Below, in pieces: positions 1 to 64,000 of a DNA stretch of 64,000 nucleotides. The stretch lies in IMG/VR virus record IMGVR_UViG_3300031788_000002, positions 1-64,000 of that record; one strand, written 5' to 3'. The notes beneath the pieces were generated by a model. That model had not been told where the DNA came from, ran no database searches, and saw only the letters and a program-made list of their open reading frames with translations. The translations under genes and the position numbers were made by a program. Source of the DNA: a virus. Position 1 is the stretch's first letter. Every line of letters begins with the position of its first letter.

Positions 1-2571
1 ACCAATCTCTTTACGGACTTCTTACAGAGCAACGGCGAAGTTCTGACGCAAATCGTTACCAGTGGTAAGTGCAACACGTTCCCCACGTTGAAGGGACTGG
101 CCGCCGGTGTCATCCGTTTGATGGAAGTGGTGGGTGGAAGTTACTACGTGTTTCCTACGGGCAATAGCAGCGCGCCCCCGAAGCGCTGTGCCGGCCAGAA
201 CATTTTCTTTAGCTACAACGAACTGCGCCTTCATCTGACACAAATGGTTGGGACACCGAGCAAGGACCCAACTAGCGAGCGCATCATGAAGTACCAGGGG
301 TACAGCGGAATGTTCTCCCGCGCTCTGGGTGCTCAAGGGGGAGAAGTTTCAATTCGGCAGGCTATGAATGCCATTTCGAAGATCATTTTCTATGAGATGC
401 ACCCACAACCTTGTCCTCAGTACATCCCGGGGTCGTACGGGGAAGTGAGCGGCATGAAGCGCGTAAAGCTTGCGGACAATCCGGACTTTGGTCAGTTCGC
501 AACCACTGCTAATGACGTCGTCACGGGTATCGCGGATCTCTTGACCCAACTTGGAACGGTGTCGACGGGGGATCCTGCAAGCTACACCGCTAGCGTGCAC
601 ACCTTGGCCACGACATTGATTCAGCAATTGGGCAGTGCTCGACGAACGCTGCTGCGTGCGGTAGCCCAAATGCGCAATGTGCCCGAACCGGCGCCCTCTT
701 TGATGAGCGCCTCGGCGCAGCTTTTGGGGCAAGCGTTGACATCCGCGCAAGCGCTGGGAGGCGCCAGCGTCCAGGGTAAGAGTTCTTCCAGCATGCTCAG
801 CGCGCTGCAACAAACGTTGACCCAAGCGCAGCAGAAGCTGCAGCAGGTGGCTAGTACCGACACGTACGTGGGTGGGGGTGTTAACCGAACGCCTGCACAG
901 CTTTACCAACAGGTGTTTCGCCCCGACGTTTGGTTTACGGCGCCGCCGCGCTGCAACGTGTTCTTTCCTGAACTCTATCAGGGTTTGAGCTACCAGCGTT
1001 CCTTCCTAAAAGAACCCACGCGTCTGATGCTGAAGACCAATGACGAGTTCTTCGGCGAGGACACGCTCTTCGACAACTTCTACTTTGCTCCCACCGCGGG
1101 TACCGTGAAGGGCGAGCAGGCGAACTTGACGAAGATGCTTCAATCGCAGCTTCTTCTGCACGAGCGCTTTACAGGAATCTTGCCGGTCTTCGAGAAGATG
1201 GGCGAGTTCAATGTCTTCGCGTCTCAAGCGGAGCATCGTGTGGGTATTAAGAAAGTAGGCTTGGCGCAACGCACGGCCAATTTTCTCTACTTCCGTCATC
1301 GGTTCAACGCGCGGCGCATGACGGTGTCGGGCAAGTTCAATCCGTACATTGCCGTGGGCTGCCCGGGGCTCATCCTCGATAAGTACGTCAACCGCGATGC
1401 CATCGCGCGGTACAACGCCTTGTGCGCACAACAGAATGTGCCGCAGACCGACGCGGGCGCGATCCTCGGAACCAACTTCCTCGGGAACTTCGCACAAGTT
1501 GTTCATCAAGCATCCGCCATGGGGCCCAACGGATCGACCGACATCCAAATCACGTTCGCGCGTCAGCCTGAAGAGCGCATTGACTTCTTGGGGGCCATCC
1601 CTGATGACGCTCGCGTACGCCAACGCGTTGATGGCGCCGACGCCGTTCGGTCAACGACCGTAGCGGCTCTTGCCGCACCGGCGATCTTCTCCCTTGGGCC
1701 TAGTAACGGTGTCATCAGCAATGTGGTTGATGTGACGTCGTCTTCTACGGGACAGTCACTGCCCTTTTTCTATTCGGGGTTCAAACGCAATTCGAGCTTT
1801 CGCCCCCCAAGCGTCCCAATCGGCGTCGACGTGAGCGCCAGCGCTTTAGGTTCTGATGACCTCATGAACTTGCTCGGGGGACCTGGCGTAACGGCGTACT
1901 TCCGCGCGTACACCGTGACCGAGAGCATCCCCCGGTACCGCAGCGAAGAAATGCTGCTTCCCGCTGAAGAATATATCCGGCCGGGTTGGTACGGGGACTG
2001 TTGGACTAATTCAAAGGTCGGCGAAGTTTGGAACGAGTTATTTGCCACGGGGGCCATCACCGACCCGCAAACCATCAGTGATCAGGGGCGCAGCTCAGCG
2101 GCATTGAGCCAGTCTCCTACCAGTGCCCAGCCCGACCCAACCAGTGGAAGCGATCCCGCTGGCGATGCACCGGGGGTGCTGTCCCTGCAAGCCAACGCGA
2201 GCATTCAACAAGCGGTAGAGTACTTGCTCTTAACCTACTCATACATTAAGCAATCGGGCGCGGACGTCGACGAGTTCATCGGTGCTTACACCTGGCGGCC
2301 CATCGCGACGCTCGTGGACATGTTTGGTACCAGCGACTTGGCCTACGACGCCAACGGTGAAAACGTTGTGCAAGGGTATGAGGGGTTTCACTCTCGGGCG
2401 GTAGGCCCTTACAACAATTTGTTCGGCTTGGTCACGCCTGATATTGAGACGGTGCTCAACATCAAGCGCGGGTCGACCGCCGCCCATAACATCGACATCC
2501 GCAAGGATCGCCGCGATATGGTTGAAGCCTACGTTACTGCATTGCTATACGGAAATGCTCTTCTCGGATGA
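1..2571 (+). CDS. Large virion structural protein, 5' end outside window
   Basis: The frame is open from the first base, so the start lies upstream; 856 residues are visible and end in TGA. No membrane segment is seen. Around visible residues 439-460 (RMTVSGKFNPYIAVG, CPGLILDKY) the sequence looks like a beta-barrel of the tail-hub type, and a Ser/Pro/Asp/Gly-rich linker lies near residues 700-720. I do not recognise a named family. Its size and its place at the head of a run of co-directional virion-type genes suggest a tail or baseplate-hub component; this is inference. Confidence 0.75.
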   Translation, partial: TNLFTDFLQSNGEVLTQIVTSGKCNTFPTLKGLAAGVIRLMEVVGGSYYVFPTGNSSAPPKRCAGQNIFFSYNELRLHLTQMVGTPSKDPTSERIMKYQGYSGMFSRALGAQGGEVSIRQAMNAISKIIFYEMHPQPCPQYIPGSYGEVSGMKRVKLADNPDFGQFATTANDVVTGIADLLTQLGTVSTGDPASYTASVHTLATTLIQQLGSARRTLLRAVAQMRNVPEPAPSLMSASAQLLGQALTSAQALGGASVQGKSSSSMLSALQQTLTQAQQKLQQVASTDTYVGGGVNRTPAQLYQQVFRPDVWFTAPPRCNVFFPELYQGLSYQRSFLKEPTRLMLKTNDEFFGEDTLFDNFYFAPTAGTVKGEQANLTKMLQSQLLLHERFTGILPVFEKMGEFNVFASQAEHRVGIKKVGLAQRTANFLYFRHRFNARRMTVSGKFNPYIAVGCPGLILDKYVNRDAIARYNALCAQQNVPQTDAGAILGTNFLGNFAQVVHQASAMGPNGSTDIQITFARQPEERIDFLGAIPDDARVRQRVDGADAVRSTTVAALAAPAIFSLGPSNGVISNVVDVTSSSTGQSLPFFYSGFKRNSSFRPPSVPIGVDVSASALGSDDLMNLLGGPGVTAYFRAYTVTESIPRYRSEEMLLPAEEYIRPGWYGDCWTNSKVGEVWNELFATGAITDPQTISDQGRSSAALSQSPTSAQPDPTSGSDPAGDAPGVLSLQANASIQQAVEYLLLTYSYIKQSGADVDEFIGAYTWRPIATLVDMFGTSDLAYDANGENVVQGYEGFHSRAVGPYNNLFGLVTPDIETVLNIKRGSTAAHNIDIRKDRRDMVEAYVTALLYGNALLG

Positions 2572-3520
2572 AGCAGGCTCAGCCTTTGCACGCCCTTGGG
2601 GGTATTCTCCGGACATGCCCTCGGCCTTCTTCGACGAGCTTTGCAAGATCGCCGCCGCCAAAAGCCAGTTCAGCGTCCCCCAAACCCGTTCCGGGCGTCG
2701 GTCCATGACCGTAGAGACGCTGCTTCGCAAAGAAAAAGACGGGTCGCTCTACAAAGAGAAGGCCAAGCTGGCCGACGCCATCTCGAGTGGATTGCAGCAT
2801 ATGGCCTACGGTCAAGGTCTTCTACATGGGGGATTGGCCGAGAAGGCGGGCAAGAACCCGAGAGACTTTGACCCCGTCGAATTGCATGAGGGCACAGAGG
2901 AAGAAGAGCAAGAGCACACCAAGGATGTGCCGACCGCGCGCCAAATCGCGATGGACCATTTGACTGAGCACCCACATTACTACAAGGCGCTCGACAAAAT
3001 GGAGAAGCACCTCGATGAAGAAGAAGGTGAGAAGAAAGCGTGGGCCAAGCTCGCCGGTGTTTGGCGGAATCCGGCTTTGTACACGTACGGGGGACGACCC
3101 CGCAGCGGTTTAGACAAACACGCCGACTCCTGGAAACCGCAGTGGCTTGAGGCATCGTTCTCGCCTGACAGCGGGTATGGCACCCAAAACGCCGTGGTGC
3201 GTGCGAAGACCAAGCCTGGGGACGGCCCCGCGGTAGATGAAGGGCTCACCGAAGGTCAAAAGCCACGGGTCGACGCCACCTATTCCCAGCCAACCAATAG
3301 TTTGGTAGCGCCCAAAGAGGCGGCGGCGTGGTCCAAAATTGCAAGGCCCGCGGTCATGGGGCAGCTCGTGAGGAGCCCGACGGACACATGCCCCGATGCG
3401 GCCAGCTTGGGTGCGCCCGGGCGTATGCGTCATGAACTCGAGCACAATCTTGTAATGGGCCCTCTATCGGATGCCCAGCCGCTTACCGGGACGTCAACCG
3501 ACGCGTACCAGAGGACATAA
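2555..3520 (+). CDS. Protein with DELxKIA and AWxKLA repeat tags
   Basis: The 321-residue protein overlaps the end of the previous gene by 17 nt. ATG at 2615 is an equally good start, since neither has a clear SD. The N-terminal region holds FFDELCKIA (nt 2627-2653), a motif repeated at the N-terminus of the next gene. AWAKLA (3038-3055) and AWSKIA (3326-3343) recur internally. The middle is Glu/His-rich (EGTEEEEQEHTKD) and charged. I recognise no domain. It is probably a virion or scaffold protein, because it is locked between structural genes and shares tags with its neighbour. Confidence 0.75.
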   Translation: MLFSDEAGSAFARPWGYSPDMPSAFFDELCKIAAAKSQFSVPQTRSGRRSMTVETLLRKEKDGSLYKEKAKLADAISSGLQHMAYGQGLLHGGLAEKAGKNPRDFDPVELHEGTEEEEQEHTKDVPTARQIAMDHLTEHPHYYKALDKMEKHLDEEEGEKKAWAKLAGVWRNPALYTYGGRPRSGLDKHADSWKPQWLEASFSPDSGYGTQNAVVRAKTKPGDGPAVDEGLTEGQKPRVDATYSQPTNSLVAPKEAAAWSKIARPAVMGQLVRSPTDTCPDAASLGAPGRMRHELEHNLVMGPLSDAQPLTGTSTDAYQRT

Positions 3521-3522
3521 AC

Positions 3523-5145
3523 ATGCTGACTACTGTTGAAGCCGGCGCATTCTGCGATGAGCTGGCAAAGATCGCGTTGGTTGAGCGCTTGGCACGCCTT
3601 GGGGCGACGGATATTCCGGGCACGCCTCGCTTATTGATGAAACACCGTGACCCCGAAGAGCTGGCCGCGCTTCAACACGGGATTACGAACACGTGGGATC
3701 GAGGGGCCGCGCCGCTTAAGGCCAAGGTCGATGCCGTCGCCGAGCATGTTCCCACCGAGCTCGGTAAGAAGGTGGTGCGCGGCCTTGGGCACACGGCCAT
3801 CGATAACCCAGACGCCGCGTTGATGAGCGCCGTTCCCCTCCCGTTTGCCAGCGCTGCCTACATGGCCGGCAAAAGAGGGCTCGAAGGGCTCATTGATCGC
3901 GTTGCCCCCGTGGCTAACCCCCAGCCACTGCTCAAAGCGGCTTTCTTGGCGTCGGGAGGTTACCTCCTTAATCAAGTGGGTAAACCTAAGGTGCGCCCTG
4001 AAAACCCTGAGCCAAAACCCAGTCTTATTGTAAAACAGGGTATGTTTCCTACGGACACCCCGCCCGGACCGATTGATCCTTCGGTGACCAAACACCTCAA
4101 GGACAGCGCCCGTATCGCTGCACCAGGTAAGAGCCTTCCGGGCGTACCCAATTCGGCGGGCAGTGGGCACTCTATCGCGGGGGCGAAGACCGCTGCGAGC
4201 TGGACCAAGCTCGCGGTGAGCCCGGAGTGGATCAATGCTCGCGTACAGGCTGCGGCGGCGAACGGGGTGGACCCTGCCCGGGGGTACAAGTTTTTGGATC
4301 GCACGTCGAAGAAGTTCGTGTTCGGCACGAACGAAGCGGCGGCCAACAAGCACTTCTCGGCCAATTTCGCCGGATTGAAGGCCGGGCTGGGGAAGGCGCC
4401 CGAAGCAATTGCGGAAGCGGGGCGGCGCAACGCGGCCACCGCCGTCAGCGGCATTCGAAACGCAGCGCCAGCCGCGGTGGATGCGCTGGGGGCAACAGTG
4501 CCCTCTCTGCGCTCCACCGCTATTTCAGATGCAGCGCCGGTGGCGTCAGCCGCCCGATCGATGAACCCCTACCTGTTGGGGGGTGCCGCCCTTGGGGGCG
4601 CGGCGTTGTTGGGCGGTGGTGCCTACTTAGCGCACCGGGCGCTCTCGCGGCCAGCCCAAGAGCCGCTGCCTCCCCAGGAGAAAGCGGCCTGGGCTAAGCT
4701 GGCCTTTAGCGACAGCGGCTTTGGGCCCACGGGAGGCGTCTTCCGACCCCAGTACGCGAGCTACCAAGGCACCGTGCCCATCCCGTCCCCGGTGGTCATG
4801 GACCCACGGCTGAAGCACGGGGGCAATGCACCGCGCGATCAGAAGAAAGTGGCCTTCGACCAGAGTGGGTTTGGCATGGCCACGTCGATTGGGCCGACGC
4901 ACGGGAACGGGGGCAACCACGAGAGCTACCAGGGGCGCCTTCCCTTGCCTCCGGTCGTGACCCTCGATCCTTTTCTACGGAAGAAGACCGCGGCCATTCC
5001 CTTGACGCCCAAGGGGCGTTTAGCGAGCAGCGCGAGGGAAGGTGCGCCGAAGACCACGGGCTTTACCGGGCCCTCGGTAGCGGAAGTGTCCAAGCCGGTA
5101 GGTTTCGGGCGCAACCTGCCCGGTGCGTCGAAGGGCAGCATTTGA
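3523..5145 (+). CDS. Modular tag-repeat protein, probable virion component
   Basis: This 540-residue protein starts 2 nt after the previous stop behind an AGAGGA SD. FCDELAKIA lies at residues 10-18. ASWTKLA, KAAWAKLA and LRKKTAA punctuate the sequence. Two C-terminal segments are repeats of each other: KLAFSDSGFG leading to SYQGTVPIPS, and KVAFDQSGFG leading to SYQGRLPLPP. An Ala/Gly-rich hydrophobic stretch near residues 350-367 (YLLGGAALGGAALLGGG) could insert in a membrane. The LRKKTAA tag recurs at the N-terminus of the sigma factor at 7339. No family recognised; likely a virion internal or head protein. Confidence 0.75.
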   Translation: MLTTVEAGAFCDELAKIALVERLARLGATDIPGTPRLLMKHRDPEELAALQHGITNTWDRGAAPLKAKVDAVAEHVPTELGKKVVRGLGHTAIDNPDAALMSAVPLPFASAAYMAGKRGLEGLIDRVAPVANPQPLLKAAFLASGGYLLNQVGKPKVRPENPEPKPSLIVKQGMFPTDTPPGPIDPSVTKHLKDSARIAAPGKSLPGVPNSAGSGHSIAGAKTAASWTKLAVSPEWINARVQAAAANGVDPARGYKFLDRTSKKFVFGTNEAAANKHFSANFAGLKAGLGKAPEAIAEAGRRNAATAVSGIRNAAPAAVDALGATVPSLRSTAISDAAPVASAARSMNPYLLGGAALGGAALLGGGAYLAHRALSRPAQEPLPPQEKAAWAKLAFSDSGFGPTGGVFRPQYASYQGTVPIPSPVVMDPRLKHGGNAPRDQKKVAFDQSGFGMATSIGPTHGNGGNHESYQGRLPLPPVVTLDPFLRKKTAAIPLTPKGRLASSAREGAPKTTGFTGPSVAEVSKPVGFGRNLPGASKGSI

Positions 5146-5709
5146 CGCTGAGGGACGCACGAAGAAGCGGTATATGAGCCCCGCTACCAGCAGGTTGAAG
5201 GCGAGGACACCACCGGCGACGAGGATGATGACCAACGTTCGGTGTTCGGTTGCGGCCTCGAGTTGAGCCAAGGTACCCTGCGTTGCCGTGAGCGCGGCTT
5301 GGGCTTCCTTCAGAAGAGACGCGAGATAGTTCTCTTGTTCTGCTAAACGGGGGACGACAACCGTATCCCACGTTTCTCCGAATGTTTGACCTAGGGTACC
5401 AACCGCATGGTTAAAGCGTTGTTCGATGTCTTGCCCTGCCTTGCGCTCTGTTAATAAAGCCCGGGTCGCGAGGTGGTCACCGGCTACTTCCAGCTTGGTG
5501 AAGGACGCATCTTCAAAAGGAAGCACCGGCTGAAGTGCGCTCGTCATCAGCTTAGGGATTTCCGGCTCAACGCCTTTTGCAGCGCTTTGCATCAAGGAGG
5601 CCACATCGCTGTCGCCGTGCTTCACAAGAGTTTGTTCCGCCGACGCAAACCACGAGGCACACCCTGTAATAACGAGAGAAAAGCTCAGTACAAACCAGCG
5701 CAACATCAT
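5020..5709 (-). CDS. Lipoprotein with C-terminal membrane segment, u-spanin candidate
   Basis: This 229-residue protein begins with a signal peptide and lipobox (VITGC, Cys near residue 17). A long, mainly helical periplasmic region follows, then a strong transmembrane segment at about residues 153-174 (LVIILVAGGVLAFNLLVAGL) and a basic tail. Outer-membrane lipid plus inner-membrane anchor is the architecture of unimolecular spanins, which fuse the two membranes at lysis; this one is longer than classic u-spanins. It is transcribed against its neighbours, and its tail overlaps the 3' end of the preceding gene by 126 nt. The start lacks an SD; ATG 5706 is an alternative. Confidence 0.7.
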   Translation of the reverse strand: MMLRWFVLSFSLVITGCASWFASAEQTLVKHGDSDVASLMQSAAKGVEPEIPKLMTSALQPVLPFEDASFTKLEVAGDHLATRALLTERKAGQDIEQRFNHAVGTLGQTFGETWDTVVVPRLAEQENYLASLLKEAQAALTATQGTLAQLEAATEHRTLVIILVAGGVLAFNLLVAGLIYRFFVRPSASNAALRRTGQVAPETYRLGHFRYRGPGKARGLRRTFPRAAR

Positions 5710-5786
5710 GATTAAATGGAAAGCGTGTGGTCTGGTCCCGTCAACACAAAAGGCAGGGGATGCGTGGCATAAGAGGGCTGAGACCT

Positions 5787-6449
5787 ATGACCTCGCATTT
5801 ACATGACGGGTGCCCCGTGGTGCTGGCCGCCGTGCGTCGGGCCACTTTTTTACCTCTGTGGTTATTCGTAAGCGATCAGGAAGCGCTTTGGGCTGACATT
5901 GAGGAGCGCGCACGCGCATCGCGCCCCGATGATACCGCCGTACGCTTGCGCATGTTCTACAGCCTTGAGCTTTTGTACACCCAAGCGATTCCTCGGCAGG
6001 TATTTCTGTCGGCCAGCCTTGCGCCGGTGACGCAAAAACTCACGCTCTCCTCCTACTTGAAGCCGATGTATCCAAGAACCAATGCGGGCCTTGTGGCCCT
6101 TCAGCAGGATGCGGTGCGGCTTCGTTTGCGCCTCTCCGGGTTGGCGGGTTCCGCCGTTCTTCTTCAAAATCATGAAGACACAAGCCTTCAATGGGTTGCC
6201 GTTTACGATACCCTGCGAACGCTACTCGGGGCCGTAACGACAACCGTTGACGCTATTAGTGGGTGCCTACGCCGCAACGATGTTCAACAAGCGGCACACG
6301 TAGGCACCTTGTTGATGCAGTCTTTTTACGATTCACATTTAACCAAAGCAGAGATCGAGGTTGAGCTGCACGCGTTGCTCAACGTGACGTCCTTCAATGC
6401 AGGAGCCCCATGGCAAAAGAACGTAAAGAACCCGAGCTCGCCGAGTTGA
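5787..6449 (+). CDS. Uncharacterised protein
   Basis: The 220-residue, mainly helical protein has no recognisable domain or membrane segment. ATG 5787 is chosen because AGAGGG sits about 9 nt upstream; the frame is open back to a GTG at 5727 and an ATG at 5760. It overlaps the next gene by 40 nt. Confidence 0.65.
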   Translation: MTSHLHDGCPVVLAAVRRATFLPLWLFVSDQEALWADIEERARASRPDDTAVRLRMFYSLELLYTQAIPRQVFLSASLAPVTQKLTLSSYLKPMYPRTNAGLVALQQDAVRLRLRLSGLAGSAVLLQNHEDTSLQWVAVYDTLRTLLGAVTTTVDAISGCLRRNDVQQAAHVGTLLMQSFYDSHLTKAEIEVELHALLNVTSFNAGAPWQKNVKNPSSPS

Positions 6450-6787
6450 TCTTTCATGTTGAAGAACATTCATTGCTGGAATGCCCGGGAGCCCTGTTCA
6501 AGGCTACGGGACGCGTTATTCTTACAACGGAAGTTGGCAACCTGGCGTTGTGGGATCAGGTTGTAAAGAAGTTGGACGGCCTGCCGGTTTATTCAGCGAC
6601 TACACTGGCAGAGACCCTTGTGGAAGCGGTCAAGCAACGGACCACCAAAGCGTTGGAAGACGCTCGTGTGGAGATCGAGCAACTAAAAGCTTCCGTGGCC
6701 TTCGAGATCGATCGCAACGATCGGTTGACACGAGAAGCTAAGGATAAGATCCAAGAACTTCAACAAGAAGTTGATGTCCTTCGATAG
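6410..6787 (+). CDS. Small protein with C-terminal coiled coil
   Basis: The protein has 125 residues. AGGAG lies upstream of ATG 6410, inside the end of the previous gene. Residues about 75-125 show regular heptads (ALEDARVEIEQLKASV and on to QELQQEVDVL), a coiled coil. The N-terminal half is compact and acidic. No family recognised; the coupling suggests it acts with the preceding protein. Confidence 0.75.
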   Translation: MAKERKEPELAELIFHVEEHSLLECPGALFKATGRVILTTEVGNLALWDQVVKKLDGLPVYSATTLAETLVEAVKQRTTKALEDARVEIEQLKASVAFEIDRNDRLTREAKDKIQELQQEVDVLR

Positions 6788-6802
6788 TTTATAGACGCGG
6801 GA

Positions 6803-6811
6803 TGCTACGCT
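6803..6811 (+). promoter_or_regulatory. Class B extended -10, leaderless-type
   Basis: TGC-TACGCT ends 6 nt before ATG 6818. No SD is present, so transcription probably starts at or next to the start codon. Confidence 0.5.
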
Positions 6812-6817
6812 TAAGGC

Positions 6818-7294
6818 ATGCCCCGCACGATGAGCGTTTGTGAGTCACAAATTACAACGGAAGAGAGCGCTGACCGGCTGTACGCTTTCCTCAAGACCGG
6901 CGCGGATACAACGCAGCCTGAAGTCAATGCATCGGCGGTGACGGGCTTGAACCCGGATCCGTACGCAGCGCCGCCTCTGCGCAAAGACCTCGAAGGCACG
7001 GACAGCGCCCTGTGGGGACAAGAGCCGGAAAGCGATGGCAAGGCCACCGCTCAGGTGCACTCGAACGCGGTGTGGGATGGCTTTCGTGCTGGGCGGGAGC
7101 GGTTCCTTGAACGTAACTTCGATTCCTTTAAGCCGAGTCAAGAGCAGACGCAGGCACTGTTGAGCGGTCAGCTCGAGCACTTCAAAAGTGGGGATCACGA
7201 AAGCTCGACGCCCTTCACGCGAGACCACAGCAAGCGCCGCCCTGTAGAGGTCGAAACCGTGTTCGACAAAACCAAGCGGCTCTTGGGTACGTGA
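6818..7294 (+). CDS. Uncharacterised acidic protein
   Basis: The 158-residue hydrophilic protein has no membrane segment and no domain I know. It starts 6 nt after a class B -10 element and has no SD, so leaderless translation is likely. It ends just before the sigma-factor gene. Confidence 0.7.
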   Translation: MPRTMSVCESQITTEESADRLYAFLKTGADTTQPEVNASAVTGLNPDPYAAPPLRKDLEGTDSALWGQEPESDGKATAQVHSNAVWDGFRAGRERFLERNFDSFKPSQEQTQALLSGQLEHFKSGDHESSTPFTRDHSKRRPVEVETVFDKTKRLLGT

Positions 7295-7338
7295 AAGCAG
7301 CAAGCATCCGAGGGCATAACATCCTCGGAGAACACCAC

Positions 7339-8151
7339 ATGCCGACGATCGATCCTCTCAACAGCTATCTTCGGAAGAAGACGGCCGCCCAACAAAAATG
7401 TGAAGAAGACGATCACGCCTTGGTTACCCAGTGGCAGCAGGCGCATCAAGGCGACGCTGTAAACCCCGCGCTGACGCATCAAGTACTTCAGCGCTTTCAG
7501 CCTACGATTCAAACGGCGCTGAAGAAGTACAAATCGCCGCTCACGGGACCGGGCATCAACGCCGCTGCAAAAACCTATGCGGTTGAAGCCCTCAGAACGT
7601 ACGACCCCTCCCGCGGCGCTTCTTTTAACACGCATTTGACCAATACGTTGCGGCGGCTGCATCGAGAGAACAATCAAGCGCAAGCCTCCTACGTTCCGGA
7701 AGACCATGTGACGTACTTCGGGCCCGCTCAGCGCGCGCACGATGAATTCGTCGATGAGTTTGGGCGGACACCGACGCCGGAAGAGCATGAGCAACGGCTG
7801 AATGAAATGCTACCGGAACGCCGCCGTTTGGCCCCCGGGGCCTTGGCACCCATCCTGGCGCTCAAGCGCAACACCGTGGTCTCCAGCAACTTCGCTTCGT
7901 CTCCCAACACGTTTGCGCAGGATCTAGAGCAGCAAAATGTGGCGCTTGGGCGCCATGACCTCGCTGAGCCGGATCGCAAAGTCTACGACTTGATCTACGG
8001 CAACAACGTGACGAGTACCGGGGACATCGCTAAGCGCTTAGGTATGAGCGACCCCGCGGTTTCTCGTGCAAAGACCCGCATCGAAAAGACCCTCTCCCAA
8101 CCGGTGGGCGCTTCCAAGCGCAAGAAGCCGGGCGCTCTTTCTTCCCCGTAA
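7339..8151 (+). CDS. Sigma-70 family RNA polymerase sigma factor
   Basis: The 270-residue protein directs RNA polymerase to promoters. Region 2 is visible in YDPSRGASFNTHLTNTLRRL, the usual -10-recognition helix context. A region-3-like segment follows (EFGRTPTPEEHEQRLNEM). Region 4 near residues 210-255 is a helix-turn-helix (STGDIAKRLGMSDPAVSRAK). ATG 7339 has a GGAG SD; the frame opens earlier at a GTG (7291) that lacks one. The N-terminus carries LRKKTAA, shared with the tag-repeat protein at 3523. It is a candidate for reading one of the two promoter classes in this window (inference). Confidence 0.88.
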   Translation: MPTIDPLNSYLRKKTAAQQKCEEDDHALVTQWQQAHQGDAVNPALTHQVLQRFQPTIQTALKKYKSPLTGPGINAAAKTYAVEALRTYDPSRGASFNTHLTNTLRRLHRENNQAQASYVPEDHVTYFGPAQRAHDEFVDEFGRTPTPEEHEQRLNEMLPERRRLAPGALAPILALKRNTVVSSNFASSPNTFAQDLEQQNVALGRHDLAEPDRKVYDLIYGNNVTSTGDIAKRLGMSDPAVSRAKTRIEKTLSQPVGASKRKKPGALSSP

Positions 8152-8174
8152 TTCATTCTCCTGTCTATTTCCTC

Positions 8175-8207
8175 GCGGCGTCGGCTTACCCCGGCGCCGC
8201 TTTTTAT
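8175..8207 (+). terminator. Rho-independent terminator
   Basis: GCGGCG and CGCCGC pair around a short loop, followed by TTTTTATTT, just after the sigma-factor gene. Confidence 0.75.
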
Positions 8208-8219
8208 TTGGAGTTTTTC

Positions 8220-9434
8220 ATGAATCAGACCTCGTTCCCGGATTATCAAGCGGCCGCTTCCTCCGCAGTCGTACAACGAGCGGACAGGCGTCTCAAAGAG
8301 TACACGCAAGCGGGCAAGCTGGCGGGGATGGCCCTCTTCAATACGCTGCGCGAGAACATCATCACGCCCTATCGCATTTACACGACCGACATGACCTTCG
8401 AGGGCGCTGCAAAAATGGGGGAAGCACCGATCTATCGTGCGCAAGTGGGTGACACCCGCAAGCTGTTTCAGTTGCACCGTCATGCGCTCGGGCAGATGGC
8501 CAGCGAAGTAAAAATCCCGACCACGTTCGTAAACACCCTGACCGAAGGGGAAGATTGGGAACGCGTGGAGCTGGCACAACTGCTCGAAGAGCGCTTTCAC
8601 AAGCTCAATTTTAACCAGCGAGGGGGTGGTGCTCCCCGCTTCATCAACTTGGTGGTGGGGAACCAAGTACGGGGTTTCGTATCCCGCTCCTTCAAGCGCT
8701 ACTTGAAAAGCGGTCCTATCTTCGAAGCCTTCGTTACAGCCTGTGCGCAGTTCGGTGCCATGCCTGTGGAAGCGCTGACGAGCGACCTCGCATTTACGCT
8801 GCGCTGCGTACTGCCCTACGTATTCGAGCTCAAGCGCAACAACCACATTGCGGTGGGCGTCAGCTGCAGCAACAGCGACTTTGGCGCGGGTACGTTCCGA
8901 ATAAGTGCCACCGTTATGAACTTGCAAACGGGGGTGATCTCCGTCGTGCGCCACGCCAAAGAAGAAAAGCACGTGGGAGCCGCGGAGAAGGACACAGGCA
9001 ATAGCGAAGTCCTGTCCGACGAAACCATTGAAAAGAAGCTCTTGGCGACACAGTCGGAGGTACGGGATGTTGTGACTAGCGTGCTTCACCCAGATCACGT
9101 GAATGAGCTCTTGCAGCAGATTCGGGCGAGCATGGACAAGGAGATTTCCTGGTCCAGGTTTACGCATTACATGCAGGGTAAGCTGACAAGCGAAGAGCTG
9201 CGGGAGCTGAGTGTGACGCTCGAGAATGCGCAGAAGAGCTGCGCCATCGCGGACATTACCTACGACGTCGACCAGCAGGCCATCATCAATCTTTGGTGGG
9301 CCGCAAGCGCCACGGCGGAAGTAGCGAAGCGCCACATCGGCGAAAAGCGCGATGAGCTTCAGTGCGCCGCAGGGCATCTTCTTTCCAGTGCCTTCTCTGC
9401 AGGAACCTTTACACCTCCCCGCACCACGCTGTAA
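8220..9434 (+). CDS. DUF932-like phage/plasmid protein
   Basis: The protein has 404 residues. A TTTGGAG SD lies 6 nt before ATG 8220. The order of conserved segments fits the DUF932 (phage/plasmid-like) family: a RGFVSRSFKRY region, then a VSCSNSDFGAGTFRISATV region midway. The function of that family is unknown, and the match is by eye. It stands directly upstream of RNase HII and may be co-transcribed with it. Confidence 0.65.
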   Translation: MNQTSFPDYQAAASSAVVQRADRRLKEYTQAGKLAGMALFNTLRENIITPYRIYTTDMTFEGAAKMGEAPIYRAQVGDTRKLFQLHRHALGQMASEVKIPTTFVNTLTEGEDWERVELAQLLEERFHKLNFNQRGGGAPRFINLVVGNQVRGFVSRSFKRYLKSGPIFEAFVTACAQFGAMPVEALTSDLAFTLRCVLPYVFELKRNNHIAVGVSCSNSDFGAGTFRISATVMNLQTGVISVVRHAKEEKHVGAAEKDTGNSEVLSDETIEKKLLATQSEVRDVVTSVLHPDHVNELLQQIRASMDKEISWSRFTHYMQGKLTSEELRELSVTLENAQKSCAIADITYDVDQQAIINLWWAASATAEVAKRHIGEKRDELQCAAGHLLSSAFSAGTFTPPRTTL

Positions 9435-9444
9435 AAGCAGACCC

Positions 9445-10179
9445 ATGGCTAGACGACCAGTACCGACAGCAGCGCAAACGCGCGTGATGTCCCATGCTTG
9501 GTCTCGCCCTGGCCGCCATGTAATAGGAATTGACGAAGTAGGTCGAGGGGCCTGTGCAGGCCCCTTGGTCGTCGTCGGTGTTCTGGCGGAACGGGAGTGG
9601 GATCATGCGCTCGCCCGTGATTCGAAGAAGCTTTCCCACAAGCGCCACATGGAAGGCTACGACGCTTTTATTAGTCAGGGAAAAGCGGGTGATGGAATCG
9701 TGGCCGTTCTCTTGGCGGCGTATGAACCCGAAGAAGTGGATGTTCTAGGGCTTGACGCCGCGAACCGCGACTTGACCCTGCGCATAGCCCAGGCACTGTA
9801 CGCGCTTCAACCCTCCCCGATCATGCTCGATGGCGACCTGCTGCCTTTCATTGAGGGCATTCCGCCCGAAGACCTTTTCAACATGCCGTCTTCAGACGCG
9901 TTGGTCGCAAGCTCTGGAGCGGCCAGTGTTATTGCGAAAGCACACAGGGATACTGAGATGATGGAAAACCTGCACCCTGTCTTTCCTCAGTACGGTTGGT
10001 ACTTCAACAAGGGGTACTTGACCATGGGGCATGCGCAGGCCATCCAGCAGTACGGCGTGTGCCCCGTGCACCGCTATTCGTATCAACGCATCAAAGAATC
10101 CCTGGTAGACTCTTCCCTATGGCTATCCCGTCAGAAGCGGACCGTGACGCGCGCTTGGATGCGTTATCTTCGGCGTTGA
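9445..10179 (+). CDS. rnhB: Ribonuclease HII
   Basis: The 244-residue enzyme cleaves RNA in RNA-DNA hybrids and at single ribonucleotides in DNA. All hallmarks are present: GIDEVGRG with catalytic Asp30-Glu31, the KKLS segment, the Asp of LDGD, SSGAASVIAKAHRD, and the C-terminal HRYSY basic motif. ATG 9445 lies 10 nt after the previous gene with only a weak SD. The protein probably removes primers or misincorporated ribonucleotides during phage replication. Its place among structural genes is unusual. Confidence 0.95.
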   Translation: MARRPVPTAAQTRVMSHAWSRPGRHVIGIDEVGRGACAGPLVVVGVLAEREWDHALARDSKKLSHKRHMEGYDAFISQGKAGDGIVAVLLAAYEPEEVDVLGLDAANRDLTLRIAQALYALQPSPIMLDGDLLPFIEGIPPEDLFNMPSSDALVASSGAASVIAKAHRDTEMMENLHPVFPQYGWYFNKGYLTMGHAQAIQQYGVCPVHRYSYQRIKESLVDSSLWLSRQKRTVTRAWMRYLRR

Positions 10180-10343
10180 GCGCGTGGTCTATACAGCGCA
10201 CGACGTACCTGAATAACCAAGTCGCTTTTTGCAAGCGCGTGCTTAAAGGGCGAACGGGCGCTGAGCGCCTGAACGCCGTCACGTCGACGCAAGCCAACGC
10301 ATTGACGGTGGATTCCCTCACTCAGTTTTTGACGGGTGCGTAG
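10119..10343 (+). CDS. Small helical protein
   Basis: The 74-residue protein overlaps the end of RNase HII by 61 nt in another frame. It is Ala/Leu/Arg-rich and probably helical; no family is recognised. The SD is weak, so translation may depend on coupling. Confidence 0.55.
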   Translation: MAIPSEADRDARLDALSSALSAWSIQRTTYLNNQVAFCKRVLKGRTGAERLNAVTSTQANALTVDSLTQFLTGA

Positions 10344-10349
10344 TAAGCT
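10344..10349 (+). promoter_or_regulatory. Class B -10 element, leaderless-type
   Basis: TAAGCT ends 6 nt before ATG 10356, with no SD and no TGn extension. Confidence 0.4.
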
Positions 10350-10355
10350 AGTCGC

Positions 10356-11393
10356 ATGAGCATCATCGTCGGTACCCCTGTCCTCCCCCAGGTTGAGAAC
10401 ACCGTCGAGATTGTTCAACTTCAAGTTATTACACGTACCGAGGAATGGGAAAATCTCTTCGATCGCATTGAGATATGGCGCTCGAGGGTGTCGCCCCTTG
10501 GTCCGTTCGAAGCGCTCACGGCCTTGAGCTGGTCGCCGGCTATTCTCCCTCGAAACGCCGGGGGTATTCCCCCACTCCCGGTAACCGGACGCCAAGTGCT
10601 CCTGCAGGGAACACAGCTACTTTTGAAGGTCGATGGCGTCGATGACCTCGTCGTAACCTTCAGTACTCCTGGCGCTGTTTCGTACGCAGCAGCAGCAGGA
10701 ACAATCACTACTCAGGGCGCTGGGCGCTTCAGCGCCTATGTTGATGGTGACGGCAAAGTCATCCTCTTGGGAACACGTCCGGGAACTGGGGCGGTTCTTG
10801 AGGTTACGGGGGGAGACGCTGCTCCTCTGCTGGGGTTGCCCCTGCATGGCCCGGAAAACATCGCGTATGGTAGGGATGCGCATATCGGGTTGATTCCAGG
10901 GCAGCAACAGTACCTTTTCACGGACTTACGTGGGAGCAAGCGCTACTACTACCGAACGCGCTTTTTCAACGCGCAGACGCTGGCCACCAGTGAGTTCAGC
11001 ACCGCGTTCAGCGTCAACCAATCCTTGGGGATTAGCCCGGCCAACGTCGTTTTTGGGTTCGTGGCTTTGGTCGGAACCGATGGGCGCCCGTTGGTGAACC
11101 AGCTGGTACAGGTTTACGCGCCGACGCAGTCGCAATTGATTGAAGGCAAACTCGTCACCGGCCCCCGGCAAGCGCGGTTCACCGACGTCAACGGCTACGT
11201 TGCTTTCACGCTCGTACGGGGGGTGCAGTACGTTGTCAGCGTTACGGGAACGGATCTTGTGCGCAACATTCAAGCGCCAACTGACCCAACGATCACGATG
11301 TTCAGCTTGTTCGAAAAAAGTATCGGGCTTCAAGACGACCTGTTCACCGTCGACCGCCCCCCTTTGGTCTACGCCGAAGCGAGGACGTTATAG
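10356..11393 (+). CDS. Virion structural protein with carboxypeptidase-regulatory-like domain
   Basis: The 345-residue beta-rich protein has a C-terminal module at about residues 232-320 (GTDGRPLVNQLVQVY, then TDVNGYVAFTLVRG). This looks like the transthyretin/carboxypeptidase-regulatory fold common in phage appendage proteins. It starts in a leaderless context. Three genes follow with 1-4 nt overlaps, so they form an operon of appendage or connector proteins. Confidence 0.75.
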   Translation: MSIIVGTPVLPQVENTVEIVQLQVITRTEEWENLFDRIEIWRSRVSPLGPFEALTALSWSPAILPRNAGGIPPLPVTGRQVLLQGTQLLLKVDGVDDLVVTFSTPGAVSYAAAAGTITTQGAGRFSAYVDGDGKVILLGTRPGTGAVLEVTGGDAAPLLGLPLHGPENIAYGRDAHIGLIPGQQQYLFTDLRGSKRYYYRTRFFNAQTLATSEFSTAFSVNQSLGISPANVVFGFVALVGTDGRPLVNQLVQVYAPTQSQLIEGKLVTGPRQARFTDVNGYVAFTLVRGVQYVVSVTGTDLVRNIQAPTDPTITMFSLFEKSIGLQDDLFTVDRPPLVYAEARTL

Positions 11394-11638
11394 TGAACCT
11401 TTTCACCCTCATCTTTCCTGACCGCCAGGGAAGCGGGCGCATAGGGCGCTGTCGTTTACCCTGGGTCTCCGGTCAACCTGTGCGGAGGTACTTGCACGCG
11501 CCCGTGCTTCGGGAGCTCGGTCTTATTGGATTATCCCAACGCTGCAAGCTGTACAACAGCCAGAAAACCTTGGTGAAGCTGTACTACGTCCCTCCCCCCA
11601 ACGACTTCGTAGTGTTGATCCCCGTGAGAGCGTCATGA
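11393..11638 (+). CDS. Small structural-operon protein
   Basis: The 81-residue protein starts with GTG sharing one base with the previous TAG (TAGTG) and ends inside the next ATG (ATGA). It is basic. No family recognised; the tight coupling argues that it is translated. Confidence 0.65.
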   Translation: MNLFTLIFPDRQGSGRIGRCRLPWVSGQPVRRYLHAPVLRELGLIGLSQRCKLYNSQKTLVKLYYVPPPNDFVVLIPVRAS

Positions 11639-12528
11639 GCTACCAGAACGTCGACGTCTATGTGCTCACTCGGGACACCCAGCAGCCAGTGTCCGGGGTT
11701 TTGGTGCGCGTGTTCTCCCCCGATGGTTCGGTCATTTTCACCGAGAGCGAAACCGACGAAGCCGGCCACGTCGGCTTTACGCTGTGGAGTCAAACCTACA
11801 GCCTGCGCTTCTACCGATTTCAGGCACGCTTTCGTCAGCCCCAGGTGATCGTTGTATCCGAAGGCGTAGGGGGTACCCCGGCACAGAACCAGTTCAATGT
11901 CTATGCCGAAATGATGGCATTGCCCATCGCGAACGACCCGTACCTTTGTCGGGCTTCCGGTACCTTTCGCGACATCACAGGTGCGCCGCATCGTAATCTC
12001 ACCATCATCTTCATTGGTGAGTTTGCCCCAATCTTGTTACAAGGATCGGGAGTTCTGTCAGAGCGCAGGGCTATCAGGACCGACGACAAGGGCTTCGCCT
12101 GCGTGGATCTCATCCGATGCGCCCGATATGCAGCGACGGTGGAAGGTTACGAGGATCATGTGCGCAAGATATGCGTACCCGACGCGCCGAGCGTGAGTTT
12201 GCCCGCGCTCCTCTTCTCTATGGTGGACTCCGTTTACTTCGATCCCCCCTCGCCCTGGACCCTCTCCGTTGGCAGCACGCTCTCCCTAACGCCTACCGTT
12301 TTCACCAACAGCCAAATTCCGACGTTGGGACCCGATGGAGCCAACGTGATCTGGAAAGCCGCAGACCCGACGGTGGTCAGCGTGACCTTGTTGAAGCGCT
12401 CGCTGGTGCTGCGCGGGCTGAAGGTGGGCAACACGCAGCTCTTGGCCTCGCGCCGCGATCTCAGCATCATACCCATCCCCTTCCAGCCCGAACTGCTGGG
12501 CTCGGGTCAGAGCGTCTTCGTCCAGTAG
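11635..12528 (+). CDS. Virion protein with Ig-like domains
   Basis: The 297-residue protein overlaps the previous stop (ATGA). Two carboxypeptidase-regulatory-like modules appear (VSGVLVRVFSPDG with DEAGHVGFTLW; APHRNLTIIFIGE with TDDKGFACVDL). A C-terminal Ig/BIG2-like segment follows (ADPTVVSV, GLKVGNTQLLA). Such modules decorate phage tails and capsids. Role inferred from architecture and operon. Confidence 0.75.
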   Translation: MSYQNVDVYVLTRDTQQPVSGVLVRVFSPDGSVIFTESETDEAGHVGFTLWSQTYSLRFYRFQARFRQPQVIVVSEGVGGTPAQNQFNVYAEMMALPIANDPYLCRASGTFRDITGAPHRNLTIIFIGEFAPILLQGSGVLSERRAIRTDDKGFACVDLIRCARYAATVEGYEDHVRKICVPDAPSVSLPALLFSMVDSVYFDPPSPWTLSVGSTLSLTPTVFTNSQIPTLGPDGANVIWKAADPTVVSVTLLKRSLVLRGLKVGNTQLLASRRDLSIIPIPFQPELLGSGQSVFVQ

Positions 12529-12611
12529 GCTTTCGGCGTGCGGCCCACGACGCCCAGTGGGTCTTCGCCCGCGCCGCCGTCGCCCAGGTAGCGGCCCGGG
12601 CCGAAGAGCTC

Positions 12612-13220
12612 TTGCGCTGGTTGGGGGATGCCCTGCCCGTGACCCGCCCCTTCTTGGACGCGTTCTGTTGCGGGCTGCGAGCCCTCTTTTTACCGCACAA
12701 GCCGCCCCTTGTGCCCCTGCTGGTCGAGGTACCACCCTCCGCGCCCTCGATGCCGGCGCCATCGGCGTGGGAACCCGAAGGGCTCAACCTCAGCGACGTG
12801 CAGGAAGCGCTAGCGTGCTCGCCCGAGACCATTGATGGCTCCCAGGTCCGGGCATTGATGCTCGAGGTCATTCGACGCGCTGCGCACGACTGGGTTCTGT
12901 ACCGTACGTCCACACGTCTTGAACTGCGCGAGCTAGCGCACGACGCCTACATCTGGCTGTTTGAGGAAGAGCCCGAAGGTCCGCGCTGGGCACTGCGGTG
13001 CTCGGAGGGAAAACAACTCACGTCGCTGCACGGCATCTGCGACGTTTTGGAAGTTGACGCGGAGTTCGTTCGCAACCACGTGCGGCACTTGACGGCAAAG
13101 AAAATCAAGACCGCCGGTCGCCCACCAGAACGACGGAAGCGATCCACCGACGACGTCAGCTATTACAACGAGCACGCCCTTACGACCGCGTTTGAGTTTC
13201 CGGCGGAAGAAGAAAGCTGA
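12612..13220 (+). CDS. Uncharacterised protein with DNA-binding-like C-terminal segment
   Basis: The start is uncertain. The frame is open far upstream across the previous gene, and the first candidates after its stop are TTG 12612 and GTG 12639, neither with a good SD. A -1 frameshift from the previous gene is possible but no slippery site is obvious. From 12612 the protein has 202 residues. The segment LTSLHGICDVLEVDAEFVRN resembles a helical motif I know from uncharacterised phage and bacterial proteins (ICxVLxLDPDYxR). The tail is very basic (GRPPERRKRS), which suggests nucleic-acid binding. Confidence 0.6.
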   Translation: MRWLGDALPVTRPFLDAFCCGLRALFLPHKPPLVPLLVEVPPSAPSMPAPSAWEPEGLNLSDVQEALACSPETIDGSQVRALMLEVIRRAAHDWVLYRTSTRLELRELAHDAYIWLFEEEPEGPRWALRCSEGKQLTSLHGICDVLEVDAEFVRNHVRHLTAKKIKTAGRPPERRKRSTDDVSYYNEHALTTAFEFPAEEES

Positions 13221-13225
13221 CACGC

Positions 13226-13233
13226 GGTATAGA
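13226..13233 (+). promoter_or_regulatory. Class A-like promoter element
   Basis: GGTATAGA lies 30 nt before ATG 13264, which has a GGAGG SD. It is a diverged class A match. Confidence 0.35.
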
Positions 13234-13263
13234 GTCCTGGGCGTAGGTCACCCGGAGGTTCTC

Positions 13264-13400
13264 ATGGATACGCTTTATGTCCTGTGCTGCGCCTTGACCT
13301 TATTGCAGTAATTCAGTGGTCGCTCACCTTTTACCTTTACTGGCGTCTTAACCGTTTGCGCTCATCCGATAAGGAGCGCGAACCTCTGCATATTGCCTAG
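13264..13400 (+). pseudogene. Small membrane protein interrupted by apparent -1 frameshift
   Basis: ATG 13264 follows a CCCGGAGG SD but meets TAA after 15 codons. Shifting by -1 near 13301 continues into a hydrophobic stretch (IAVIQWSLTFYLYW) and a charged tail ending at 13400, giving a coherent protein of about 45 residues with one membrane segment. One missing T in the TTATT stretch would explain it. A sequencing indel, decay or recoding are all possible. Confidence 0.45.
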
Positions 13401-13412
13401 TGGGAGAAATAC

Positions 13413-13946
13413 ATGAATAGAGAATACACGCGCTTTTCGTTTGCAGTGCATGTAACGCCGCTGCAAAAAGAATGGCTCCTTGCAGCGAACGGTATCATTC
13501 TGAAGTCTAGCAGCGCCGGCGGCAGCAATACCTTGTACGTAAAGTCTGCCGTGCTGACGTACGACGATCTGAAATGGCTCACGCTGCAGTTTCGAGAGGA
13601 AGACATCTTTAGAGACAACGAGCAAACGCTCTATGAGGCTGCGGGTATCCGCATTACTGAGGGTCGGCATTTTGTTTATATCTATGCGGAGCAAGACGGC
13701 CAGCCTTACGTAGCTGCCATTATTTGCCAACGCTTTCTTAAGCACTTCGACCTCAACGATATTACCTGCTTTTCCTGGGCTACCTTTGGGGATGAGCCGA
13801 GCATCGCAACTTTCGGGGGTGGTGTTTGTGCTGTGCACAAGGACGAGATCATGCGGGTAGATACAAACGAGTTGTTGAGCGAGCTCGCGAGCGACATGCG
13901 TCGACGCCACCCCGATGCGAGCTTGAGTAACAGGGTCGATGGCTGA
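13413..13946 (+). CDS. Uncharacterised protein
   Basis: The protein has 177 residues. ATG 13413 follows a GGGAGAA SD. It is an alpha/beta type sequence with aromatic residues and a GGGVCAVHKDE segment near the C-terminus. No family recognised. It overlaps the next gene by 8 nt. Confidence 0.75.
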   Translation: MNREYTRFSFAVHVTPLQKEWLLAANGIILKSSSAGGSNTLYVKSAVLTYDDLKWLTLQFREEDIFRDNEQTLYEAAGIRITEGRHFVYIYAEQDGQPYVAAIICQRFLKHFDLNDITCFSWATFGDEPSIATFGGGVCAVHKDEIMRVDTNELLSELASDMRRRHPDASLSNRVDG

Positions 13947-14244
13947 CAAGGTCACCCCCTTCCCCACCGAAACGGTGGATCGCGTCTGCCGCCTCGCGGG
14001 CGCTCTAGTTCACGTGCTTCAGCTCTCCGATGTGGATCCCCCGGAGGATCACCTCGCCGCGCTGCTCCTTGTTCAAACCGCCATTCAGCAGGCGGTGGTG
14101 CGCGAAAAGGGCCCAAGAGAACTTCAGCGCGTGCTCATCGCAGCCAACGAACGACGGCGTCGCTATGAGGCCGTGTGGGGATATACCCCGCGAGAGTCTC
14201 CGGGGGCTACCGTTCACGCGCTCAAGAAAGACGAGGAAGAGTAA
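13939..14244 (+). CDS. Small helical protein
   Basis: The 101-residue protein is translationally coupled to the previous gene (8-nt overlap). It is mostly helical with a charged C-terminus (KKDEEE). No domain recognised. It ends the plus-strand run. Confidence 0.7.
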   Translation: MADKVTPFPTETVDRVCRLAGALVHVLQLSDVDPPEDHLAALLLVQTAIQQAVVREKGPRELQRVLIAANERRRRYEAVWGYTPRESPGATVHALKKDEEE

Positions 14245-14271
14245 AGCGACCGCTCTTCGACAACCAAGGGC

Positions 14272-14304
14272 TAAAGAAAAGCGCTGCGGGCCTTACGGCC
14301 CGCA
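14272..14304 (-). terminator. Minus-strand terminator
   Basis: Read on the minus strand, TGCGGGCC pairs with GGCCCGCA and is followed by GCGCTTTTCTTTAGCC, directly after the gene ending at 14312. Confidence 0.75.
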
Positions 14305-14311
14305 AGCGACT

Positions 14312-14944
14312 CTAGGTAGCACTGGCGCGCACGCCGTCGAGGATGACAAACACCAATTTCTTTTCGCCCTCGGTTTCCTCGTCTTCATAGTTGATAGACC
14401 CAAGGACGGCGCCGACGATCAGACTGAAGATACCAATAACGGCTGCGCCTACGACGAACCCCATTTCGAAGTCGTCGTTATTCTGCTTGCGCAGCGCCCT
14501 ACGCTCTTCCTCCGCTCTGCGCGAAACGCTCTCGGCGCGCAGGGTGCGCTCTTCCTCCGCTCTGCGCGAAACGCTCTCGGCGCGCAGGGTGCGCTCTTCC
14601 AGCTCTTCAACGTGCACGCGTTCAGCCTCAATTCGACCCAGCGCTTTGCGGAGCTCAGACACTTGGGGGGTAACGCGCATCAAGAAACTGCTGGCGGCGT
14701 CGCTGTGCAGAAGCGTCGCTGTATCCGTGACTTGGTTGTAACCCACCACGTAATCCCCCAACGAGGGCAACAGCTCCTTAACACGCGCAGGGATAAGGGG
14801 TTCCGCTACTACTTCTCCATTGCGGCGAATCGCGTAGAAGCACGCGTTCACGCGCGAGTAGACTTCGTCCACCAAGATAGCCGCCGCCTTCTTGCTGTCC
14901 TTCGGTTCAGGTTTCGTATCAGACGATGACGATTCTGAGGTCAT
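14312..14944 (-). CDS. Membrane-anchored coiled-coil protein
   Basis: The protein has 210 residues. AAAGAGAG lies before ATG 14944, and a class A promoter lies 41 nt upstream. Residues about 98-155 form a coiled coil with a perfect tandem duplication of TLRAESVSRRAEEER, encoded by a 45-bp DNA repeat near 14500-14590. A transmembrane segment follows at about residues 161-184 (MGFVVGAAVIGIFSLIVGAV), then an acidic tail. Function unknown; it may tether phage or host structures to the inner membrane. Confidence 0.75.
   Translation of the reverse strand: MTSESSSSDTKPEPKDSKKAAAILVDEVYSRVNACFYAIRRNGEVVAEPLIPARVKELLPSLGDYVVGYNQVTDTATLLHSDAASSFLMRVTPQVSELRKALGRIEAERVHVEELEERTLRAESVSRRAEEERTLRAESVSRRAEEERRALRKQNNDDFEMGFVVGAAVIGIFSLIVGAVLGSINYEDEETEGEKKLVFVILDGVRASAT
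14500..14590. repeat. Tandem 45-bp direct repeat (2 copies)
   Basis: Two adjacent copies of a 45-bp unit lie inside the coiled-coil gene and duplicate 15 residues in frame. This suggests recent slippage or unequal recombination. Confidence 0.8.
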
Positions 14945-14985
14945 GGCATCTCTCTTTCAGAGGAGGGTGATGTCCCTTCACTATT

Positions 14986-14993
14986 GTTATGCC
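14986..14993 (-). promoter_or_regulatory. Class A promoter element GGCATAAC
   Basis: Minus-strand GGCATAACAATAG lies 41 nt before the start at 14944. Confidence 0.5.
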
Positions 14994-15024
14994 TTAATCT
15001 TCGGGGTTTTTACCTAAATGGGGG

Positions 15025-15050
15025 CTAAAGAAAGCCCCGCGTGGGGCCTT
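15025..15050 (-). terminator. Minus-strand terminator
   Basis: Minus-strand GGCCCC, loop, GGGGC, then TTTCTTTAGC, following the gene ending at 15061. Confidence 0.7.
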
Positions 15051-15060
15051 CTCTGGAACG

Positions 15061-16098
15061 TTACGCGTCGGTAGCGGGAACGGGTTTGAGCCAATCCGTA
15101 AACGAGGAGTCTTGCTCGTCCTCTCCCAATTCGAGCAAGCGTTCGGCCATGTCCCCGAGGGTCACGCGCGCAAGCAGCTGCTTCAAGGTGACCACATTAC
15201 GCGCGGGGTCCATCCAATCGAAGCCCGTGGTGCGCTCGATGGGAATGATACATACCACCGCGCGGTGCCCAGGGGCCGTAAGGCATACCTCAACCGCTTG
15301 TTCGTCCGTGAGCAACGCAAGCAGTGAGCGGGAATCTTGTCGGATATCCTCATCCTCTTCCTCTTCGGCCTCGTCGTCCTCTTCATCGTCTGCGTCACCG
15401 CCGCCGATATGGTCCTGAAGCGCTTCTTCCAAGGCAACAAACGTGCGCACATCATGCCTGAGGGGATTGGCGTCGGTGACACCCAAGGTGAAGGCCAACG
15501 CGCGGGGCAAGGAAAGCGCCGAGACCGGGCAGTGCTTGTCTTTTCCCTGGGGGGACATCAGCGCATTGGTGAACCCCTCCAAGTAATACGCGTACGGCTC
15601 TCGCGCTTCAGCCTCGGCGCATTCTTCGCAGTGGGTCGTGCGCTCTTCTTTTTTCATGTCCTCCTCTACACTCTGCATGAGGGCTTCGACGGTGTCCTTG
15701 AGCGGCTTGTTCGCTTCCACCGGCGCCGGTGGCGGTGTGGGCCAACCCTTTGGTACTTCTTCCCTGCGGGAAAGGACGGCCCCAACCTTTTGCAGCAGCT
15801 CTGCGTTGGTGAACGTATCCAACGCGGGGGCATCCAGCTTCGACAGCATGTCGAGGTACGAAGAGGTACCATGTAAATGTGCGGCTGCGCCGATAGAGAT
15901 CAGCGTCAGCTTGGTCGTTCCCGTCGCCGTGTCGAAGTAGTGATGGTGAAGCATTTCTTGTGTCATCTGCAATACCTCTGGGATATCGCGTTCCCCGCAC
16001 TTCACGAGGCTCTCAGGGTGTTCCGTCTGCAAAACACGCAAGAGATCCGCAGCCACGTCGATAATCGTCTGCATGTAAGCCTTGATCATACTGGTCAT
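15061..16098 (-). CDS. Uncharacterised acidic protein
   Basis: The 345-residue protein follows a GGAAAG SD. It has a helical N-terminus, a Pro-rich linker (WPTPPPAPVE) near residue 120, a CEEC pair, and a strongly acidic stretch near residues 243-262 (DADDEEDDEAEEEEDED). The acidic run resembles DNA-mimic or chaperone-like tails, but no family is recognised. Confidence 0.75.
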   Translation of the reverse strand: MTSMIKAYMQTIIDVAADLLRVLQTEHPESLVKCGERDIPEVLQMTQEMLHHHYFDTATGTTKLTLISIGAAAHLHGTSSYLDMLSKLDAPALDTFTNAELLQKVGAVLSRREEVPKGWPTPPPAPVEANKPLKDTVEALMQSVEEDMKKEERTTHCEECAEAEAREPYAYYLEGFTNALMSPQGKDKHCPVSALSLPRALAFTLGVTDANPLRHDVRTFVALEEALQDHIGGGDADDEEDDEAEEEEDEDIRQDSRSLLALLTDEQAVEVCLTAPGHRAVVCIIPIERTTGFDWMDPARNVVTLKQLLARVTLGDMAERLLELGEDEQDSSFTDWLKPVPATDA

Positions 16099-16121
16099 CG
16101 TACTGTGCTTTCCTTTTGGGT

Positions 16122-16370
16122 TTACTGCTGCTCGTAACGGGCAGCGATGCGCTGCTCGCAGCCCGAAATGTAGGCGTCCGCTTTGGCTTCCGTGAGTTCC
16201 GCGCGAAGACGCTCAAGTTCTTCATCACGGCGGTGATTGCGCTGCGTAACGTAGGCCACGGACAAGGTGGCCACGTTGACGATCGCCATACTGATCAGCG
16301 ACGCCGTGTTCATGTTGGGGCGAATCATCAGCGCGCAGGTGAAGAAAACAACGTAGACCAGAAAGTTCAT
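16122..16370 (-). CDS. Small membrane protein with coiled tail
   Basis: The 82-residue protein follows a CCGGAGGA SD and overlaps the upstream gene by 1 nt. Two hydrophobic segments (LVYVVFFTCALMI; ISMAIVNVATLSVAYV) precede a charged helical tail. The layout resembles small phage membrane proteins; no function assigned. Confidence 0.75.
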   Translation of the reverse strand: MNFLVYVVFFTCALMIRPNMNTASLISMAIVNVATLSVAYVTQRNHRRDEELERLRAELTEAKADAYISGCEQRIAARYEQQ

Positions 16371-16813
16371 TATTCAGTCCTCCGGTGCCTGTGGCCCTGA
16401 AGGGCATTGATCCCCTCGGGCCCAATGAGAATGGTGCCCGCTGCGGAGCGGCCCCGTGTGAGATTCATGGCCCGCCACGTTAGCCGAATGGCCAGCTCAG
16501 GGCGCCATCGGGCAAGGAAGGCGGCGAAGAAGAGCGCGGCGTGTCCTGGATTACCCAGCCCTTCATTGTCTTGGAGCGTCAGCGCCCCTCCATCCACCGT
16601 TATCTTCAGGGACAGCTCCTTGAAGTTGTTCGTCTCCTTTCGAAGTTTGGTGAGATGGGGGGAGAGACGGGCCACCTCTTCGTAAAGGTCGCCGCTGGTC
16701 ACCCCCGTCAGCACGGTGCGCGCCCAGGCGGCTTCCACCTCGTTCACGAAAAGGGTCTTGGTGAAATAAGTCCGAATTTCCTCCGAGCTAGTCGGCTTCG
16801 CGCGTTTAGTCAT
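16370..16813 (-). CDS. Uncharacterised phage protein
   Basis: The 147-residue protein starts at ATG 16813 behind an AGAGG SD and a class A promoter. The C-terminal half (LQDNEGLGNPGHAALFFAAF, then GTILIGPEGI) matches a pattern I associate with uncharacterised phage and plasmid proteins. No function known. It is coupled to the membrane protein downstream. Confidence 0.75.
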   Translation of the reverse strand: MTKRAKPTSSEEIRTYFTKTLFVNEVEAAWARTVLTGVTSGDLYEEVARLSPHLTKLRKETNNFKELSLKITVDGGALTLQDNEGLGNPGHAALFFAAFLARWRPELAIRLTWRAMNLTRGRSAAGTILIGPEGINALQGHRHRRTE

Positions 16814-16832
16814 GGGGTGTACCTCTACGGTT

Positions 16833-16840
16833 GTTATGCC
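16833..16840 (-). promoter_or_regulatory. Class A promoter element GGCATAAC
   Basis: Minus-strand GGCATAACAACCG lies 19 nt before the start at 16813. Confidence 0.5.
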
Positions 16841-16866
16841 GGCGGCTACCCATGTAATTCAGCGTG

Positions 16867-17061
16867 TTAGGTAGCGATGTACCCAAGTTTTGCGAGAATC
16901 AGCGTTCGCTGCTCATCCTCCTCTTGAACCTGTACCCACGTGCGCCCTGTCTCGTCCAGCGCGATGAGGATCGTGCATGCGCCGACGACAACGGTGATTG
17001 AGGCCCCTAACTTGCTCTGGGTGACAACGGCTTTGTTCTGGGTGACAACGGCTTTGTGCAA
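16867..17061 (-). CDS. Small protein, TTG start
   Basis: The 64-residue protein starts at TTG, supported by GGAGG 6 nt upstream and a class A promoter. It begins with a duplicated KAVVTQ unit, followed by a hydrophobic beta-like core (ASITVVVGACTILIAL). No family recognised. Confidence 0.6.
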   Translation of the reverse strand: MHKAVVTQNKAVVTQSKLGASITVVVGACTILIALDETGRTWVQVQEEDEQRTLILAKLGYIAT

Positions 17062-17075
17062 GGTGTACCTCCACT

Positions 17076-17180
17076 CTAGTTATACCCGTAGAGGTAGGAA
17101 TAATTCGGGTATCTCTTGAAAGAATTTGGTGTTACGCCAAAGCACTGGCTTAGCTCTTCAAGCGTTGGCTCTTCATGCAT
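17076..17180 (-). CDS. Micropeptide gene (34 aa)
   Basis: ATG 17180 sits close behind TTGGAGG with a class A promoter 37 nt upstream. The peptide starts MHEEPTLEELSQCFGV and ends Tyr/Asn-rich. Promoter and SD support it despite its size. Confidence 0.5.
   Translation of the reverse strand: MHEEPTLEELSQCFGVTPNSFKRYPNYSYLYGYN
17079..17086 (-). promoter_or_regulatory. Class A promoter element GGTATAAC
   Basis: Minus-strand GGTATAACTAGAG lies 17 nt before TTG 17061 and overlaps the end of the micropeptide gene. Confidence 0.5.
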
Positions 17181-17217
17181 TACCTCCAAGGAGAAGGCGG
17201 TCTTCTTCCCCGTGTTT

Positions 17218-17225
17218 GTTATACC
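17218..17225 (-). promoter_or_regulatory. Class A promoter element GGTATAAC
   Basis: Minus-strand GGTATAACAAACACGGGG lies 37 nt before ATG 17180 and diverges from the class B promoter of the large + gene. Confidence 0.5.
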
Positions 17226-17237
17226 CACTCCGCTTCT

Positions 17238-17246
17238 TGCTAGGAT
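17238..17246 (+). promoter_or_regulatory. Class B extended -10
   Basis: TGC-TAGGAT ends 8 nt before ATG 17255. Transcription probably starts at or just before the start codon. Confidence 0.5.
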
Positions 17247-17254
17247 TCTGACCC

Positions 17255-20200
17255 ATGTCCACCACCACGCCCCCAAGCATTGATCCCGATGAAGTCGCCG
17301 CTTCGGTTGCCAAGCTTGTACCCGGGGATCTGTCGACCCCTCTAGGAGCTCTCTCGACGAGAAACCTGTCCGTGTCCTGGGATGGGTTCCAACAGGCGGT
17401 TGTCGGGATGTTTATTTCGAGCAGTCAGGCTCCTTACTACGTTGTTAAATTGGCAAGAGACCGGCTTTTGACAGATATCAGCCACCTTATTCTCGAAGTA
17501 CAAGCCCTGAGCGCAGCGTGTTCGACAACGACCCGGCAGGTTCAACCGGTCACGAACATCGCGCCGTTGTCGAATGCTCAAGTTGCTCTTCAGGCTCTGA
17601 GTAAGGCCGCGGCTCAACGCACTGGGGTCTACCAGAACATCGCATCCATCCCAGCGTTCAACCGGCTCACTCAGAACGTCACCACCTTCTTGAAGACCGA
17701 AGGGGTGAAGGCCACACAGAGCGGACAATTGGTCAATACCCCCAGCCAGGCCAAGGGAACGCTGAGCGCTTCAGCTGTTCAACTTCGTACCGATTGGGAT
17801 GCCTTACTTACCAAGCTGACCTTGTGGTCGGGCAGTATGACGACCTATGCCGGCCTCAATCTCCCTGGTCTATTGAGCCAGACCATCTTGGGGAATGCCG
17901 CCGATGTCATGGCGCAGAACGTTCAGCAACTTCAGTCCCTTTCCCCCAACGACCGGCTGGGAGTACTGCGCTCTGTGGTGGTGGATACCGTGGCCATTCA
18001 AGCGACGGTTCAGGGCTTTGGCGCGCTGACGCCGCCCACGGTGTTCGTGCCCTTTACCGGGGTGGGTAAGCCCCTGGCCGATGCTCTTCATCCGGCAGCG
18101 CCAGCCACGCTTACCGCTGATTACCCTGGGGGCTACGCTGTGTACTTGGGCAAGGATACGCTGAGCTTGCTCCTCGATGGGCAGTACACCCAGACGATCC
18201 ATCCCCCGGGCTCGTTCGTAGCGCAGCAAGTTACCCCCACGGCCGGACCCTTTACGGTGCTCAGCGGTGTGACGCGCTTCAACGTTACCGTTGAGCAGAA
18301 CAGCGGGCCTACAACGCTTTCGACCTCGGAGCTCGTGACACTGCCCGTGGGCAGTAACCTGCCCTTGTGGACCATCGCTGATGCCATCAATCGGGGGGTT
18401 ACTCTGACCGAAGCGGGGGTCTATTTCATCGTTCAACAGACGGCCCAAGAGGTCACGGTGACGCCCACAAGCGACCCGGTGTCGTCAACCTTTACCCTCG
18501 AGAATGGGCTAACGTGGTCGGGGTTGAACGTCGACACAACCTTCTGGCTCATCCTCGCCGATACTCCCGCCGTGGGGCTGAGCCAGGTCTGGCAAATCAC
18601 GGGGGTAACGGGGGCCGTGGCCATCTGTACCCTCATCCATGGCGTGGTTACCCCCTTTCCCGCTCCTGTGGTCGCGACGGTGGGTACCCAGGCCAACCTG
18701 CGGCTGTACATCCGGTTGAAGAACCCGGCGACCGCGCTGCACTACGAACAAGCGCTGCGACTGACCGACGTGGACAGCGGGGCCTTGGCCCAGCTCTCCT
18801 TCTTCAGCGGCGCCGTGGCTACAAGCGCGCGAACAAGCGCGGCAACCCTCGCCCTCCTCATCAACCAGAGCACGGCCGCAGCAAGTCTTGATGGGACACC
18901 TCGGGTAACGGCCAGTACCGTATTTGTCCCCAACTTCTTCACCGGCCTGGGGAGAACATCGCCCACCGACCCCTTCAGCGTGACGTATTACCGGGGGCGC
19001 TCCGATGGGGTGAGCTTCGTTCCCAATAGCCCAACCACAACCGCGTTTACCGTGCCCACCCTAGCGGCCTCGGGCATCCTTCCGGGGGATGTCCTGGTCT
19101 TGCGAGCCACGAACAACGTGAACGATACGAACACGTGGGGGACGGTGGTGTCCATCACGGCCGACGGGGTCATCACCACAACCCTTACCCCCCTCGGTAC
19201 GGGCCCCGCGTTGATTGAGGTGGGCCCGAGCTTCTACCCCTTCTCGGACCAGCGCGCGGATGTTGAGCTCGCTATTGCCGAGCAACAGACCTTCGACGGC
19301 CAGTACCTGAACGCGATTACCCCCGGAGCGACCCCCCTCGATGTCAGGGTCACCAAGGCGCTCTTGGGTAATGTTGGGCCTGGCGGACAGCCTGTCTTTC
19401 TCCAGAACCTCCAGATGGGTCAGCGCTACGTGGTGTTGAATAGCCAGGACAGCACCACCGCGGGCGCGGTGCAGATCACTGGTCAGGGGAACTTTGATGC
19501 CTTCCTCGTGAACAGTACCCCTCGAAGCGCGGTGGCGATGGCGTCATGGGTAACGGTGCCCTCCCTTCCGAACAGTCTTCAACTGGGTGATCAATTCGAG
19601 CTCTACACGACCAAGGCGCTGACCCCGAGCTTTACGGCACTCATCACATCGGTCGATACCGCGGCCTCGGCGCTTGAGCTTAGTACCCCCTTGCCGGCGA
19701 ACCAACCCCCCTTCATGATGGACGTGACCTCAACGCTGCCCTTCGCCCGGGTGCGCAATACGGTAAATCAGTCCTTTGTGCAGGCATCACAGGTAGTGGA
19801 GGGGTGGCTCACGCTGCCTATGAACAATACAACCCAGGCGTTCCAATCCCTGGATGCGGCATTAAACCCGCTCATCGCCAACAGTAACCCGACCCAGGCG
19901 CAGGCTACGGTCGCGCTCACCATCTTCCAGAATATGTTGACGGCGCTCAGCAGCTTGATCGCCACGCTGCAAGGCTACACGGCCAACGTGGTCGAGGGTG
20001 TTGATAGCCTCATCAAGGGGTACCAGCAAAAGGGGCTAGATAAAGCCGTCGACATCTTGTTGATGGCCGACTTCGCTACCTTCTTTGGCCTGGACCAAGA
20101 CGACAGTAGCTACGCCGGCAGCTTGGCCAAGGCCATGAGCACCGTTCAAGTTACCGATTTCCCCGTTCGAAGAGATAACCGGGTCAATTCTACAGATACG

Positions 20201-20329
20201 GCGTCCGAGCAAACCCTCAGCCAGTTCGACGACGTCGACTTCGACTACACCCCCGACGTCACCGACCCCAACAAGCGCATCGATACGTCTGAGGGCAACA
20301 GCCCGAATATCAACCTGCCGAACACCTAG
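17255..20329 (+). CDS. Giant virion structural protein
   Basis: The 1024-residue protein has a helical N-terminal third (residues 1-250), a long beta-rich middle made of repeated hairpin-like modules, a helical segment near residues 880-960, and a charged C-terminal tail ending in an Asn/Pro-rich end. No enzyme motif or membrane segment is seen. Size and composition fit a tail or baseplate wedge protein. It is preceded by a class B promoter and stands alone as a late-type gene between accessory regions. Confidence 0.8.
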   Translation: MSTTTPPSIDPDEVAASVAKLVPGDLSTPLGALSTRNLSVSWDGFQQAVVGMFISSSQAPYYVVKLARDRLLTDISHLILEVQALSAACSTTTRQVQPVTNIAPLSNAQVALQALSKAAAQRTGVYQNIASIPAFNRLTQNVTTFLKTEGVKATQSGQLVNTPSQAKGTLSASAVQLRTDWDALLTKLTLWSGSMTTYAGLNLPGLLSQTILGNAADVMAQNVQQLQSLSPNDRLGVLRSVVVDTVAIQATVQGFGALTPPTVFVPFTGVGKPLADALHPAAPATLTADYPGGYAVYLGKDTLSLLLDGQYTQTIHPPGSFVAQQVTPTAGPFTVLSGVTRFNVTVEQNSGPTTLSTSELVTLPVGSNLPLWTIADAINRGVTLTEAGVYFIVQQTAQEVTVTPTSDPVSSTFTLENGLTWSGLNVDTTFWLILADTPAVGLSQVWQITGVTGAVAICTLIHGVVTPFPAPVVATVGTQANLRLYIRLKNPATALHYEQALRLTDVDSGALAQLSFFSGAVATSARTSAATLALLINQSTAAASLDGTPRVTASTVFVPNFFTGLGRTSPTDPFSVTYYRGRSDGVSFVPNSPTTTAFTVPTLAASGILPGDVLVLRATNNVNDTNTWGTVVSITADGVITTTLTPLGTGPALIEVGPSFYPFSDQRADVELAIAEQQTFDGQYLNAITPGATPLDVRVTKALLGNVGPGGQPVFLQNLQMGQRYVVLNSQDSTTAGAVQITGQGNFDAFLVNSTPRSAVAMASWVTVPSLPNSLQLGDQFELYTTKALTPSFTALITSVDTAASALELSTPLPANQPPFMMDVTSTLPFARVRNTVNQSFVQASQVVEGWLTLPMNNTTQAFQSLDAALNPLIANSNPTQAQATVALTIFQNMLTALSSLIATLQGYTANVVEGVDSLIKGYQQKGLDKAVDILLMADFATFFGLDQDDSSYAGSLAKAMSTVQVTDFPVRRDNRVNSTDTASEQTLSQFDDVDFDYTPDVTDPNKRIDTSEGNSPNINLPNT

Positions 20330-20338
20330 GAGGAAGGC

Positions 20339-20752
20339 GTGAATGATGCATTTAGTAACTACTGCCTGCTCGAGAAAGAGCTGCGTGCCGTTCAATTGAA
20401 GAATGACAACGTCGAGTCACAAGAAGAAAACGCCATCCTTGCGATTATGGACAGCGTCTTGAGTAGTGAGTGTACTGTCTACGTGCCCCCTCTTCCCGAG
20501 GAACCACCACGCAAGTGGGTGTTCCTTAGTCAAGAAGAAGCAATGACGCTGCTCGAATGCATGGTGAGAAGTCTCGAGGAGATGGCCAGCAAGAATCCAA
20601 ACCGCCCTCTGGGCGATTACTGGCTGCTCATGCGAAGGAACGCGGACTTCAACAAGGCACTGGCGGCTTTGTTGATGAACGACCAGAAAGCATTGGAAGA
20701 AGTAGCGCGCGTAGGGTTGCCTGACATCGTGGTGAAAAACGAAACGCTTTGA
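20339..20752 (+). CDS. Uncharacterised protein, GTG start
   Basis: The 137-residue protein starts at GTG behind a perfect AGGAGG SD. It is helical with a Pro-rich loop (VPPLPEEPPRKW). No family recognised. The frame stays open after its TGA into the next gene, in the same frame, so the stop may be a nonsense interruption. Confidence 0.75.
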   Translation: MNDAFSNYCLLEKELRAVQLKNDNVESQEENAILAIMDSVLSSECTVYVPPLPEEPPRKWVFLSQEEAMTLLECMVRSLEEMASKNPNRPLGDYWLLMRRNADFNKALAALLMNDQKALEEVARVGLPDIVVKNETL

Positions 20753-20863
20753 GCTCATTCACTGAACTCTGAAGAAGAACCAACGAGGACGCTAAGGAGC
20801 AAGTGGCCGAAAGACGTAAGTTTTGCAGCAAAATCCATCGCGGATGCTGAGGACGAGCGCGTC

Positions 20864-21226
20864 ATGAACACGATGAGGGTGTTCACAGAGTCGAACCTCG
20901 ACTCGTACTCGCTGCTGATCTGGGAGGTGCTTTCGGAAGAAGTGCAACTGTACTTGCTGCCGAACTCGTTCCTCGACAGCGAAGATATAGCTGTACTGCA
21001 AGCCGCTCAGGGCAGCTACATCAACAGCGTAGTAACGTCACCGCCGGCGGAGGTAGCGCTCGACAAGATCAACAGTGCAGTCTGCAAGAAGGCAGAGCAC
21101 GTCAACGAAACGTTTCAAGGGACGCGGTGGGCGCAGCGCTACTCGAAGTACTTGTGGGCAGAGTACGCCCACGCTCCGATCAAGCGCATCGTCACCTGCG
21201 TCTATCAAGCTGGGTTCATGCTGTAG
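20864..21226 (+). CDS. Uncharacterised protein
   Basis: The 120-residue mixed alpha/beta protein has no recognised family. ATG 20864 has GAGGA about 12 nt upstream. The same frame is open back to the TGA at 20750 and reads like coding sequence (KWPKDVSFAAKSIADAEDER), so the true start may be a non-ATG codon, or the gene may be the 3' part of the previous one. Confidence 0.65.
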   Translation: MNTMRVFTESNLDSYSLLIWEVLSEEVQLYLLPNSFLDSEDIAVLQAAQGSYINSVVTSPPAEVALDKINSAVCKKAEHVNETFQGTRWAQRYSKYLWAEYAHAPIKRIVTCVYQAGFML

Positions 21227-21289
21227 GAGAGTCCATGGGCATCAACCACCACCGAAAGAAGGGCGCATGAACACGCTTGGGAGGCATCG

Positions 21290-21541
21290 ATGATTTGCAC
21301 GCGCTGTGCGGGGACCGGATTCATCAACACCCACCAGCTTCCCGACGAGGTGGACGTTGACGACCACGATGCAATGCGCGCGTGGATCGCTGACGACGCC
21401 AACGCGCCGCACGACGTTCAGGTGTGCGACTGCTGCGGCGACGGGGACGAGTGGCACGGTAAGCCGGGCGAGCACGACGAGGACCGGTTCGGACGCGAGG
21501 GGCCCTGCGGCTATAATATGGGTCTCCCGGAGTGCATTTAA
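21290..21541 (+). CDS. Small DnaJ-type zinc-ribbon protein
   Basis: The 83-residue acidic protein follows GGGAGG. CTRCAGTGF near the N-terminus and CDCCGDGDEW midway resemble the CxxCxGxG repeats of the DnaJ zinc domain, giving a likely zinc site. Further Cys residues lie at the C-terminus. No J-domain is present. Confidence 0.7.
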   Translation: MICTRCAGTGFINTHQLPDEVDVDDHDAMRAWIADDANAPHDVQVCDCCGDGDEWHGKPGEHDEDRFGREGPCGYNMGLPECI

Positions 21542-21595
21542 TCCATGAACCTATCAGGGTCAGAACGAACTAATACAAACAGAGGAGATATGACG

Positions 21596-23545
21596 ATGAA
21601 CACCTATGACAACTCATGCCGCGGACTCTACTCCTTCACGGCGGGCGCCGACCCCGACACTGGCATCGCCTATGACGCGCATCTCGAGCACCTCCCGTTG
21701 CTACAACAGTACGCCGACGGATGGGTGGCTAACGCGCGCTCTACCGTGCCGATGACCGAGGAGGACCGAACGATCACGGAGGCGGCTGTCCGTGCCCAAT
21801 ACCGCAACGCGGGCCGGCCGGAGCCTAAGACGGTGGTCTTCGCGCGTGGTCCGGTGACTGGGCACGTAGCCGCTCGCATCGCGTCCGGGATTTGGTACCT
21901 GCGGCAGCACCCGGAGGTGCAAGTCAAGGTGTTTGGGCACCTGTTGTCGGATCGTGGGCTGAAGGACGCGATCCTGCCGACATGCCGTATCGCGTTCGGA
22001 GAGCCGGTGAATCGAGTGCTACCGAAGAGATCCGTTGCCGCCGATGCCGCTGCCGCTGTCGCTGCCGATGCCGCCGCTTACGCTGCCGCTTACGCTGCCG
22101 ATGCCGATGCCGATGCCGCTGACGCTGCCGATGCCGCTGTCGCTGTCGCCGCCGCCGCCGATGCCGCTGCCGCTGCCGCTGTCGCTGCCGATGCCGCCGC
22201 TTACGCTGCCGCTTACGCTGCCGCTGCCGATGTCGCTGACGCTGCCGCTGACGCTGACGCTGACGCTGCCGATGTCGCTGTCGCTGCCGCTGCCGCCGCC
22301 GATTCCGCTGTCGCTGCCGATGCCGCGGCCGATGCCGCCGCCGCCGCCTCTTACGCTTACGCTGCCGCTGCCGATGTCGCTGCCGCTGTCGCTGCCGCCG
22401 CCGCCGCCGCTGACGCTGCCGCTGCCGATGTCGCTGTCGCTGACGCTGCCGATGTCGCTGCCGCGTGGCCCCTGGTCCTGTTCCTTTTGCGCTGCTGCGG
22501 GTACTACCGATATTGGCGCCGGTGGACGGACGGCGGCAACTTGTGGGTCTGGCGGAAGGTGCGACTCGGCTTCTTCCGCGAGGTGGCCCAGCTCCCGATC
22601 GATTGGACGAAGTGGATCCCGTACGAGGAGGCTGCGCGACACGCCGGGCCCCGATTCCACCGTGCGAACTTCGCGATCGTAAGTGACCGGTCTACCGCGT
22701 TTTGCCAGGACGATCGGAATCGACTGCACTGCGAAGATGGCCCGGCTCTCGCGTGGCGCGACGGGATCAAGCTCTACTACTGGCACGGCACCAAGGTCAG
22801 CCAGTGCCTGATCGAGGATCCAGAGTCCTACTCTCGCGAAGAGATCATGGCGGAGCCCAATAGCGAGGTCGTTCGCGCGCTTGCGGAGCGAATGGGCTGG
22901 GACGCGTTTCTCGAGCGCGTCGGAGCAACCGTCGTGGATCGTGGCGTGGACGAGCACACGGAGCTTGCGTATGAGCTGCTGGCGCTAGACCACAAGTTCG
23001 GCGACAAGCAGCCGAAACTACTGCGCATGCAGTCACCGGTTGAACACGACGGATCGCAGCCCCGGTACGCCGAGACCATCCCCTCCGAGATCGCGACGTG
23101 GCAGGCGGCTCGCGCCTGGAAATTCCCGCGCCCTGACGGATCGTGGCCGATTGCGGCGGAGTGCAACGCCGATCCGCGACTCGTTTTCGCCTACGAGGAC
23201 GGGATCGCGGTCAGCGGCGAGACGACGCACTACGCGCGACAGGGAGACGTGTGTATCCAGGTGATCGAACCCATATCGCTCGAAGGCCGCACAGAGGTAC
23301 CGCGCGCCGCGGAGGGGCTCGTACTGCGGCGTGGCACCGCCGCGGGTAACGCGCATGTAATTCGAGAAAATGGAGCTCGTCTCTACACGCCAGGAGACGT
23401 CAAGGGATCGACGCTGCTCATCGTCGACGCGGCTGTGGCTCTTGAGCACGCACAGCACTTCGACGTACCCTTCGTGCCGCAGTGGTATCGGATCATGCCG
23501 GCGCGGACTGGCACCGACGAGGCGTGGGCAGCCGTCGAAGACTAG
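21596..23545 (+). CDS. DUF6745-like protein with large Ala/Asp-rich insert
   Basis: The protein has 649 residues. ATG 21596 lies 8 nt after AGGAG; the frame is open back to ATG 21545. A normal N-terminal domain (about 140 residues) is followed by about 145 residues of almost only Ala, Asp, Val and Tyr (nt 22035-22465). A Trp/Arg-rich stretch and a C-terminal domain follow. That domain has the LHCEDGPAL and LYYWHG segments that I associate with DUF6745 proteins, a family of unknown function. The insert is trinucleotide-type low complexity. Confidence 0.75.
   Translation: MNTYDNSCRGLYSFTAGADPDTGIAYDAHLEHLPLLQQYADGWVANARSTVPMTEEDRTITEAAVRAQYRNAGRPEPKTVVFARGPVTGHVAARIASGIWYLRQHPEVQVKVFGHLLSDRGLKDAILPTCRIAFGEPVNRVLPKRSVAADAAAAVAADAAAYAAAYAADADADAADAADAAVAVAAAADAAAAAAVAADAAAYAAAYAAAADVADAAADADADAADVAVAAAAAADSAVAADAAADAAAAASYAYAAAADVAAAVAAAAAAADAAAADVAVADAADVAAAWPLVLFLLRCCGYYRYWRRWTDGGNLWVWRKVRLGFFREVAQLPIDWTKWIPYEEAARHAGPRFHRANFAIVSDRSTAFCQDDRNRLHCEDGPALAWRDGIKLYYWHGTKVSQCLIEDPESYSREEIMAEPNSEVVRALAERMGWDAFLERVGATVVDRGVDEHTELAYELLALDHKFGDKQPKLLRMQSPVEHDGSQPRYAETIPSEIATWQAARAWKFPRPDGSWPIAAECNADPRLVFAYEDGIAVSGETTHYARQGDVCIQVIEPISLEGRTEVPRAAEGLVLRRGTAAGNAHVIRENGARLYTPGDVKGSTLLIVDAAVALEHAQHFDVPFVPQWYRIMPARTGTDEAWAAVED
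22035..22465. repeat. GCT/GCC/GAT low-complexity expansion
   Basis: About 430 bp are built almost entirely from GCN and GAN codons in hexamer-like runs. All three shadow frames on either strand stay open through it, so long ORFs there are artefacts. Confidence 0.9.
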
Positions 23546-23589
23546 CGTCCGTACGTTGGGCTTAGTGAGCGAAGGGAGGGCGAAGGACC

Positions 23590-23892
23590 TCAGCCTGCTT
23601 GAGGCGCAGCGGGCGGGTTCAGGATGGCATTGATCGAGGGCATGAGCGTCGCAACGGGGTCGACGCCGAGAGCCTTCATGTTCAGCGCCATCCAGCTCAG
23701 CGTCGTGGTGATGCTGCCTTGTGCGTCCGACGTGAACTTCGTGAGGACGGGGGCGGCAGCGTTCTGGGCTGCCGTGAGGGCAGCCTGGGCCGCATTGATG
23801 TTGTTGATGGCGGTCTGAAGCGCTACGCCGTCGGTCTGCAGAACGCCTTCGGCGGTTTCGACGTCATTGAGCGTGGGCGAATTATTGGGCAT
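23590..23892 (-). CDS. Small Ala/Asn-rich helical protein
   Basis: The 100-residue protein starts at ATG 23892 behind AAAGGA. Helical heptad-like content (INNINAAQAALTAAQNAA) and a Pro/Ala tail are visible. It is transcribed against its neighbours. No family recognised. Confidence 0.7.
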   Translation of the reverse strand: MPNNSPTLNDVETAEGVLQTDGVALQTAINNINAAQAALTAAQNAAAPVLTKFTSDAQGSITTTLSWMALNMKALGVDPVATLMPSINAILNPPAAPQAG

Positions 23893-23975
23893 TGGTGAAT
23901 CCTTTCGCCCGTAGGCTAGCGCCTCCTTCCTTATTTTGGGAATACGTTTTCGAATTGTCACCGTCTTGAAACGAT

Positions 23976-23984
23976 TGGTAGGTT
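23976..23984 (+). promoter_or_regulatory. Class B extended -10, leaderless-type
   Basis: TGG-TAGGTT ends 7 nt before ATG 23992; no SD is present. Confidence 0.45.
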
Positions 23985-23991
23985 TCGGGTC

Positions 23992-24273
23992 ATGTCATCT
24001 GTAACGAATATACAGGCACGAGGCATTACATCAGCGGATCTGAATGAGTTGGTGATTCAAGCAGCGCTGGCAAAAGCGGCGCGAATTAACCGGGAAGGGC
24101 TGAGTGAACAAATCTTCTTTTTGAAGTCCGAGGGCATGCTTGACAGCCAACTTCTGGCGGCGGCCGTAGCGCGGCGTGATGCGCGGGAAGAAGCCGCGGC
24201 ACCGGTAGCGCAAGAAGAGCTGCGAACGCTATATCAACGCGTGGCCGGCTACGACCCCGAGGAGAGCAAATAG
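23992..24273 (+). CDS. Small helical protein
   Basis: The 93-residue helical protein is Ala/Glu-rich in its second half. It starts in a leaderless context. A 15-codon ORF (24291-24338) lies between it and the next gene and overlaps the next ATG (ATGA); it may serve for coupling. Confidence 0.65.
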   Translation: MSSVTNIQARGITSADLNELVIQAALAKAARINREGLSEQIFFLKSEGMLDSQLLAAAVARRDAREEAAAPVAQEELRTLYQRVAGYDPEESK

Positions 24274-24334
24274 CGGACAACGTCAAGCGCATGACCCGGT
24301 TCAAGCTCGCCGTTTTGAAGGAGGTCGCGACGCT

Positions 24335-24652
24335 ATGAGCATCGTAAAGCCCACGGAGAACGAAGTGTTTGTTCTCGTGAACATCCCCCTTGCGGCGGGC
24401 TTCGATAAGTACGACGCAGCCTCGCTGCGCTTAATGACGAAGTACTATGCCGCCAAAGAAGAAGATCCGCCGCAAGAGCTTCGCAGCCAAGATACTCTAG
24501 CGGCATACCGTACCCACGATCGCTTGAAGAGCACCGAACGAGCGGTAGCTCTACGCAGGCATCGGCCCGTCAGCTTTGCGTTAGCCACGATGGTTCATTT
24601 GGAGGATGGGACGTCGCTCATCGAACGTAAACGTCTACGAAAGAGATATTAA
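24335..24652 (+). CDS. Uncharacterised basic protein
   Basis: The 105-residue protein follows AAGGAGG. It has a hydrophobic N-terminal strand (EVFVLVNIPLA) and a basic C-terminus (RKRLRKRY). No family recognised. The next gene starts immediately at GTG 24653. Confidence 0.7.
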   Translation: MSIVKPTENEVFVLVNIPLAAGFDKYDAASLRLMTKYYAAKEEDPPQELRSQDTLAAYRTHDRLKSTERAVALRRHRPVSFALATMVHLEDGTSLIERKRLRKRY

Positions 24653-25177
24653 GTGAGCCAGCCTCTGTGGAAGTACAGGCAACTGAAGAACGACAACAAG
24701 CTGCTGTGCGTGGATCATTCGCTTACGCGGCGCCACTGTCCTGAAATTCTTATAGCTGAAGAAATTAACGACACGGACCCCAGCAGGTTCGCGGTGTTCC
24801 GGGTACCTCTTGAGCGTTTGCAGTTGGGCGCGGATGGTCGCCTTGTGGATGTCATCGATGGCAAGGGGCAGCCACACACCGTTTGGTTTGAAGACGACGT
24901 ACATAACTCCGCGAAGTGCGGGAACAAGCCCGGGCCATGCGCGACGTGCCACAAGTACATCAGCCATTCCTTAACAGCCGCTGCGGAAACGGCGGGGGTC
25001 TATTTCATCGGAAGCTTGCGTAAGCAGTTCTGTGCGTCAAACGTTCTTACGCGATGGCGAGCCTACGAGGTTGTTGCGGGTTATCAAGGCTGGATGCCCT
25101 TCGACCCGTACCCGAAAGAGCTGACGGAAGAGGATTTCGAACACTACTGGGCGCTATTACCAAGAGAGGGGGCGTAG
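24653..25177 (+). CDS. Uncharacterised protein with Cys cluster
   Basis: The 174-residue protein starts at GTG directly after the previous TAA. A CGNKPGPCATCHKY segment near residue 90 looks like a metal site. No family recognised. It precedes the exonuclease by a few bases and is probably in the same operon. Confidence 0.7.
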   Translation: MSQPLWKYRQLKNDNKLLCVDHSLTRRHCPEILIAEEINDTDPSRFAVFRVPLERLQLGADGRLVDVIDGKGQPHTVWFEDDVHNSAKCGNKPGPCATCHKYISHSLTAAAETAGVYFIGSLRKQFCASNVLTRWRAYEVVAGYQGWMPFDPYPKELTEEDFEHYWALLPREGA

Positions 25178-25236
25178 ACAACATGAGTGACGATGAAACG
25201 CAGCAGTCGGCGAAGATCGTCATCGGGAGGAAAGAA

Positions 25237-26097
25237 ATGACGCTGAATAGAGTCTTGATCTTGGATACCGAGACAACGGGCTTGGAAGAAGATGCGGTGT
25301 GCATCGAGGTCGCCGTGGCGCTCTACAGCGTGAAGCACGGAGCGGTCATCGAAACGTACTCATCACTGATTCGTCATAACGCCAACCCCGCCGAAGCCAT
25401 CAACGGAATCCCCGTTGATATTCTCCTAACTGCTCCGGAGTGCGATTGGGTATGGAAGAAGGTGCGTGCGCTGGTGTACGAAGTCGATGCGATTGTGGCG
25501 CACAACGCGGCTTTCGATAGGCGCTTCGTACCCATGACAGTAACCTGTTATACCCCCTGGATCTGCTCGTGCGACGACCTCATTTGGCCGAAGGCCCCGA
25601 AGCCGGGCATGAACCTCGTGGGCTTGGCCCTAGCGCACGGGCTCGGCGTGGCCCACGCCCACCGAGCAGCCGCGGACGTTGAGCTCCTCTGCCGGCTCCT
25701 TACGCGCGTGCGGGAGACGGTGGGCAGCTTGGAGCCCTTTCTTCGCTATGGCCTGCGCCCCAAGGCGCTCTTCCAGGCGCTCGTTCCCAAACCTGGGGCC
25801 GAAGCCAAGGCCGCGGGCTTTCGCTTCGATTGGGACACCCGGCAATGGCTGCGCACCATGGCGGTAGAGGACGCGGCTAAGCTGCCGTTCAAAACCCAGG
25901 AGGTCACCCGTGAAGGCGTTAAACGTGCGCTGTGTAAGAAGCACGAACACTCGGCCACGGTGACCGTACGTTGTCCTGTGTGCAAGGCCAGTAGGAACAT
26001 CAAGCCGTACGAATTCGCCGCCGATGACTTTCCGCTGTGTGAAAAGGATGGCAGTCCCATGCTGCCCGTGAAAGCAGCGTCGGCACCCAACGCATAA
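25237..26097 (+). CDS. DnaQ-type 3'-5' exonuclease with zinc ribbon
   Basis: The 286-residue enzyme has ExoI (DTETTG, Asp10 and Glu12), ExoII (HNAAFDRRF) and ExoIII (HRAAADVE) motifs of DEDDh exonucleases, so it should remove 3' nucleotides. The second half carries a segment like AKAAGFRFDWDTRQWLRTM, which resembles the DUF5710 type found after such domains. A C-terminal zinc ribbon follows (CKKHEH, CPVCKA, LCEKDG). ATG 25237 has a strong GGGAGG SD and fits the domain edge; ATG 25183 is in frame with a weaker site. Probably replication proofreading or DNA turnover. Confidence 0.9.
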   Translation: MTLNRVLILDTETTGLEEDAVCIEVAVALYSVKHGAVIETYSSLIRHNANPAEAINGIPVDILLTAPECDWVWKKVRALVYEVDAIVAHNAAFDRRFVPMTVTCYTPWICSCDDLIWPKAPKPGMNLVGLALAHGLGVAHAHRAAADVELLCRLLTRVRETVGSLEPFLRYGLRPKALFQALVPKPGAEAKAAGFRFDWDTRQWLRTMAVEDAAKLPFKTQEVTREGVKRALCKKHEHSATVTVRCPVCKASRNIKPYEFAADDFPLCEKDGSPMLPVKAASAPNA

Positions 26098-26112
26098 ATA
26101 GCGGTGTGCGCG

Positions 26113-26120
26113 GGTATAAC
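26113..26120 (+). promoter_or_regulatory. Class A element in leaderless position
   Basis: GGTATAAC ends 7 nt before ATG 26128. It has the class A sequence with class B spacing. Confidence 0.45.
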
Positions 26121-26127
26121 CGTCAGG

Positions 26128-26469
26128 ATGAAGGCGCCTCCCGCTAAAAGAACCGCGCGTCGACGCTGGTTCATTTCGAAAGACAAGAGCCCGACCCATT
26201 GGGTCGGGCCTTTCTTTGACAAAAACGAAGCCACCCAATTCGGTGTACAGCTCTTCTGCAGCCAAGCCTACAGCCCTCATTTCTTTTATGTCCGTTGCTT
26301 TCGTGAGAGTACGGACAATCTATGGGCTTTTGCTCTTGAAGAACCAAAGCGTGGGCGTAAGCCCAAGAACTCGCCGAAGTACAAGATACTCACGCGCGCC
26401 TACGCAGGCGTTTGGATCCCGTTATACAAAGCAACCAAGATCCTCATTCAGGAATACGCGGGAGGGTAA
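26128..26469 (+). CDS. Uncharacterised basic protein
   Basis: The 113-residue protein has a basic N-terminus (MKAPPAKRTARRRWF), then GPFFDKNEATQFGVQLF, an aromatic-rich core and a GRKPKN segment. No family recognised. A perfect terminator hairpin lies inside the coding sequence about 60 nt after the start. Confidence 0.6.
   Translation: MKAPPAKRTARRRWFISKDKSPTHWVGPFFDKNEATQFGVQLFCSQAYSPHFFYVRCFRESTDNLWAFALEEPKRGRKPKNSPKYKILTRAYAGVWIPLYKATKILIQEYAGG
26189..26217 (+). terminator. Intragenic terminator-like hairpin
   Basis: GCCCGACCC and GGGTCGGGC form a perfect 9-bp stem with a 3-nt loop, followed by CTTTCTTT. It lies inside the ORF at 26128, so it could be an attenuator. Confidence 0.65.
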
Positions 26470-26471
26470 AC

Positions 26472-26606
26472 ATGACGCCGGTTGTAACGAAAGAGCCGGG
26501 ACAAGTGGCTTACGAAAAGCACAAGCAGCTATTGGACGCGGGGGATGAAAAGCGGTCGGTGCTGGGAGAGTGGCATGCTTTGACGCCTCCCGTTCAGCGT
26601 CATTAG
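26472..26606 (+). CDS. Small protein (44 aa)
   Basis: GGGAGG lies 6 nt before ATG 26472, two bases after the previous stop. The end (LGEWHALTPPVQRH) looks like a common small-protein motif cut short by TAG. In-frame reading after the TAG gives 14 more codons. Confidence 0.55.
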   Translation: MTPVVTKEPGQVAYEKHKQLLDAGDEKRSVLGEWHALTPPVQRH

Positions 26607-26637
26607 GTGCTCGTAGAGAAAGCAGTGCACGACACCT

Positions 26638-26928
26638 ATGGCGCGCCTTAGCCTTACGTGGGAAGCCGACGAGACGCCACCTTACGCTTTCTGTGAGCTC
26701 GTCTTTGCGACGAGCCTCAGGCCCTGGTGTATTCGTAAGCTTGGAAAAGCGGGGCTCAAGCTGGGCGGCGGCATTGACACGCCGTCGCTCTGCGGACGGG
26801 TCCAGCCATCGTGTACAAGCGGCGGCAAAGGTTCTGGGGGTTGGGACAACAGCGTGCGTATTATGCCGCAGCATCTAACGCATTGTTGCGCAACGTGTCG
26901 AGCGATCTATAAAAGGGAAACGGTATGA
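26638..26928 (+). CDS. Small Cys-rich protein
   Basis: The 96-residue protein has TPSLCGRV, a GWDNS segment and a C-terminal CCATCRAIY. This layout fits small zinc-binding phage proteins. SD is weak. It overlaps the next gene by 4 nt (ATGA). Confidence 0.65.
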   Translation: MARLSLTWEADETPPYAFCELVFATSLRPWCIRKLGKAGLKLGGGIDTPSLCGRVQPSCTSGGKGSGGWDNSVRIMPQHLTHCCATCRAIYKRETV

Positions 26929-27167
26929 GTGAAGCAAGCGTAGAAGAAGACCTCGCCTTTCTTACTGAGGCAGAGAACGTGCTCCAAAGCAGCAGGCCGA
27001 TTCTGTGGGACGAGGAATGCGTCCGTGTTCATGCCTTGGCGGCAGAGCCCTACCCATTCCTCGTGAGCCGGACGGACTTGCGTCGCCTGATTGCTCGAGC
27101 GCGTGTGCGCGTGTGCGCGTTCTTGCGCGCGTGCAGTGGCCTGCTACCCCTGCTGTGGCACCCGTAG
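26925..27167 (+). CDS. Uncharacterised small protein
   Basis: The 80-residue protein follows AAAGGG and is coupled by ATGA. It has an acidic N-terminus and an Arg/Val-rich helix at the end. No family recognised. Confidence 0.6.
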   Translation: MSEASVEEDLAFLTEAENVLQSSRPILWDEECVRVHALAAEPYPFLVSRTDLRRLIARARVRVCAFLRACSGLLPLLWHP

Positions 27168-27460
27168 CAATCGGCGACTTGTACATCTGGAAGGCTTTTC
27201 GATACACGCGTTTTTGGGGTCAGCTCTGTAAAGTCGTTTCTGTGCACGCTTGGCTGCCGAACAACGACGCTTACTTTCTACAAATTGTAGGAGATGCACC
27301 CGAGCCGTTCTTTGTTACCACTACGCTACTACATGACACACGCTTTTGGCTTCCATGGCCGCAGCCATGGCCGCAGCCATGGCCTAAACCACGTCCTGCC
27401 CTCCATGAATTGATTAGAGAGGCAATGGCAGGCCGACGAAAGAGGCGTTTGTATGAGTAG
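27155..27460 (+). CDS. Small protein with beta domain and Trp-Pro repeat
   Basis: The start is uncertain: GTG 27155 or GTG 27131, both overlapping the previous gene. From 27155 it has 101 residues: a beta-rich segment (IGDLYIWKAFRYTRFWG), then a WPQP repeat from a 12-bp DNA repeat, then a basic tail. No family recognised. Confidence 0.55.
   Translation: MAPVAIGDLYIWKAFRYTRFWGQLCKVVSVHAWLPNNDAYFLQIVGDAPEPFFVTTTLLHDTRFWLPWPQPWPQPWPKPRPALHELIREAMAGRRKRRLYE
27357..27392. repeat. 12-bp tandem repeat
   Basis: The unit CCATGGCCGCAG repeats about 2.7 times in frame, encoding a WPQP-type repeat. Confidence 0.7.
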
Positions 27461-27860
27461 CCGCGCGAAGTGGGTTACGAACATTGTTATGCAGGCACTT
27501 CGTGCTGGGGGCCTTAGTCTTAACGAAAGCCAAGCGTGCGACATCGACACGATGTTTCATAAAGACGCCCCGAAGTACAGGGAACAACTTGTAAAAGTGT
27601 CGGAGCTCGTTACCGCGGCTATCGCAGAGTGTGACGAGCAGCAAGGGTCTACGCGTACGCCCACCGTCGTTCATTATTGTGACTATGCTTCTCAGTCTGA
27701 CATTCGTATTTGCTGTACGCAGCGACTGACGCTCCCGCTCTGGAACATGAAGGAAACGGGCCCCGTATGGAGTGCTTCGCATGGTATGCTGTACGCCTTC
27801 GAGAAAGCTTTTGTAACCTGCCGCTTGTGCCAAGTAACCCTGCGGCGAAAGGAGGAGTAG
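27453..27860 (+). CDS. Uncharacterised protein with C-terminal CxxC
   Basis: The 135-residue protein overlaps the previous gene by 8 nt. It has a Cys-containing middle (HYCDYAS, ICCTQRL) and a CRLCQV motif near the end, which suggests zinc binding. Family unknown. Confidence 0.7.
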   Translation: MSSRAKWVTNIVMQALRAGGLSLNESQACDIDTMFHKDAPKYREQLVKVSELVTAAIAECDEQQGSTRTPTVVHYCDYASQSDIRICCTQRLTLPLWNMKETGPVWSASHGMLYAFEKAFVTCRLCQVTLRRKEE

Positions 27861-27861
27861 C

Positions 27862-28053
27862 ATGCCGGGTAAAGCCTGGACCGACGCTGAGTTTCTGACC
27901 TACGTCGAGCATCATTCACAAACGGAGCGCGCGATCTTTTGCCGGGAGCACCTCCTGCGCTTGTTCGAGCTGGCGGGGTCGACGCAAAAGATTCCTGAGG
28001 AAGCCGCCTTCCTAGAGCTGCACTACGACAACGCACGTGTGTGTGTGTGTTGA
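27862..28053 (+). CDS. Small protein, first of a paralogue pair
   Basis: The 63-residue protein follows AAAGGAGG. TDAEFLTYVE and HLLRLFELAG align with SDTAFLRNLE and HLLRLFALSG of the next gene. It ends inside a (GT)7 microsatellite (VCVC then TGA), so its length may vary with repeat number. Confidence 0.65.
   Translation: MPGKAWTDAEFLTYVEHHSQTERAIFCREHLLRLFELAGSTQKIPEEAAFLELHYDNARVCVC
28037..28050. repeat. (GT)7 microsatellite
   Basis: Seven GT units end the first paralogue. A change of unit number would shift it into the frame of the next gene. Confidence 0.85.
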
Positions 28054-28081
28054 TATAGCGCGTGCGCGTCTTGGGGATGGC

Positions 28082-28336
28082 GTGTCTGATACGGCTTTCT
28101 TGCGCAATCTCGAAATCAATGCCAAAGCGGGCATGAACACCTACAACTACTACCATCTGCTGCGCCTCTTTGCGCTTTCGGGCGATATCTTTCCGTGTCA
28201 ACGGCCGACACTGGATGTGGTCATGCCCCCGAACAACGTGTTGACCATGGTCAAAACAGCGCGGGAGCGGGGGCGCCCGAAGCTCGTATTGGTCCACAGC
28301 ACCTCGAAAGCGTCCGAGGGAAATACCCGTGGGTAA
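28082..28336 (+). CDS. Small protein, second of a paralogue pair
   Basis: The 84-residue protein starts at GTG 28082 behind GGGGATGGC; the start is set by alignment with its paralogue. It extends further at the C-terminus (ARERGRPKLVLVH). No function known. Confidence 0.6.
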   Translation: MSDTAFLRNLEINAKAGMNTYNYYHLLRLFALSGDIFPCQRPTLDVVMPPNNVLTMVKTARERGRPKLVLVHSTSKASEGNTRG

Positions 28337-28520
28337 ACGCGTGCGCCTGCGTCGGAAGCGCATTAAGAGGGCGCTGCACCTGGAAGTATCCGAGGATCGG
28401 CCGGAATCCCTTGCCGTCTTGCACAAGCAGGTTAAGTCCGGTCAGTGCATTAGCGACCGAGATCCTGCAGACGCTGAACAAGGCCGCCATCGACGACATC
28501 TATACGTAGGACGATGCTAA
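28329..28520 (+). CDS. Small basic protein, possibly frameshifted
   Basis: GTG 28329 overlaps the previous stop. The first 40 residues look coding (very basic, then SLAVLHKQVKSG). From about 28440 the +1 frame reads more naturally (ALATEILQTLNKAAIDDIY, ending 28509), so a single extra base is likely. Confidence 0.4.
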   Translation: MGKRVRLRRKRIKRALHLEVSEDRPESLAVLHKQVKSGQCISDRDPADAEQGRHRRHLYVGRC

Positions 28521-28594
28521 CTTCTTGGCGCTCATCAGTTACGCCGTTCGGTTCCTGTAGGTGCCACAGTGACCCTTAGCGAGGACAGGTAATC

Positions 28595-28985
28595 ATGGCT
28601 AACGAAGTACTGACCCTTGAGCTTCATGGCGATACGTGGGAGCTGCCTGATATCAGTGAAAAGCGCGTTCGCAATTCTTATGAGGAGAACGTACGGCGAG
28701 CGCGCGCGGGTTTATGGAACGCCGTATCCGCCTGATGCGTTTCGAGGCGCTGCCGTCGATACCCTGCGCCTCGATGACGCCGCGAAGTGGACGGAGGGCC
28801 CTTGCGCAGGAGCGCCCCCGGCGCCCGTTCCGGGGGATTATTTGAAGCGCGCGGGCGTTGACAGGGGCATTGGCCCCGACGAAACGGTTGTTCAAGCCTT
28901 CGTACGTCTTGCACGCCAACGCGGGGCAACGAACACTTACGAGGGTCTCTTGGGCGCGCTTATGCGCGCGGGGGTACGTCGGTGA
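28595..28985 (+). pseudogene. Protein split by apparent +1 frameshift
   Basis: ATG 28595 (AGGT SD) opens a 46-codon ORF ending at 28735. From a GC-repeat near 28700 the +1 frame continues convincingly (VYGTPYPPDAFRGAAVDTLR onward) to TGA at 28985. The combined product has about 130 residues and no recognised family. A one-base insertion in the alternating GC run would explain it. Confidence 0.5.
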
Positions 28986-29269
28986 CCAACGACAGAGCGA
29001 ACGAGATTCTGGCCCGCATGGCCGCTATGTTTCGTAAACAGGGGTATGCTCCGAAGCAGTTTCGCAGAGCTGATCTCCACCCGAGCCCTGCGGAAGCACG
29101 CGAGCACGCGCATTGGATGGCGCTTGAAGCGTTGACTATACCCGCGGATAAGATCGGTACGAAGTTTACGTGGATCGGTTGGATTCAGTGCACGCTGTGG
29201 CAGATGGGTGGTTTCTCCATCGACGAGATGCGGGCGATGAACATGCCTGTATTGTCAACCACGGGCTAA
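28982..29269 (+). CDS. Uncharacterised protein
   Basis: The 95-residue protein starts at GTG coupled to the previous stop (GTGA). Its helical N-terminus is rich in Met/Ala/Arg, followed by a Trp/Phe-rich stretch. No family recognised. Confidence 0.65.
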   Translation: MTNDRANEILARMAAMFRKQGYAPKQFRRADLHPSPAEAREHAHWMALEALTIPADKIGTKFTWIGWIQCTLWQMGGFSIDEMRAMNMPVLSTTG

Positions 29270-29294
29270 AAGAACGAAGTCCAACAGCGACTTC
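29264..29294 (-). terminator. Weak minus-strand terminator
   Basis: Minus-strand GAAGTC and GACTTC form a 6-bp stem followed by GTTCTTTTAGCC, after the gene ending at 29311. Confidence 0.45.
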
Positions 29295-29310
29295 ATTCCC
29301 CCCTACTGCT

Positions 29311-29505
29311 CTAAGCCACGTGGCGTGGCTTGCGCTGAACGACAATACGGTAGTTGCTGCTCACGTCGCACTTGCGCGCTTGGGCATTGAATAGCTCAAA
29401 CATGCGTGGCCGTTGCCATGGACGCGCCGGGTGCTCCACAATCTCCAAGATGTGGGGCACCCGATTGTGATACATGCGCTTCAGCTTCGTGATATTCACG
29501 CTCAC
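29311..29505 (-). CDS. Small basic protein
   Basis: The 64-residue protein starts at GTG behind GGGAGG with a class A promoter 13 nt upstream. It is rich in Arg, His and Lys and may bind nucleic acid. No family recognised. Confidence 0.65.
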   Translation of the reverse strand: MSVNITKLKRMYHNRVPHILEIVEHPARPWQRPRMFELFNAQARKCDVSSNYRIVVQRKPRHVA

Positions 29506-29518
29506 CTACCTCCCTACT

Positions 29519-29526
29519 GTTATGCC
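29519..29526 (-). promoter_or_regulatory. Class A promoter element GGCATAAC
   Basis: Minus-strand GGCATAACAGTAGGGAGG: the SD follows the element directly. Confidence 0.5.
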
Positions 29527-29544
29527 TGACCGCCGGGTATTTTT

Positions 29545-29799
29545 ATGAATGTGGCGCAGAACAACCGCAAGCGTCCGAAGGGCCTCTCTTTTTTCATAGC
29601 TAGCGAACAGGTCAAGAACTACCTCGATGAAGTGGTCGAGCGGCGGGATGACTGTACGAACTACGAGACGTGCCTGTTCAACTTCGAGGGGCGCACGCGC
29701 GCGTACTGCCCGAAGGAGTGCGAGCATTACAAGGAGTGGAAGCCCCGCATTGAAAGCTATATGAGCTCGAACCGCTCGAACTGGGACACGGTGGAATAG
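29545..29799 (+). CDS. Small Cys-containing protein
   Basis: The 84-residue protein has CTNYETC and CPKECEHY, four Cys and a His, a plausible metal site. No SD is visible. The next gene starts at the following base. Confidence 0.65.
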   Translation: MNVAQNNRKRPKGLSFFIASEQVKNYLDEVVERRDDCTNYETCLFNFEGRTRAYCPKECEHYKEWKPRIESYMSSNRSNWDTVE

Positions 29800-30213
29800 A
29801 TGAAGACAAGGGAAGAGATGACCCACGGGCTAGCGGCAGCTGCCATCGCGTGCAAGGCGTTAACAGAGCAAGAGCCGACCACGTTCAACGAGGATGGCGT
29901 TTCGAAAGAGGTTACGGACCTTTACGCAGCGGCGGCCCCTCAGAACCTCAACGCGTTGATGCGCCGTATTTCGCGGGAGAACTACGCCGCGGGCTGGCGT
30001 TATGATCTCGAAGTACTCTTGTGGGGTATACTTCAACGCGATTTGCCGAACACCGCGTATGTTGATCCAGTAGACTTAGAGCACCTGCGCCGCCTTGCAT
30101 CTGCTTCTGGGGGTTGGTTCAGCATGAACAAGCCATTTGCATTTGAGGCTTATTTTGTTCCAATGGATGAGTGGCAGCGGGAGTACGCTCTGCGTAAAAA
30201 ATCGTTGTTCTGA
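29800..30213 (+). CDS. Uncharacterised protein
   Basis: The 137-residue protein starts directly after the previous stop. It is helical in the first two thirds and aromatic at the C-terminus. No family recognised. Confidence 0.7.
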   Translation: MKTREEMTHGLAAAAIACKALTEQEPTTFNEDGVSKEVTDLYAAAAPQNLNALMRRISRENYAAGWRYDLEVLLWGILQRDLPNTAYVDPVDLEHLRRLASASGGWFSMNKPFAFEAYFVPMDEWQREYALRKKSLF

Positions 30214-30324
30214 AAAGCTCTGGAGTGGGCACCGGCCTCCACCGGTGTAAGGCGCTAGATACCCGCTCGTGCCGTTGTACCCGTAGGTCATCGCGGGATA
30301 CGTGAGTGTTGGGGCCCAGCGCCT

Positions 30325-30363
30325 CCCCGCATCGATCGTTTTCCATGTTGGATCGATGCGGGG
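30325..30363. repeat. 13-bp perfect inverted repeat
   Basis: CCCCGCATCGATC and GATCGATGCGGGG are separated by 13 nt. There is no T-run after it, so it is not a standard terminator. It could be a protein-binding site or an RNA hairpin. Confidence 0.75.
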
Positions 30364-30522
30364 CCTCCGAGGGAGCCGCCTCAACTTCGTGCACGAGTAA
30401 CGCGATCGCGCTGACGAGAACGGTCAGCTCGGTCATAACGATGAGATGGTTCACACGACCGGGCATGCTCGCGTTCGATGCTCGAGCGCGTGCAAGCATC
30501 GCGGAAGAACCTTCTTCTTTTA

Positions 30523-30530
30523 GGCATAAG
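30523..30530 (+). promoter_or_regulatory. Class A-like element
   Basis: GGCATAAG is followed by a TTGGAG SD and ATG 30546, the same layout as other class A sites. Confidence 0.35.
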
Positions 30531-30545
30531 AAGCTTGGAGAAATC

Positions 30546-30581
30546 ATGTCCGAGAAGAAGGATTCCGAGAATGTTGTATAG
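30546..30581 (+). CDS. Possible 11-aa peptide
   Basis: MSEKKDSENVV lies behind TTGGAGAAATC and a class A-like element. Promoter and SD are the only support. Confidence 0.3.
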   Translation: MSEKKDSENVV

Positions 30582-30774
30582 TACAAGACTACGTCGGCGC
30601 GTTGGAGCGAAGCGACGGGCGTGACGCCGCGCACGATCGCGGGAGCAGTGGTCCCCGATCCGATCGTCCCCGAGGGGGAGGGTTGGGTTCTGTGCGGTAA
30701 CGCGGTGCTACCCGCACGCATCTTTTGGTTTTGGGCGCGGTGCCTTCCTGTAAAGAGTGAGGAGTCTTCTGCCG

Positions 30775-30780
30775 TACGCT
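30775..30780 (+). promoter_or_regulatory. Class B -10 element, leaderless-type
   Basis: TACGCT ends 5 nt before ATG 30786; no SD is present. Confidence 0.45.
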
Positions 30781-30785
30781 AGGGC

Positions 30786-31040
30786 ATGGACCTCAAGATT
30801 CCCTTCGGTGAGATCGACGGCCTCGACGCTTCGTTCACGTTCAAGCAAAAAACCGATGGTATTCCAGGGCGGGATCTGGAGGAAGGCATGGCGCAAGACC
30901 GCGCTGCGGCGCTGGACGCGGCGGTGTTCGAGGGAGCACCGGCCGTTATCGAGGACGACGACGTGACCGCGAGCACGTTGGATATGGGTAAGAAGTTGAT
31001 GACAGCACTCCAGAAAGGGCGCAGGGACAAGGGTCTATGA
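30786..31040 (+). CDS. Small acidic protein
   Basis: The 84-residue protein starts in a leaderless context. It has an acidic middle (VIEDDDVTAS) and a basic end. No family recognised. It overlaps the next small gene. Confidence 0.65.
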   Translation: MDLKIPFGEIDGLDASFTFKQKTDGIPGRDLEEGMAQDRAAALDAAVFEGAPAVIEDDDVTASTLDMGKKLMTALQKGRRDKGL

Positions 31041-31173
31041 TGAACAGCGAGCTGGCCGACGAGATCATCGCGAGGCGGGGGACTTGGGCGCAGGTGCCCG
31101 CACCGCCATCAAATTCATCGCGAACATCAGCGTTTCTAGGTGGCTGACCGAAAAACTGAGGCGACTGCGGTAA
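31037..31173 (+). pseudogene. Small protein with apparent -1 frameshift at G5
   Basis: ATG 31037 overlaps the previous stop. After MMNSELADEIIARRG the frame should shift by -1 at the GGGGG run (31077-31081) to give a coherent 45-residue basic protein (RTAIKFIANISVSRWLTEKL) ending at TAA 31173. Without the shift it ends after 36 codons. One missing G would explain it. Confidence 0.5.
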
Positions 31174-31180
31174 TCGCGCG

Positions 31181-31231
31181 CTAAAGAAAACGCCGTGGAG
31201 CAACCCCGGGCGGGGGGAGCATCCACGGCGT
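31181..31231 (-). terminator. Minus-strand terminator
   Basis: A perfect 10-bp stem (ACGCCGTGGA with TCCACGGCGT) is followed on the minus strand by TTTTCTTTAGC. Confidence 0.75.
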
Positions 31232-31246
31232 CACCTTCTTCTACGC

Positions 31247-31531
31247 CTAACGCGGAAGCCCCGCCAGCTTCTTAGCGCTCCAGCGTACATCGGCGAGCCA
31301 GGCGCCTTGGGCGCGCCCATCGCTCTGCTGGGGCTCGACCCGGCGGGCCGCCGCGCGGTCGATGACATGCAGGGATGCGCCCCAGGCGACCAAGAGCAAG
31401 CGCTCGGGCTGAAGCTTGAGAACTTCTTCTAAAGAGTGGACCCAACCACGCTCGGCCGGCGTGAGGGGTTCCACGTCGGTCAGCAGGTCGTCTTTGGTGG
31501 CTTCCGTGCGACCGTTGATGAAGCGCGGCAT
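31247..31531 (-). CDS. Uncharacterised small protein
   Basis: The 94-residue protein starts 7 nt after a class B -10 on the minus strand and has no SD. A hydrophobic core (RLLLVAWGASLHVI) is visible. No family recognised. Confidence 0.7.
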   Translation of the reverse strand: MPRFINGRTEATKDDLLTDVEPLTPAERGWVHSLEEVLKLQPERLLLVAWGASLHVIDRAAARRVEPQQSDGRAQGAWLADVRWSAKKLAGLPR

Positions 31532-31538
31532 GCGCCCA

Positions 31539-31547
31539 AGGCTACCA
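31539..31547 (-). promoter_or_regulatory. Class B extended -10, leaderless-type
   Basis: Minus-strand TGG-TAGCCT ends 7 nt before ATG 31531. Confidence 0.45.
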
Positions 31548-31558
31548 CGCTCTTTTTG

Positions 31559-31864
31559 TTAGCCCTCGGTTACGGCCGCATCGCCGTGGCTGTGCTTCAC
31601 ATCGGAAAATGTACTGGCGTTAACGCGTCGATGGTGTCCAACAAGTAATAGAACGAAGGGCTCCAAGCTTGCCGGCGACGAAGCCCTTCGTTCGGGAGTG
31701 TCCATGAGGAATTTAGCCCCTTCTCCGCGCGCAGGCAACGGGAACGTTGAGCCTTCGCTGTAGACGCCGCCGTTCAGCTTATCCCAGCGTGCTCGGTTCA
31801 TTTCTTCTTTTCGCAGCGTCTGAATGACGCCTTCATCCGTTGCACAGCTTTTGTTCTCGCACAT
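31559..31864 (-). CDS. Uncharacterised small protein
   Basis: The 101-residue protein has only a weak SD. The N-terminal 60 residues look coding. The C-terminal part reads through a 12-bp inverted repeat (GAACGAAGGGCT with AGCCCTTCGTTC, about 31651-31694). Expression is uncertain. Confidence 0.45.
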   Translation of the reverse strand: MCENKSCATDEGVIQTLRKEEMNRARWDKLNGGVYSEGSTFPLPARGEGAKFLMDTPERRASSPASLEPFVLLLVGHHRRVNASTFSDVKHSHGDAAVTEG

Positions 31865-31892
31865 GGGAATGTCTTTTCGTATCGAAGGTACA

Positions 31893-31923
31893 AATGAATG
31901 AAGCGGGCCCCTCGGCCCGCTTC
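31893..31923 (-). terminator. Minus-strand terminator-like hairpin
   Basis: A perfect 10-bp stem (GAAGCGGGCC with GGCCCGCTTC) with a 4-nt loop follows the gene ending at 31945, with a weak T-rich tail. Confidence 0.65.
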
Positions 31924-31944
31924 CTGTAGTGTCAATGGGTTGGG

Positions 31945-32736
31945 TTACGCTTTCTGAGAACGCGCTTCCTCGTACACTGTGATGGCCTGGTACATCCAGC
32001 GTTCGCGCCCGATCATGGCCTTGACACCGGGCAGTGGCTTGGACAACCCACCGCGCAGGTGTTCATATATAAACAGCAGCCGAAAGATTTGAAGGTACTC
32101 TTGGTACGTCGATTGCGTGGCATTGTCCGACAAGGATGCCAACGCCACCTTGCGCGCGCGGGCGAAGGGTTCGGTATCGGCCTTCGTCAATTGGTCAACA
32201 GCATACCGAACTTGTTGTTGTTCTTTCCGGCGCTGGGCCTCGCACTCATCAAGGGACGGCATAGGCCGCGCCTCCATACTCTCGCAATCGAAACTCTCGC
32301 AATCGAACTGCCGCAGCCCAAATAAAACCCGGGCTCGATCTTCAGCGATGTTCATCGTGCTCTCCTTATCACCCTTCATCATCGTATCTGTGGTTTCCAT
32401 CCGCTCGATACGGCACTCCGCGGGGCCACGTCTCCGACGTCTGCCGCCGGACGTCTGCCGCCGGACGTCTGCGAGCGCGCCACCGAAGTCGATCTCGGCG
32501 GCCGGCGGGTACGTCGGATCGCACTGCACGATGCAGCAATCTTCCGTCGCGTCGGAGCACCAGCCCGGCTCACTCGGCTGGGGCCACACTTCGTCCCCGA
32601 TCCCTGGGAACAGCTTTTCCCGAAGTTGTTTCCGCTCGCGGATCTGGCCGGCCTCTCGCGTGTCCCGGTTTACAAGGTTTCGAACGTATGCCCGCGCCAG
32701 CCGTGACGGGTTTAAAAATCCGCGTGTCATCAGCAT
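31945..32736 (-). CDS. Uncharacterised protein; internal start possible
   Basis: The frame is open for 263 residues. The C-terminal 136 residues could be a separate product, since ATG 32355 has a strong AAGGAG SD 7 nt upstream. The N-terminal part is Arg-rich with a Cys cluster (GWCSDATEDCCIVQC). It passes through a 14-bp tandem repeat and a duplicated FDCES. It lies divergent from the Panacea gene. Family unknown; a toxin role is conceivable only from that position. Confidence 0.55.
   Translation of the reverse strand: MLMTRGFLNPSRLARAYVRNLVNRDTREAGQIRERKQLREKLFPGIGDEVWPQPSEPGWCSDATEDCCIVQCDPTYPPAAEIDFGGALADVRRQTSGGRRRRRGPAECRIERMETTDTMMKGDKESTMNIAEDRARVLFGLRQFDCESFDCESMEARPMPSLDECEAQRRKEQQQVRYAVDQLTKADTEPFARARKVALASLSDNATQSTYQEYLQIFRLLFIYEHLRGGLSKPLPGVKAMIGRERWMYQAITVYEEARSQKA
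32430..32475. repeat. 14-bp tandem repeat
   Basis: About three copies of a GACGTCTGCCGCCG-type unit. The unit length is not a multiple of three, so copy-number change would alter the frame of the minus-strand gene. Confidence 0.7.
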
Positions 32737-32738
32737 GA

Positions 32739-32747
32739 TGCTACGAT
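32739..32747 (+). promoter_or_regulatory. Class B extended -10
   Basis: TGC-TACGAT ends 5 nt before ATG 32753, an in-frame alternative start of the Panacea gene. On the other strand TACAAT overlaps and faces the divergent gene. Confidence 0.4.
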
Positions 32748-32833
32748 TGTATATGCAAACGTCGACTTGCGCGCCGCTAAACGCGAAAGCCGATTTTGCG
32801 GCGCCAGCCGCAGGAGAACACGAGGAAGTTCCC

Positions 32834-33349
32834 GTGAAAAACGATCGCCTTGCCAACACCGTGCTGTACATGCTTCGCGCGTGTCCAGACGCCGGCCTCA
32901 CCAAGCTTCTCAAACTGCTCTACTTTGCCGACTACGAGCACTACCGTGAGCACCTGACCACCATCACTGGTGCCACCTATGTGGCGCTTGCGCGCGGTCC
33001 TGTCCTCGACAACTATGAGGAACACTTCGGGTCGCTTGAGAGTCGTGGGATCATGGCCTCCAGGGAGCCCAACATGGAGGCATTCAGCGACGCTGAACTT
33101 GAGACGCTCAGCGCCGTGGTCCTAAAGTATGGCGGACTGACTGGACGAGCGCTCAGTAACATGACCCACGAAGAAGCTCTTCCATGGTCCTACGCGTGGG
33201 ATCCGGAGGCTCCGGGGAATGTGATCCCACCGTCCTTGTTTCGTTGGCTTGAAAACATGCCCAATGAACAAGACGTCGCTACTGCTAGGGCGCGCACTCA
33301 AGCAGCATTTACTCGACCCGACCCAGGCGCGCCGCCACCTGAGTCCTAA
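32834..33349 (+). CDS. Panacea (DUF4065/SocA-like) antitoxin-type protein
   Basis: The 171-residue protein has the typical start of the family (RLANTVLYML, LTKLLKLLYFADYEHY), a YVALARGPVLDNYEE segment and the helical C-terminal half. Panacea proteins act as antitoxins for varied toxins and as protease adaptors. GTG 32834 follows GAGGAAG and fits the domain edge; ATG 32753 lies in a leaderless context and adds 27 residues. No obvious toxin is adjacent; the divergent gene is the only candidate. Confidence 0.85.
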   Translation: MKNDRLANTVLYMLRACPDAGLTKLLKLLYFADYEHYREHLTTITGATYVALARGPVLDNYEEHFGSLESRGIMASREPNMEAFSDAELETLSAVVLKYGGLTGRALSNMTHEEALPWSYAWDPEAPGNVIPPSLFRWLENMPNEQDVATARARTQAAFTRPDPGAPPPES

Positions 33350-33468
33350 AACTCTGCGACGTATTGGCTCGCACCTCGGCTCTCAGTAGCAGCCATCAAT
33401 AAGAACCTCAGCAGCCAGGTGAGGTACGCCTTGCCGTCGTCGCTGGGGGGCATGCGGGGCGGCGTCAC
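33346..33468 (-). CDS. Small coupled protein (40 aa)
   Basis: GTG 33468 overlaps the TGA of the upstream gene (GTGA) behind GAGGAGG. The product has a short hydrophobic segment (YLTWLLRFLLMAA). It is the last gene of the minus-strand operon and overlaps the Panacea gene tail-to-tail by 4 nt. Confidence 0.55.
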   Translation of the reverse strand: MTPPRMPPSDDGKAYLTWLLRFLLMAATESRGASQYVAEF

Positions 33469-34088
33469 TGCCTCCTCGTGACGAGCCCGTTGCGCAGCAT
33501 GGCAGCGTCGGCCGCGAGCTTGGCGTCGGAGAGGCGGCGAAGCTCGGGGGTGCTCATCCCGCGAGCGTCGTAGCGGGCGTCACCGGCGGCCTTGCCGAAC
33601 AGGCGGCGAAGCTCGGCGGAGTAGGCGTCGTCGGCAGCGTAAGCGGCGGCGGAGTTCGTTGCGCTGGTGTTCGTGGTCGGCGTCGACAACGCCTCGCTCG
33701 GTGTGGCCTCCGTAGCGGCTCCCGCGAGCTGCAACAGTAGCTCGCCTGCGTCGCGAGCCTGGGCCGCGCTGAGGTAGGTCGAGATTCCACTCCCCTGGTC
33801 GTCCTTGCAGGTGACCATCGCCACCCACTCATCTCCGTCCGTCGGCTCGATCACGAACGAACACCAGTCTTCGTCCTCGTATTTTGCGATTAGACTCCGT
33901 TTTCGGTGCCGTGCGACAGGCGCCACAGGCGCCGGCAGCGAATCCTCGTGCGCCTGTTCAAGGATGGCGTCGACGAGGGCGAGGAGCACAGAGAGGCCGC
34001 GCTCGTCGAACCTCGCTTCGAGCGCAAACCGACTACTGAGGAAGCTCAAACACGCCTTAGCAGCGCCTTCGATATTAGATCTAGACAT
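33465..34088 (-). CDS. Uncharacterised protein
   Basis: The 207-residue protein has a GGAGG SD just before ATG 34088/34091. A helical N-terminus and a beta-type middle (WCSFVIEPTDGDEWVAMVTC) precede an Ala/Thr/Ser-rich linker and a charged helical end. No family recognised. It belongs to the minus-strand operon that includes the pentapeptide-repeat gene. Confidence 0.7.
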   Translation of the reverse strand: MSRSNIEGAAKACLSFLSSRFALEARFDERGLSVLLALVDAILEQAHEDSLPAPVAPVARHRKRSLIAKYEDEDWCSFVIEPTDGDEWVAMVTCKDDQGSGISTYLSAAQARDAGELLLQLAGAATEATPSEALSTPTTNTSATNSAAAYAADDAYSAELRRLFGKAAGDARYDARGMSTPELRRLSDAKLAADAAMLRNGLVTRRQ

Positions 34089-34102
34089 CATGCCTCCAAG
34101 CG

Positions 34103-34204
34103 TCACCAAGACGCGGCAAGGTACCCTACCCCCACCTCTGAACGATCCACCACCGCAGCAACAGGATGCGCGACGCGCACGTCGAGCACGGTATCATCGG
34201 TCAC
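34103..34204 (-). CDS. Small coupled protein (33 aa)
   Basis: GTG 34204 shares a base with the TAG of the pentapeptide gene and has a strong AGGAGGT SD. The Val-rich product (VLDVRVAHPVAAVVDRSEV) has no known family. The SD and overlap support expression. Confidence 0.5.
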   Translation of the reverse strand: MTDDTVLDVRVAHPVAAVVDRSEVGVGYLAASW

Positions 34205-35205
34205 TACGTACCTCCTGAGCCGACGCATCGCGAGCGCCCTTCTTTGTCGGCCCATCGGCCGGGGAGCGCGGCGTCGGTAGTGTACTTAACCGCGCCGCGC
34301 AGGTCCGCGCCGCTCATGTCCGCTCCGCTCAGGTCCGCGTGGCTCAGGTCCGCCTCGTACATGTTCGCGCGGCTCAGGTCCGCCTCGTACATGTCCGCGC
34401 CGCTCAGGTCCGCGCCGCTCATGTCCGCTCCGCGCATGTCCGCTCCGCTCAGGTCCGCGTAGCGCATGTGCGCGCCGCTCAGGTTCGCGTAGCGCATGTT
34501 CGCGTCGCACATGTCCGCGTAGCGCATGTTCGCGTCGCTCATGTCCGCTCCGCTCAGGTCCGCGTGGCACAGATCCGCTCCGCGCAGGTCCGCGTAGCGC
34601 ATGTTCGCGCCGCGCAGGTTCGCGCCGCTCAGGTCCGCGTGGCTCAGGTCCGCGCGGCTCAGTTTCGCTCCGCTCAGGTTCGCGCCGCTCAGGTCCGCGT
34701 AGCGCATGTGCGTGCCGCGCAGGTCCGCGTAGCGCATGTGCGCGCCGCGCAGGTTCGCGTGGCTCAGGTCCGCGTGGCTCATGTCCGCGCGGCTCAGTTT
34801 CGCTCCGCTCAGGTCCGCGCCGCTCATGTCCGCTCCGCGCATGTCCGCGCGGCTCAGGTCCGCGCCGCTCATGTCCGCTCCGCGCATGTTCGCGTGGCAC
34901 AGATCCGCTCCGCTCATGTCCGCTCCGCGCATGTTCGCGTGGCACAGGTCCGCGCCGCTCAGGTCCGCGCCGCTCAGGTCCGCGCGGCTCAGGTCCGCGC
35001 GGCTCAGGTCCGCGCGGGGGATTAGCCCCGCGCCCACCAGCCACGCCGCAAACGAGCCCTGCCACGCAGCCAACCAGATCGAGTGTAGTGGCGTCCATGC
35101 GACCGAGAGCGACCCCGACGGGGCCCACTGGTCAAACAGCGCCAGACCGGCGCTGCAGGCGCGAGCACGCACGAGATCGGCGCGGCTCAGCGTTACCGAG
35201 ATCAC
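34204..35205 (-). CDS. Pentapeptide-repeat protein
   Basis: The protein has 333 residues, with GTG start and GGAGGT SD. Residues 1-60 form a Trp-rich cap. About residues 63-313 are uninterrupted A(D/N)(L/M)xx pentapeptides (RADLS, GADMS and variants), which fold into a right-handed quadrilateral beta-helix. Family members include DNA-mimicking gyrase inhibitors and protectors, but most are uncharacterised. The DNA is a 15-bp repeat array, so shadow ORFs run on both strands. Confidence 0.9.
   Translation of the reverse strand: MISVTLSRADLVRARACSAGLALFDQWAPSGSLSVAWTPLHSIWLAAWQGSFAAWLVGAGLIPRADLSRADLSRADLSGADLSGADLCHANMRGADMSGADLCHANMRGADMSGADLSRADMRGADMSGADLSGAKLSRADMSHADLSHANLRGAHMRYADLRGTHMRYADLSGANLSGAKLSRADLSHADLSGANLRGANMRYADLRGADLCHADLSGADMSDANMRYADMCDANMRYANLSGAHMRYADLSGADMRGADMSGADLSGADMYEADLSRANMYEADLSHADLSGADMSGADLRGAVKYTTDAALPGRWADKEGRSRCVGSGGT
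34300..35025. repeat. 15-bp repeat array encoding pentapeptides
   Basis: Roughly fifty imperfect 15-bp units with a GCTCAGGTCCGC-type core. It is prone to slippage and recombination. Confidence 0.9.
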
Positions 35206-35390
35206 GCCCGCACCTCCCCCGCCGACCTGGCGCGCTCGCCGGCGCGGAGCAGTCGGCGCAGGGCGATTGCCTGCCTGCGCGCTCGGGTGCGATCCCGTAG
35301 CGCCTCGATCTCCGCGGCCTGCACCTCGAGTCGGCGCAGGGTCTGTTCTCGGTAGAGCGCATCAAGCTCTGCGGCGAGCGTGGGGCTCAT
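35202..35390 (-). CDS. Small coiled-coil protein
   Basis: The 62-residue protein is one long charged helix (LEVQAAEIEALRDRTRARR). It is coupled to both neighbours by 3-4-nt overlaps. Confidence 0.65.
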   Translation of the reverse strand: MSPTLAAELDALYREQTLRRLEVQAAEIEALRDRTRARRQAIALRRLLRAGERARSAGEVRA

Positions 35391-35440
35391 GTCGACCCCC
35401 GCAGGCTCGACAGGTTTGCGTTGACTTTTAGGCTGTTCAT
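35387..35440 (-). CDS. 17-aa peptide gene
   Basis: MNSLKVNANLSSLRGST lies behind an AAAGGAG SD with 7-nt spacing, and its stop overlaps the next ATG (ATGA). It is probably a coupling or leader peptide. Confidence 0.5.
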   Translation of the reverse strand: MNSLKVNANLSSLRGST

Positions 35441-35463
35441 CGTCGTTCTCCTTTGGTCAGCTC

Positions 35464-35748
35464 TTACTGACCCTTGTACGTGACCCGGCGCACCACCGTG
35501 AAGGTCGGTCCCGTGCGATGCGCCGAGGCGCGCCCGACGACCACGTATTCCGTGGCGGGGTAAGGCCACGTCGCGAGGGGGCCCGAGGGATCCGCGTTCG
35601 GCGTACCGGCGATCTCGACGTCTGGCCCGAAGCGCTTACGGGCCGCGTCGAGGATGTCGGGTAGAAGGTGCGTGGCGTAAGCGATTCGAAGCAAGGTGGC
35701 GGGCGTGTTGCTGGGCTTCGAGGTCGTGCAGGTGCTATTCGTGTTCAT
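35464..35748 (-). CDS. Uncharacterised small protein
   Basis: The 94-residue protein has GGAG 8 nt before its ATG. It is Thr/Pro-rich with a beta-type end (YVVVGRASAHRTGPTFTVV). No family recognised. Confidence 0.65.
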   Translation of the reverse strand: MNTNSTCTTSKPSNTPATLLRIAYATHLLPDILDAARKRFGPDVEIAGTPNADPSGPLATWPYPATEYVVVGRASAHRTGPTFTVVRRVTYKGQ

Positions 35749-35834
35749 GGGTGGACTCCGGTTGATCGGTGTGCGCCAAGAGCCTTGGCGGCGACTGCAA
35801 TCGCTACCAGGGCTCGACTTTGTTGTGAGCGTAA

Positions 35835-35963
35835 TTACGCCTTGCGAGGCGTCTTGGTTCCTTTCTTTGCCTTCGGAGCAGGCGCCTCGGAGGCGTCGCC
35901 GCGTCGGAGCGCGAGGCGCAGATAGCGCGTCGTCGCGCGTTCGGAGAGGCTGCGGCGCGGCAT
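35835..35963 (-). CDS. Small very basic protein (42 aa)
   Basis: GGGAGGG lies before ATG 35963, 4 nt after the upstream stop. The tail is Lys/Ala/Pro-rich (APAPKAKKGTKTPRKA), histone-like in composition, so nucleic-acid binding is plausible. Confidence 0.55.
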   Translation of the reverse strand: MPRRSLSERATTRYLRLALRRGDASEAPAPKAKKGTKTPRKA

Positions 35964-35967
35964 GCGC

Positions 35968-36435
35968 TCAGCCCTCCCGCACGACGCGACCGCTACGCCC
36001 GTCGTTGGAGAGCTGCACATGGTGTCCGCGCGTGCAGACGCGGTAGCCGGGCACGTAGCCGGCCTCGTACCAGACGAGCGCGCGACCGCAGCGCGGCGCG
36101 GGGCACCGGCACCACGCGCCACGCTCGTACCAGGCGATCGCAGCACCTTCGGGCCACTCGCCGGGGTATTCCGGCTCGATGGCCAGGCGAAGCCCGAGCT
36201 GTTGCGTGGCCCCCCGTCCGATGCGCACGATCGCGAGCCCGCGCGGCACGGTGCCCTGGAGAGTGACCGTCCAGATCGGGCCGTCGGGGGTATGGGTCGG
36301 CGCGGCGACGTTGCCCGCGCCCTCCAGCGCCTCTCGGACGGGGACCGTGAGGCGCATCTGCTCGTAGACGGGAGGCATGATGCGGAGGCCCTCGGCGCGG
36401 CGGATTCGCGGGCTCACGACGGTGCGCAGCTTCAT
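35968..36435 (-). CDS. Uncharacterised protein with Cys/His site
   Basis: The 155-residue protein is coupled to the lipoprotein gene by ATGA. A beta-rich domain is followed by CRCPAPRCGRALVWYEAG and VCTRGHH, a likely zinc site. No family recognised. Confidence 0.65.
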   Translation of the reverse strand: MKLRTVVSPRIRRAEGLRIMPPVYEQMRLTVPVREALEGAGNVAAPTHTPDGPIWTVTLQGTVPRGLAIVRIGRGATQQLGLRLAIEPEYPGEWPEGAAIAWYERGAWCRCPAPRCGRALVWYEAGYVPGYRVCTRGHHVQLSNDGRSGRVVREG

Positions 36436-37202
36436 GGCGTAACTCCCGTCAACACGGCGCAGAGATGGCTGGTTCCCTGCCATGCGCTGATGAGGCAGAC
36501 CGAACCCATCGGGCAATCGCTGCTGGTGGTGCACGCGGCGTTGCTGAGGGGCGTCGCGCCCGAAGCGCAGACCGAGACGTAGACCTGCTGCGCGCAGCCG
36601 GCGCCGGTGTTGAGGTCCGCATAGAGATAGCACCAGGGGCTCAGCGCATTGGGGCACTCGCCCGTTTGGTTTTGATTCAGGGGGTTACAGGCCGTGAACT
36701 GCTCGATGTAACCGCCGTCGACGCAGGGGCTGATCCCGGCATCTCCCGCATCGGCGGGCGGGTCCGTTGGCCCGGCATCGCTGGGGGTTGCGCCCGAGCT
36801 ACTGGAAGAGCTGCTGACCATCGTTGTGGTTACCTCTGAGGATGAAGAGCTCGAGGACGATGGCACGCTAGCGCCCGAAGATGAGCTCGAAGCGTTCGCG
36901 GCAGAGCTCGATGATGAACTCGAAGGATCTGCGCCGTTGAGGCAGACCGCGTTGAGCACGCAGTGCAGCAAGGGATTGCAGGTGTTGTCGCTGAAGCAGG
37001 GACAGCCTGCCGTTCCGGGCGAACAGAGAACCACGCTGTGAGTACTCGAAGAGGTGGTGGGCGCGTGGGTCGACGTGGGCGTGTCCACGCCGCCACCGCT
37101 TCCCGTGATCACGCCCCCGCCACAGGCGGTAAGCGCCAAAACGAGCAGAGCTGTAATGGCCACGAGGCCGGCAAGGGGAAGGGAGAGCATCATGTTTTTC
37201 AT
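36432..37202 (-). CDS. Secreted lipoprotein with Ser-rich linkers and Cys-rich modules
   Basis: The 256-residue protein has GGAGG 8 nt before ATG 37202 and a class A promoter. Signal peptide and lipobox (LALTAC) are clear. Mature parts: a CPCFSDNTCNPLLHCV Cys-rich module, long Ser runs with Ala/Asn, then a second Cys-rich domain (CTTSSDCPMGSVC). Poly-Ser linkers plus such modules are typical of myxobacterial secreted lipoproteins. It may alter the host surface or exclude superinfection (inference). Confidence 0.8.
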   Translation of the reverse strand: MKNMMLSLPLAGLVAITALLVLALTACGGGVITGSGGGVDTPTSTHAPTTSSSTHSVVLCSPGTAGCPCFSDNTCNPLLHCVLNAVCLNGADPSSSSSSSAANASSSSSGASVPSSSSSSSSEVTTTMVSSSSSSSGATPSDAGPTDPPADAGDAGISPCVDGGYIEQFTACNPLNQNQTGECPNALSPWCYLYADLNTGAGCAQQVYVSVCASGATPLSNAACTTSSDCPMGSVCLISAWQGTSHLCAVLTGVTP

Positions 37203-37221
37203 TGGGTGTTCCTCCGTGTTC

Positions 37222-37229
37222 GTTGTGCC
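37222..37229 (-). promoter_or_regulatory. Class A promoter element GGCACAAC
   Basis: Minus-strand GGCACAACGAACACGGAGG lies 19 nt before ATG 37202. It probably drives the operon down to about 33.3 kb. Confidence 0.5.
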
Positions 37230-37296
37230 TGGAAAGCCCCGGGAATTATGGGAATCGCTAAAGTGGAACGGGTTATCGACGGACAAGACGTTCATA

Positions 37297-37333
37297 AAGC
37301 ATACGCGTCCGCAGCGCGCAGACGCGTATGCTT
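37297..37333 (-). terminator. Terminator-like perfect hairpin
   Basis: A 13-bp perfect stem (AAGCATACGCGTC with GACGCGTATGCTT) with an 11-nt loop follows the gene ending at 37367. The T-tail is poor. Confidence 0.55.
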
Positions 37334-37366
37334 CACCGCTTGCTGGCCTACCGACAGGGTGCGCTT

Positions 37367-37849
37367 TTACTTTGTAGCGTCATCCCATGAAAGGAAGGAG
37401 TGCGGACGGTGGCCCGTGGCAAGGGCAGCGTCTACTTGAACGCGTTGAACGATCTCGTGGGCTTGCTCCATAACGCGGTCGACCTTGCGCCGACACCGTT
37501 GCCTTTCTTCATCGTCGTAATCCCGCCGCTTGCGCTTCGCCGTAAGCATTTCCCAGGGCGTGACCTCAAACGACACCGGCGGAGCGCGAAATGGTCCTTC
37601 TTCGGCCTCTACGGCCGCGCGAATGTCCGCTTCCATTAGAGTGAGTTCGCGCAGCCCGTACAGCGTTCTTTCGGTATCCCAGCGGGTCTTGAACTCTTCT
37701 TTTCGTCGCGCTTGGTACACGCAGTACGTGCCACCGCGCAGCTCATTCAAGCAGGTACGGCAGCAAGGAGCTTGCCCAAGCACCAGGCTCTGGTGAGATG
37801 CCCCGTGGTGCGAATCGCTGTTCGGCCACAGGAGCAACGGCACAGCCAA
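37367..37849 (-). CDS. C-terminal part of a frameshifted zinc protein
   Basis: The frame has no good start (TTG 37849, no SD). It holds APCCRTCLNELRGGTYC and a charged helical tail. The upstream frame lacks exactly this second Cys pair, so both parts likely form one protein (37367-37950) broken by a -1 shift near 37790. Confidence 0.55.
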   Translation of the reverse strand: MAVPLLLWPNSDSHHGASHQSLVLGQAPCCRTCLNELRGGTYCVYQARRKEEFKTRWDTERTLYGLRELTLMEADIRAAVEAEEGPFRAPPVSFEVTPWEMLTAKRKRRDYDDEERQRCRRKVDRVMEQAHEIVQRVQVDAALATGHRPHSFLSWDDATK

Positions 37850-37950
37850 CGGCGGCTTCCAGTGACCTCATCACGCTCTGACAACAGCATTTCTACCGTT
37901 AAATCGCCGTACGTTCGACCACGTAGATCCGCCGTGTTGCTTATTCTCAT
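37747..37950 (-). CDS. N-terminal part of a frameshifted zinc protein
   Basis: ATG 37950 has GGAG 8 nt upstream. RGRTYGDLTVEML followed by WLCRCSCGRTAI matches a phage family of small zinc-binding proteins (GxRFGxLTV, then CxCxCG) whose C-terminus should carry another Cys pair. Here the frame ends early; the missing part is in the downstream frame. Confidence 0.6.
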   Translation of the reverse strand: MRISNTADLRGRTYGDLTVEMLLSERDEVTGSRRWLCRCSCGRTAIRTTGHLTRAWCLGKLLAAVPA

Positions 37951-37960
37951 TCCTCGGTCT

Positions 37961-38000
37961 CCAAAAAGAAACGCCGCCAAGGGCGAACTCCCGACGGCGT
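37961..38000 (-). terminator. Minus-strand terminator
   Basis: ACGCCG pairs with CGGCGT, followed on the minus strand by TTCTTTTTGG, after the lipoprotein gene at 38023. Confidence 0.6.
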
Positions 38001-38022
38001 TGGATTGAAACGTGTTGGTTGA

Positions 38023-38526
38023 CTACTTCGTGTGGCCGACGTGCTTCATAACGGTGAGCGCGCTGTTCATCTCGGCAAAGCCCGAGTACGCCACCGTCTT
38101 CTGCAAGTTCCCCGCGGCGAGCTGCTGAGTCTTGAAGCTGTTGACCAGGGTGACGAGATCGGTCGCCGCATTGCTGACGGCCTGAACCAGCGCGGCGAAG
38201 GTGGGAAGGGGGTTTTGGGCATCGATGGCGATCTGTACCCCGTCGGCGAGCAGGGCCAAGGTATCATTGACCTTGGCGACTGCAGCCGTGTACGCCGCCG
38301 TGATCTGCACTTGGGTGGCGACGGGCAGGGATCCCTCGATAGACTGAAAGGCCACTTCGGCGTCGAGTAGAACAACCTGGACGATCTGGTCAAACGCCTG
38401 AACTCCCGCGACCGGGTTCGACTGGAAATTCTGCCACCAGGTCGCGGGCGAGGGGCAGCCCGTGCAGCACACCGCGCAGATTCCGACCATCATGGACAAC
38501 AGCGTCACCGAAATACGTTTCTTCAT
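38023..38526 (-). CDS. Helical lipoprotein
   Basis: The 167-residue protein follows AAAGGAG. It has a signal peptide with lipobox (VCCTGC), then a long helical periplasmic domain rich in Ala/Val/Gln. No family recognised. It could be an o-spanin-like or surface-exclusion protein, but no partner is seen. Confidence 0.75.
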   Translation of the reverse strand: MKKRISVTLLSMMVGICAVCCTGCPSPATWWQNFQSNPVAGVQAFDQIVQVVLLDAEVAFQSIEGSLPVATQVQITAAYTAAVAKVNDTLALLADGVQIAIDAQNPLPTFAALVQAVSNAATDLVTLVNSFKTQQLAAGNLQKTVAYSGFAEMNSALTVMKHVGHTK

Positions 38527-38580
38527 CAGTTTCTCCTTTGGGATGAGCGCTTCGTACATACGCCGGATCACTTCCAGACG

Positions 38581-38784
38581 TCAAACGGGTAGCGGAGGCG
38601 CTTCCCGCGTCTTCTCGGGAGTGATCCTAAAGGCGTGGATAGGGCACTCACTTTTGATGACGTCGTGACACGTGCAGCGGCGGGAGGCGACCATGTTGCA
38701 TTTGATGCAGCGGCCTTGTTGCCGACCCCCGACCATACCGAACTCAAGGACGTCGCTATGGCAGAGAAAGCAATGCCATTTCAT
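38581..38784 (-). CDS. Mini zinc protein, paralogue 1
   Basis: The 67-residue protein follows AGGAG. WHCFLC, GRCIKC, RCTCHDV and ECPIH give a dense Cys/His set for one or two zinc ions. It is clearly homologous to the adjacent gene, which it overlaps by 1 nt. Confidence 0.75.
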   Translation of the reverse strand: MKWHCFLCHSDVLEFGMVGGRQQGRCIKCNMVASRRCTCHDVIKSECPIHAFRITPEKTREAPPLPV

Positions 38785-38975
38785 CAGACCATCTCCTGGG
38801 TTTCTTCACCATCTTCGGCTTGCCCATGGATAGGGCACTCGTTTTGAGAAACGTCGTGGCAGGCACAGCCGCGGGAGCATGTCATGCCGCAACGTGTACA
38901 ACGCCCGTGTTGGCGCTGACCAAGAATCCTGCGGGACTCCACGCGCCCTTCACACAAAAGGCAGAACCAGTGCAT
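38784..38975 (-). CDS. Mini zinc protein, paralogue 2
   Basis: The 63-residue protein has WFCLLC, GRCTRC, GCACHDV and ECPIH in the same order as its neighbour. ATG 38975 is chosen by that alignment; the open frame extends upstream. The tail is acidic. Confidence 0.7.
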   Translation of the reverse strand: MHWFCLLCEGRVESRRILGQRQHGRCTRCGMTCSRGCACHDVSQNECPIHGQAEDGEETQEMV

Positions 38976-38976
38976 G

Positions 38977-39288
38977 CTAGGGGACCTTCTTTCCTTGAAC
39001 GATGAACCCCGCGTCTTCGGGAACAGTGAGCTGATGCGTTGTTCCCTGAAACGTGAGGGTGACGTTGGCGCTACCGGCCATCGCTCTAATGTCGATAGTG
39101 GGCGTTTTGATGGCAATGTATCTGGCGGAATGCCTGAAAACAATCAAGGTGCCATGGTCGTTGAAGCGTACGCCGGCGAAGTAGGCGGTCGCCATCAACA
39201 ACGAGAAAGTGTTGGCACCAAGAAGGGGGGCGAAGCGGCGACGGTAAAGCGCTACACGCCGCATATGGTCGCATTGACGGCAGGCCAT
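38977..39288 (-). CDS. Uncharacterised protein
   Basis: The 103-residue protein starts 6 nt after a class B -10. A CRQCDHM segment lies at the N-terminus, then a beta-type domain (NVTLTFQGTTHQLTV). No family recognised. Confidence 0.65.
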   Translation of the reverse strand: MACRQCDHMRRVALYRRRFAPLLGANTFSLLMATAYFAGVRFNDHGTLIVFRHSARYIAIKTPTIDIRAMAGSANVTLTFQGTTHQLTVPEDAGFIVQGKKVP

Positions 39289-39294
39289 TGAAGA

Positions 39295-39300
39295 AGCCTA
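39295..39300 (-). promoter_or_regulatory. Class B -10 element, leaderless-type
   Basis: Minus-strand TAGGCT ends 6 nt before ATG 39288; its TAG is also the stop of the upstream gene. Confidence 0.4.
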
Positions 39301-40281
39301 CGAGGACTTCTTGGGCTGTGGGGTAACGTAGCCGCCGTGGATTGAGTTCGTGGGGATGTCAGGAAGCGGCTTCATGCGGCGGTGAAGCAGTGCTTGCAAA
39401 CCCTCTCGCGCCGCTTCTTTGAGCTCGGGGTAATCCTCGGCGCGTTCCGCTGCCGTGCCCTCGACTTTGATGATGACACTCTCCCCTGACAACGTGATTG
39501 TAGCCGAGCGCGTGTGCACATCGGCATACTCACGCTTTTCACAGGCGGACAGGCGCTCCATAATGCTCGTGGGTAGATCGTGTCGGTGTGCCATGACATG
39601 CGTCTCAAGTCGCTGAAGGCGTGCTTCCAGATCGCTAGACGGTACCTCGTGTGTTGCTGCCGAAGCGCTGGCGGGCGCCGGTTGCGCCTTTTCCAGCGCC
39701 GTACGGGGTGCAGACAGCTCTTCTGCAACTTCTTGAAAGATGGCCGGGGGTACATCGTTAGCGGAACGGTCCGCGTCGTCGTAGGCGTAGGTCCTATTCA
39801 CATTCTTTTTGGTGATGAGCTCCGCTTGGAGCAGGCACTTGTCGAGCTCCATGTGCAGAAAGCGTCGATGATGGCGTACGCGCGTGATCCAGGGTTCTCC
39901 CAGTGCACTGACGACTTGGGTGAGGCGCCGCCGGGCGCCTTGCACCGTAGTGGACCCATCTTTTCCGATGCACGCGAAGACGTCGATGATTGCCGCGGGC
40001 CATGCGCGGGGCCAGCTATACTTCGAAGGATAGCGGGCCGTGGGCCTACTACGCTTTTGAACTTCGTAGTAGTCCCGCAACCATGCCTTGAGCACGCTGA
40101 TGTTCTCAACAATGAGATGCAGGTCGTCGAGCGCTTTATCTGCTTCTTGCAGCGTGGCCCACTTCTCGCTGCGTACCATGTCTTGCCACGTCCTCGCTTT
40201 GTTGAGTTCCGTTGCAGACCACTCTTCTGCGTTTACGCCACTGGCGTTCGTTTTATTGTCCTTCGTGTGCTTGTCGCTCAT
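39298..40281 (-). CDS. Uncharacterised protein
   Basis: The 327-residue protein follows AAAGGA and a class A promoter. A helical N-terminal half (EEWSATELNKARTWQDMV), a linker rich in Ala/Pro/Ser near residue 205, a coiled segment (LEARLQRLETHV) and a beta-type C-terminus are visible. No family recognised. Confidence 0.75.
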   Translation of the reverse strand: MSDKHTKDNKTNASGVNAEEWSATELNKARTWQDMVRSEKWATLQEADKALDDLHLIVENISVLKAWLRDYYEVQKRSRPTARYPSKYSWPRAWPAAIIDVFACIGKDGSTTVQGARRRLTQVVSALGEPWITRVRHHRRFLHMELDKCLLQAELITKKNVNRTYAYDDADRSANDVPPAIFQEVAEELSAPRTALEKAQPAPASASAATHEVPSSDLEARLQRLETHVMAHRHDLPTSIMERLSACEKREYADVHTRSATITLSGESVIIKVEGTAAERAEDYPELKEAAREGLQALLHRRMKPLPDIPTNSIHGGYVTPQPKKSS

Positions 40282-40312
40282 GGTATTCCTTTAACAAGTG
40301 ATCCCCGTATTT

Positions 40313-40320
40313 GTTGTGCC
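40313..40320 (-). promoter_or_regulatory. Class A promoter element GGCACAAC
   Basis: Minus-strand GGCACAACAAATACGGGG lies 31 nt before ATG 40281 and diverges from the class B promoter at 40329. Confidence 0.5.
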
Positions 40321-40328
40321 ATGCACTG

Positions 40329-40337
40329 TGGTAATTT
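40329..40337 (+). promoter_or_regulatory. Class B extended -10, leaderless-type
   Basis: TGG-TAATTT ends 6 nt before ATG 40344; no SD is present. Confidence 0.45.
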
Positions 40338-40343
40338 TGTGGG

Positions 40344-41153
40344 ATGACCTACGTAGACTCGTTGACGTTCGCGGCACCGACGTTGGGTTGTTCTGCACTT
40401 CTTCCTACGCTGCCGAATGAGATCGGCCCGGCGCGGGAGGACCGCTTGTTCGAGCTGTACATGGCGGGGCAGTGCCCCCTGTGGTTGCGCCAATGGAAGG
40501 AGATTGTTGTAGAGGCCGAAGGGCTCAAGGGGTCCTTCTTCGTTCTTCCAGATTTCCTCTGCCTCGGCACGGACACCGACTACCTCTATACGCCGATGGG
40601 CGCGCTCAATGCAGAGCGCATTCTGGAACAGCGGTTCAACGCTGTGCTACCGACCGAACGCATGGTCGACTTGATCTACGCCGCGTCGAAACGGCAAGCG
40701 GCGCAGCCCTGGGGACCGCCTTACGACGATTCCATGATGAACACCAGCCGCTGGCCGGCGCAGAGCGCCAAGGTCATTGGGATGCAGCGTGCCCGCGGGG
40801 TGACGACAGGACAATTGGTAGAAGGCCATTGCAAGAACGTCATCGTGAGCGATAAAGCCATGGCGAAGCACGGCGTTCACCTGGGCTTCTACGGTTGGTT
40901 CTTAAACAACGGGGAGCCGATCCAGCAAGACAGCCTGGAGCATGGGGCTCTCTATTGCGATTACTCGCACGGCGTTCGTGGCGTGCTCAGTACAGTCGTC
41001 GTGGAAGACCAGACTATGAAGCTAGCGGACGCACTGAAGGACGAGCGGGCGCACGTGCTATTTTCGAGTACGCGCTTCGACCCGGGGTCGTACACGGCGG
41101 CGCGCGCCGCTTACTTCCAGATGCGTGGCGTCGAGGCGCCCTTGATTTACTAA
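40344..41153 (+). CDS. Conserved uncharacterised protein (GHxKxVxVS/DYSHGVR type)
   Basis: The 269-residue protein contains LGTDTDYLYTPMGA, VLPTERMVDLIY, EGHCKNVIVS, FYGWFLNNGEPIQ and YCDYSHGVR. I have a memory of this order in an uncharacterised phage and bacterial protein family, but cannot name it. Conserved His, Asp and Tyr suggest an enzyme fold. It starts leaderless and is followed by other small + genes. Confidence 0.7.
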   Translation: MTYVDSLTFAAPTLGCSALLPTLPNEIGPAREDRLFELYMAGQCPLWLRQWKEIVVEAEGLKGSFFVLPDFLCLGTDTDYLYTPMGALNAERILEQRFNAVLPTERMVDLIYAASKRQAAQPWGPPYDDSMMNTSRWPAQSAKVIGMQRARGVTTGQLVEGHCKNVIVSDKAMAKHGVHLGFYGWFLNNGEPIQQDSLEHGALYCDYSHGVRGVLSTVVVEDQTMKLADALKDERAHVLFSSTRFDPGSYTAARAAYFQMRGVEAPLIY

Positions 41154-41177
41154 GAGCGGAAAGTTCAGCGTGCGCAC

Positions 41178-41185
41178 GGTATAAG
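41178..41185 (+). promoter_or_regulatory. Class A-like promoter element
   Basis: GGTATAAG lies 28 nt before ATG 41214, with GGGAAGG between. Confidence 0.35.
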
Positions 41186-41213
41186 CATCCTGGGAAGGAT
41201 GCCGCGCTAGAAC

Positions 41214-41720
41214 ATGCCGTTTGATAATACCCTTCGACCACTCTCCACGGCGTCAGCGACGGAATACGTCAATCGACTGCTCAAAAAAGGGTACTACCCC
41301 ATCAATAAGCTCCCAAGAGATTCCCTGTTGCGCATTCCTTGGGAGAATGGTCCTGTTGTGTCCCATGGGTTAACCACAGGGCTACCTAAGGTACAACGGG
41401 GGACAGTGGATAGGTACGACCTACCGGCGATCACGCACAACGGTGCGATGTGCGCTTGGGGACCTGTGGTCTACCCACTTCTTTGGAAGCAGCTCCGCGA
41501 ACACGCGAACGAAAAAGAGCCCTCGACGGAACTTCTGAAACGATTCGTGTTGGACATCGCGCGTATTGCGAACAGTGCGGCGCTACAGCGCACCCTTTTA
41601 CAGTCCTACATTATCGCGCATCTTCAAGAGAACAAGGATCGCGCCTTCTTGCGCGTAGCTATTGACAGCGCGCTCTGTTTGTTGTCGAAAGAAGAAAGTA
41701 GTGCTGCCCCACATCGATAA
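41214..41720 (+). CDS. Uncharacterised protein
   Basis: The 168-residue protein has a helical C-terminal half (ELLKRFVLDIARIANSAALQ). No family recognised. The SD is distant. Confidence 0.65.
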   Translation: MPFDNTLRPLSTASATEYVNRLLKKGYYPINKLPRDSLLRIPWENGPVVSHGLTTGLPKVQRGTVDRYDLPAITHNGAMCAWGPVVYPLLWKQLREHANEKEPSTELLKRFVLDIARIANSAALQRTLLQSYIIAHLQENKDRAFLRVAIDSALCLLSKEESSAAPHR

Positions 41721-41784
41721 ACAACTGTTGATCGGCCTGTTCATCATTTTGATGATCAGCATGCTCCGCACCTTGTCGTGCTGA
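41701..41784 (+). CDS. 27-aa membrane peptide
   Basis: GTG 41701 opens inside the end of the previous gene and encodes a single hydrophobic segment (LLIGLFIILMISML). The SD is weak. The spacing before the next gene's own SD is tight. Plausible membrane peptide. Confidence 0.4.
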   Translation: MLPHIDKQLLIGLFIILMISMLRTLSC

Positions 41785-41798
41785 GCTTTAGGAGCCCC

Positions 41799-42377
41799 AT
41801 GCCCGAAGAACCCACTGCAACGCCTTTCCTTGACAGTCTCACGGACCGTCGCGTCTTTCGCGTTTTCATCCCGGCGATCACCAAAGACCAGCTGAAAGAA
41901 AATCAGCCCTACGTCATCCGCATCGTTATCCCCAAGGGCGCCCAGTTCCTTGAAGTGATGCAGATCGAACCGGTGTCCGCGGGGCTGGGAGCTTTTTCAG
42001 GGAGCTCGACGACGGCGTACGCTTTTCTGTGCGACCACGATGTTAAGGAAACGGAGACGTTCTACACAACCAGTTGGTTCAGCGACCGACCGATGCCCTG
42101 GGCGTCCGGGCAATCAGCAAAGTACGTCGATGCAACGCCTTTTCCAAAGATTTGTTGCTCGCCTCTGAACACGACGTCGCACAGTGGTATTCCGCTGCTG
42201 CACCTGCGCGTATGCGTGGTCCCAACAGATTACAAAGCCTTCGAAGCTGAGTTGGTTACTGTGGGGTACGTCATCATCAACACGAAGCCCTACGACTCGG
42301 AATCGTTGCTCGCTTACTATCAAGCGCGAGCGAAGAGCGCGCCTTCTTCGCCAACTTCACCCCCTGCTGTAGGCTAA
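41799..42377 (+). CDS. Uncharacterised protein
   Basis: The 192-residue protein follows TTTAGGAG. It is beta-rich with a Ser/Pro tail (APSSPTSPPAVG). Possibly a minor structural protein; no family recognised. Confidence 0.7.
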   Translation: MPEEPTATPFLDSLTDRRVFRVFIPAITKDQLKENQPYVIRIVIPKGAQFLEVMQIEPVSAGLGAFSGSSTTAYAFLCDHDVKETETFYTTSWFSDRPMPWASGQSAKYVDATPFPKICCSPLNTTSHSGIPLLHLRVCVVPTDYKAFEAELVTVGYVIINTKPYDSESLLAYYQARAKSAPSSPTSPPAVG

Positions 42378-42416
42378 TCGAACGCGCTTGAGCACCGCGT
42401 AATCGAGGAGCAATAC

Positions 42417-42695
42417 ATGAACGTGGCGAAGCCACCGATGCCTGCTGTGGCGTCGGACATGGACTCTTTTGTCTCTAGCGTCGACTTTGCTTACTTTCGC
42501 ACGACGCTGCTGCGTATGAAGGGGCGCTACCCGGCGATTTACGGGCACGTGGCCTACGTGGACCCGTATATCGACTATGTGCGCGTGGAAGCAGCAGTAC
42601 CCATTAGGACTACGGCGATGCTGGTAGCCTGGTCAGGGACGCAGGCAGCGTGCTACGAGAAGTGGGAAGGCTTTCTTCCGAAGGGAGATGCGTGA
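42417..42695 (+). CDS. Uncharacterised small protein
   Basis: The 92-residue protein follows CGAGGAG. It has a Tyr-rich middle (GHVAYVDPYIDYVRVE). It is coupled to the next gene. Confidence 0.65.
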   Translation: MNVAKPPMPAVASDMDSFVSSVDFAYFRTTLLRMKGRYPAIYGHVAYVDPYIDYVRVEAAVPIRTTAMLVAWSGTQAACYEKWEGFLPKGDA

Positions 42696-42916
42696 TGCCG
42701 CGGGTACTTTCGTTTCAAGCGTTGAGCGATTCTACAAAGGAGGAGGCTGGCTATCTCCTCGATAACCTGGTCGATGATATCGCGGCGCTTGCAGAAGACG
42801 TCGCCGAAAGAACGGCGATCCACAGGTACATGGTGGACAAGCTTCGGGAGCCCATTGAAGCCGACGACGATGAGGAAGCAGAGGCTAACGAGGAAGAGGA
42901 CGAAGTTTTGGCGTAG
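42695..42916 (+). CDS. Small acidic protein
   Basis: The 73-residue protein follows AAGGGAG (GTG 42692 is an alternative start). It is helical with a very acidic tail (ADDDEEAEANEEEDE). No family recognised. Confidence 0.65.
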   Translation: MPRVLSFQALSDSTKEEAGYLLDNLVDDIAALAEDVAERTAIHRYMVDKLREPIEADDDEEAEANEEEDEVLA

Positions 42917-43000
42917 CGGCCTTCCCGCTGTACGCCGTTTGTACCCGGTGCCCTCGGGCTTAAACGAGCAGATGCTCAGGCCGGGTAACTTTTAGCTGTC

Positions 43001-43029
43001 GCCCTTGCTCCGGCTACGCGGGCAAGGGC
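43001..43029. other. 8-bp hairpin in 253-nt gap
   Basis: GCCCTTGC pairs with GCAAGGGC around a 13-nt loop, without a T-run. It is the only structured feature between 42917 and 43169. Confidence 0.4.
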
Positions 43030-43169
43030 GATGACCGCCTCAGGTTTGTTTTGTCACCGAAGCGCAACATCTTGGTGATGCCGCCCGTACTTGCTCTAGC
43101 CCTTCTTTTTTATTACGAGAAACTCCGGTCGGTGTACATTGTGCACCGAGCACACCCTCCAGGAGCTTC

Positions 43170-44282
43170 ATGAGCGAACAACACTTGCTGCATCCGGATG
43201 TTCATCGCCCGGCGTCTCAATGGAGTGAAGATCAGACGCTTCACTTGGCCGCTTGCTACAGCAATCCTTTTCGCTGGCGTGTACGCCGCGAGTTGGCCAA
43301 TGACTTCCGTCGGCATATTGCGCAGATGCCCAACGTTCGTCTGCACTTTATTGAACTGGCGTACGGGGATCGCCCGTTCGAAGTAACAAATCCAGCGCTC
43401 TACCCGGATGACATCCAGGTACGTACGCCCCATGAGCTGTGGCATAAAGAGAACATGCTCAATGTCGCCATCCAGCACTTCCCCCCAGATTGGAAGTATG
43501 GCGGCTACCTCGATGCCGACGTGCAATGCACCCGTTACGACTTTGCGCTGGAGGCCATTCATCAGCTGCAGCACTACGAGTGGGCGCAACTTTTCTCGAG
43601 CTACACAAATCTCTCGGGTAAAACGATTCCAGGGCGGGGGCATCAGCGCATTGGGGAAACCTATGGCTTTGCCTACTTGTACTCAGAGTCCATCGACTTG
43701 ATGCTGCATTCTTCTAAAAAGACGCAGCTTGAAAGTGGTTTCGCCGCTCAGCCTGGTGTTCACATGCGTGGCCGACGTATGGGGGGTAACCCGGGTTTGG
43801 GTTGGGCCTTTCGCCGAAGTGCCTTCGATGCTGTAGGCGGTCTTCTCGACCGTTGCATTCTAGGTAGTGGCGACGGTTTCATGGCTTTTGGCCTTGCGGG
43901 AACTTACGACGAGTTGAAGAAGTATGGCGTGCCCCTCAACATGCGGCATTGGAGCGAAGTTCGCAACATTACGTTGTACACCGAGGCGTACCGTAGTGCG
44001 ATCTATGCGTGGCAGGAGCGTGCGGCGCGCTTAACCCGTAACATTGGGTACGTTGATCAGCACGTGATCCACCACTATCACGGACCCAAGGATCGCCGCG
44101 GATACACCACGCGCGATGCAATCCTCATCGAGGAGAAATACGATCCGATGCGCGACGTATACCCTGATTATCAGGGTATTCTTCAGCTATCTCCGGACAA
44201 GCCCCGTTTGCGAGATCGCATTCGTGCGTACTTCCTCTCTCGTGTTGAAGATCTGCCACACATCCCTTCCGACCTCGTCTGA
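43170..44282 (+). CDS. Glycosyltransferase-like protein (GT-A fold)
   Basis: The 370-residue protein follows CCAGGAG. An N-terminal strand-loop (ACYSNPFRWRVRRELAND), WHKENMLNVAI, then a DxD motif in GGYLDADVQ and a GWAFRRSAFDAVGG acceptor-side segment with GSGDGFMAF fit GT-A nucleotide-sugar transferases found in large phages. It may glycosylate virion proteins, phage DNA or host surface sugars; the substrate cannot be read from sequence. Confidence 0.8.
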   Translation: MSEQHLLHPDVHRPASQWSEDQTLHLAACYSNPFRWRVRRELANDFRRHIAQMPNVRLHFIELAYGDRPFEVTNPALYPDDIQVRTPHELWHKENMLNVAIQHFPPDWKYGGYLDADVQCTRYDFALEAIHQLQHYEWAQLFSSYTNLSGKTIPGRGHQRIGETYGFAYLYSESIDLMLHSSKKTQLESGFAAQPGVHMRGRRMGGNPGLGWAFRRSAFDAVGGLLDRCILGSGDGFMAFGLAGTYDELKKYGVPLNMRHWSEVRNITLYTEAYRSAIYAWQERAARLTRNIGYVDQHVIHHYHGPKDRRGYTTRDAILIEEKYDPMRDVYPDYQGILQLSPDKPRLRDRIRAYFLSRVEDLPHIPSDLV

Positions 44283-44344
44283 TTCTTTTAGCCCGCGATT
44301 TCGCGGTAGACTTCCCGCACAACGTTTTGTGTCGAGGAGGTCTT

Positions 44345-45376
44345 ATGGCCGCAGGTTCTGGTGTCTTCAGTACAGCACGACCGAAAAACGCGAATTTGGT
44401 GTACGCCGGTAAAGGAGGGATCGGCGGTGAGGTCGGCGAGCTTCGCCAGGACGTGGACAATGCCCTGTCCCCGCTGGCCGCGATCACGGTGGAAGAGTTC
44501 ATCAATCCGGTGGCGCCGTCGCCCACCGCCCTGATGGCCGCGACGGCGTCATCGACCACGGCGCTGTCCTTCACCAAGTTGGCGGGGAGCTTCACCCTGG
44601 CGACCTTGGCGAGCATGGCCACGGCTCCGCGGCAGGTGCAGCTCACGACGGGGGGAACGACGCCTGCCAATCAGCCGGCGACGTTGGTGTTGAAGGGGCT
44701 CGATGAGCGGGGTAAGCCGCAGAGCGAAACGATCAATCTCCTGCAGACCGCGGGCAACGTGCTGAGCAAGTACTTCTACACCGAGCTCGATGCTGCTCTC
44801 CCGGCGGCAGGGCTCGGTGCGGGGGCTACCCTGGCCCTTGGCGTTGGTAGCAAGTTGGGCCTCTCGCGCAAGGTCAAGACGCGCGCGGGGCGCGTCGCGG
44901 TGCTGCAAGAGGTTGCGCTTGGCGCAGTCGTGACTTCGGGCGTGGTGGTGGCGGAATCCACCGGCGCGGCGGCCACCGAGACCGGGCTGGGTGACCTGAC
45001 CAACGCAGCCACCATCGCCGCATTGAACGGGCAGACGCTGATCTTCAGCTTGGACAAGCAAGAGTTCAAGGCCGTGCAGTTCAATGAGCCTGCGAACGAA
45101 GCCGCGGTGGTTACGCAGATCAACGCGGTGTTTGGGGTGACCGTGGCGGCGGTGGGCGGCGTGGGCAACAAGTTCCTCGTACTGACCAGTACCACGCAGG
45201 GCATTGATAGTCAGATCGACATTTCAGCTGAGAGCACGGCGTTGGTACTCCTTGGCTTTGTACCCGGCCTCATCACGGGATCGGGCAATGGTACCTACGG
45301 GTCGTACACTCCTTCGGCGGCACTCAACGGCGCCAATGACTACGCCGTGACGTACGAGTTCGATCCCACCGTCTAA
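44345..45376 (+). CDS. Virion structural protein
   Basis: The 343-residue protein follows GAGGAGG. Ala/Thr/Gly-rich beta-type sequence with LVLKGLDERGKPQSETINLL, GNVLSKYF and LALGVGSKLGL fits a type of repeated phage structural protein (decoration or tail-type) that I know only as uncharacterised. It is monocistronic, with a terminator after it, which suits a highly expressed virion protein. Confidence 0.75.
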   Translation: MAAGSGVFSTARPKNANLVYAGKGGIGGEVGELRQDVDNALSPLAAITVEEFINPVAPSPTALMAATASSTTALSFTKLAGSFTLATLASMATAPRQVQLTTGGTTPANQPATLVLKGLDERGKPQSETINLLQTAGNVLSKYFYTELDAALPAAGLGAGATLALGVGSKLGLSRKVKTRAGRVAVLQEVALGAVVTSGVVVAESTGAAATETGLGDLTNAATIAALNGQTLIFSLDKQEFKAVQFNEPANEAAVVTQINAVFGVTVAAVGGVGNKFLVLTSTTQGIDSQIDISAESTALVLLGFVPGLITGSGNGTYGSYTPSAALNGANDYAVTYEFDPTV

Positions 45377-45402
45377 TCCCGCACTAAGCGAAGAAGGGAC
45401 AT

Positions 45403-45434
45403 GCCCCTCCCACGAAGGAGAGGGGCTGCCTTTC
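45403..45434. terminator. Bidirectional terminator between convergent genes
   Basis: GCCCCTC pairs with GAGGGGC; TGCCTTTC follows on the + side and the mirrored side is also T-containing. Confidence 0.6.
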
Positions 45435-46026
45435 AGGTCATGGCGGTTCCCGCCCAAATGCCGACGTCAACCCAGTTCGTCGTGCATTCCGTAACGGCGC
45501 GCAGTTCGTCGTTGCTGAGATTGGGTGCGTCTTGCCAAAGCAGGGCCACGCAATCCAGTGACGTGTGATGCCTCTTCCAGCGTGCGACGGGCTCGAAACG
45601 GTCATCTACGAACACGTGGCCGAAGACCAGGTGCTTGTCGGCGGTAAAGTGCACGCGGGAGGCGGCATCGCGTCCGAAGAGCTCGCGCAGCCACTCCCGC
45701 CGGTCGTAATCCCAGGTGGGGGATGTATACGGCGACGACGTGATGAAGTGAACCTCGTTGCCGCGCAAAAGCTTTTGTACCCCTTCGATGGCACCCGGCA
45801 GCGGCTTCATGGATGCGGCGCGTCCAGGCTCGTTGATCAACGTCCATGTAGCGCGCATCTGTTCGTCCGTAAGCTTCAGCGCACTTTTGTAGTCGTAAGA
45901 GCTGACCAGCCCGAGATCGTTTCGCGTGAAAGTTGTACCGTTGGCTTGGTTGCAGCAATCCACGTACAGCTGCCGAAAGTCGGCGATGACGCCGTCTACA
46001 TCCAGAAGAATAATTGGTTGGCTCAT
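45433..46026 (-). CDS. HAD-type 5'(3')-deoxyribonucleotidase
   Basis: The 197-residue protein has HAD motif I LLDVDGVIADF (nucleophile Asp9, acid Asp11), motif II ITSSPY, a DKHLVFG lysine region and motif IV FVDDR. This matches NT5C-type nucleotidases, which dephosphorylate dNMPs and shape nucleotide pools. It is coupled to the upstream small gene by ATGA. Confidence 0.88.
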   Translation of the reverse strand: MSQPIILLDVDGVIADFRQLYVDCCNQANGTTFTRNDLGLVSSYDYKSALKLTDEQMRATWTLINEPGRAASMKPLPGAIEGVQKLLRGNEVHFITSSPYTSPTWDYDRREWLRELFGRDAASRVHFTADKHLVFGHVFVDDRFEPVARWKRHHTSLDCVALLWQDAPNLSNDELRAVTECTTNWVDVGIWAGTAMT

Positions 46027-46262
46027 TTAAGTTCCGTGGCCAGGTTGCTCAGCGTGTCGACGCTGAAGCGCCGCCCGTTGATTGTAACGGTAAGAACCCA
46101 AACCGATTCTTTGAAGTATTCCTTCTGCACATGCTTCGCGTAGGTCAACGCGCGCTGCTCGATGCTTGCATTTTTGCTGTGTACGACATCGAAAGGAAAG
46201 GCGTTGATGACCCATTCGGCGACAACAACCTCGTCCTGCTCTTCGCTATTCTGTGTTGACAT
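46023..46262 (-). CDS. Small uncharacterised protein
   Basis: The 79-residue alpha/beta protein (ALTYAKHVQKEYFKESVWVL) overlaps the nucleotidase start. No family recognised. Confidence 0.65.
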   Translation of the reverse strand: MSTQNSEEQDEVVVAEWVINAFPFDVVHSKNASIEQRALTYAKHVQKEYFKESVWVLTVTINGRRFSVDTLSNLATELK

Positions 46263-46269
46263 AGGGCTC

Positions 46270-46572
46270 TTAACGGTAGAAGCGAACCTTGGGGAACAGC
46301 TTTCGGATCTTTTCTTTGGCGTCTTCCCGCGTAAACGCGCGCAAGTTATCGTCGATGGTTCCTTCGTCGTTGGCGTACCAGTACAAGGGGGCGCCCAGCC
46401 CCCAGTAGGTTCCGCGCTTGTCGTAGCCGCCACTGTTGAGGTAGACGCGCTGCAAGACGAGCTTGCCCGCGTAATCCTTGGGTTCCGCTCGAAGGCCCGT
46501 GCGGCCGTACGCAGCGCCGCGTTGTGGGTCGCCGCCCCAACCACGTGGGTCACGTGTTGAGTAGCTTGGGGC
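46270..46572 (-). CDS. Small conserved phage-type protein
   Basis: The 100-residue protein uses GTG 46572 with GGAAAG upstream. KLVLQRVYLNSGGYDKRGTY, APLYWYANDEGTID and TREDAKEKIR resemble a pattern I associate with uncharacterised phage proteins. Function unknown. Confidence 0.65.
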   Translation of the reverse strand, partial: APSYSTRDPRGWGGDPQRGAAYGRTGLRAEPKDYAGKLVLQRVYLNSGGYDKRGTYWGLGAPLYWYANDEGTIDDNLRAFTREDAKEKIRKLFPKVRFYR

Positions 46573-46897
46573 CACGCTTCTTTCCACAGCGCTGTTGCGC
46601 GCGTATGTTGTTCTGCACGTCTGCTTCCATTTGCTTCGCCGCCTTCGGCCCGCGTTGTGTTGCGCGTTGGATGTATTGATCGTTGCTTTCTGTCAACGCC
46701 CGGAGAGGATCTTCCTCTTCTTCATGAAGCCGACGAAGAAGGCAGCGCAATACGTCCAAATGCAGTTCGAGCCCATGGCGCGCCGGCCCCTTGACGTCTG
46801 CTGTGCGCCTCGTGTCGATAAGGATGCCAACACTTGTGGTGACGCCGGCGGCACAGCAGCGCAAAACGTCTGATTCCTTTGGCGTGGGATTTCGCAT
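46550..46897 (-). CDS. Small protein, paralogue of upstream gene
   Basis: The 115-residue protein follows AGGAAG. MRNPTPKESDVL and GLELHLDVLRCLLRRLHEEE parallel MRKPTNDEVWLL and AFELNLRVLHQVIDRLKTEQ of the adjacent gene. The C-terminal half is Gln/Arg-rich. Function unknown. Confidence 0.65.
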   Translation of the reverse strand: MRNPTPKESDVLRCCAAGVTTSVGILIDTRRTADVKGPARHGLELHLDVLRCLLRRLHEEEEDPLRALTESNDQYIQRATQRGPKAAKQMEADVQNNIRAQQRCGKKRGPKLLNT

Positions 46898-47082
46898 GTT
46901 TCTTCCTGTTCTGTCTTCAAACGGTCAATAACCTGGTGCAGAACACGCAGATTTAATTCGAAGGCATCGATGGTGTGACATCGCAATGCAGGGTTTTCGT
47001 GGAACAGCGTTGGTGTCTTTCGCAGTAAAGCGCGTAGGGAAAGAACAAGAAGCCATACTTCGTCGTTTGTAGGTTTTCGCAT
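46693..47082 (-). CDS. Small protein, paralogue, long 3' overlap
   Basis: GGAGG lies 7 nt before ATG 47082. The first 62 residues align with the next gene. The frame then runs 205 nt into that gene without a stop, giving 129 residues, so the C-terminal part may be a by-product of a lost stop codon. Confidence 0.55.
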   Translation of the reverse strand: MRKPTNDEVWLLVLSLRALLRKTPTLFHENPALRCHTIDAFELNLRVLHQVIDRLKTEQEETCEIPRQRNQTFCAAVPPASPQVLASLSTRGAQQTSRGRRAMGSNCIWTYCAAFFVGFMKKRKILSGR

Positions 47083-47141
47083 GACGCGCCTCCGGCGCAT
47101 GCATCTGGGTGAACCTCGAAAGGCGTGCTACAAAGCGCGCA

Positions 47142-47693
47142 ATGGCAATGACAGCGAAAGCAATTCTCGCTCTTCTCTTGGCGCTACCACGCTACAGCGC
47201 CGATACCGAGACCGCCGAGCAGCGCACCAAGCGCCTCGAAACCGTGGCGACGTCCATCAACGTGGTCAGCGAAAGCGCCACGTGTTCCGGGCGCTACGAG
47301 GGAAAGGAAGGGTGCAAGCGCTTCTGGCCCTTGAGTGCCAAGGCGCTTCAGCGCTTGCTCATCACGGAGGGTTTTTTCGAAACGGGGTTTGCTCAGCGCG
47401 TGCACGAGGGGCATTGCTTGAAGCATGAGTGCGACGGGGGGCGCGCTCGAGGCCCTTGGCAGCTCCAGCGCAACGGCCTCATGCCCATCGAAGCCTGGGA
47501 GAAGATGACGGATGCCGGCGAAGAGAGTACGCGCGTGGGCGCCTTCTACGCCGCACGTAAGCTCGCTCAGGATTTCAACGCGTGCCAAAGCATGGAAGGT
47601 GCCATCGCGCGGTACGCTACAGGGAGCTCCTGTACTTGGTCAGGCGCCCCCGCACGCGTGCGCTTTTTTGAGCGCTTGATGGCTAAGGACTAG
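47142..47693 (+). CDS. Exported lytic transglycosylase-like protein
   Basis: The 183-residue protein has a short signal peptide (AKAILALLLALPRYSA). A helical lysozyme-like domain follows with FFETGFAQRV (candidate catalytic Glu) and RARGPWQLQ, the SLT-type signature. Six Cys could form disulfides. It should cleave peptidoglycan during lysis or entry. No SD is seen; GTG 47109 is an upstream alternative. It lies alone on the + strand between minus-strand genes. Confidence 0.75.
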   Translation: MAMTAKAILALLLALPRYSADTETAEQRTKRLETVATSINVVSESATCSGRYEGKEGCKRFWPLSAKALQRLLITEGFFETGFAQRVHEGHCLKHECDGGRARGPWQLQRNGLMPIEAWEKMTDAGEESTRVGAFYAARKLAQDFNACQSMEGAIARYATGSSCTWSGAPARVRFFERLMAKD

Positions 47694-47698
47694 CCTGA

Positions 47699-48052
47699 TT
47701 ACTCCGTGGAACGCAAGCGTTCATCCCAACAGCAAGCGTCTCCAACCCAGGCTTTTTGATGCCGGTGAGCAGTTTCTTTCGGAACGAGCGCGCGGCAGAA
47801 TCGGCAGCGTACGCGCTTGTGTACCGTAGGCGCATGACCGCACTGCGCATGCAATTCCCGTAAGCGAGTGCGAATGTTGCCTTCTTCTCGTTGCAGCGCC
47901 ACGCCATCATCAGCATCTTTTGCTTGTACATAGCGGTCGATGTCTCCCGCTAGGTAGATGAGCGTGGTGAGCAGGTCCTGAAGATCGCGATCCGCTCTGT
48001 TCTTGTAATTGAAGAGCGCATCTGGCAGACGCGCGTCAATGGACGAAGTCAT
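47699..48052 (-). CDS. Uncharacterised protein with Cys/His site
   Basis: The 117-residue protein is coupled to the XRE regulator by ATGA. Its helical N-terminal region is followed by CRFCRALVPKETAHRHQ and ACCW, a zinc-finger-like end. It may act with the regulator. Confidence 0.65.
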   Translation of the reverse strand: MTSSIDARLPDALFNYKNRADRDLQDLLTTLIYLAGDIDRYVQAKDADDGVALQREEGNIRTRLRELHAQCGHAPTVHKRVRCRFCRALVPKETAHRHQKAWVGDACCWDERLRSTE

Positions 48053-48558
48053 GTGGGTACTCGGCGGCGCCCCGGAGGTATGGGCATCGTGGGGTTGGTT
48101 TCGCTGGGCGCGTGGGTCGCGCACAAATCACGGTTCGGGCCCGCCGGGCGGGCACAGCGTAAACACATGGGCCGGTCACAGGTTGTACCGGGGGTTTTAC
48201 CCGGCCCATCGCAGAGCTTGGTGCTAGAGGCTTGGCAGCGGTAGCAGGGCGCCTTCTTGCGGCCACAGATGAAGGTCGCAAGGGGTTCCGCCGTGGGGGG
48301 TCCTGCGGGCGGTGGAGCAGGATATTCGGACGTGCCCAGCAAAAAGTCGAGGGACGCCCCAAGGGCTTTGGCGAGACGGCGCGCGAAGTGAAACGAGGGC
48401 TCCACCTGACCCTTCTCAACCTTTTCGAGGTAAGTGGCGGTAATGGGCGTGATGCCCGTATTACGCATATTTTGGGCAAGGAGGGTCTGTGTCCATCCTT
48501 TTTCCTCGCGGATCGCTTTGACGCGAAGCCCGAAAGAGGGCTGCATCGCTTTGACCAT
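48049..48558 (-). CDS. XRE-family regulator with C-terminal zinc domain
   Basis: The 169-residue protein follows GGAGAAG. Residues 10-75 form a Cro/C1-type helix-turn-helix (TQTLLAQNMRNTGITPITAT, YLEKVEKGQ). A Pro-rich linker leads to a Cys cluster (CYRC, KLCDGP, TCDRPMCLRC, LCATHA) likely to bind two zinc ions. It is probably a transcriptional regulator of the minus-strand genes. Confidence 0.85.
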   Translation of the reverse strand: MVKAMQPSFGLRVKAIREEKGWTQTLLAQNMRNTGITPITATYLEKVEKGQVEPSFHFARRLAKALGASLDFLLGTSEYPAPPPAGPPTAEPLATFICGRKKAPCYRCQASSTKLCDGPGKTPGTTCDRPMCLRCARPAGPNRDLCATHAPSETNPTMPIPPGRRRVPT

Positions 48559-48575
48559 TATGCTTCTCCAGCGTT

Positions 48576-48600
48576 AAAAGGCGACCCGTGAAGGCCGCCT
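48576..48600 (-). terminator. Minus-strand terminator
   Basis: AGGCGGCC and GGTCGCCT pair with one mismatch, then TTTT, after the gene ending at 48608. Confidence 0.6.
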
Positions 48601-48607
48601 GTAAAGG

Positions 48608-49075
48608 TCACGCTTTAGGCGGACCGTCGTCGGGTACGCGCGTGTTGACCCCGTATAGGGCCTCTTGCGCCCGTGCTTCCAGCCCAGGAATGGCAATCAG
48701 CCGGGCATCATACAAGGCCGCCGCAAGGCGAAGAAAGACCAACATGCGTGGGTCGGGGGCGTCGTCGCAGGAGCGCACGGTGTTGATCAGTTGGATCGCC
48801 GCATCCACATAGCTGTCCGCGAAAAGACGGGGCAGGGTGTGAAGAAGGATGCCGTGCAGCTCGGCTTTGTCGTCCTCCGAAATTTCGTCCTCGAAGTCAT
48901 CCACAGCATGGATGATTTCGTTGAGGTGCTGCGCGGTGGTCTCCCGCAGTTGGTGGAACAGGTCCATCTGCGCCTTGTTCAAACACGCCAGATGAAAAGC
49001 CATCAAGACTTTCAGGTCGTGGTCTTTCAAGTCTTTGAGCAACTTCTGCTTCAGATCGTCTTCACTGATGGTCAT
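48608..49075 (-). CDS. Uncharacterised helical protein
   Basis: The 155-residue all-helical acidic protein starts at ATG 49075 behind AAAGAGA. No family recognised. It lies just downstream of the ligase gene with a hairpin between. Confidence 0.65.
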   Translation of the reverse strand: MTISEDDLKQKLLKDLKDHDLKVLMAFHLACLNKAQMDLFHQLRETTAQHLNEIIHAVDDFEDEISEDDKAELHGILLHTLPRLFADSYVDAAIQLINTVRSCDDAPDPRMLVFLRLAAALYDARLIAIPGLEARAQEALYGVNTRVPDDGPPKA

Positions 49076-49094
49076 GGTTTCTCTTTGAGTAAGC

Positions 49095-49112
49095 GGCGCG
49101 CTGAAGCGCGCC
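49095..49112 (-). terminator. GC-rich hairpin between ligase and next gene
   Basis: GGCGCGCT pairs with AGCGCGCC with a 2-nt apex. No T-run, so it may be an RNA-stability or partial termination element. Confidence 0.4.
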
Positions 49113-49121
49113 GTGCAGGTT

Positions 49122-50228
49122 TCAGGTTCCGGGTTCACGAATGTCGCCGCCGGTAGCGCAGCAGGGTTTTCCGTCTTCTGTCCAGCCGGTATACCGAACA
49201 GTGAGCTGTTTTCCGATGAGTGCGGGTGCTTCGATGAGCATCCGCCGACGTTTATCCGCGGTCCCTCGTGGAACCACTTCGAAGGGCGCTCCGTTCTTGG
49301 TCTTACAGGTGAAGACCGGCATATCGAGAAACTTGCCCTTGCCGACCGTGTAGCCAACGATCGGAAACTCTGCATCCTCGAAGGCTTTGAACTTGAGCAG
49401 ATCCGGGCTTCGAAAACCGTACCGGTAGGTGCCCTCATTCAAGCGCACGATGCCACCTTCGTAGCCCTCGGCCACAAGCCGATCATGGTGGGCCTGGACG
49501 TCGTTCGGTGAATGGACAGTCCATGTCGGAACACATTTGATGGGGCCGTCCGTATGGGTTTCGAGAAAGGCCGAGAGCCAGACGCAGCGCGTTGACCACG
49601 GCACACTGCTATCGGGGGGCCACGTGGCATCGTAGGCATGGTACTCAATCAGTACCGACTCCGGTTGGGGCTTGCGCACCAACGAGTTAATGCGCTCGAG
49701 GCTCATGCCGTGCGTGTACAGCTCGCCGTCAAGCGTCGTGTGCACAGGTAAAAACGTGCTTAGGGCGTTTGCAATGTGGACCACGCTGTAGGGATCGCCG
49801 CCTCTGGATTGAAGGCGTACGCTGCCGTTGCTCCAATAAGAAAGGCAGCGCAACCCGTTGTACTTGGGCTGCATCGTCGCCGGCCATACGATCCTCTTAA
49901 CGCGATCCTTGAAGTTCAGCGCCAACATAGGCTTGAGCAGGAAGCTCAGCTCCCGCGTCTGGTTGTACTTCTTTTTGCACTGCTTCTTCCACTTCGCGAT
50001 GGCTTCAAACCGTGCTTGTTCCTCCGCCGTCGTGGCGTTGACGCGTCCCACATTCTTGGGAACGCAGCGAAAGCGCGCTTCTTGCTGTTGCCCCTCCTCT
50101 AAACCCCAGCGTACGCAGACATCCGGACCTTCGACCCAGCACAGCCACGTGTTGGTCGTTCCCGTCGCCGTCTTTGCGTAAAGGAGGGGAAGGGGGCTGT
50201 TCCCCTTCCAATTATCAATGTCGTCCAT
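49122..50228 (-). CDS. ATP-dependent DNA ligase
   Basis: The 368-residue enzyme seals DNA nicks. A WGR-like N-terminal domain is followed by NATTAEEQARFEAIAKWKK. The adenylation domain has motif I PKYNGLR with nucleophile Lys, where Asn replaces the usual Asp of KxDG. Motif III (LDGELY), motif IV (EGGIVRL) and motif V (LLKFKAF) follow, then an OB-type C-terminus. A class A promoter precedes it. Confidence 0.92.
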   Translation of the reverse strand: MDDIDNWKGNSPLPLLYAKTATGTTNTWLCWVEGPDVCVRWGLEEGQQQEARFRCVPKNVGRVNATTAEEQARFEAIAKWKKQCKKKYNQTRELSFLLKPMLALNFKDRVKRIVWPATMQPKYNGLRCLSYWSNGSVRLQSRGGDPYSVVHIANALSTFLPVHTTLDGELYTHGMSLERINSLVRKPQPESVLIEYHAYDATWPPDSSVPWSTRCVWLSAFLETHTDGPIKCVPTWTVHSPNDVQAHHDRLVAEGYEGGIVRLNEGTYRYGFRSPDLLKFKAFEDAEFPIVGYTVGKGKFLDMPVFTCKTKNGAPFEVVPRGTADKRRRMLIEAPALIGKQLTVRYTGWTEDGKPCCATGGDIREPGT

Positions 50229-50245
50229 CGTAAGTCTCCGTAATA

Positions 50246-50253
50246 GTTATGCC
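50246..50253 (-). promoter_or_regulatory. Class A promoter element GGCATAAC
   Basis: Minus-strand GGCATAACTATTACGGAG lies 17 nt before the ligase ATG. Confidence 0.5.
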
Positions 50254-50296
50254 AAAAAGTATCTGATGTTTCACGTGTTAGACGGCGCTCAGTACC

Positions 50297-50304
50297 GTTG
50301 TGCC
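50297..50304 (-). promoter_or_regulatory. Second class A element GGCACAAC
   Basis: Minus-strand GGCACAACGGTACTGAG lies 68 nt before the ligase start; it may be a second promoter. Confidence 0.35.
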
Positions 50305-50321
50305 CTAAATCCGTGCGATGT

Positions 50322-50330
50322 TGCTAGACT
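50322..50330 (+). promoter_or_regulatory. Class B extended -10, leaderless-type
   Basis: TGC-TAGACT ends 6 nt before GTG 50337; no SD is present. Confidence 0.5.
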
Positions 50331-50336
50331 GAAGCC

Positions 50337-50678
50337 GTGGCCTCCGACAAGGACAAAAGCGAAGAACGCGCGCAGCAAACAGCGCAGATGAAAATGCGCT
50401 CGGCGATCAACGATGCCTACGCCGCGCTTCAAGGAGATGCGGCCACACAATCCTTCGTGGCATTTACTTTTGAAGAAGCCGTGGACAGCCAGATCGAACG
50501 CATTTCGGGAACCAGTACGCGCTTGCGGCCCAATGAGCTGGATCGCGTGACCGCGATTCAGAACAATTTAACCCAAGCCATTCAAGTCATTAAGCAGTCG
50601 CCCCCGTCGGCCTTCATGGCCCCCGATCCGACGCGGGACGTCAATACACCCGTTACCCCTACAGGGAGTGGATCATGA
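50337..50678 (+). CDS. Small helical protein
   Basis: The 113-residue protein starts at GTG in a leaderless context. Helical with a Pro/Thr-rich tail. It is coupled to the lysin gene by ATGA, so it may regulate or assist it. No family recognised. Confidence 0.7.
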   Translation: MASDKDKSEERAQQTAQMKMRSAINDAYAALQGDAATQSFVAFTFEEAVDSQIERISGTSTRLRPNELDRVTAIQNNLTQAIQVIKQSPPSAFMAPDPTRDVNTPVTPTGSGS

Positions 50679-51274
50679 GAGCAGTGACGGCAGCAGTAGG
50701 TTCTCGTGGAATTGATGCGTTGACCCTTGTGAACACACCCGCCGTGGCCGCTGGGTTGAAGAAAAGCGGTGTTGATTTTGTTGGGCAGTACCTTGGCCGG
50801 GTTACGCCGGCGAGCGTCGCTTGCCTCTTGGAAGCCGGCTTGGCCTTTACACCGATTACTTACGCCGACATCTTCGATCCCAATGACGGGCTTGAGGTAC
50901 TGAAGCTCCTCGGTGCTCCTTCAGGATGCACGGTTTGGCTCGACGTGGAATCGGTAACGACGCTGACGGTCGCTGAATTGCAACAGAAGATCAATGCCTG
51001 GGCGAGTGCCTTGGCAGGCGCGGGGTATCAACCCGGCGTGTACGTGGGCTGCTTGAGCTTGTTGACGAGCGCGGAGCTCTACGCACTCAAGGTGGTGCGC
51101 TACTGGAAGTCGCAGAGCTGCGTACGGGATCGCTTTAACAATCTGGTCGAGCCTACATGCGGTTGGTGCATGTACCAGCTTTACCCCAGCGTTAGCTGGG
51201 CAGGGGTCTGGTCGGACGTCAACTTCGTGCAGCAAGACCATAAGGGGCGCTTGCCTGTCTTGGTGCAGGCGTAG
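50675..51274 (+). CDS. DUF1906 glycoside-hydrolase-like lysin
   Basis: The 199-residue protein has the TIM-barrel hallmarks of DUF1906 (Rv2525c-like): GIDALTLVN, FVGQYLGRV, FTPITYADIF, CTVWLDVES with the acidic pair, GVYVGC, and a C-terminal WSDVNFVQQD. Such domains occur in phage and actinobacterial cell-wall hydrolases. Probably an endolysin or virion muralytic protein next to the tail operon. Confidence 0.85.
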   Translation: MRAVTAAVGSRGIDALTLVNTPAVAAGLKKSGVDFVGQYLGRVTPASVACLLEAGLAFTPITYADIFDPNDGLEVLKLLGAPSGCTVWLDVESVTTLTVAELQQKINAWASALAGAGYQPGVYVGCLSLLTSAELYALKVVRYWKSQSCVRDRFNNLVEPTCGWCMYQLYPSVSWAGVWSDVNFVQQDHKGRLPVLVQA

Positions 51275-51355
51275 CTTTTCTTGACAAGGGATCGAACTTG
51301 TTTTAGCCTTCCCACTCCTTCGTTGGTTCGGGTGATTCGTCGCGTGTGTGCTCTT

Positions 51356-51395
51356 CGAAGACCCGCTGGTTAGCTCCGGCGGGTCTTCGTCTTTG
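51356..51395 (+). terminator. Rho-independent terminator
   Basis: A perfect 11-bp stem (CGAAGACCCGC with GCGGGTCTTCG) is followed by TCTTTGTGG, after the lysin gene. Confidence 0.75.
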
Positions 51396-51400
51396 TGGTG

Positions 51401-51406
51401 TAGAAT
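51401..51406 (+). promoter_or_regulatory. Class B -10 element, leaderless-type
   Basis: TAGAAT ends 6 nt before GTG 51413, right after the terminator. It probably starts the tail operon. Confidence 0.5.
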
Positions 51407-51412
51407 CACGCG

Positions 51413-52072
51413 GTGGCTCTCGACCTACAGATCATCCAACCGCAAAACGCGATTCCCGTTAGTCGCACCACGCTGGTGACCATCGGAGGGCTGCGCGCGC
51501 TGGATGTTTTGGGTTCGGACTTTCGCAGTGTTGATACGGTGTACATCAACGACGTGGAGAGCCCCGATGTCATCGTGGTCAGCGCAACGCGTCTCCTCGC
51601 GCAGTTGCCAAGCAGCTTGCAGAGCTTCCCCGACGTTCAAAGCGTTCAGGTACTGAGCCGCCAGCTGACCCTGTCGAAAAGCAGCGTCCTACGCTTTATC
51701 ATCGGAGATACCCCCGGTACGGTGTTTGGTATTCTTCGGTTGCTTCAGCTCTTCGTGAAAGTGCTTCTGAGTGAACCCGGCAGCGACATATTCAACAAGA
51801 CGTTGGGGGGTGCGCTCCTTCGTTCTGTAGGCACTACCTTTGGCAGCGAAGAGGGCGACAACATTCGAACCAATGCGCTGATCGCGGTAGACCGAACCTC
51901 GCGACAGATCATTTCAATTCAAAGCCGCAATGGTACGCTGCCCCGCGACGAGCGCTTGCTCAGTGCAAAGCTGATGGGCGCCACGTTTTCTCGAGCAAGC
52001 ACGTCCATGTTTCTCAGCATTGAAGTCATGTCCCAGACCGGTGTACCGGCACGAATGAACATGGAGCTATGA
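51413..52072 (+). CDS. Baseplate W/gp25-like protein
   Basis: The 219-residue protein has an Ig-like N-terminal half and a C-terminal part (SDIFNKTLGGALLRSVG, AVDRTSRQIISIQ, DERLLSAKLMGATF) that resembles the gp25/GpW wedge fold. It directly precedes the baseplate J-like gene, as in contractile-tail clusters. The fold assignment is by eye. Confidence 0.65.
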   Translation: MALDLQIIQPQNAIPVSRTTLVTIGGLRALDVLGSDFRSVDTVYINDVESPDVIVVSATRLLAQLPSSLQSFPDVQSVQVLSRQLTLSKSSVLRFIIGDTPGTVFGILRLLQLFVKVLLSEPGSDIFNKTLGGALLRSVGTTFGSEEGDNIRTNALIAVDRTSRQIISIQSRNGTLPRDERLLSAKLMGATFSRASTSMFLSIEVMSQTGVPARMNMEL

Positions 52073-55000
52073 ATGGCCCTGCGCGATTATGAGGCGTTTA
52101 TCCGGCAGTGTGTTGCGGCGTTCGACCCGAACCTCGACACGACTCCCGGCTCGCCGTTCGACAACAAGGTCATTCAGCCCCTCGAGCGCCGTTTAGGCCC
52201 CGATCCCTTTTCGGTGGACTTGATGACCTTTGTCATCGAGCGCTTGCGTCAAGCGTACCCGCAAATGGCCACGGGGGAAGCGGACACTCTGACGGATCTC
52301 TTGGTCAAACCCGTGACCCTGCTCTGGGATCCACTGGTCCGCGAGAACACGCGCGTGCGTCGCAATTTATCGTTTGCGGATCCCAGCACGCTAACTGCTG
52401 AAGAGGCCGATAGCTTGGGCGGCAACTTTTTTGTGCCGCGGCAGCTCGGCAAGTTCTCTCAGGGGACAGGGCGCGTTTACTTCGCAACCCCACAGCAGAT
52501 TACGGTGACCCAAAACAACTTCGTCACGGCACTGGGAGGGCTCATTTTTGTGCCCACGTCGGTGCAGAGCATTCGCAGCGAAGAGATGCTCCTAAACATC
52601 GATACGAACGGTCTTTACTACATCGACATTTCCTTGATCGCGAGCGCCCCGGGAAGCGCGTACGACATCACTCCCAACACGCTGTCGTCCATCGCCAACA
52701 TCCCGTCGGCGGTGCAGATCACCAACCTGGCGCGCTTTCAAGGAGGGGATGACGAAGAGTCCCCCGTGGATTATGCCGGGCGGCTTCAGCAGGGGTTGGG
52801 GGAAAAGAGCTTGGTTACCCTGCGCGGCGCCGCGGCCAAGCTGCTGGAAGCCTTCCCCGCGATCAACCGGTTGAACTTGGTGGGGGCGGGGGACCCGGAG
52901 ATGCAGCGCGACGTGCTCACCGGTGGCGGGCTAGGGCCCATCGTGGCTTCGGGGACCGGGGGCGTGGCCATCAGCGATGGGGGCGATGGGGCATTTACGC
53001 GACGCTTCTTCACCAACGAAGTGAACTTCGACGACGTCGTCGGGTCCGAGACCGATTTTGTGCTGACCGTCTTCGGGGCTGTGTCCGGGGTGGCCGCCGC
53101 TGTCGACATTGCAGTGCAGCGCGTCGTCGATCAAAACAGCGTCGATCTCGTAAGTCCTCTTTTGGTGCTGACGACGTCGGGCATCGCATGGATGCTGCGT
53201 CAGACGCAATTGACGCTAAGCACCATCCCCGGGGGAATTCTCTTTCCCAACACGCCCAACGGGGAACTGGTGGTCCCGAGCGGAACCATTCACATAGGGG
53301 GCGCTTTTGACTCTTACGTGCGCGGCAATGACTTTGATACAGCCACGTTGGCCCTCGCCAATGTGGCGGCAGACACCCCGTTGATTTCGGGTGTGCACGC
53401 GCTCGTTACGGACAACACGGGGGGCGGCGTAACGAACACGTCCTTGGTTACGCTGGCGGATTTGCTGCTTGGAGGGAACTACCAAGCGGGAGACAGCACG
53501 GACACCGTGCTCGCCACCGCCGAGTACGAGGGGTACGCCTTTCAGCTCGAGAACGGACCCAACACGGGAACGTATCGCATTCTTGAGTACTTTCCGGCCA
53601 GTGCCCCGGGGGGAAATCCAGCCCTTCGTGTAGCGGGTGCTTTGGCGGTCAGCACCCTTGTACCGGCGCGCTGGCGGCTTTTCAGTGACATCGACGTCAA
53701 CTTGATTGAACCGAAGCAAACCCATGTGAGCGGGCAGGATTTGGTGGCGACGCAAGGCAGCGCGCTTGTTACTACCGAAGGGGACATCAGCTTTACAGAT
53801 TTTGGCGTCAGTAAAGGCGATACGCTTCGAATCCTTGATGGCCCCAATGCGGGGGATTACACCATCATCGCTAACCCCCTGGTGCCGGATTACGATTACA
53901 TCCAGGTGGACCGGGCGCTTGCTTTCTCGAGTACGGATACAAGTTACACGGTATTCACGCCGAATAGCGGAAGCCTGACGCTGCCACTGGTGCGCATTAC
54001 GAGCGTTGAATTGTTGGACTCCAGCGCGCAGCCGCTTGGTAGCTTTATTCCCTACGCAAAGCCTATCGACATTCAAAGCCGGTCCTTTCAAAATGCTGGG
54101 CAGGGCGTTAAGCACGATCTACGCAACGTTCGTGTAGGGCTCGTCAGCCTTCAGGCGGATCCCACATCGCTGAGCTTTGTCATTGGCGTGGGCGCTACCA
54201 CGTTGACATTTTACTTCCCCACGTTGGCGTACCCTGCGGTTACGGTGACCTTAACCCCGGGCGCGGTTCTTTTAACTGATCTCATCGACCAGCTCAACGA
54301 ACTGCTTTTGGTAGGAACTGGGGGTATTTATGCTGAAGTCATCGTTCAGGTAAACACACGTCAGTTTGGCGTGCGCCCGGTGGGTGACGGCTTCGTAGCC
54401 CTCATCGGGGGTACTGCGCGCACCACCTTATTTGGCTACGCCGATTTGCGCACAACCGCGGATATCCGTACCGACGAAGGCGACACCGTCGACAATTGGT
54501 GGGGTACTCTAAACCCCGCCATCGACCCCATTACAGGGCTGGACGTGGTGCAGATCATCGATGGGCGCAATAGCGGGTTCTACGCGGGTCCTTTCCTTTT
54601 GCAGGCGCAGGACACGACCGACTTTCCCCAGGCCGCAGCCTCCCGTGCTCTGCTCATTGGAAGCTCCCTCGACGCGTTGAGTAATGGGGGCGTCTGCTTT
54701 GCTCCTGATGCCCAGCGCCATGTCATTCTGGGTTCGCGGTCCCTTGGCAGCGCGCGCGTTTACTTCTTGGAACCCACGACGTTCGAGGTCAACGCCAACA
54801 CCGTCTTTACCTACGACGCGGGCGCGACAGGTTTCATTCAGTTCATCCCGGACCCCACGCTGAACCAACAGCAGATTCCGCCTCTACCAAACGGTGTAAC
54901 GCCCACCGATGGGGTGGCTACTGCGGCGGGTACTTCGTTCAGTTCCGCGAGCCAGGACTTTCTTCTTTCGGGCATTAACATTGGGGATCAGCTCTTCATC

Positions 55001-56200
55001 GACAACATTCCCCTGGCTGGTACGGTTGCACTGACCAATCCCGTTGTAGGGGCTGCTGGAACAACGCTGATTTACAGCATTCAAGACAGCCCGGATCGCC
55101 AGCTCGTGTTGGTGCGTGATGACCCAACGATTCCCGCCAATGCCGTTACAATGACGGGCATCATCAACCAGATCAACGCATCCATCGGATTGACAGTGGC
55201 GTCGTACAACGCCAGCAATCAGCTGACGTTCAGCACAAGTCTTCCCTTTGTTATTCGAGCGCAGGGAACAGCAAACCCCATTCTGCTAGGGGATATTCTG
55301 GGGTATGCGGGGCCTCGTGCGTTCAGCGATGAAGACACCAGTAATGCGTCGCCGTACAGTTTGGAGGATGGGTACACCGTCACGGATGTGGGCACGACAA
55401 CGTTAGGGGTAATGCCAGTCTTCACGTCCAGCGACCCCAACTGGCCCGCTACAATGACGAATCAAACCTTTCGCGTACTGCGCAAAGGGGTGCAGCGGGT
55501 ATCCACCACGCAAATGGCTGTGCAGATAGCGGAGGCGGGGCTTTACTACGTGGATGTGCAGCTCGTTAGCATGGGCGCCGGAGACTTCTGGAACATCACC
55601 GACAGTAACCAGATGACGGCCATGGGGTACAAATCCGACGGGTATTACTTAACGACCGCCGATTCCAATTTGACGTTCAGCCTTGTCGAGCGGCCTACCT
55701 TGATCGTGTCCCGAACCATCCTCGAGCAGGGGGTGGATGATGATCCGCGAAACGCGACACAGGTTTCTGGGCAGAACCTTCAGATTGCGTACGATCGCTC
55801 AGACCTCGTGGGATCCGTTCAAGCGTTTGAGATGAGTGAAACGGAGCGGGTTGTTTGTGCGAGCCCCCTAAGCCGCCACCTGATCCCTCATTTCGTGCGC
55901 TTCGACATGACGTACTACGGGGGTAGCGACGAAAGCGTCGTTCTGGCGGATGTGCAGACGTACATCAAGAACATTTACCCAACGGATGGGCTGGACGCGT
56001 CCGAAGTTCAACAGTTGGCGGGTAATCGGGGAGCGACCAAGGTCACGAACCCACTGACCCTCCTCGCAGTGGTTCACTACGAAGACCGCTCCGTTTACAT
56101 TCAGCGGTCCCAGGATTCTCTGGGTGTCAGCCGTCTAAATGCGTTCTTCCCTGATGTGCTCAACATCACGCGCAGTCTTTCGAGCACGAGTAACCTATAA
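52073..56200 (+). CDS. Baseplate J-like giant protein
   Basis: The 1375-residue protein starts with no gap after the previous stop. The N-terminus (ALRDYEAFIRQCVAAFDPN) and the segment near residues 190-240 (ASAPGSAYDITPNTLSSI, ITNLARFQGGDDEES) are typical of baseplate J/gp6-type wedge proteins. The C-terminus (MTYYGGSDESVVLADVQTYI) also fits. Several hundred residues of beta-rich modules are inserted between. It builds the baseplate ring of a contractile tail. Confidence 0.85.
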   Translation: MALRDYEAFIRQCVAAFDPNLDTTPGSPFDNKVIQPLERRLGPDPFSVDLMTFVIERLRQAYPQMATGEADTLTDLLVKPVTLLWDPLVRENTRVRRNLSFADPSTLTAEEADSLGGNFFVPRQLGKFSQGTGRVYFATPQQITVTQNNFVTALGGLIFVPTSVQSIRSEEMLLNIDTNGLYYIDISLIASAPGSAYDITPNTLSSIANIPSAVQITNLARFQGGDDEESPVDYAGRLQQGLGEKSLVTLRGAAAKLLEAFPAINRLNLVGAGDPEMQRDVLTGGGLGPIVASGTGGVAISDGGDGAFTRRFFTNEVNFDDVVGSETDFVLTVFGAVSGVAAAVDIAVQRVVDQNSVDLVSPLLVLTTSGIAWMLRQTQLTLSTIPGGILFPNTPNGELVVPSGTIHIGGAFDSYVRGNDFDTATLALANVAADTPLISGVHALVTDNTGGGVTNTSLVTLADLLLGGNYQAGDSTDTVLATAEYEGYAFQLENGPNTGTYRILEYFPASAPGGNPALRVAGALAVSTLVPARWRLFSDIDVNLIEPKQTHVSGQDLVATQGSALVTTEGDISFTDFGVSKGDTLRILDGPNAGDYTIIANPLVPDYDYIQVDRALAFSSTDTSYTVFTPNSGSLTLPLVRITSVELLDSSAQPLGSFIPYAKPIDIQSRSFQNAGQGVKHDLRNVRVGLVSLQADPTSLSFVIGVGATTLTFYFPTLAYPAVTVTLTPGAVLLTDLIDQLNELLLVGTGGIYAEVIVQVNTRQFGVRPVGDGFVALIGGTARTTLFGYADLRTTADIRTDEGDTVDNWWGTLNPAIDPITGLDVVQIIDGRNSGFYAGPFLLQAQDTTDFPQAAASRALLIGSSLDALSNGGVCFAPDAQRHVILGSRSLGSARVYFLEPTTFEVNANTVFTYDAGATGFIQFIPDPTLNQQQIPPLPNGVTPTDGVATAAGTSFSSASQDFLLSGINIGDQLFIDNIPLAGTVALTNPVVGAAGTTLIYSIQDSPDRQLVLVRDDPTIPANAVTMTGIINQINASIGLTVASYNASNQLTFSTSLPFVIRAQGTANPILLGDILGYAGPRAFSDEDTSNASPYSLEDGYTVTDVGTTTLGVMPVFTSSDPNWPATMTNQTFRVLRKGVQRVSTTQMAVQIAEAGLYYVDVQLVSMGAGDFWNITDSNQMTAMGYKSDGYYLTTADSNLTFSLVERPTLIVSRTILEQGVDDDPRNATQVSGQNLQIAYDRSDLVGSVQAFEMSETERVVCASPLSRHLIPHFVRFDMTYYGGSDESVVLADVQTYIKNIYPTDGLDASEVQQLAGNRGATKVTNPLTLLAVVHYEDRSVYIQRSQDSLGVSRLNAFFPDVLNITRSLSSTSNL

Positions 56201-56202
56201 TG

Positions 56203-56571
56203 TCAACGGTGTACTCCGCTGACATCATCATCCAGGGGGATGGTGGGTACGAAGTGGCCTTCGTCGACGATCAATCCACTGCGTGGGTTCATCAAGAGCT
56301 TGCACGAAAGGCAGCGCAGAAGCGCTTGCGCCGTTGCGCAGTCTGGAAGCCATGTGGTGCCGGCACCCCGTGCACCACCGATAAATTCACGGATCATGTC
56401 GCTGCGGCAGCTCGGGCACACGAATTGGTTGTAGAAGGCGGCGTCTGCCTTGGCAGCCGGCGCAATTGCATCCGTGTATCCTTGAATGGCCTTGCGCGCG
56501 ACGTCCGGGTTCAGCGTTTGAACCGCGCCGCGGGCTTGCGCAAAGTCAGCCAGCGTTATGGTCTTCGACAT
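56203..56571 (-). CDS. Antisense zinc-ribbon protein in the tail operon
   Basis: The 122-residue protein has CPSCRSDM and CLSCKLLM, a zinc ribbon, after a helical N-terminus. It is transcribed against the tail operon from a class B promoter 6 nt before its ATG and ends 3 nt from the baseplate gene. It looks like a moron with its own control. Confidence 0.75.
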
Positions 56572-56577
56572 CGAATG

Positions 56578-56586
56578 AGGGTAGCA
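56578..56586 (-). promoter_or_regulatory. Class B extended -10, leaderless-type
   Basis: Minus-strand TGC-TACCCT ends 6 nt before ATG 56571. The same bases carry the SD (GAGGG) of the + gene at 56589. Confidence 0.45.
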
Positions 56587-56588
56587 GA

Positions 56589-59500
56589 ATGCCGAGTGCT
56601 GTAGCGCTTTTGACGTTTTCTCAAGGGTTGCGTGTAGGCAGTCCGGGTCAGGCACTGATCGTGGTCGACGGCGCTCCCGTCACCATCACCAATGCGGGGA
56701 ACTCGGGCGTTCAATCCTTTTTGATCGAGCTTCTGTACGCGCCCCCAAGTAGCAGTCAGCAAATCACCCCGGGTACGCAGCCTCCGACGGTGTTGGCACA
56801 GGGTAACGGTGTACCGACGGCCAGTTTGATGCCCGACGAGGGCGTTCACGGGTGTTACCGTCTTCGTTTGACGGTGTGGGCGGGGACGAATTACACGGGG
56901 CAATCGGACGTCGACATCCGCAACGTCGCGGTGGTGACACCGATCTTGAAGTCGGTGAAGCCCCCCTACCAAAAGTTTCCGGATCCGTTGCCTCTGGAGG
57001 CCACAGGGGTTTCCGGTGCCAAGCCTGATGAGCTGAATTTCGAAGGGCAGCCGTGGGGATGGTCCGGTTCGGATTCCTATGAACGCACGGAGTACCACCT
57101 CTTAGACTCGTTTATGGAGCGCGTGGACGGCTTGGCCAGCGAGGGCATCGCCGGCCCCACAGGTCCCGCGGGCGCTACTGGTGCGGCGGGAGCCACGGGA
57201 ATCCCGGGGCTTGCGGGAGCTACCGGTGCGACGGGAGCCCCGGGCGCTACCGGCGCGATGGGGTCGGCCGGGCAGTCTTTGGCCGCCAATTCCATCGACT
57301 TGTTCAATCGCGTGGGTCCCACGTTGAACATGTCCGCGAGCTGGCCTCCGCAGCCTACGGGCGCATTGCTCCCCTGGGGTGCTTTCCCCCAAACGGTTAC
57401 GGGGGCGCATCCGTTGACGCTTTCGGTAGATCCCACCACGAACGCGGTGGAAGGGGTTGGGCCTTTTGTTTGGTACACGCGCGTCGGGTCCCGGGACTTG
57501 GTACGCGTGGACATGGGCGCCGGGGGTATTTCAAGCAACGCTAGCGTCGTGGTGCCCTTATTTGGGGTTGCCCCCAACGTGACCATCCTTGGTCATCTAC
57601 AAACGCCCGGCGCACTCTGGGTTTTTGCGTACACCACCGTTTCTTACAACCCGGTGAAGACCCTCATCGCGCGCGTCGACTCCGCTACCACCGCGGTCAC
57701 GTACGCGTACTACCCAGGAGATGTGAGTGCACCCACGGAGCCTGGGGCTATTGGACTGACCAACGCGTACGTTGCCCCGGTGTTCAATACGTACCTCGGA
57801 AAGATTTTGTTCACGTCGGGGTATGAACAAATCACCACTTTTCTCGTCTACAGCCTCGACGTTGTAACCGGCGAGGTGGACCATCTCACTCTTTCGCTAA
57901 CGTCTCTCGATGGAACCCAGACGATGTACTTCACCAACATCATGGGGATGTTGATGGTCGGCGCTTACTTGTGGCTGGTTGTCTCTGGTGATTACAGTAC
58001 TTCGCCGGATATCGGTTCCAACGCGACGTACTTGGTAAAAGTCAATCCGTACACGTATCAAGCCCTCGATCTTGTCGAGCTGTACACCAGCTCTTCGGGC
58101 ACGCCCAGCAAGATGCTGGCTACGGCAACCAAGATTTACATTTACCCTTACCATCCCGGAAGCGCGTCTGAGCCAGGCTACACAACGACGCTCACGCAAG
58201 TGGATATGACGACGCTTGCTGTTGAAACCGTGACGTGGTTGGGCGAAGGAAGCATCACTGCGCTGGCTTACGATGGTACCTACGTGTGGGCTGCGGTGGC
58301 GTTGTCATCGGCTCCTGAAATCGGATCACCGGCGCTTCAATTCAATCAGCTGACACTGGTAGAAACGGCCACGCCGGTTTGGGGGTCGTCGTTTAATGTG
58401 AATCAACCGGAACCGGACGGCGTAGAGGGTAACCAGTGGTATTGGGGGCCTATTGTCGCTTACGACATGGCGTACGACCCGTACACGCAAACGTTGTACG
58501 CGGTGGACTCCAACAACGACTTTTTGATTACCTGTGCTTTACCCTCGGGGGGTACCTGGCTTGGTGGAACGAAGGGCATCGTAAATTGGGGGAATGGCGC
58601 GCAAGGCCCCGTGGGAGCCACAGGCACAGACGGTGCAACTGGAGCCAAGGGGGCTACTGGTGCAACTGGTGCCACCGGTGCAACTGGAGCCACGGGGGCT
58701 ACTGGTGCAACTGGTGCCACCGGTGCGACGGGTGCAGCGGGGAGCTCCGGCGCTTTCACGGCGACAACAACCGCAGGGTTCACTCAGCCGGCGGTCAATG
58801 CCTCTGTGGTCGTCGCCGTGCCGACGGCACCTTTCACGACCGGGCAGCAAGTAACGATTCCAGGGGTCGGCACGTACACCGCGACGGTGACGGACGGCTC
58901 ACATCTAACACTGTTGAATTCGTACCTTACGAAAAACGCCGCGCCGGGCACCGTCGAGCCGAGCGGGCTTATCGTGACGTCAGGCGGCTTGACGTCGCGA
59001 GACGTTCGCACGCCGGTACCCCTGCATGAGTGGTACCTCACCGAATCTTCGAGCCCATTCGCTGATACGGGGTCGAGTGCTAATCCATTCTCCTTCGCTG
59101 TTCTTACGGGTACGTCGGTCTCGTTTCAGCAGGCGGGACCCTTGCAATACGCGGTCGATACGAGCAGCGGCCTAAACCCCCCGCATGGGGGGGCTATGAC
59201 GGGCGGCAACAACGCAACCGAGGAAATCGTCTACCCGTTTACGCTGAGTGTGTGGTTCTGGAAGAACTCGAATCCTGGAACATCGGGTTTACTTGGCCGA
59301 AGCTACGGAACATCCGGTGGAATTACGAGTTGCTCGTGTGGCCTATGGGACTACAGCGGTACGCCTGGGTTTGGGTTGTACACTTCCGCGACCGTTACTC
59401 TCGTTAGTTCTTATCAGACTATCACTTTGGGTGCCTGGCACAATATTGTGGGCACCTACGACGGCGCGTACGCGCGCCTGTACTACGACGGGAACCTCGT

Positions 59501-59699
59501 GCAATCGACGGCGGTAACGGGGGCAATTCAGTGGACGACGACCAACAACTGGTGGTTTGGCGATGAGCTTGTAACGTCGAGTTCGACGCTCAACCCAAAT
59601 TCCTACCCAGGCATGGTCGCGCTCCCTCGCATTTACAACGTCGCGCTGACCGCCGTGCAGGTTCAAACGCAGTACCAAGCCATGATGGGTCGGTTCTAG
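56589..59699 (+). CDS. Tail fibre with collagen-like repeats and lectin-like tip
   Basis: The 1036-residue protein has an N-terminal baseplate-attachment region (1-185), a first Gly-X-Y block near residues 187-230, a beta-propeller-like middle, a second Gly-X-Y block near 674-720 (GATGATGATGATG), and a C-terminal concanavalin/LamG-like domain ([28 protein letters not shown]). Such proteins are trimeric receptor-binding fibres. ATG 56589 has GAGGG 8 nt upstream. The 9-bp DNA repeats may allow length variation. Confidence 0.85.
57145..57282. repeat. Collagen-like Gly-X-Y block 1
   Basis: About 14 triplets with varied X and Y residues. Confidence 0.8.
58608..58750. repeat. Collagen-like Gly-X-Y block 2
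   Basis: About 16 triplets, nearly all GAT at protein level, encoded by alternating 9-bp repeats. Confidence 0.85.
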
Positions 59700-59700
59700 C

Positions 59701-62700
59701 ATGAGTTTCGGTAATACCCCGTGGGGTAGCAATTGGGGAGCCGGAGAAGACGCTGTTCCCCTTGAGAATATTCCCACGAGCCGCCAGTGGGATATCTTCG
59801 ATTTATCGGGTGTTGCACGACCCGATGACTTGGAGCGCGTCGCTACCTTTGTTCAAGTGGCTCTTGTCGGAAGTGCTGAAGGATTCTTTCCCAGTTCCTT
59901 CAATGTTGCATCTGGGGGAGCGTACCCAGCAACCACCGCTATCCTAGCGATTGATGTTGCGGTCACAGCTTCCTTCACGGTTCAGTACGACGTTAGCTTT
60001 GAGGCGCTCCCCCCGGACTTTAGTGGCTTATCCCAGGACGTTCCTTGTGGGCCTCATGTTTACCTAGGGGTTTGGGATGCCAATGGGTACGCTGCCGGCT
60101 TTTTCATCTCGGAAGAGGGTTGGGCTTATACCGGGGAAGTCACTATCGACAGCGATGGAAACATCATCCCCGACCAGCCCGTTACGCAGATTCCGGGAAG
60201 CGCCACGTGGACGCAAGTCGGGGTTGAGTACGTTATTCGCGTTGTTGTCGACGCCAGCGCTCAGCTTTTGTACCTGTTCATTACACCCAGCGCGAGCGCT
60301 TCTGCGGGACAGCAGCTTCAGGCCATTCTAGTAGCGCTGCCGACCATCAGCGACATTCCTAGTGCCGCCTTTGTTTCGGTACTAGGGGCGCCCGAGGCTG
60401 TTTCTTGGGTCGAGCTATTCAACTACCAGCTTTCCTCTCAAGCGCTTTTGTTGTCGGTACCCCCCACCGCGAACGCGGGCAGTGATCAGACGACGCTGTT
60501 CTGCAGTATTGTGCAGTTGGATGGTAGTGCGAGTTTTGACCCGCATGGACTCGCGCTGACGTACGAATGGCGCTTGGTCGACGCACCGAACGGCAGCATG
60601 TTTTTGGCCACGGGCGGTGACGGCCAAACGTTCGAAGAGGTACCCCCCACCGGGTTTACCGATACCTTCTACAGCGAAGATTTGGTAGCGATTGATGCAC
60701 TCGAACCGCTGCAAGTCGGGGATGTATTAACGGACAACGACGGGTCGTTCACGATCGTTAATATCAATAGAGTAAATCCGTTTTCTGTCCAAGTAGAGTA
60801 CCAAGATTTGCCCGAGAACATTTCGGGTACGCAGTTCAAAGTACTTCGACAGAACGGGATCAATGGAGCAACAACGGTCAAGCCGACGTTCTACCCCGAC
60901 GTCTTGGCGTTCTTTACGTTTGACCTTCGCGTGAATAACGGCAGCACAAGTTCGAGCCCCCAGGGAACCAATCGAAGCCGCGTGCTGGTGAACGTGCTCG
61001 AGAGCGCGCTTCCAAAGGGATGTCCTATTGATGCGTCCTTCCTGTTCGATAATTTGCTGTCGGTCTGGAAGCAGGTTGAGGATCGGGATCGCATCAGCGT
61101 CTTTTGGGAGGCGTTGGCGCGCGTTGCGTCCACTGAGCTCTATACGCTGTGGCAGGTCGAGTACAGCAAGAGCCTTCGGGATATTCAGCGCACCTTTATT
61201 CGTCGTTGGATTCACTACGACTTGTTGTTGCCCGAACCGTCGCCGGAGCTTACCGCCGTGCGTTTCATCTGGGGTGGGATTACCTCCAATGCACTGCCCT
61301 CCTCAGGGGTGAGCGGGGTCGCGGGCACGCGCGTGGTGGTGGGCTCTCCTTTCTTGGCGGCACCCGTGGCCGTCCCCTTGGTCGGACTGGGCACGGTGCC
61401 CCCCACAGCCTTCGCGCAAGAGCTGCAGGCACGCCTTCGCGAAGTGTTGGGGCCTAGCGTCACGGCCACGGTGTGGTGGACGCGCCCCTCAGTTACTTCA
61501 GCGCCCATCGGCGTGTTGACGTACCCCGACGCCGTCGCGGGGCTCACTCTGACCGTTTCCGTGGACGGGGTATCCGCTACGGCCACCGTCGGAACGCCAA
61601 GCGATCTTCCCAGCTTTCTGGCGGACTTGGCCGCGCAGTTGCCCGCAGCCGTGCTGACGCTGACGAGCGCGCAGGGCCTGCGCGTTGGTTCCCCTACCGT
61701 GGGCAGCCCCGCCGGGGCGGCGCTCAGCATTGATCTGGGCAGCACACTGCTTGTGAGCAATGGGGGGCCGCTGACCTTCGCTTCGCTGACCTCGGCGCCC
61801 GCGGCGTATGTGCACGTAACCGCCGCGATTCCTTTTGTTCTCCTTGGTACATCGACGTCGCCAGGCTTTACGTACCCGTGCGTCAACACCTTGTTAGGGG
61901 GTACGGGCGGCGAGGCGTTGAGTGCTTACGCCTTTCGGGTTTCGTGCTCTCTAAGTGACAGCGCCCTACTGGAAGACGACTTGTTGGTGGTTAACCGGCA
62001 AGGGTACCGCGTGGTGCGCGCCGTGGATGACCCTAGCGATGACTTCGCGTTTCAACGCCTCGTGGTTAAGGACCCCCTTCCACCAACAGTGTTGGGCGGC
62101 GCGAGTTGGGTGGTTCCGGGGTGGGTGGATTCCACCTTTTTGAATTTCTGGGCGGGACTGGTGGACGCGGGCGACCCCGTGGACTTCGAGCTCATCGTTC
62201 CGGTCAACGGGCAGAACGTCATCACGTTGGTGTCCACCGTGGCCCTCGGAGCGAATGCAACGCAGGTCAATCGCCTGGCGGTGGATACGGGACTCTTGGC
62301 GGCTCAGCTGTCGCTTCAGCCCGGCGCGTTCGTACGTCTCGCTCGTGTACTGCGCCGTCATTTCATTCCGGTGGACAGTCGCATCGTCGATATCCCCACG
62401 CTCAGCGATGTCATCGCGATCGTGGATACAGACGAGGTGTTGCTACGGAACGTGGATTACTTCCTCGAAGCGTTTCGAGGACAGTCGGCCCTGCGTTTCG
62501 TGTCGGGTGTTGCGCCCGATGTCGGGGATGTTTTTGAAAGTGAGCGTCCCCCGGTGCGCTTGTGGGCGGAGTACACCTTTTTCGATAACAGCGATCTCAT
62601 CGAGGCCAACTTCGGCTCTGCGATCGGTCTAACCCGGGACATGGTACCCGCTACCGTGGATTACCTATCGGCGGTGCGGGGCATCTGGTACGCGCGATAC

Positions 62701-63984
62701 AACGGCCCGACGATGCAGAATCTGCGCATCGCCATGCAGATATTCTTAGGGCTACCCTTTGCGGAAGAAGCGGGCACCATTCTTGAGATCCGCACGGACT
62801 TCTTTACGCAGCAAAGCCGTATCCTAATTCAAGATACGGCGAATGCAGCTCTTGTTCGTTCCTACGTGTACCCCCGTGTTCTTGGCCTCGAAACCAACTC
62901 GGTGACGAATGCGCTGTACGCGGTTGGGGATACGGTTACGCAATTCGCGCCTCTTGTAACGGGCGCCGAGGTCGTGGATTACGTCAAGGATCCCTCGTGG
63001 TTTCAGGGGATCTTGATGCAGGGGGTCTTCTACGAAGTTCAGAAGTACCACACCTTCTTAATCCAGGTTAATAGCCAGGCGTTCAACCTTGCGTCAGTGG
63101 TGTTCGCGCAACAGTTTATTCAGAGCATCAAACCGAAGTACACGATCCCGCTCTACGTAGTGTCCATGGATGCGGGGGCGTCGGATGGCACCAACGGCGA
63201 TCAGATTGACGTGGAGGATGACGTCACCATGGTGTTGACGCTTTACCTGTACGACACACCAGGAGATCGAGAGGGCGCGAGCATTTACTTCGATGAGCCG
63301 TGGCCTTCGGGTGCGCGCTACAACAACGAGAGCTGGCGCAACTACTACGATCGTGGGGATGACCCGACCGTGGCGCTGCCCGTTTATCCTGGTCCTTCGG
63401 CACCAGTACCCTGGGGTTTTGATAAGGAGTGGGTGTGCCCTGCAGACGAACTTGAGGCAACTCAGTCAGCTGTCTTCCCCGGGGGTACCCTTCCCACGTA
63501 TGACAGCGTGTTCGCGTATGACCAAAATCTAACATCCCAAGAATTCGCGACCGTTCTTCCACCTCCTGCGTACCCCGCAACGGTTCCGCTGTTCATCGCA
63601 CCCTACGGCGGCACGATTCAACGTGCCAGTATTCAGTTGAACGGGCCTACCCAGGGGGGCGCTGCGTTAACGCAAGCTGCATGGGTCGCTACCCTTCTCG
63701 TTAATGGGGTTGCTGTGGCAATCCTACCGTTTACGCTGGGGTATACGCACCCCGTCAACGGCTTCGTTGTAACCCTACCTCAGAACATCGAGCTCACGGT
63801 AGCGCTGACGGCTGCGTTGAATGGTGGGGATGCTGTTGCCTTGTCGATTGCACCGGTGAGTGCGCTCGAACAAGTGCCGGGCTGGACGCAGATTGTGGCC
63901 GCGGTGTTCATTGAGCGCGGCGCGTGGGCATTTGATGTACCCTTGGCGGCGGGAACATATTGTAGTACGGGGGATGTTACATGA
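59701..63984 (+). CDS. Giant baseplate/tail protein with PKD-like domain
   Basis: The 1427-residue protein starts 1 nt after the previous stop. N-terminal jelly-roll-like module; a PKD/Ig-like domain near residues 252-330 (PPTANAGSDQT, GSASFDPHGLALTYEW); helical region near 450-510; beta modules; then DYLSAVRGIWYARYNGPTMQ and IAMQIFLGLPFAEEAGTI near 985-1025, which resembles tail/baseplate hub proteins. A lectin-like end follows. Probably a baseplate component. Confidence 0.8.
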   Translation: MSFGNTPWGSNWGAGEDAVPLENIPTSRQWDIFDLSGVARPDDLERVATFVQVALVGSAEGFFPSSFNVASGGAYPATTAILAIDVAVTASFTVQYDVSFEALPPDFSGLSQDVPCGPHVYLGVWDANGYAAGFFISEEGWAYTGEVTIDSDGNIIPDQPVTQIPGSATWTQVGVEYVIRVVVDASAQLLYLFITPSASASAGQQLQAILVALPTISDIPSAAFVSVLGAPEAVSWVELFNYQLSSQALLLSVPPTANAGSDQTTLFCSIVQLDGSASFDPHGLALTYEWRLVDAPNGSMFLATGGDGQTFEEVPPTGFTDTFYSEDLVAIDALEPLQVGDVLTDNDGSFTIVNINRVNPFSVQVEYQDLPENISGTQFKVLRQNGINGATTVKPTFYPDVLAFFTFDLRVNNGSTSSSPQGTNRSRVLVNVLESALPKGCPIDASFLFDNLLSVWKQVEDRDRISVFWEALARVASTELYTLWQVEYSKSLRDIQRTFIRRWIHYDLLLPEPSPELTAVRFIWGGITSNALPSSGVSGVAGTRVVVGSPFLAAPVAVPLVGLGTVPPTAFAQELQARLREVLGPSVTATVWWTRPSVTSAPIGVLTYPDAVAGLTLTVSVDGVSATATVGTPSDLPSFLADLAAQLPAAVLTLTSAQGLRVGSPTVGSPAGAALSIDLGSTLLVSNGGPLTFASLTSAPAAYVHVTAAIPFVLLGTSTSPGFTYPCVNTLLGGTGGEALSAYAFRVSCSLSDSALLEDDLLVVNRQGYRVVRAVDDPSDDFAFQRLVVKDPLPPTVLGGASWVVPGWVDSTFLNFWAGLVDAGDPVDFELIVPVNGQNVITLVSTVALGANATQVNRLAVDTGLLAAQLSLQPGAFVRLARVLRRHFIPVDSRIVDIPTLSDVIAIVDTDEVLLRNVDYFLEAFRGQSALRFVSGVAPDVGDVFESERPPVRLWAEYTFFDNSDLIEANFGSAIGLTRDMVPATVDYLSAVRGIWYARYNGPTMQNLRIAMQIFLGLPFAEEAGTILEIRTDFFTQQSRILIQDTANAALVRSYVYPRVLGLETNSVTNALYAVGDTVTQFAPLVTGAEVVDYVKDPSWFQGILMQGVFYEVQKYHTFLIQVNSQAFNLASVVFAQQFIQSIKPKYTIPLYVVSMDAGASDGTNGDQIDVEDDVTMVLTLYLYDTPGDREGASIYFDEPWPSGARYNNESWRNYYDRGDDPTVALPVYPGPSAPVPWGFDKEWVCPADELEATQSAVFPGGTLPTYDSVFAYDQNLTSQEFATVLPPPAYPATVPLFIAPYGGTIQRASIQLNGPTQGGAALTQAAWVATLLVNGVAVAILPFTLGYTHPVNGFVVTLPQNIELTVALTAALNGGDAVALSIAPVSALEQVPGWTQIVAAVFIERGAWAFDVPLAAGTYCSTGDVT

Positions 63985-64000
63985 ACGCCGACAATGTTCT
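63981..64000 (+). CDS. Next tail-operon gene, truncated by window edge
   Basis: ATG 63981 overlaps the previous TGA (ATGA) and runs off the window after MNADNV. Confidence 0.55.

Follow-up and report, generated by a model that had tools for sequence, protein, structure and literature searches.

A candidate K-x-A prohead-protease code and N-terminal cargo tag in a group of large, mostly uncultured phages

The internal proteins of phage T4 carry an N-terminal capsid-targeting sequence of ~10-20 residues, in which some residues direct targeting and others allow processing by gp21 (PMC9026906, PMC7411985). Published cleavage sites are [I/L]xE for T4 and AxE for SPN3US (PMC10052503, PMC9026906), and the SPN3US protease gp245 is self-processing with release of a C-terminal propeptide (PMC10052503). 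Herpesvirus assemblin belongs to the same protease superfamily (PMC7411985). The phage genome analysed here contains a family of short K-x-A peptides. It is quite likely that the prohead protease of the phage, a T4-gp21-like enzyme, recognises these as its sites, and that the N-terminal versions serve as removable cargo tags similar to capsid-targeting sequences.

The window comprises bases 1-64,000 of a 167,481-base virus record, and the remaining 103 kb were also analysed. Genes were called across the whole record with a simple coding-potential script, so that minor gene starts are approximate. The gene at 1-2571 of the window is open at the start of the record and the last gene, at 166784-167481 (G000:C1), is open at its end. 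The two pieces (856 + 232 aa) sum to the length of the intact homologue, for which open frames are mostly 1,026-1,151 aa, which makes it probable that the record represents a complete, closed genome opened within the 1-2571 gene.

An earlier note on this DNA had drawn attention to six peptides of DELxKIA and AWxKLA type in two adjacent proteins. All six occur in frame within two adjacent open reading frames, and four of the positions given there stand, whereas SWTKLA lies at 4198-4215 rather than 4195 and the second AWAKLA at 4687-4704 rather than 4681 (errors of 3 and 6 bases). FFDELCKIA (2627-2653) begins at residue 5 of the first protein, which also contains AWAKLA (3038-3055) and AWSKIA (3326-3343), and FCDELAKIA (3550-3576) begins at residue 10 of the second. 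The features of the two genes are:

2615-3520, + strand: tagged virion-type protein of 301 aa with a DUF5661 stretch (ORF call; Pfam DUF5661, E 1.4e-8)
2615-2653, + strand: N-terminal tag MPSAFFDELCKIA, a proposed capsid-targeting peptide with a K-x-A end, the presumed cut falling after 2653
3026-3055, + strand: double site GEKKA/WAKLA, proposed internal processing (K-x-A at 3032-3040 and 3047-3055)
3308-3343, + strand: double site PKEA/AAWSKIA, proposed internal processing (K-x-A at 3314-3322 and 3335-3343)
3523-5145, + strand: second tagged, multi-segment protein of 540 aa (ORF call)
3523-3576, + strand: N-terminal tag MLTTVEAGAFCDELAKIA of the 540-aa protein
4180-4215, + strand: double site AKTA/ASWTKLA (K-x-A at 4186-4194 and 4207-4215)
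4675-4704, + strand: double site EKAA/WAKLA, ahead of the first SGFG module
4837-4854, + strand: QKKVA, between two SGFG modules
4975-4995, + strand: RKKTAA, past the second SGFG module

A scan of viral contigs by pattern returned no direct homologues of either protein, and homologues were instead obtained by synteny. An open reading frame homologous to 2615-3520 is present in at least 10 related genomes with a variable N-terminus. No direct homologue of the 540-aa protein was found in 11 related records, and its N-terminal domain (RLGATDIPGTPRLLMKHR) stands alone in related genomes. The tandem modules of the 540-aa protein (4687-4995), each of ~50 aa (FSDSGFG..., FDQSGFG...) and ending near DPxLxxK with K-x-A sites between, have no counterpart in 16 syntenic blocks of related genomes. 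Because the layout of the tags matches that of T4 capsid-targeting sequences, we read both window proteins, by analogy, as N-terminally targeted cargo or core proteins, with the AWxKLA double sites as probable points of further splitting.

Judged from sequence, DELxKIA and AWxKLA represent a single code that can be written roughly as [E]-[FML]-E-K-[T/I/L/V]-A|[S/A], with K-x-A-[A/S] as their common core. Each AWxKLA is the downstream member of a pair of sites (EKKAWAKLA, PKEAAAWSKIA, AKTAASWTKLA, EKAAWAKLA), the other K-x-A lying 5-7 residues upstream. The most frequent form of the code in the genome, KTAS, is located outside the window and is the top-enriched 4-mer in an unbiased count over 173 predicted proteins (13 observed vs 0.7 expected). 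K-x-A-[AS] is enriched 4-fold in the virion genes of the record (48 vs 12.8 expected), whereas the rest of the record contains 20 vs 19.9 expected. The earlier note had proposed a genome-wide motif search as a check, with absence of the motifs from the other proteins as grounds for refutation; the motif family is instead abundant in virion genes and shows no enrichment elsewhere. Among 1,304 non-redundant proteins of related phages, from contigs gathered via protease and major capsid protein (>200 contigs encode relatives), KTAS occurs 217 times vs 8.2 expected and K.AS 993 times vs 146, while the control patterns TKAS (2 vs 7.8), R.AS (93 vs 134) and S.AK (117 vs 157) show no enrichment. It is exceedingly improbable that Ala/Lys-rich helical proteins simply yield K-x-A-A/S by chance: virion proteins of this phage are indeed Ala-rich, but the enrichment disappears when residues are shuffled within proteins, when the letters are permuted and when R replaces K, and the shuffle and permutation controls rule out chance and composition. 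Recent duplication of the DNA is likewise ruled out by the differing synonymous codons among motif copies, which indicates that the likeness is kept at the protein level.

The sequence logo, in which Lys, Ala and the P1' Ser/Ala were set by the search pattern and the remaining positions were free, displays acidic residues at P7-P6, F/M/L at P5, Glu (acidic) at P4 and Lys at P3, followed by T/L/V/I/Q at P2 with Pro and Gly depleted, Ala at P1, Ser/Ala at P1' and Ala/Val at P2'. The motif is short, is strict at P1 and P3, and recurs only in head and core proteins. As a control, the identical blind k-mer enrichment was applied to the T4 core proteins, where I.E ranks first and L.E fourth, and to a set of cleaved SPN3US proteins, where A.ES ranks first; in the phage of this record K.A ranks first and K.AS second. 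That the known T4 and SPN3US sites are recovered in this way argues more strongly than any other evidence for K-x-A|[S/A] being a protease code, with the cut expected after the alanine. In phage G head genes K.AS is the top motif (12 vs 1.9), and the looser K-x-A[ASGQE] is ~2.6-fold enriched in the head genes of Arash (11 vs 4.2) and Vibrio D181 (13 vs 4.9).

The enzyme that would read this code is encoded within the head module, between the terminase (120002) and the major capsid protein (129344):

123607-125199 of the record: prohead protease of 530 aa, T4-gp21-like

This gene has no Pfam match and no PHROG match. The AlphaFold model is well folded at 33-266 and disordered at 1-32 and 267-325, with a helical C-terminal domain. 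Foldseek places T4 gp21 (5jbl) as its best PDB match (prob 0.93 and TM by target 0.52, although E is 0.14), Bacillus phage G gp19 as a second structural match (E 6e-12) and, in BFVD, viral prohead proteases that are themselves predicted (prob about 1). H117/H118 and S174 are invariant in 38 protease sequences, at a spacing near that of T4 H85/S140. The fold, the catalytic His and Ser and the head-module position are those of a caudovirus prohead protease (T4 gp21-like/herpes assemblin superfamily), whose putative substrates would be head proteins. In several relatives (L017:10001-13669, L016:10001-12811 and others) intein-like insertions interrupt the protease after residue 176, in the catalytic serine region, and the L017 protease has a second such insertion near residue 280; these insertions contain LAGLIDADG and intein-splicing domains.

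The protease itself has K-x-A sites at residue 30 (the domain edge), at 291 and 305 (the disordered linker) and at 501 (K501xA503). K30xA32[S/A/G] is conserved in 38/38 sequences for K and 37/38 for A, and K305xA307 in 37/38 and 36/38, respectively, with flanks that are only ~50% identical. By analogy with gp245, site 305 would be the place where a self-processing C-terminal propeptide is released. These linker positions bear on a different explanation, in which K-x-A helices serve as uncleaved docking motifs: each would hold its virion protein to a common partner, be it scaffold, portal or the inner surface of the capsid, and no proteolysis would follow. In favour of this, the hydrophobic P9/P5/P2/P1 positions of the N-terminal form fit a single helix face, the P5/P2/P1 spacing would equally suit a helix that docks and is not cut, and the K23xA25 of the major capsid protein is modelled inside a helix. 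Docking is nevertheless unlikely given the placement of K-x-A in disordered linkers of the protease, the strong P1' preference for S/A, the intolerance of P3 to Arg and of P2 to Gly/Pro, and the recovery of protease specificities in T4 and SPN3US by the same blind enrichment. The major capsid protein site (KEKLA) is invariant; since its P1' is mostly Q/E and it lies within that predicted helix, cutting of the major capsid protein at KEKLA is doubtful.

Returning to the reading of the peptides as protease sites, the N-terminal form occurs on many unrelated proteins of related genomes. Between the homologues of the window gene 88-2571 and those of the sigma factor gene at 7339-8151, 16 related genomes have a block of small proteins, many of which open M...AFxDELxKIAA, and most of these genomes have 1-4 of the tagged proteins next to one another. 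Across the whole pool of related proteins there are 48 with the tag, and removing it leaves 18 families (~15 without doubtful members, which include L150_13692), such that the family counts and syntenic clusters reveal one short N-terminal peptide common to non-homologous proteins. Over the first 40 residues of the pooled related proteins, the DELxK[IL]A-type tag was counted 105 times vs 3.5 in shuffles, some of these copies being on mutually homologous proteins. At its end the tag has the K-x-A core of the enriched code, itself the putative site of the protease. It is improbable, though less so than docking, that the internal KTAS/AWxKLA copies are cut while DELxKIA is an independent, uncut targeting or anchoring helix that resembles a site. 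Such a division would account for the extra F and DE positions of the tags and for the variants that end in KIG, KIS or KLG and not KxA, but the K-x-A core and the acidic upstream bias are common to both forms, and the family of the 2615-3520 protein, with its highly variable N-terminus, usually retains a K-x-A immediately ahead of the conserved domain, also where DEL is lacking (LVKEAV, LVKNAV, MHKEAAS). The earlier suggestion that the peptides are short linear motifs rather than domains is supported by the enrichment in virion genes, the encoded prohead protease and the N-terminal form on many unrelated proteins. Of the roles listed there (capsid-protease site, cargo tag or scaffold contact), the evidence favours a protease site combined with a targeting tag.

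A similar N-terminus is present further along the window:

7339-8151, + strand: phage sigma-factor-like protein (PHROG RNA polymerase sigma factor, E 2.8e-5)
7339-7386, + strand: N-terminal tag MPTIDPLNSYLRKKTA of the sigma factor, a similar K-x-A N-terminus

In most related genomes examined, homologues of this sigma factor have their own N-terminal K-x-A form, and in one relative a packaged-type helicase bears the full DEL tag. The sigma factor is a homologue of Arash gp10 and the helicase of Arash gp217 (38% identity), both of which were detected in Arash virions (PMC10585845). Both Arash proteins are without the N-terminal tag; packaging in this distant relative therefore does not require the tag, and the virion detection shows only that the tagged proteins belong to packaged families. 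Arash coverage values were rejected as evidence for cleavage, as 100% coverage from 2 peptides is implausible; the Arash table lists no termini.

Two further observations concern proteins of the record. The beta and beta-prime RNA polymerase parts, which in Arash are separate virion-detected genes (gp206 and gp216), are joined in a single protein of 2,515 aa (G000:C1:106086-113633; L004:5086-12633). This fused polymerase contains 1 K-x-A-[AS]. The portal-like protein (G000:C1:97686-101084; L003:15686-19084) is split by a ~450-aa insertion with a LAGLIDADG domain, which is probably an intein.

Combined, these components suggest a model for head maturation. The protease at 123607-125199 would recognise a consensus of about [E]-[F/M/L]-[E]-K-[T/L/V/I]-A|[S/A], and the internal AWxKLA/KTAS copies, which occur in the protease and also mark off segments within scaffold, core and cargo proteins, would be cut as the head matures. 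The N-terminal copies (AFxDELxKIA|A, and YLxxKxKxA in the sigma factor) may be longer, amphipathic versions with a role like that of the T4 capsid-targeting sequences: they would draw unrelated proteins into the prohead, where the same protease would then remove the tags. The freed cargo may then be ejected into the host.

The broader proposition, which we consider evenly balanced between true and false, is that across a large, mostly uncultured clade of ~165-195 kb phages a transferable tag (AFxDELxKIA/YLxxKxKxA) on unrelated proteins, including sigma factor and helicase, loads cargo that is freed by a K-x-A|S protease. If true, packaged cargo could be read from genome sequence alone, and both the virion cargo and its processing map would be predictable for hundreds of uncultured phages. 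It would also add an apparently undescribed prohead-protease specificity, offer, as a candidate, a compact tag by which proteins could be brought into large capsids, and explain how a phage sigma factor enters the particle beside the virion RNA polymerase. A literature search found no published K-x-A prohead-protease motif, although its coverage was incomplete and newness is not proven by it.

The closest described counterpart is T4, where short N-terminal peptides on unrelated internal proteins (IPI-III, Alt) end in the motif of the prohead protease, gp21 (PMC9026906), as is proposed for the tags here. The phage protease shares the gp21 fold, with 5jbl as its best PDB match, and is itself expected to be processed; targeting and processing residues lie within one short peptide in T4 and would do so here, in an amphipathic stretch followed by the proposed site. 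The two differ in the code, K-x-A|[S/A] here and [I/L]-x-E| in T4, and in the tag, AFxDELxKIA here and the first 10 residues of IPIII in T4; the likeness between the tags is taken as analogy only, the peptides being too short to be tested for homology. Further, the K-x-A N-terminus here extends to a sigma factor and the DEL tag, in one relative, to a helicase, both known from sequence. The SPN3US gp245 system (PMC10052503, PMC7411985) resembles the one proposed here in its multi-substrate processing, its many sites per propeptide and its P1' Ser preference, and SPN3US is also a phage with a virion-packaged RNA polymerase and a protease with a C-terminal propeptide. It differs in having Glu at P1, in place of the Ala found here, and its propeptides are mostly 111-254 residues. 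Bacillus phage G has the structural match gp19 and K.AS leads in its head genes, but it is a 498-kb phage whose major capsid protein, gp27, is without the motif and is nearly full length in the deposited chain 6wkk. The release and maturation sites of herpesvirus assemblin have an Ala|Ser scissile bond, whereas Lys at P3 is specific to the K-x-A phage group.
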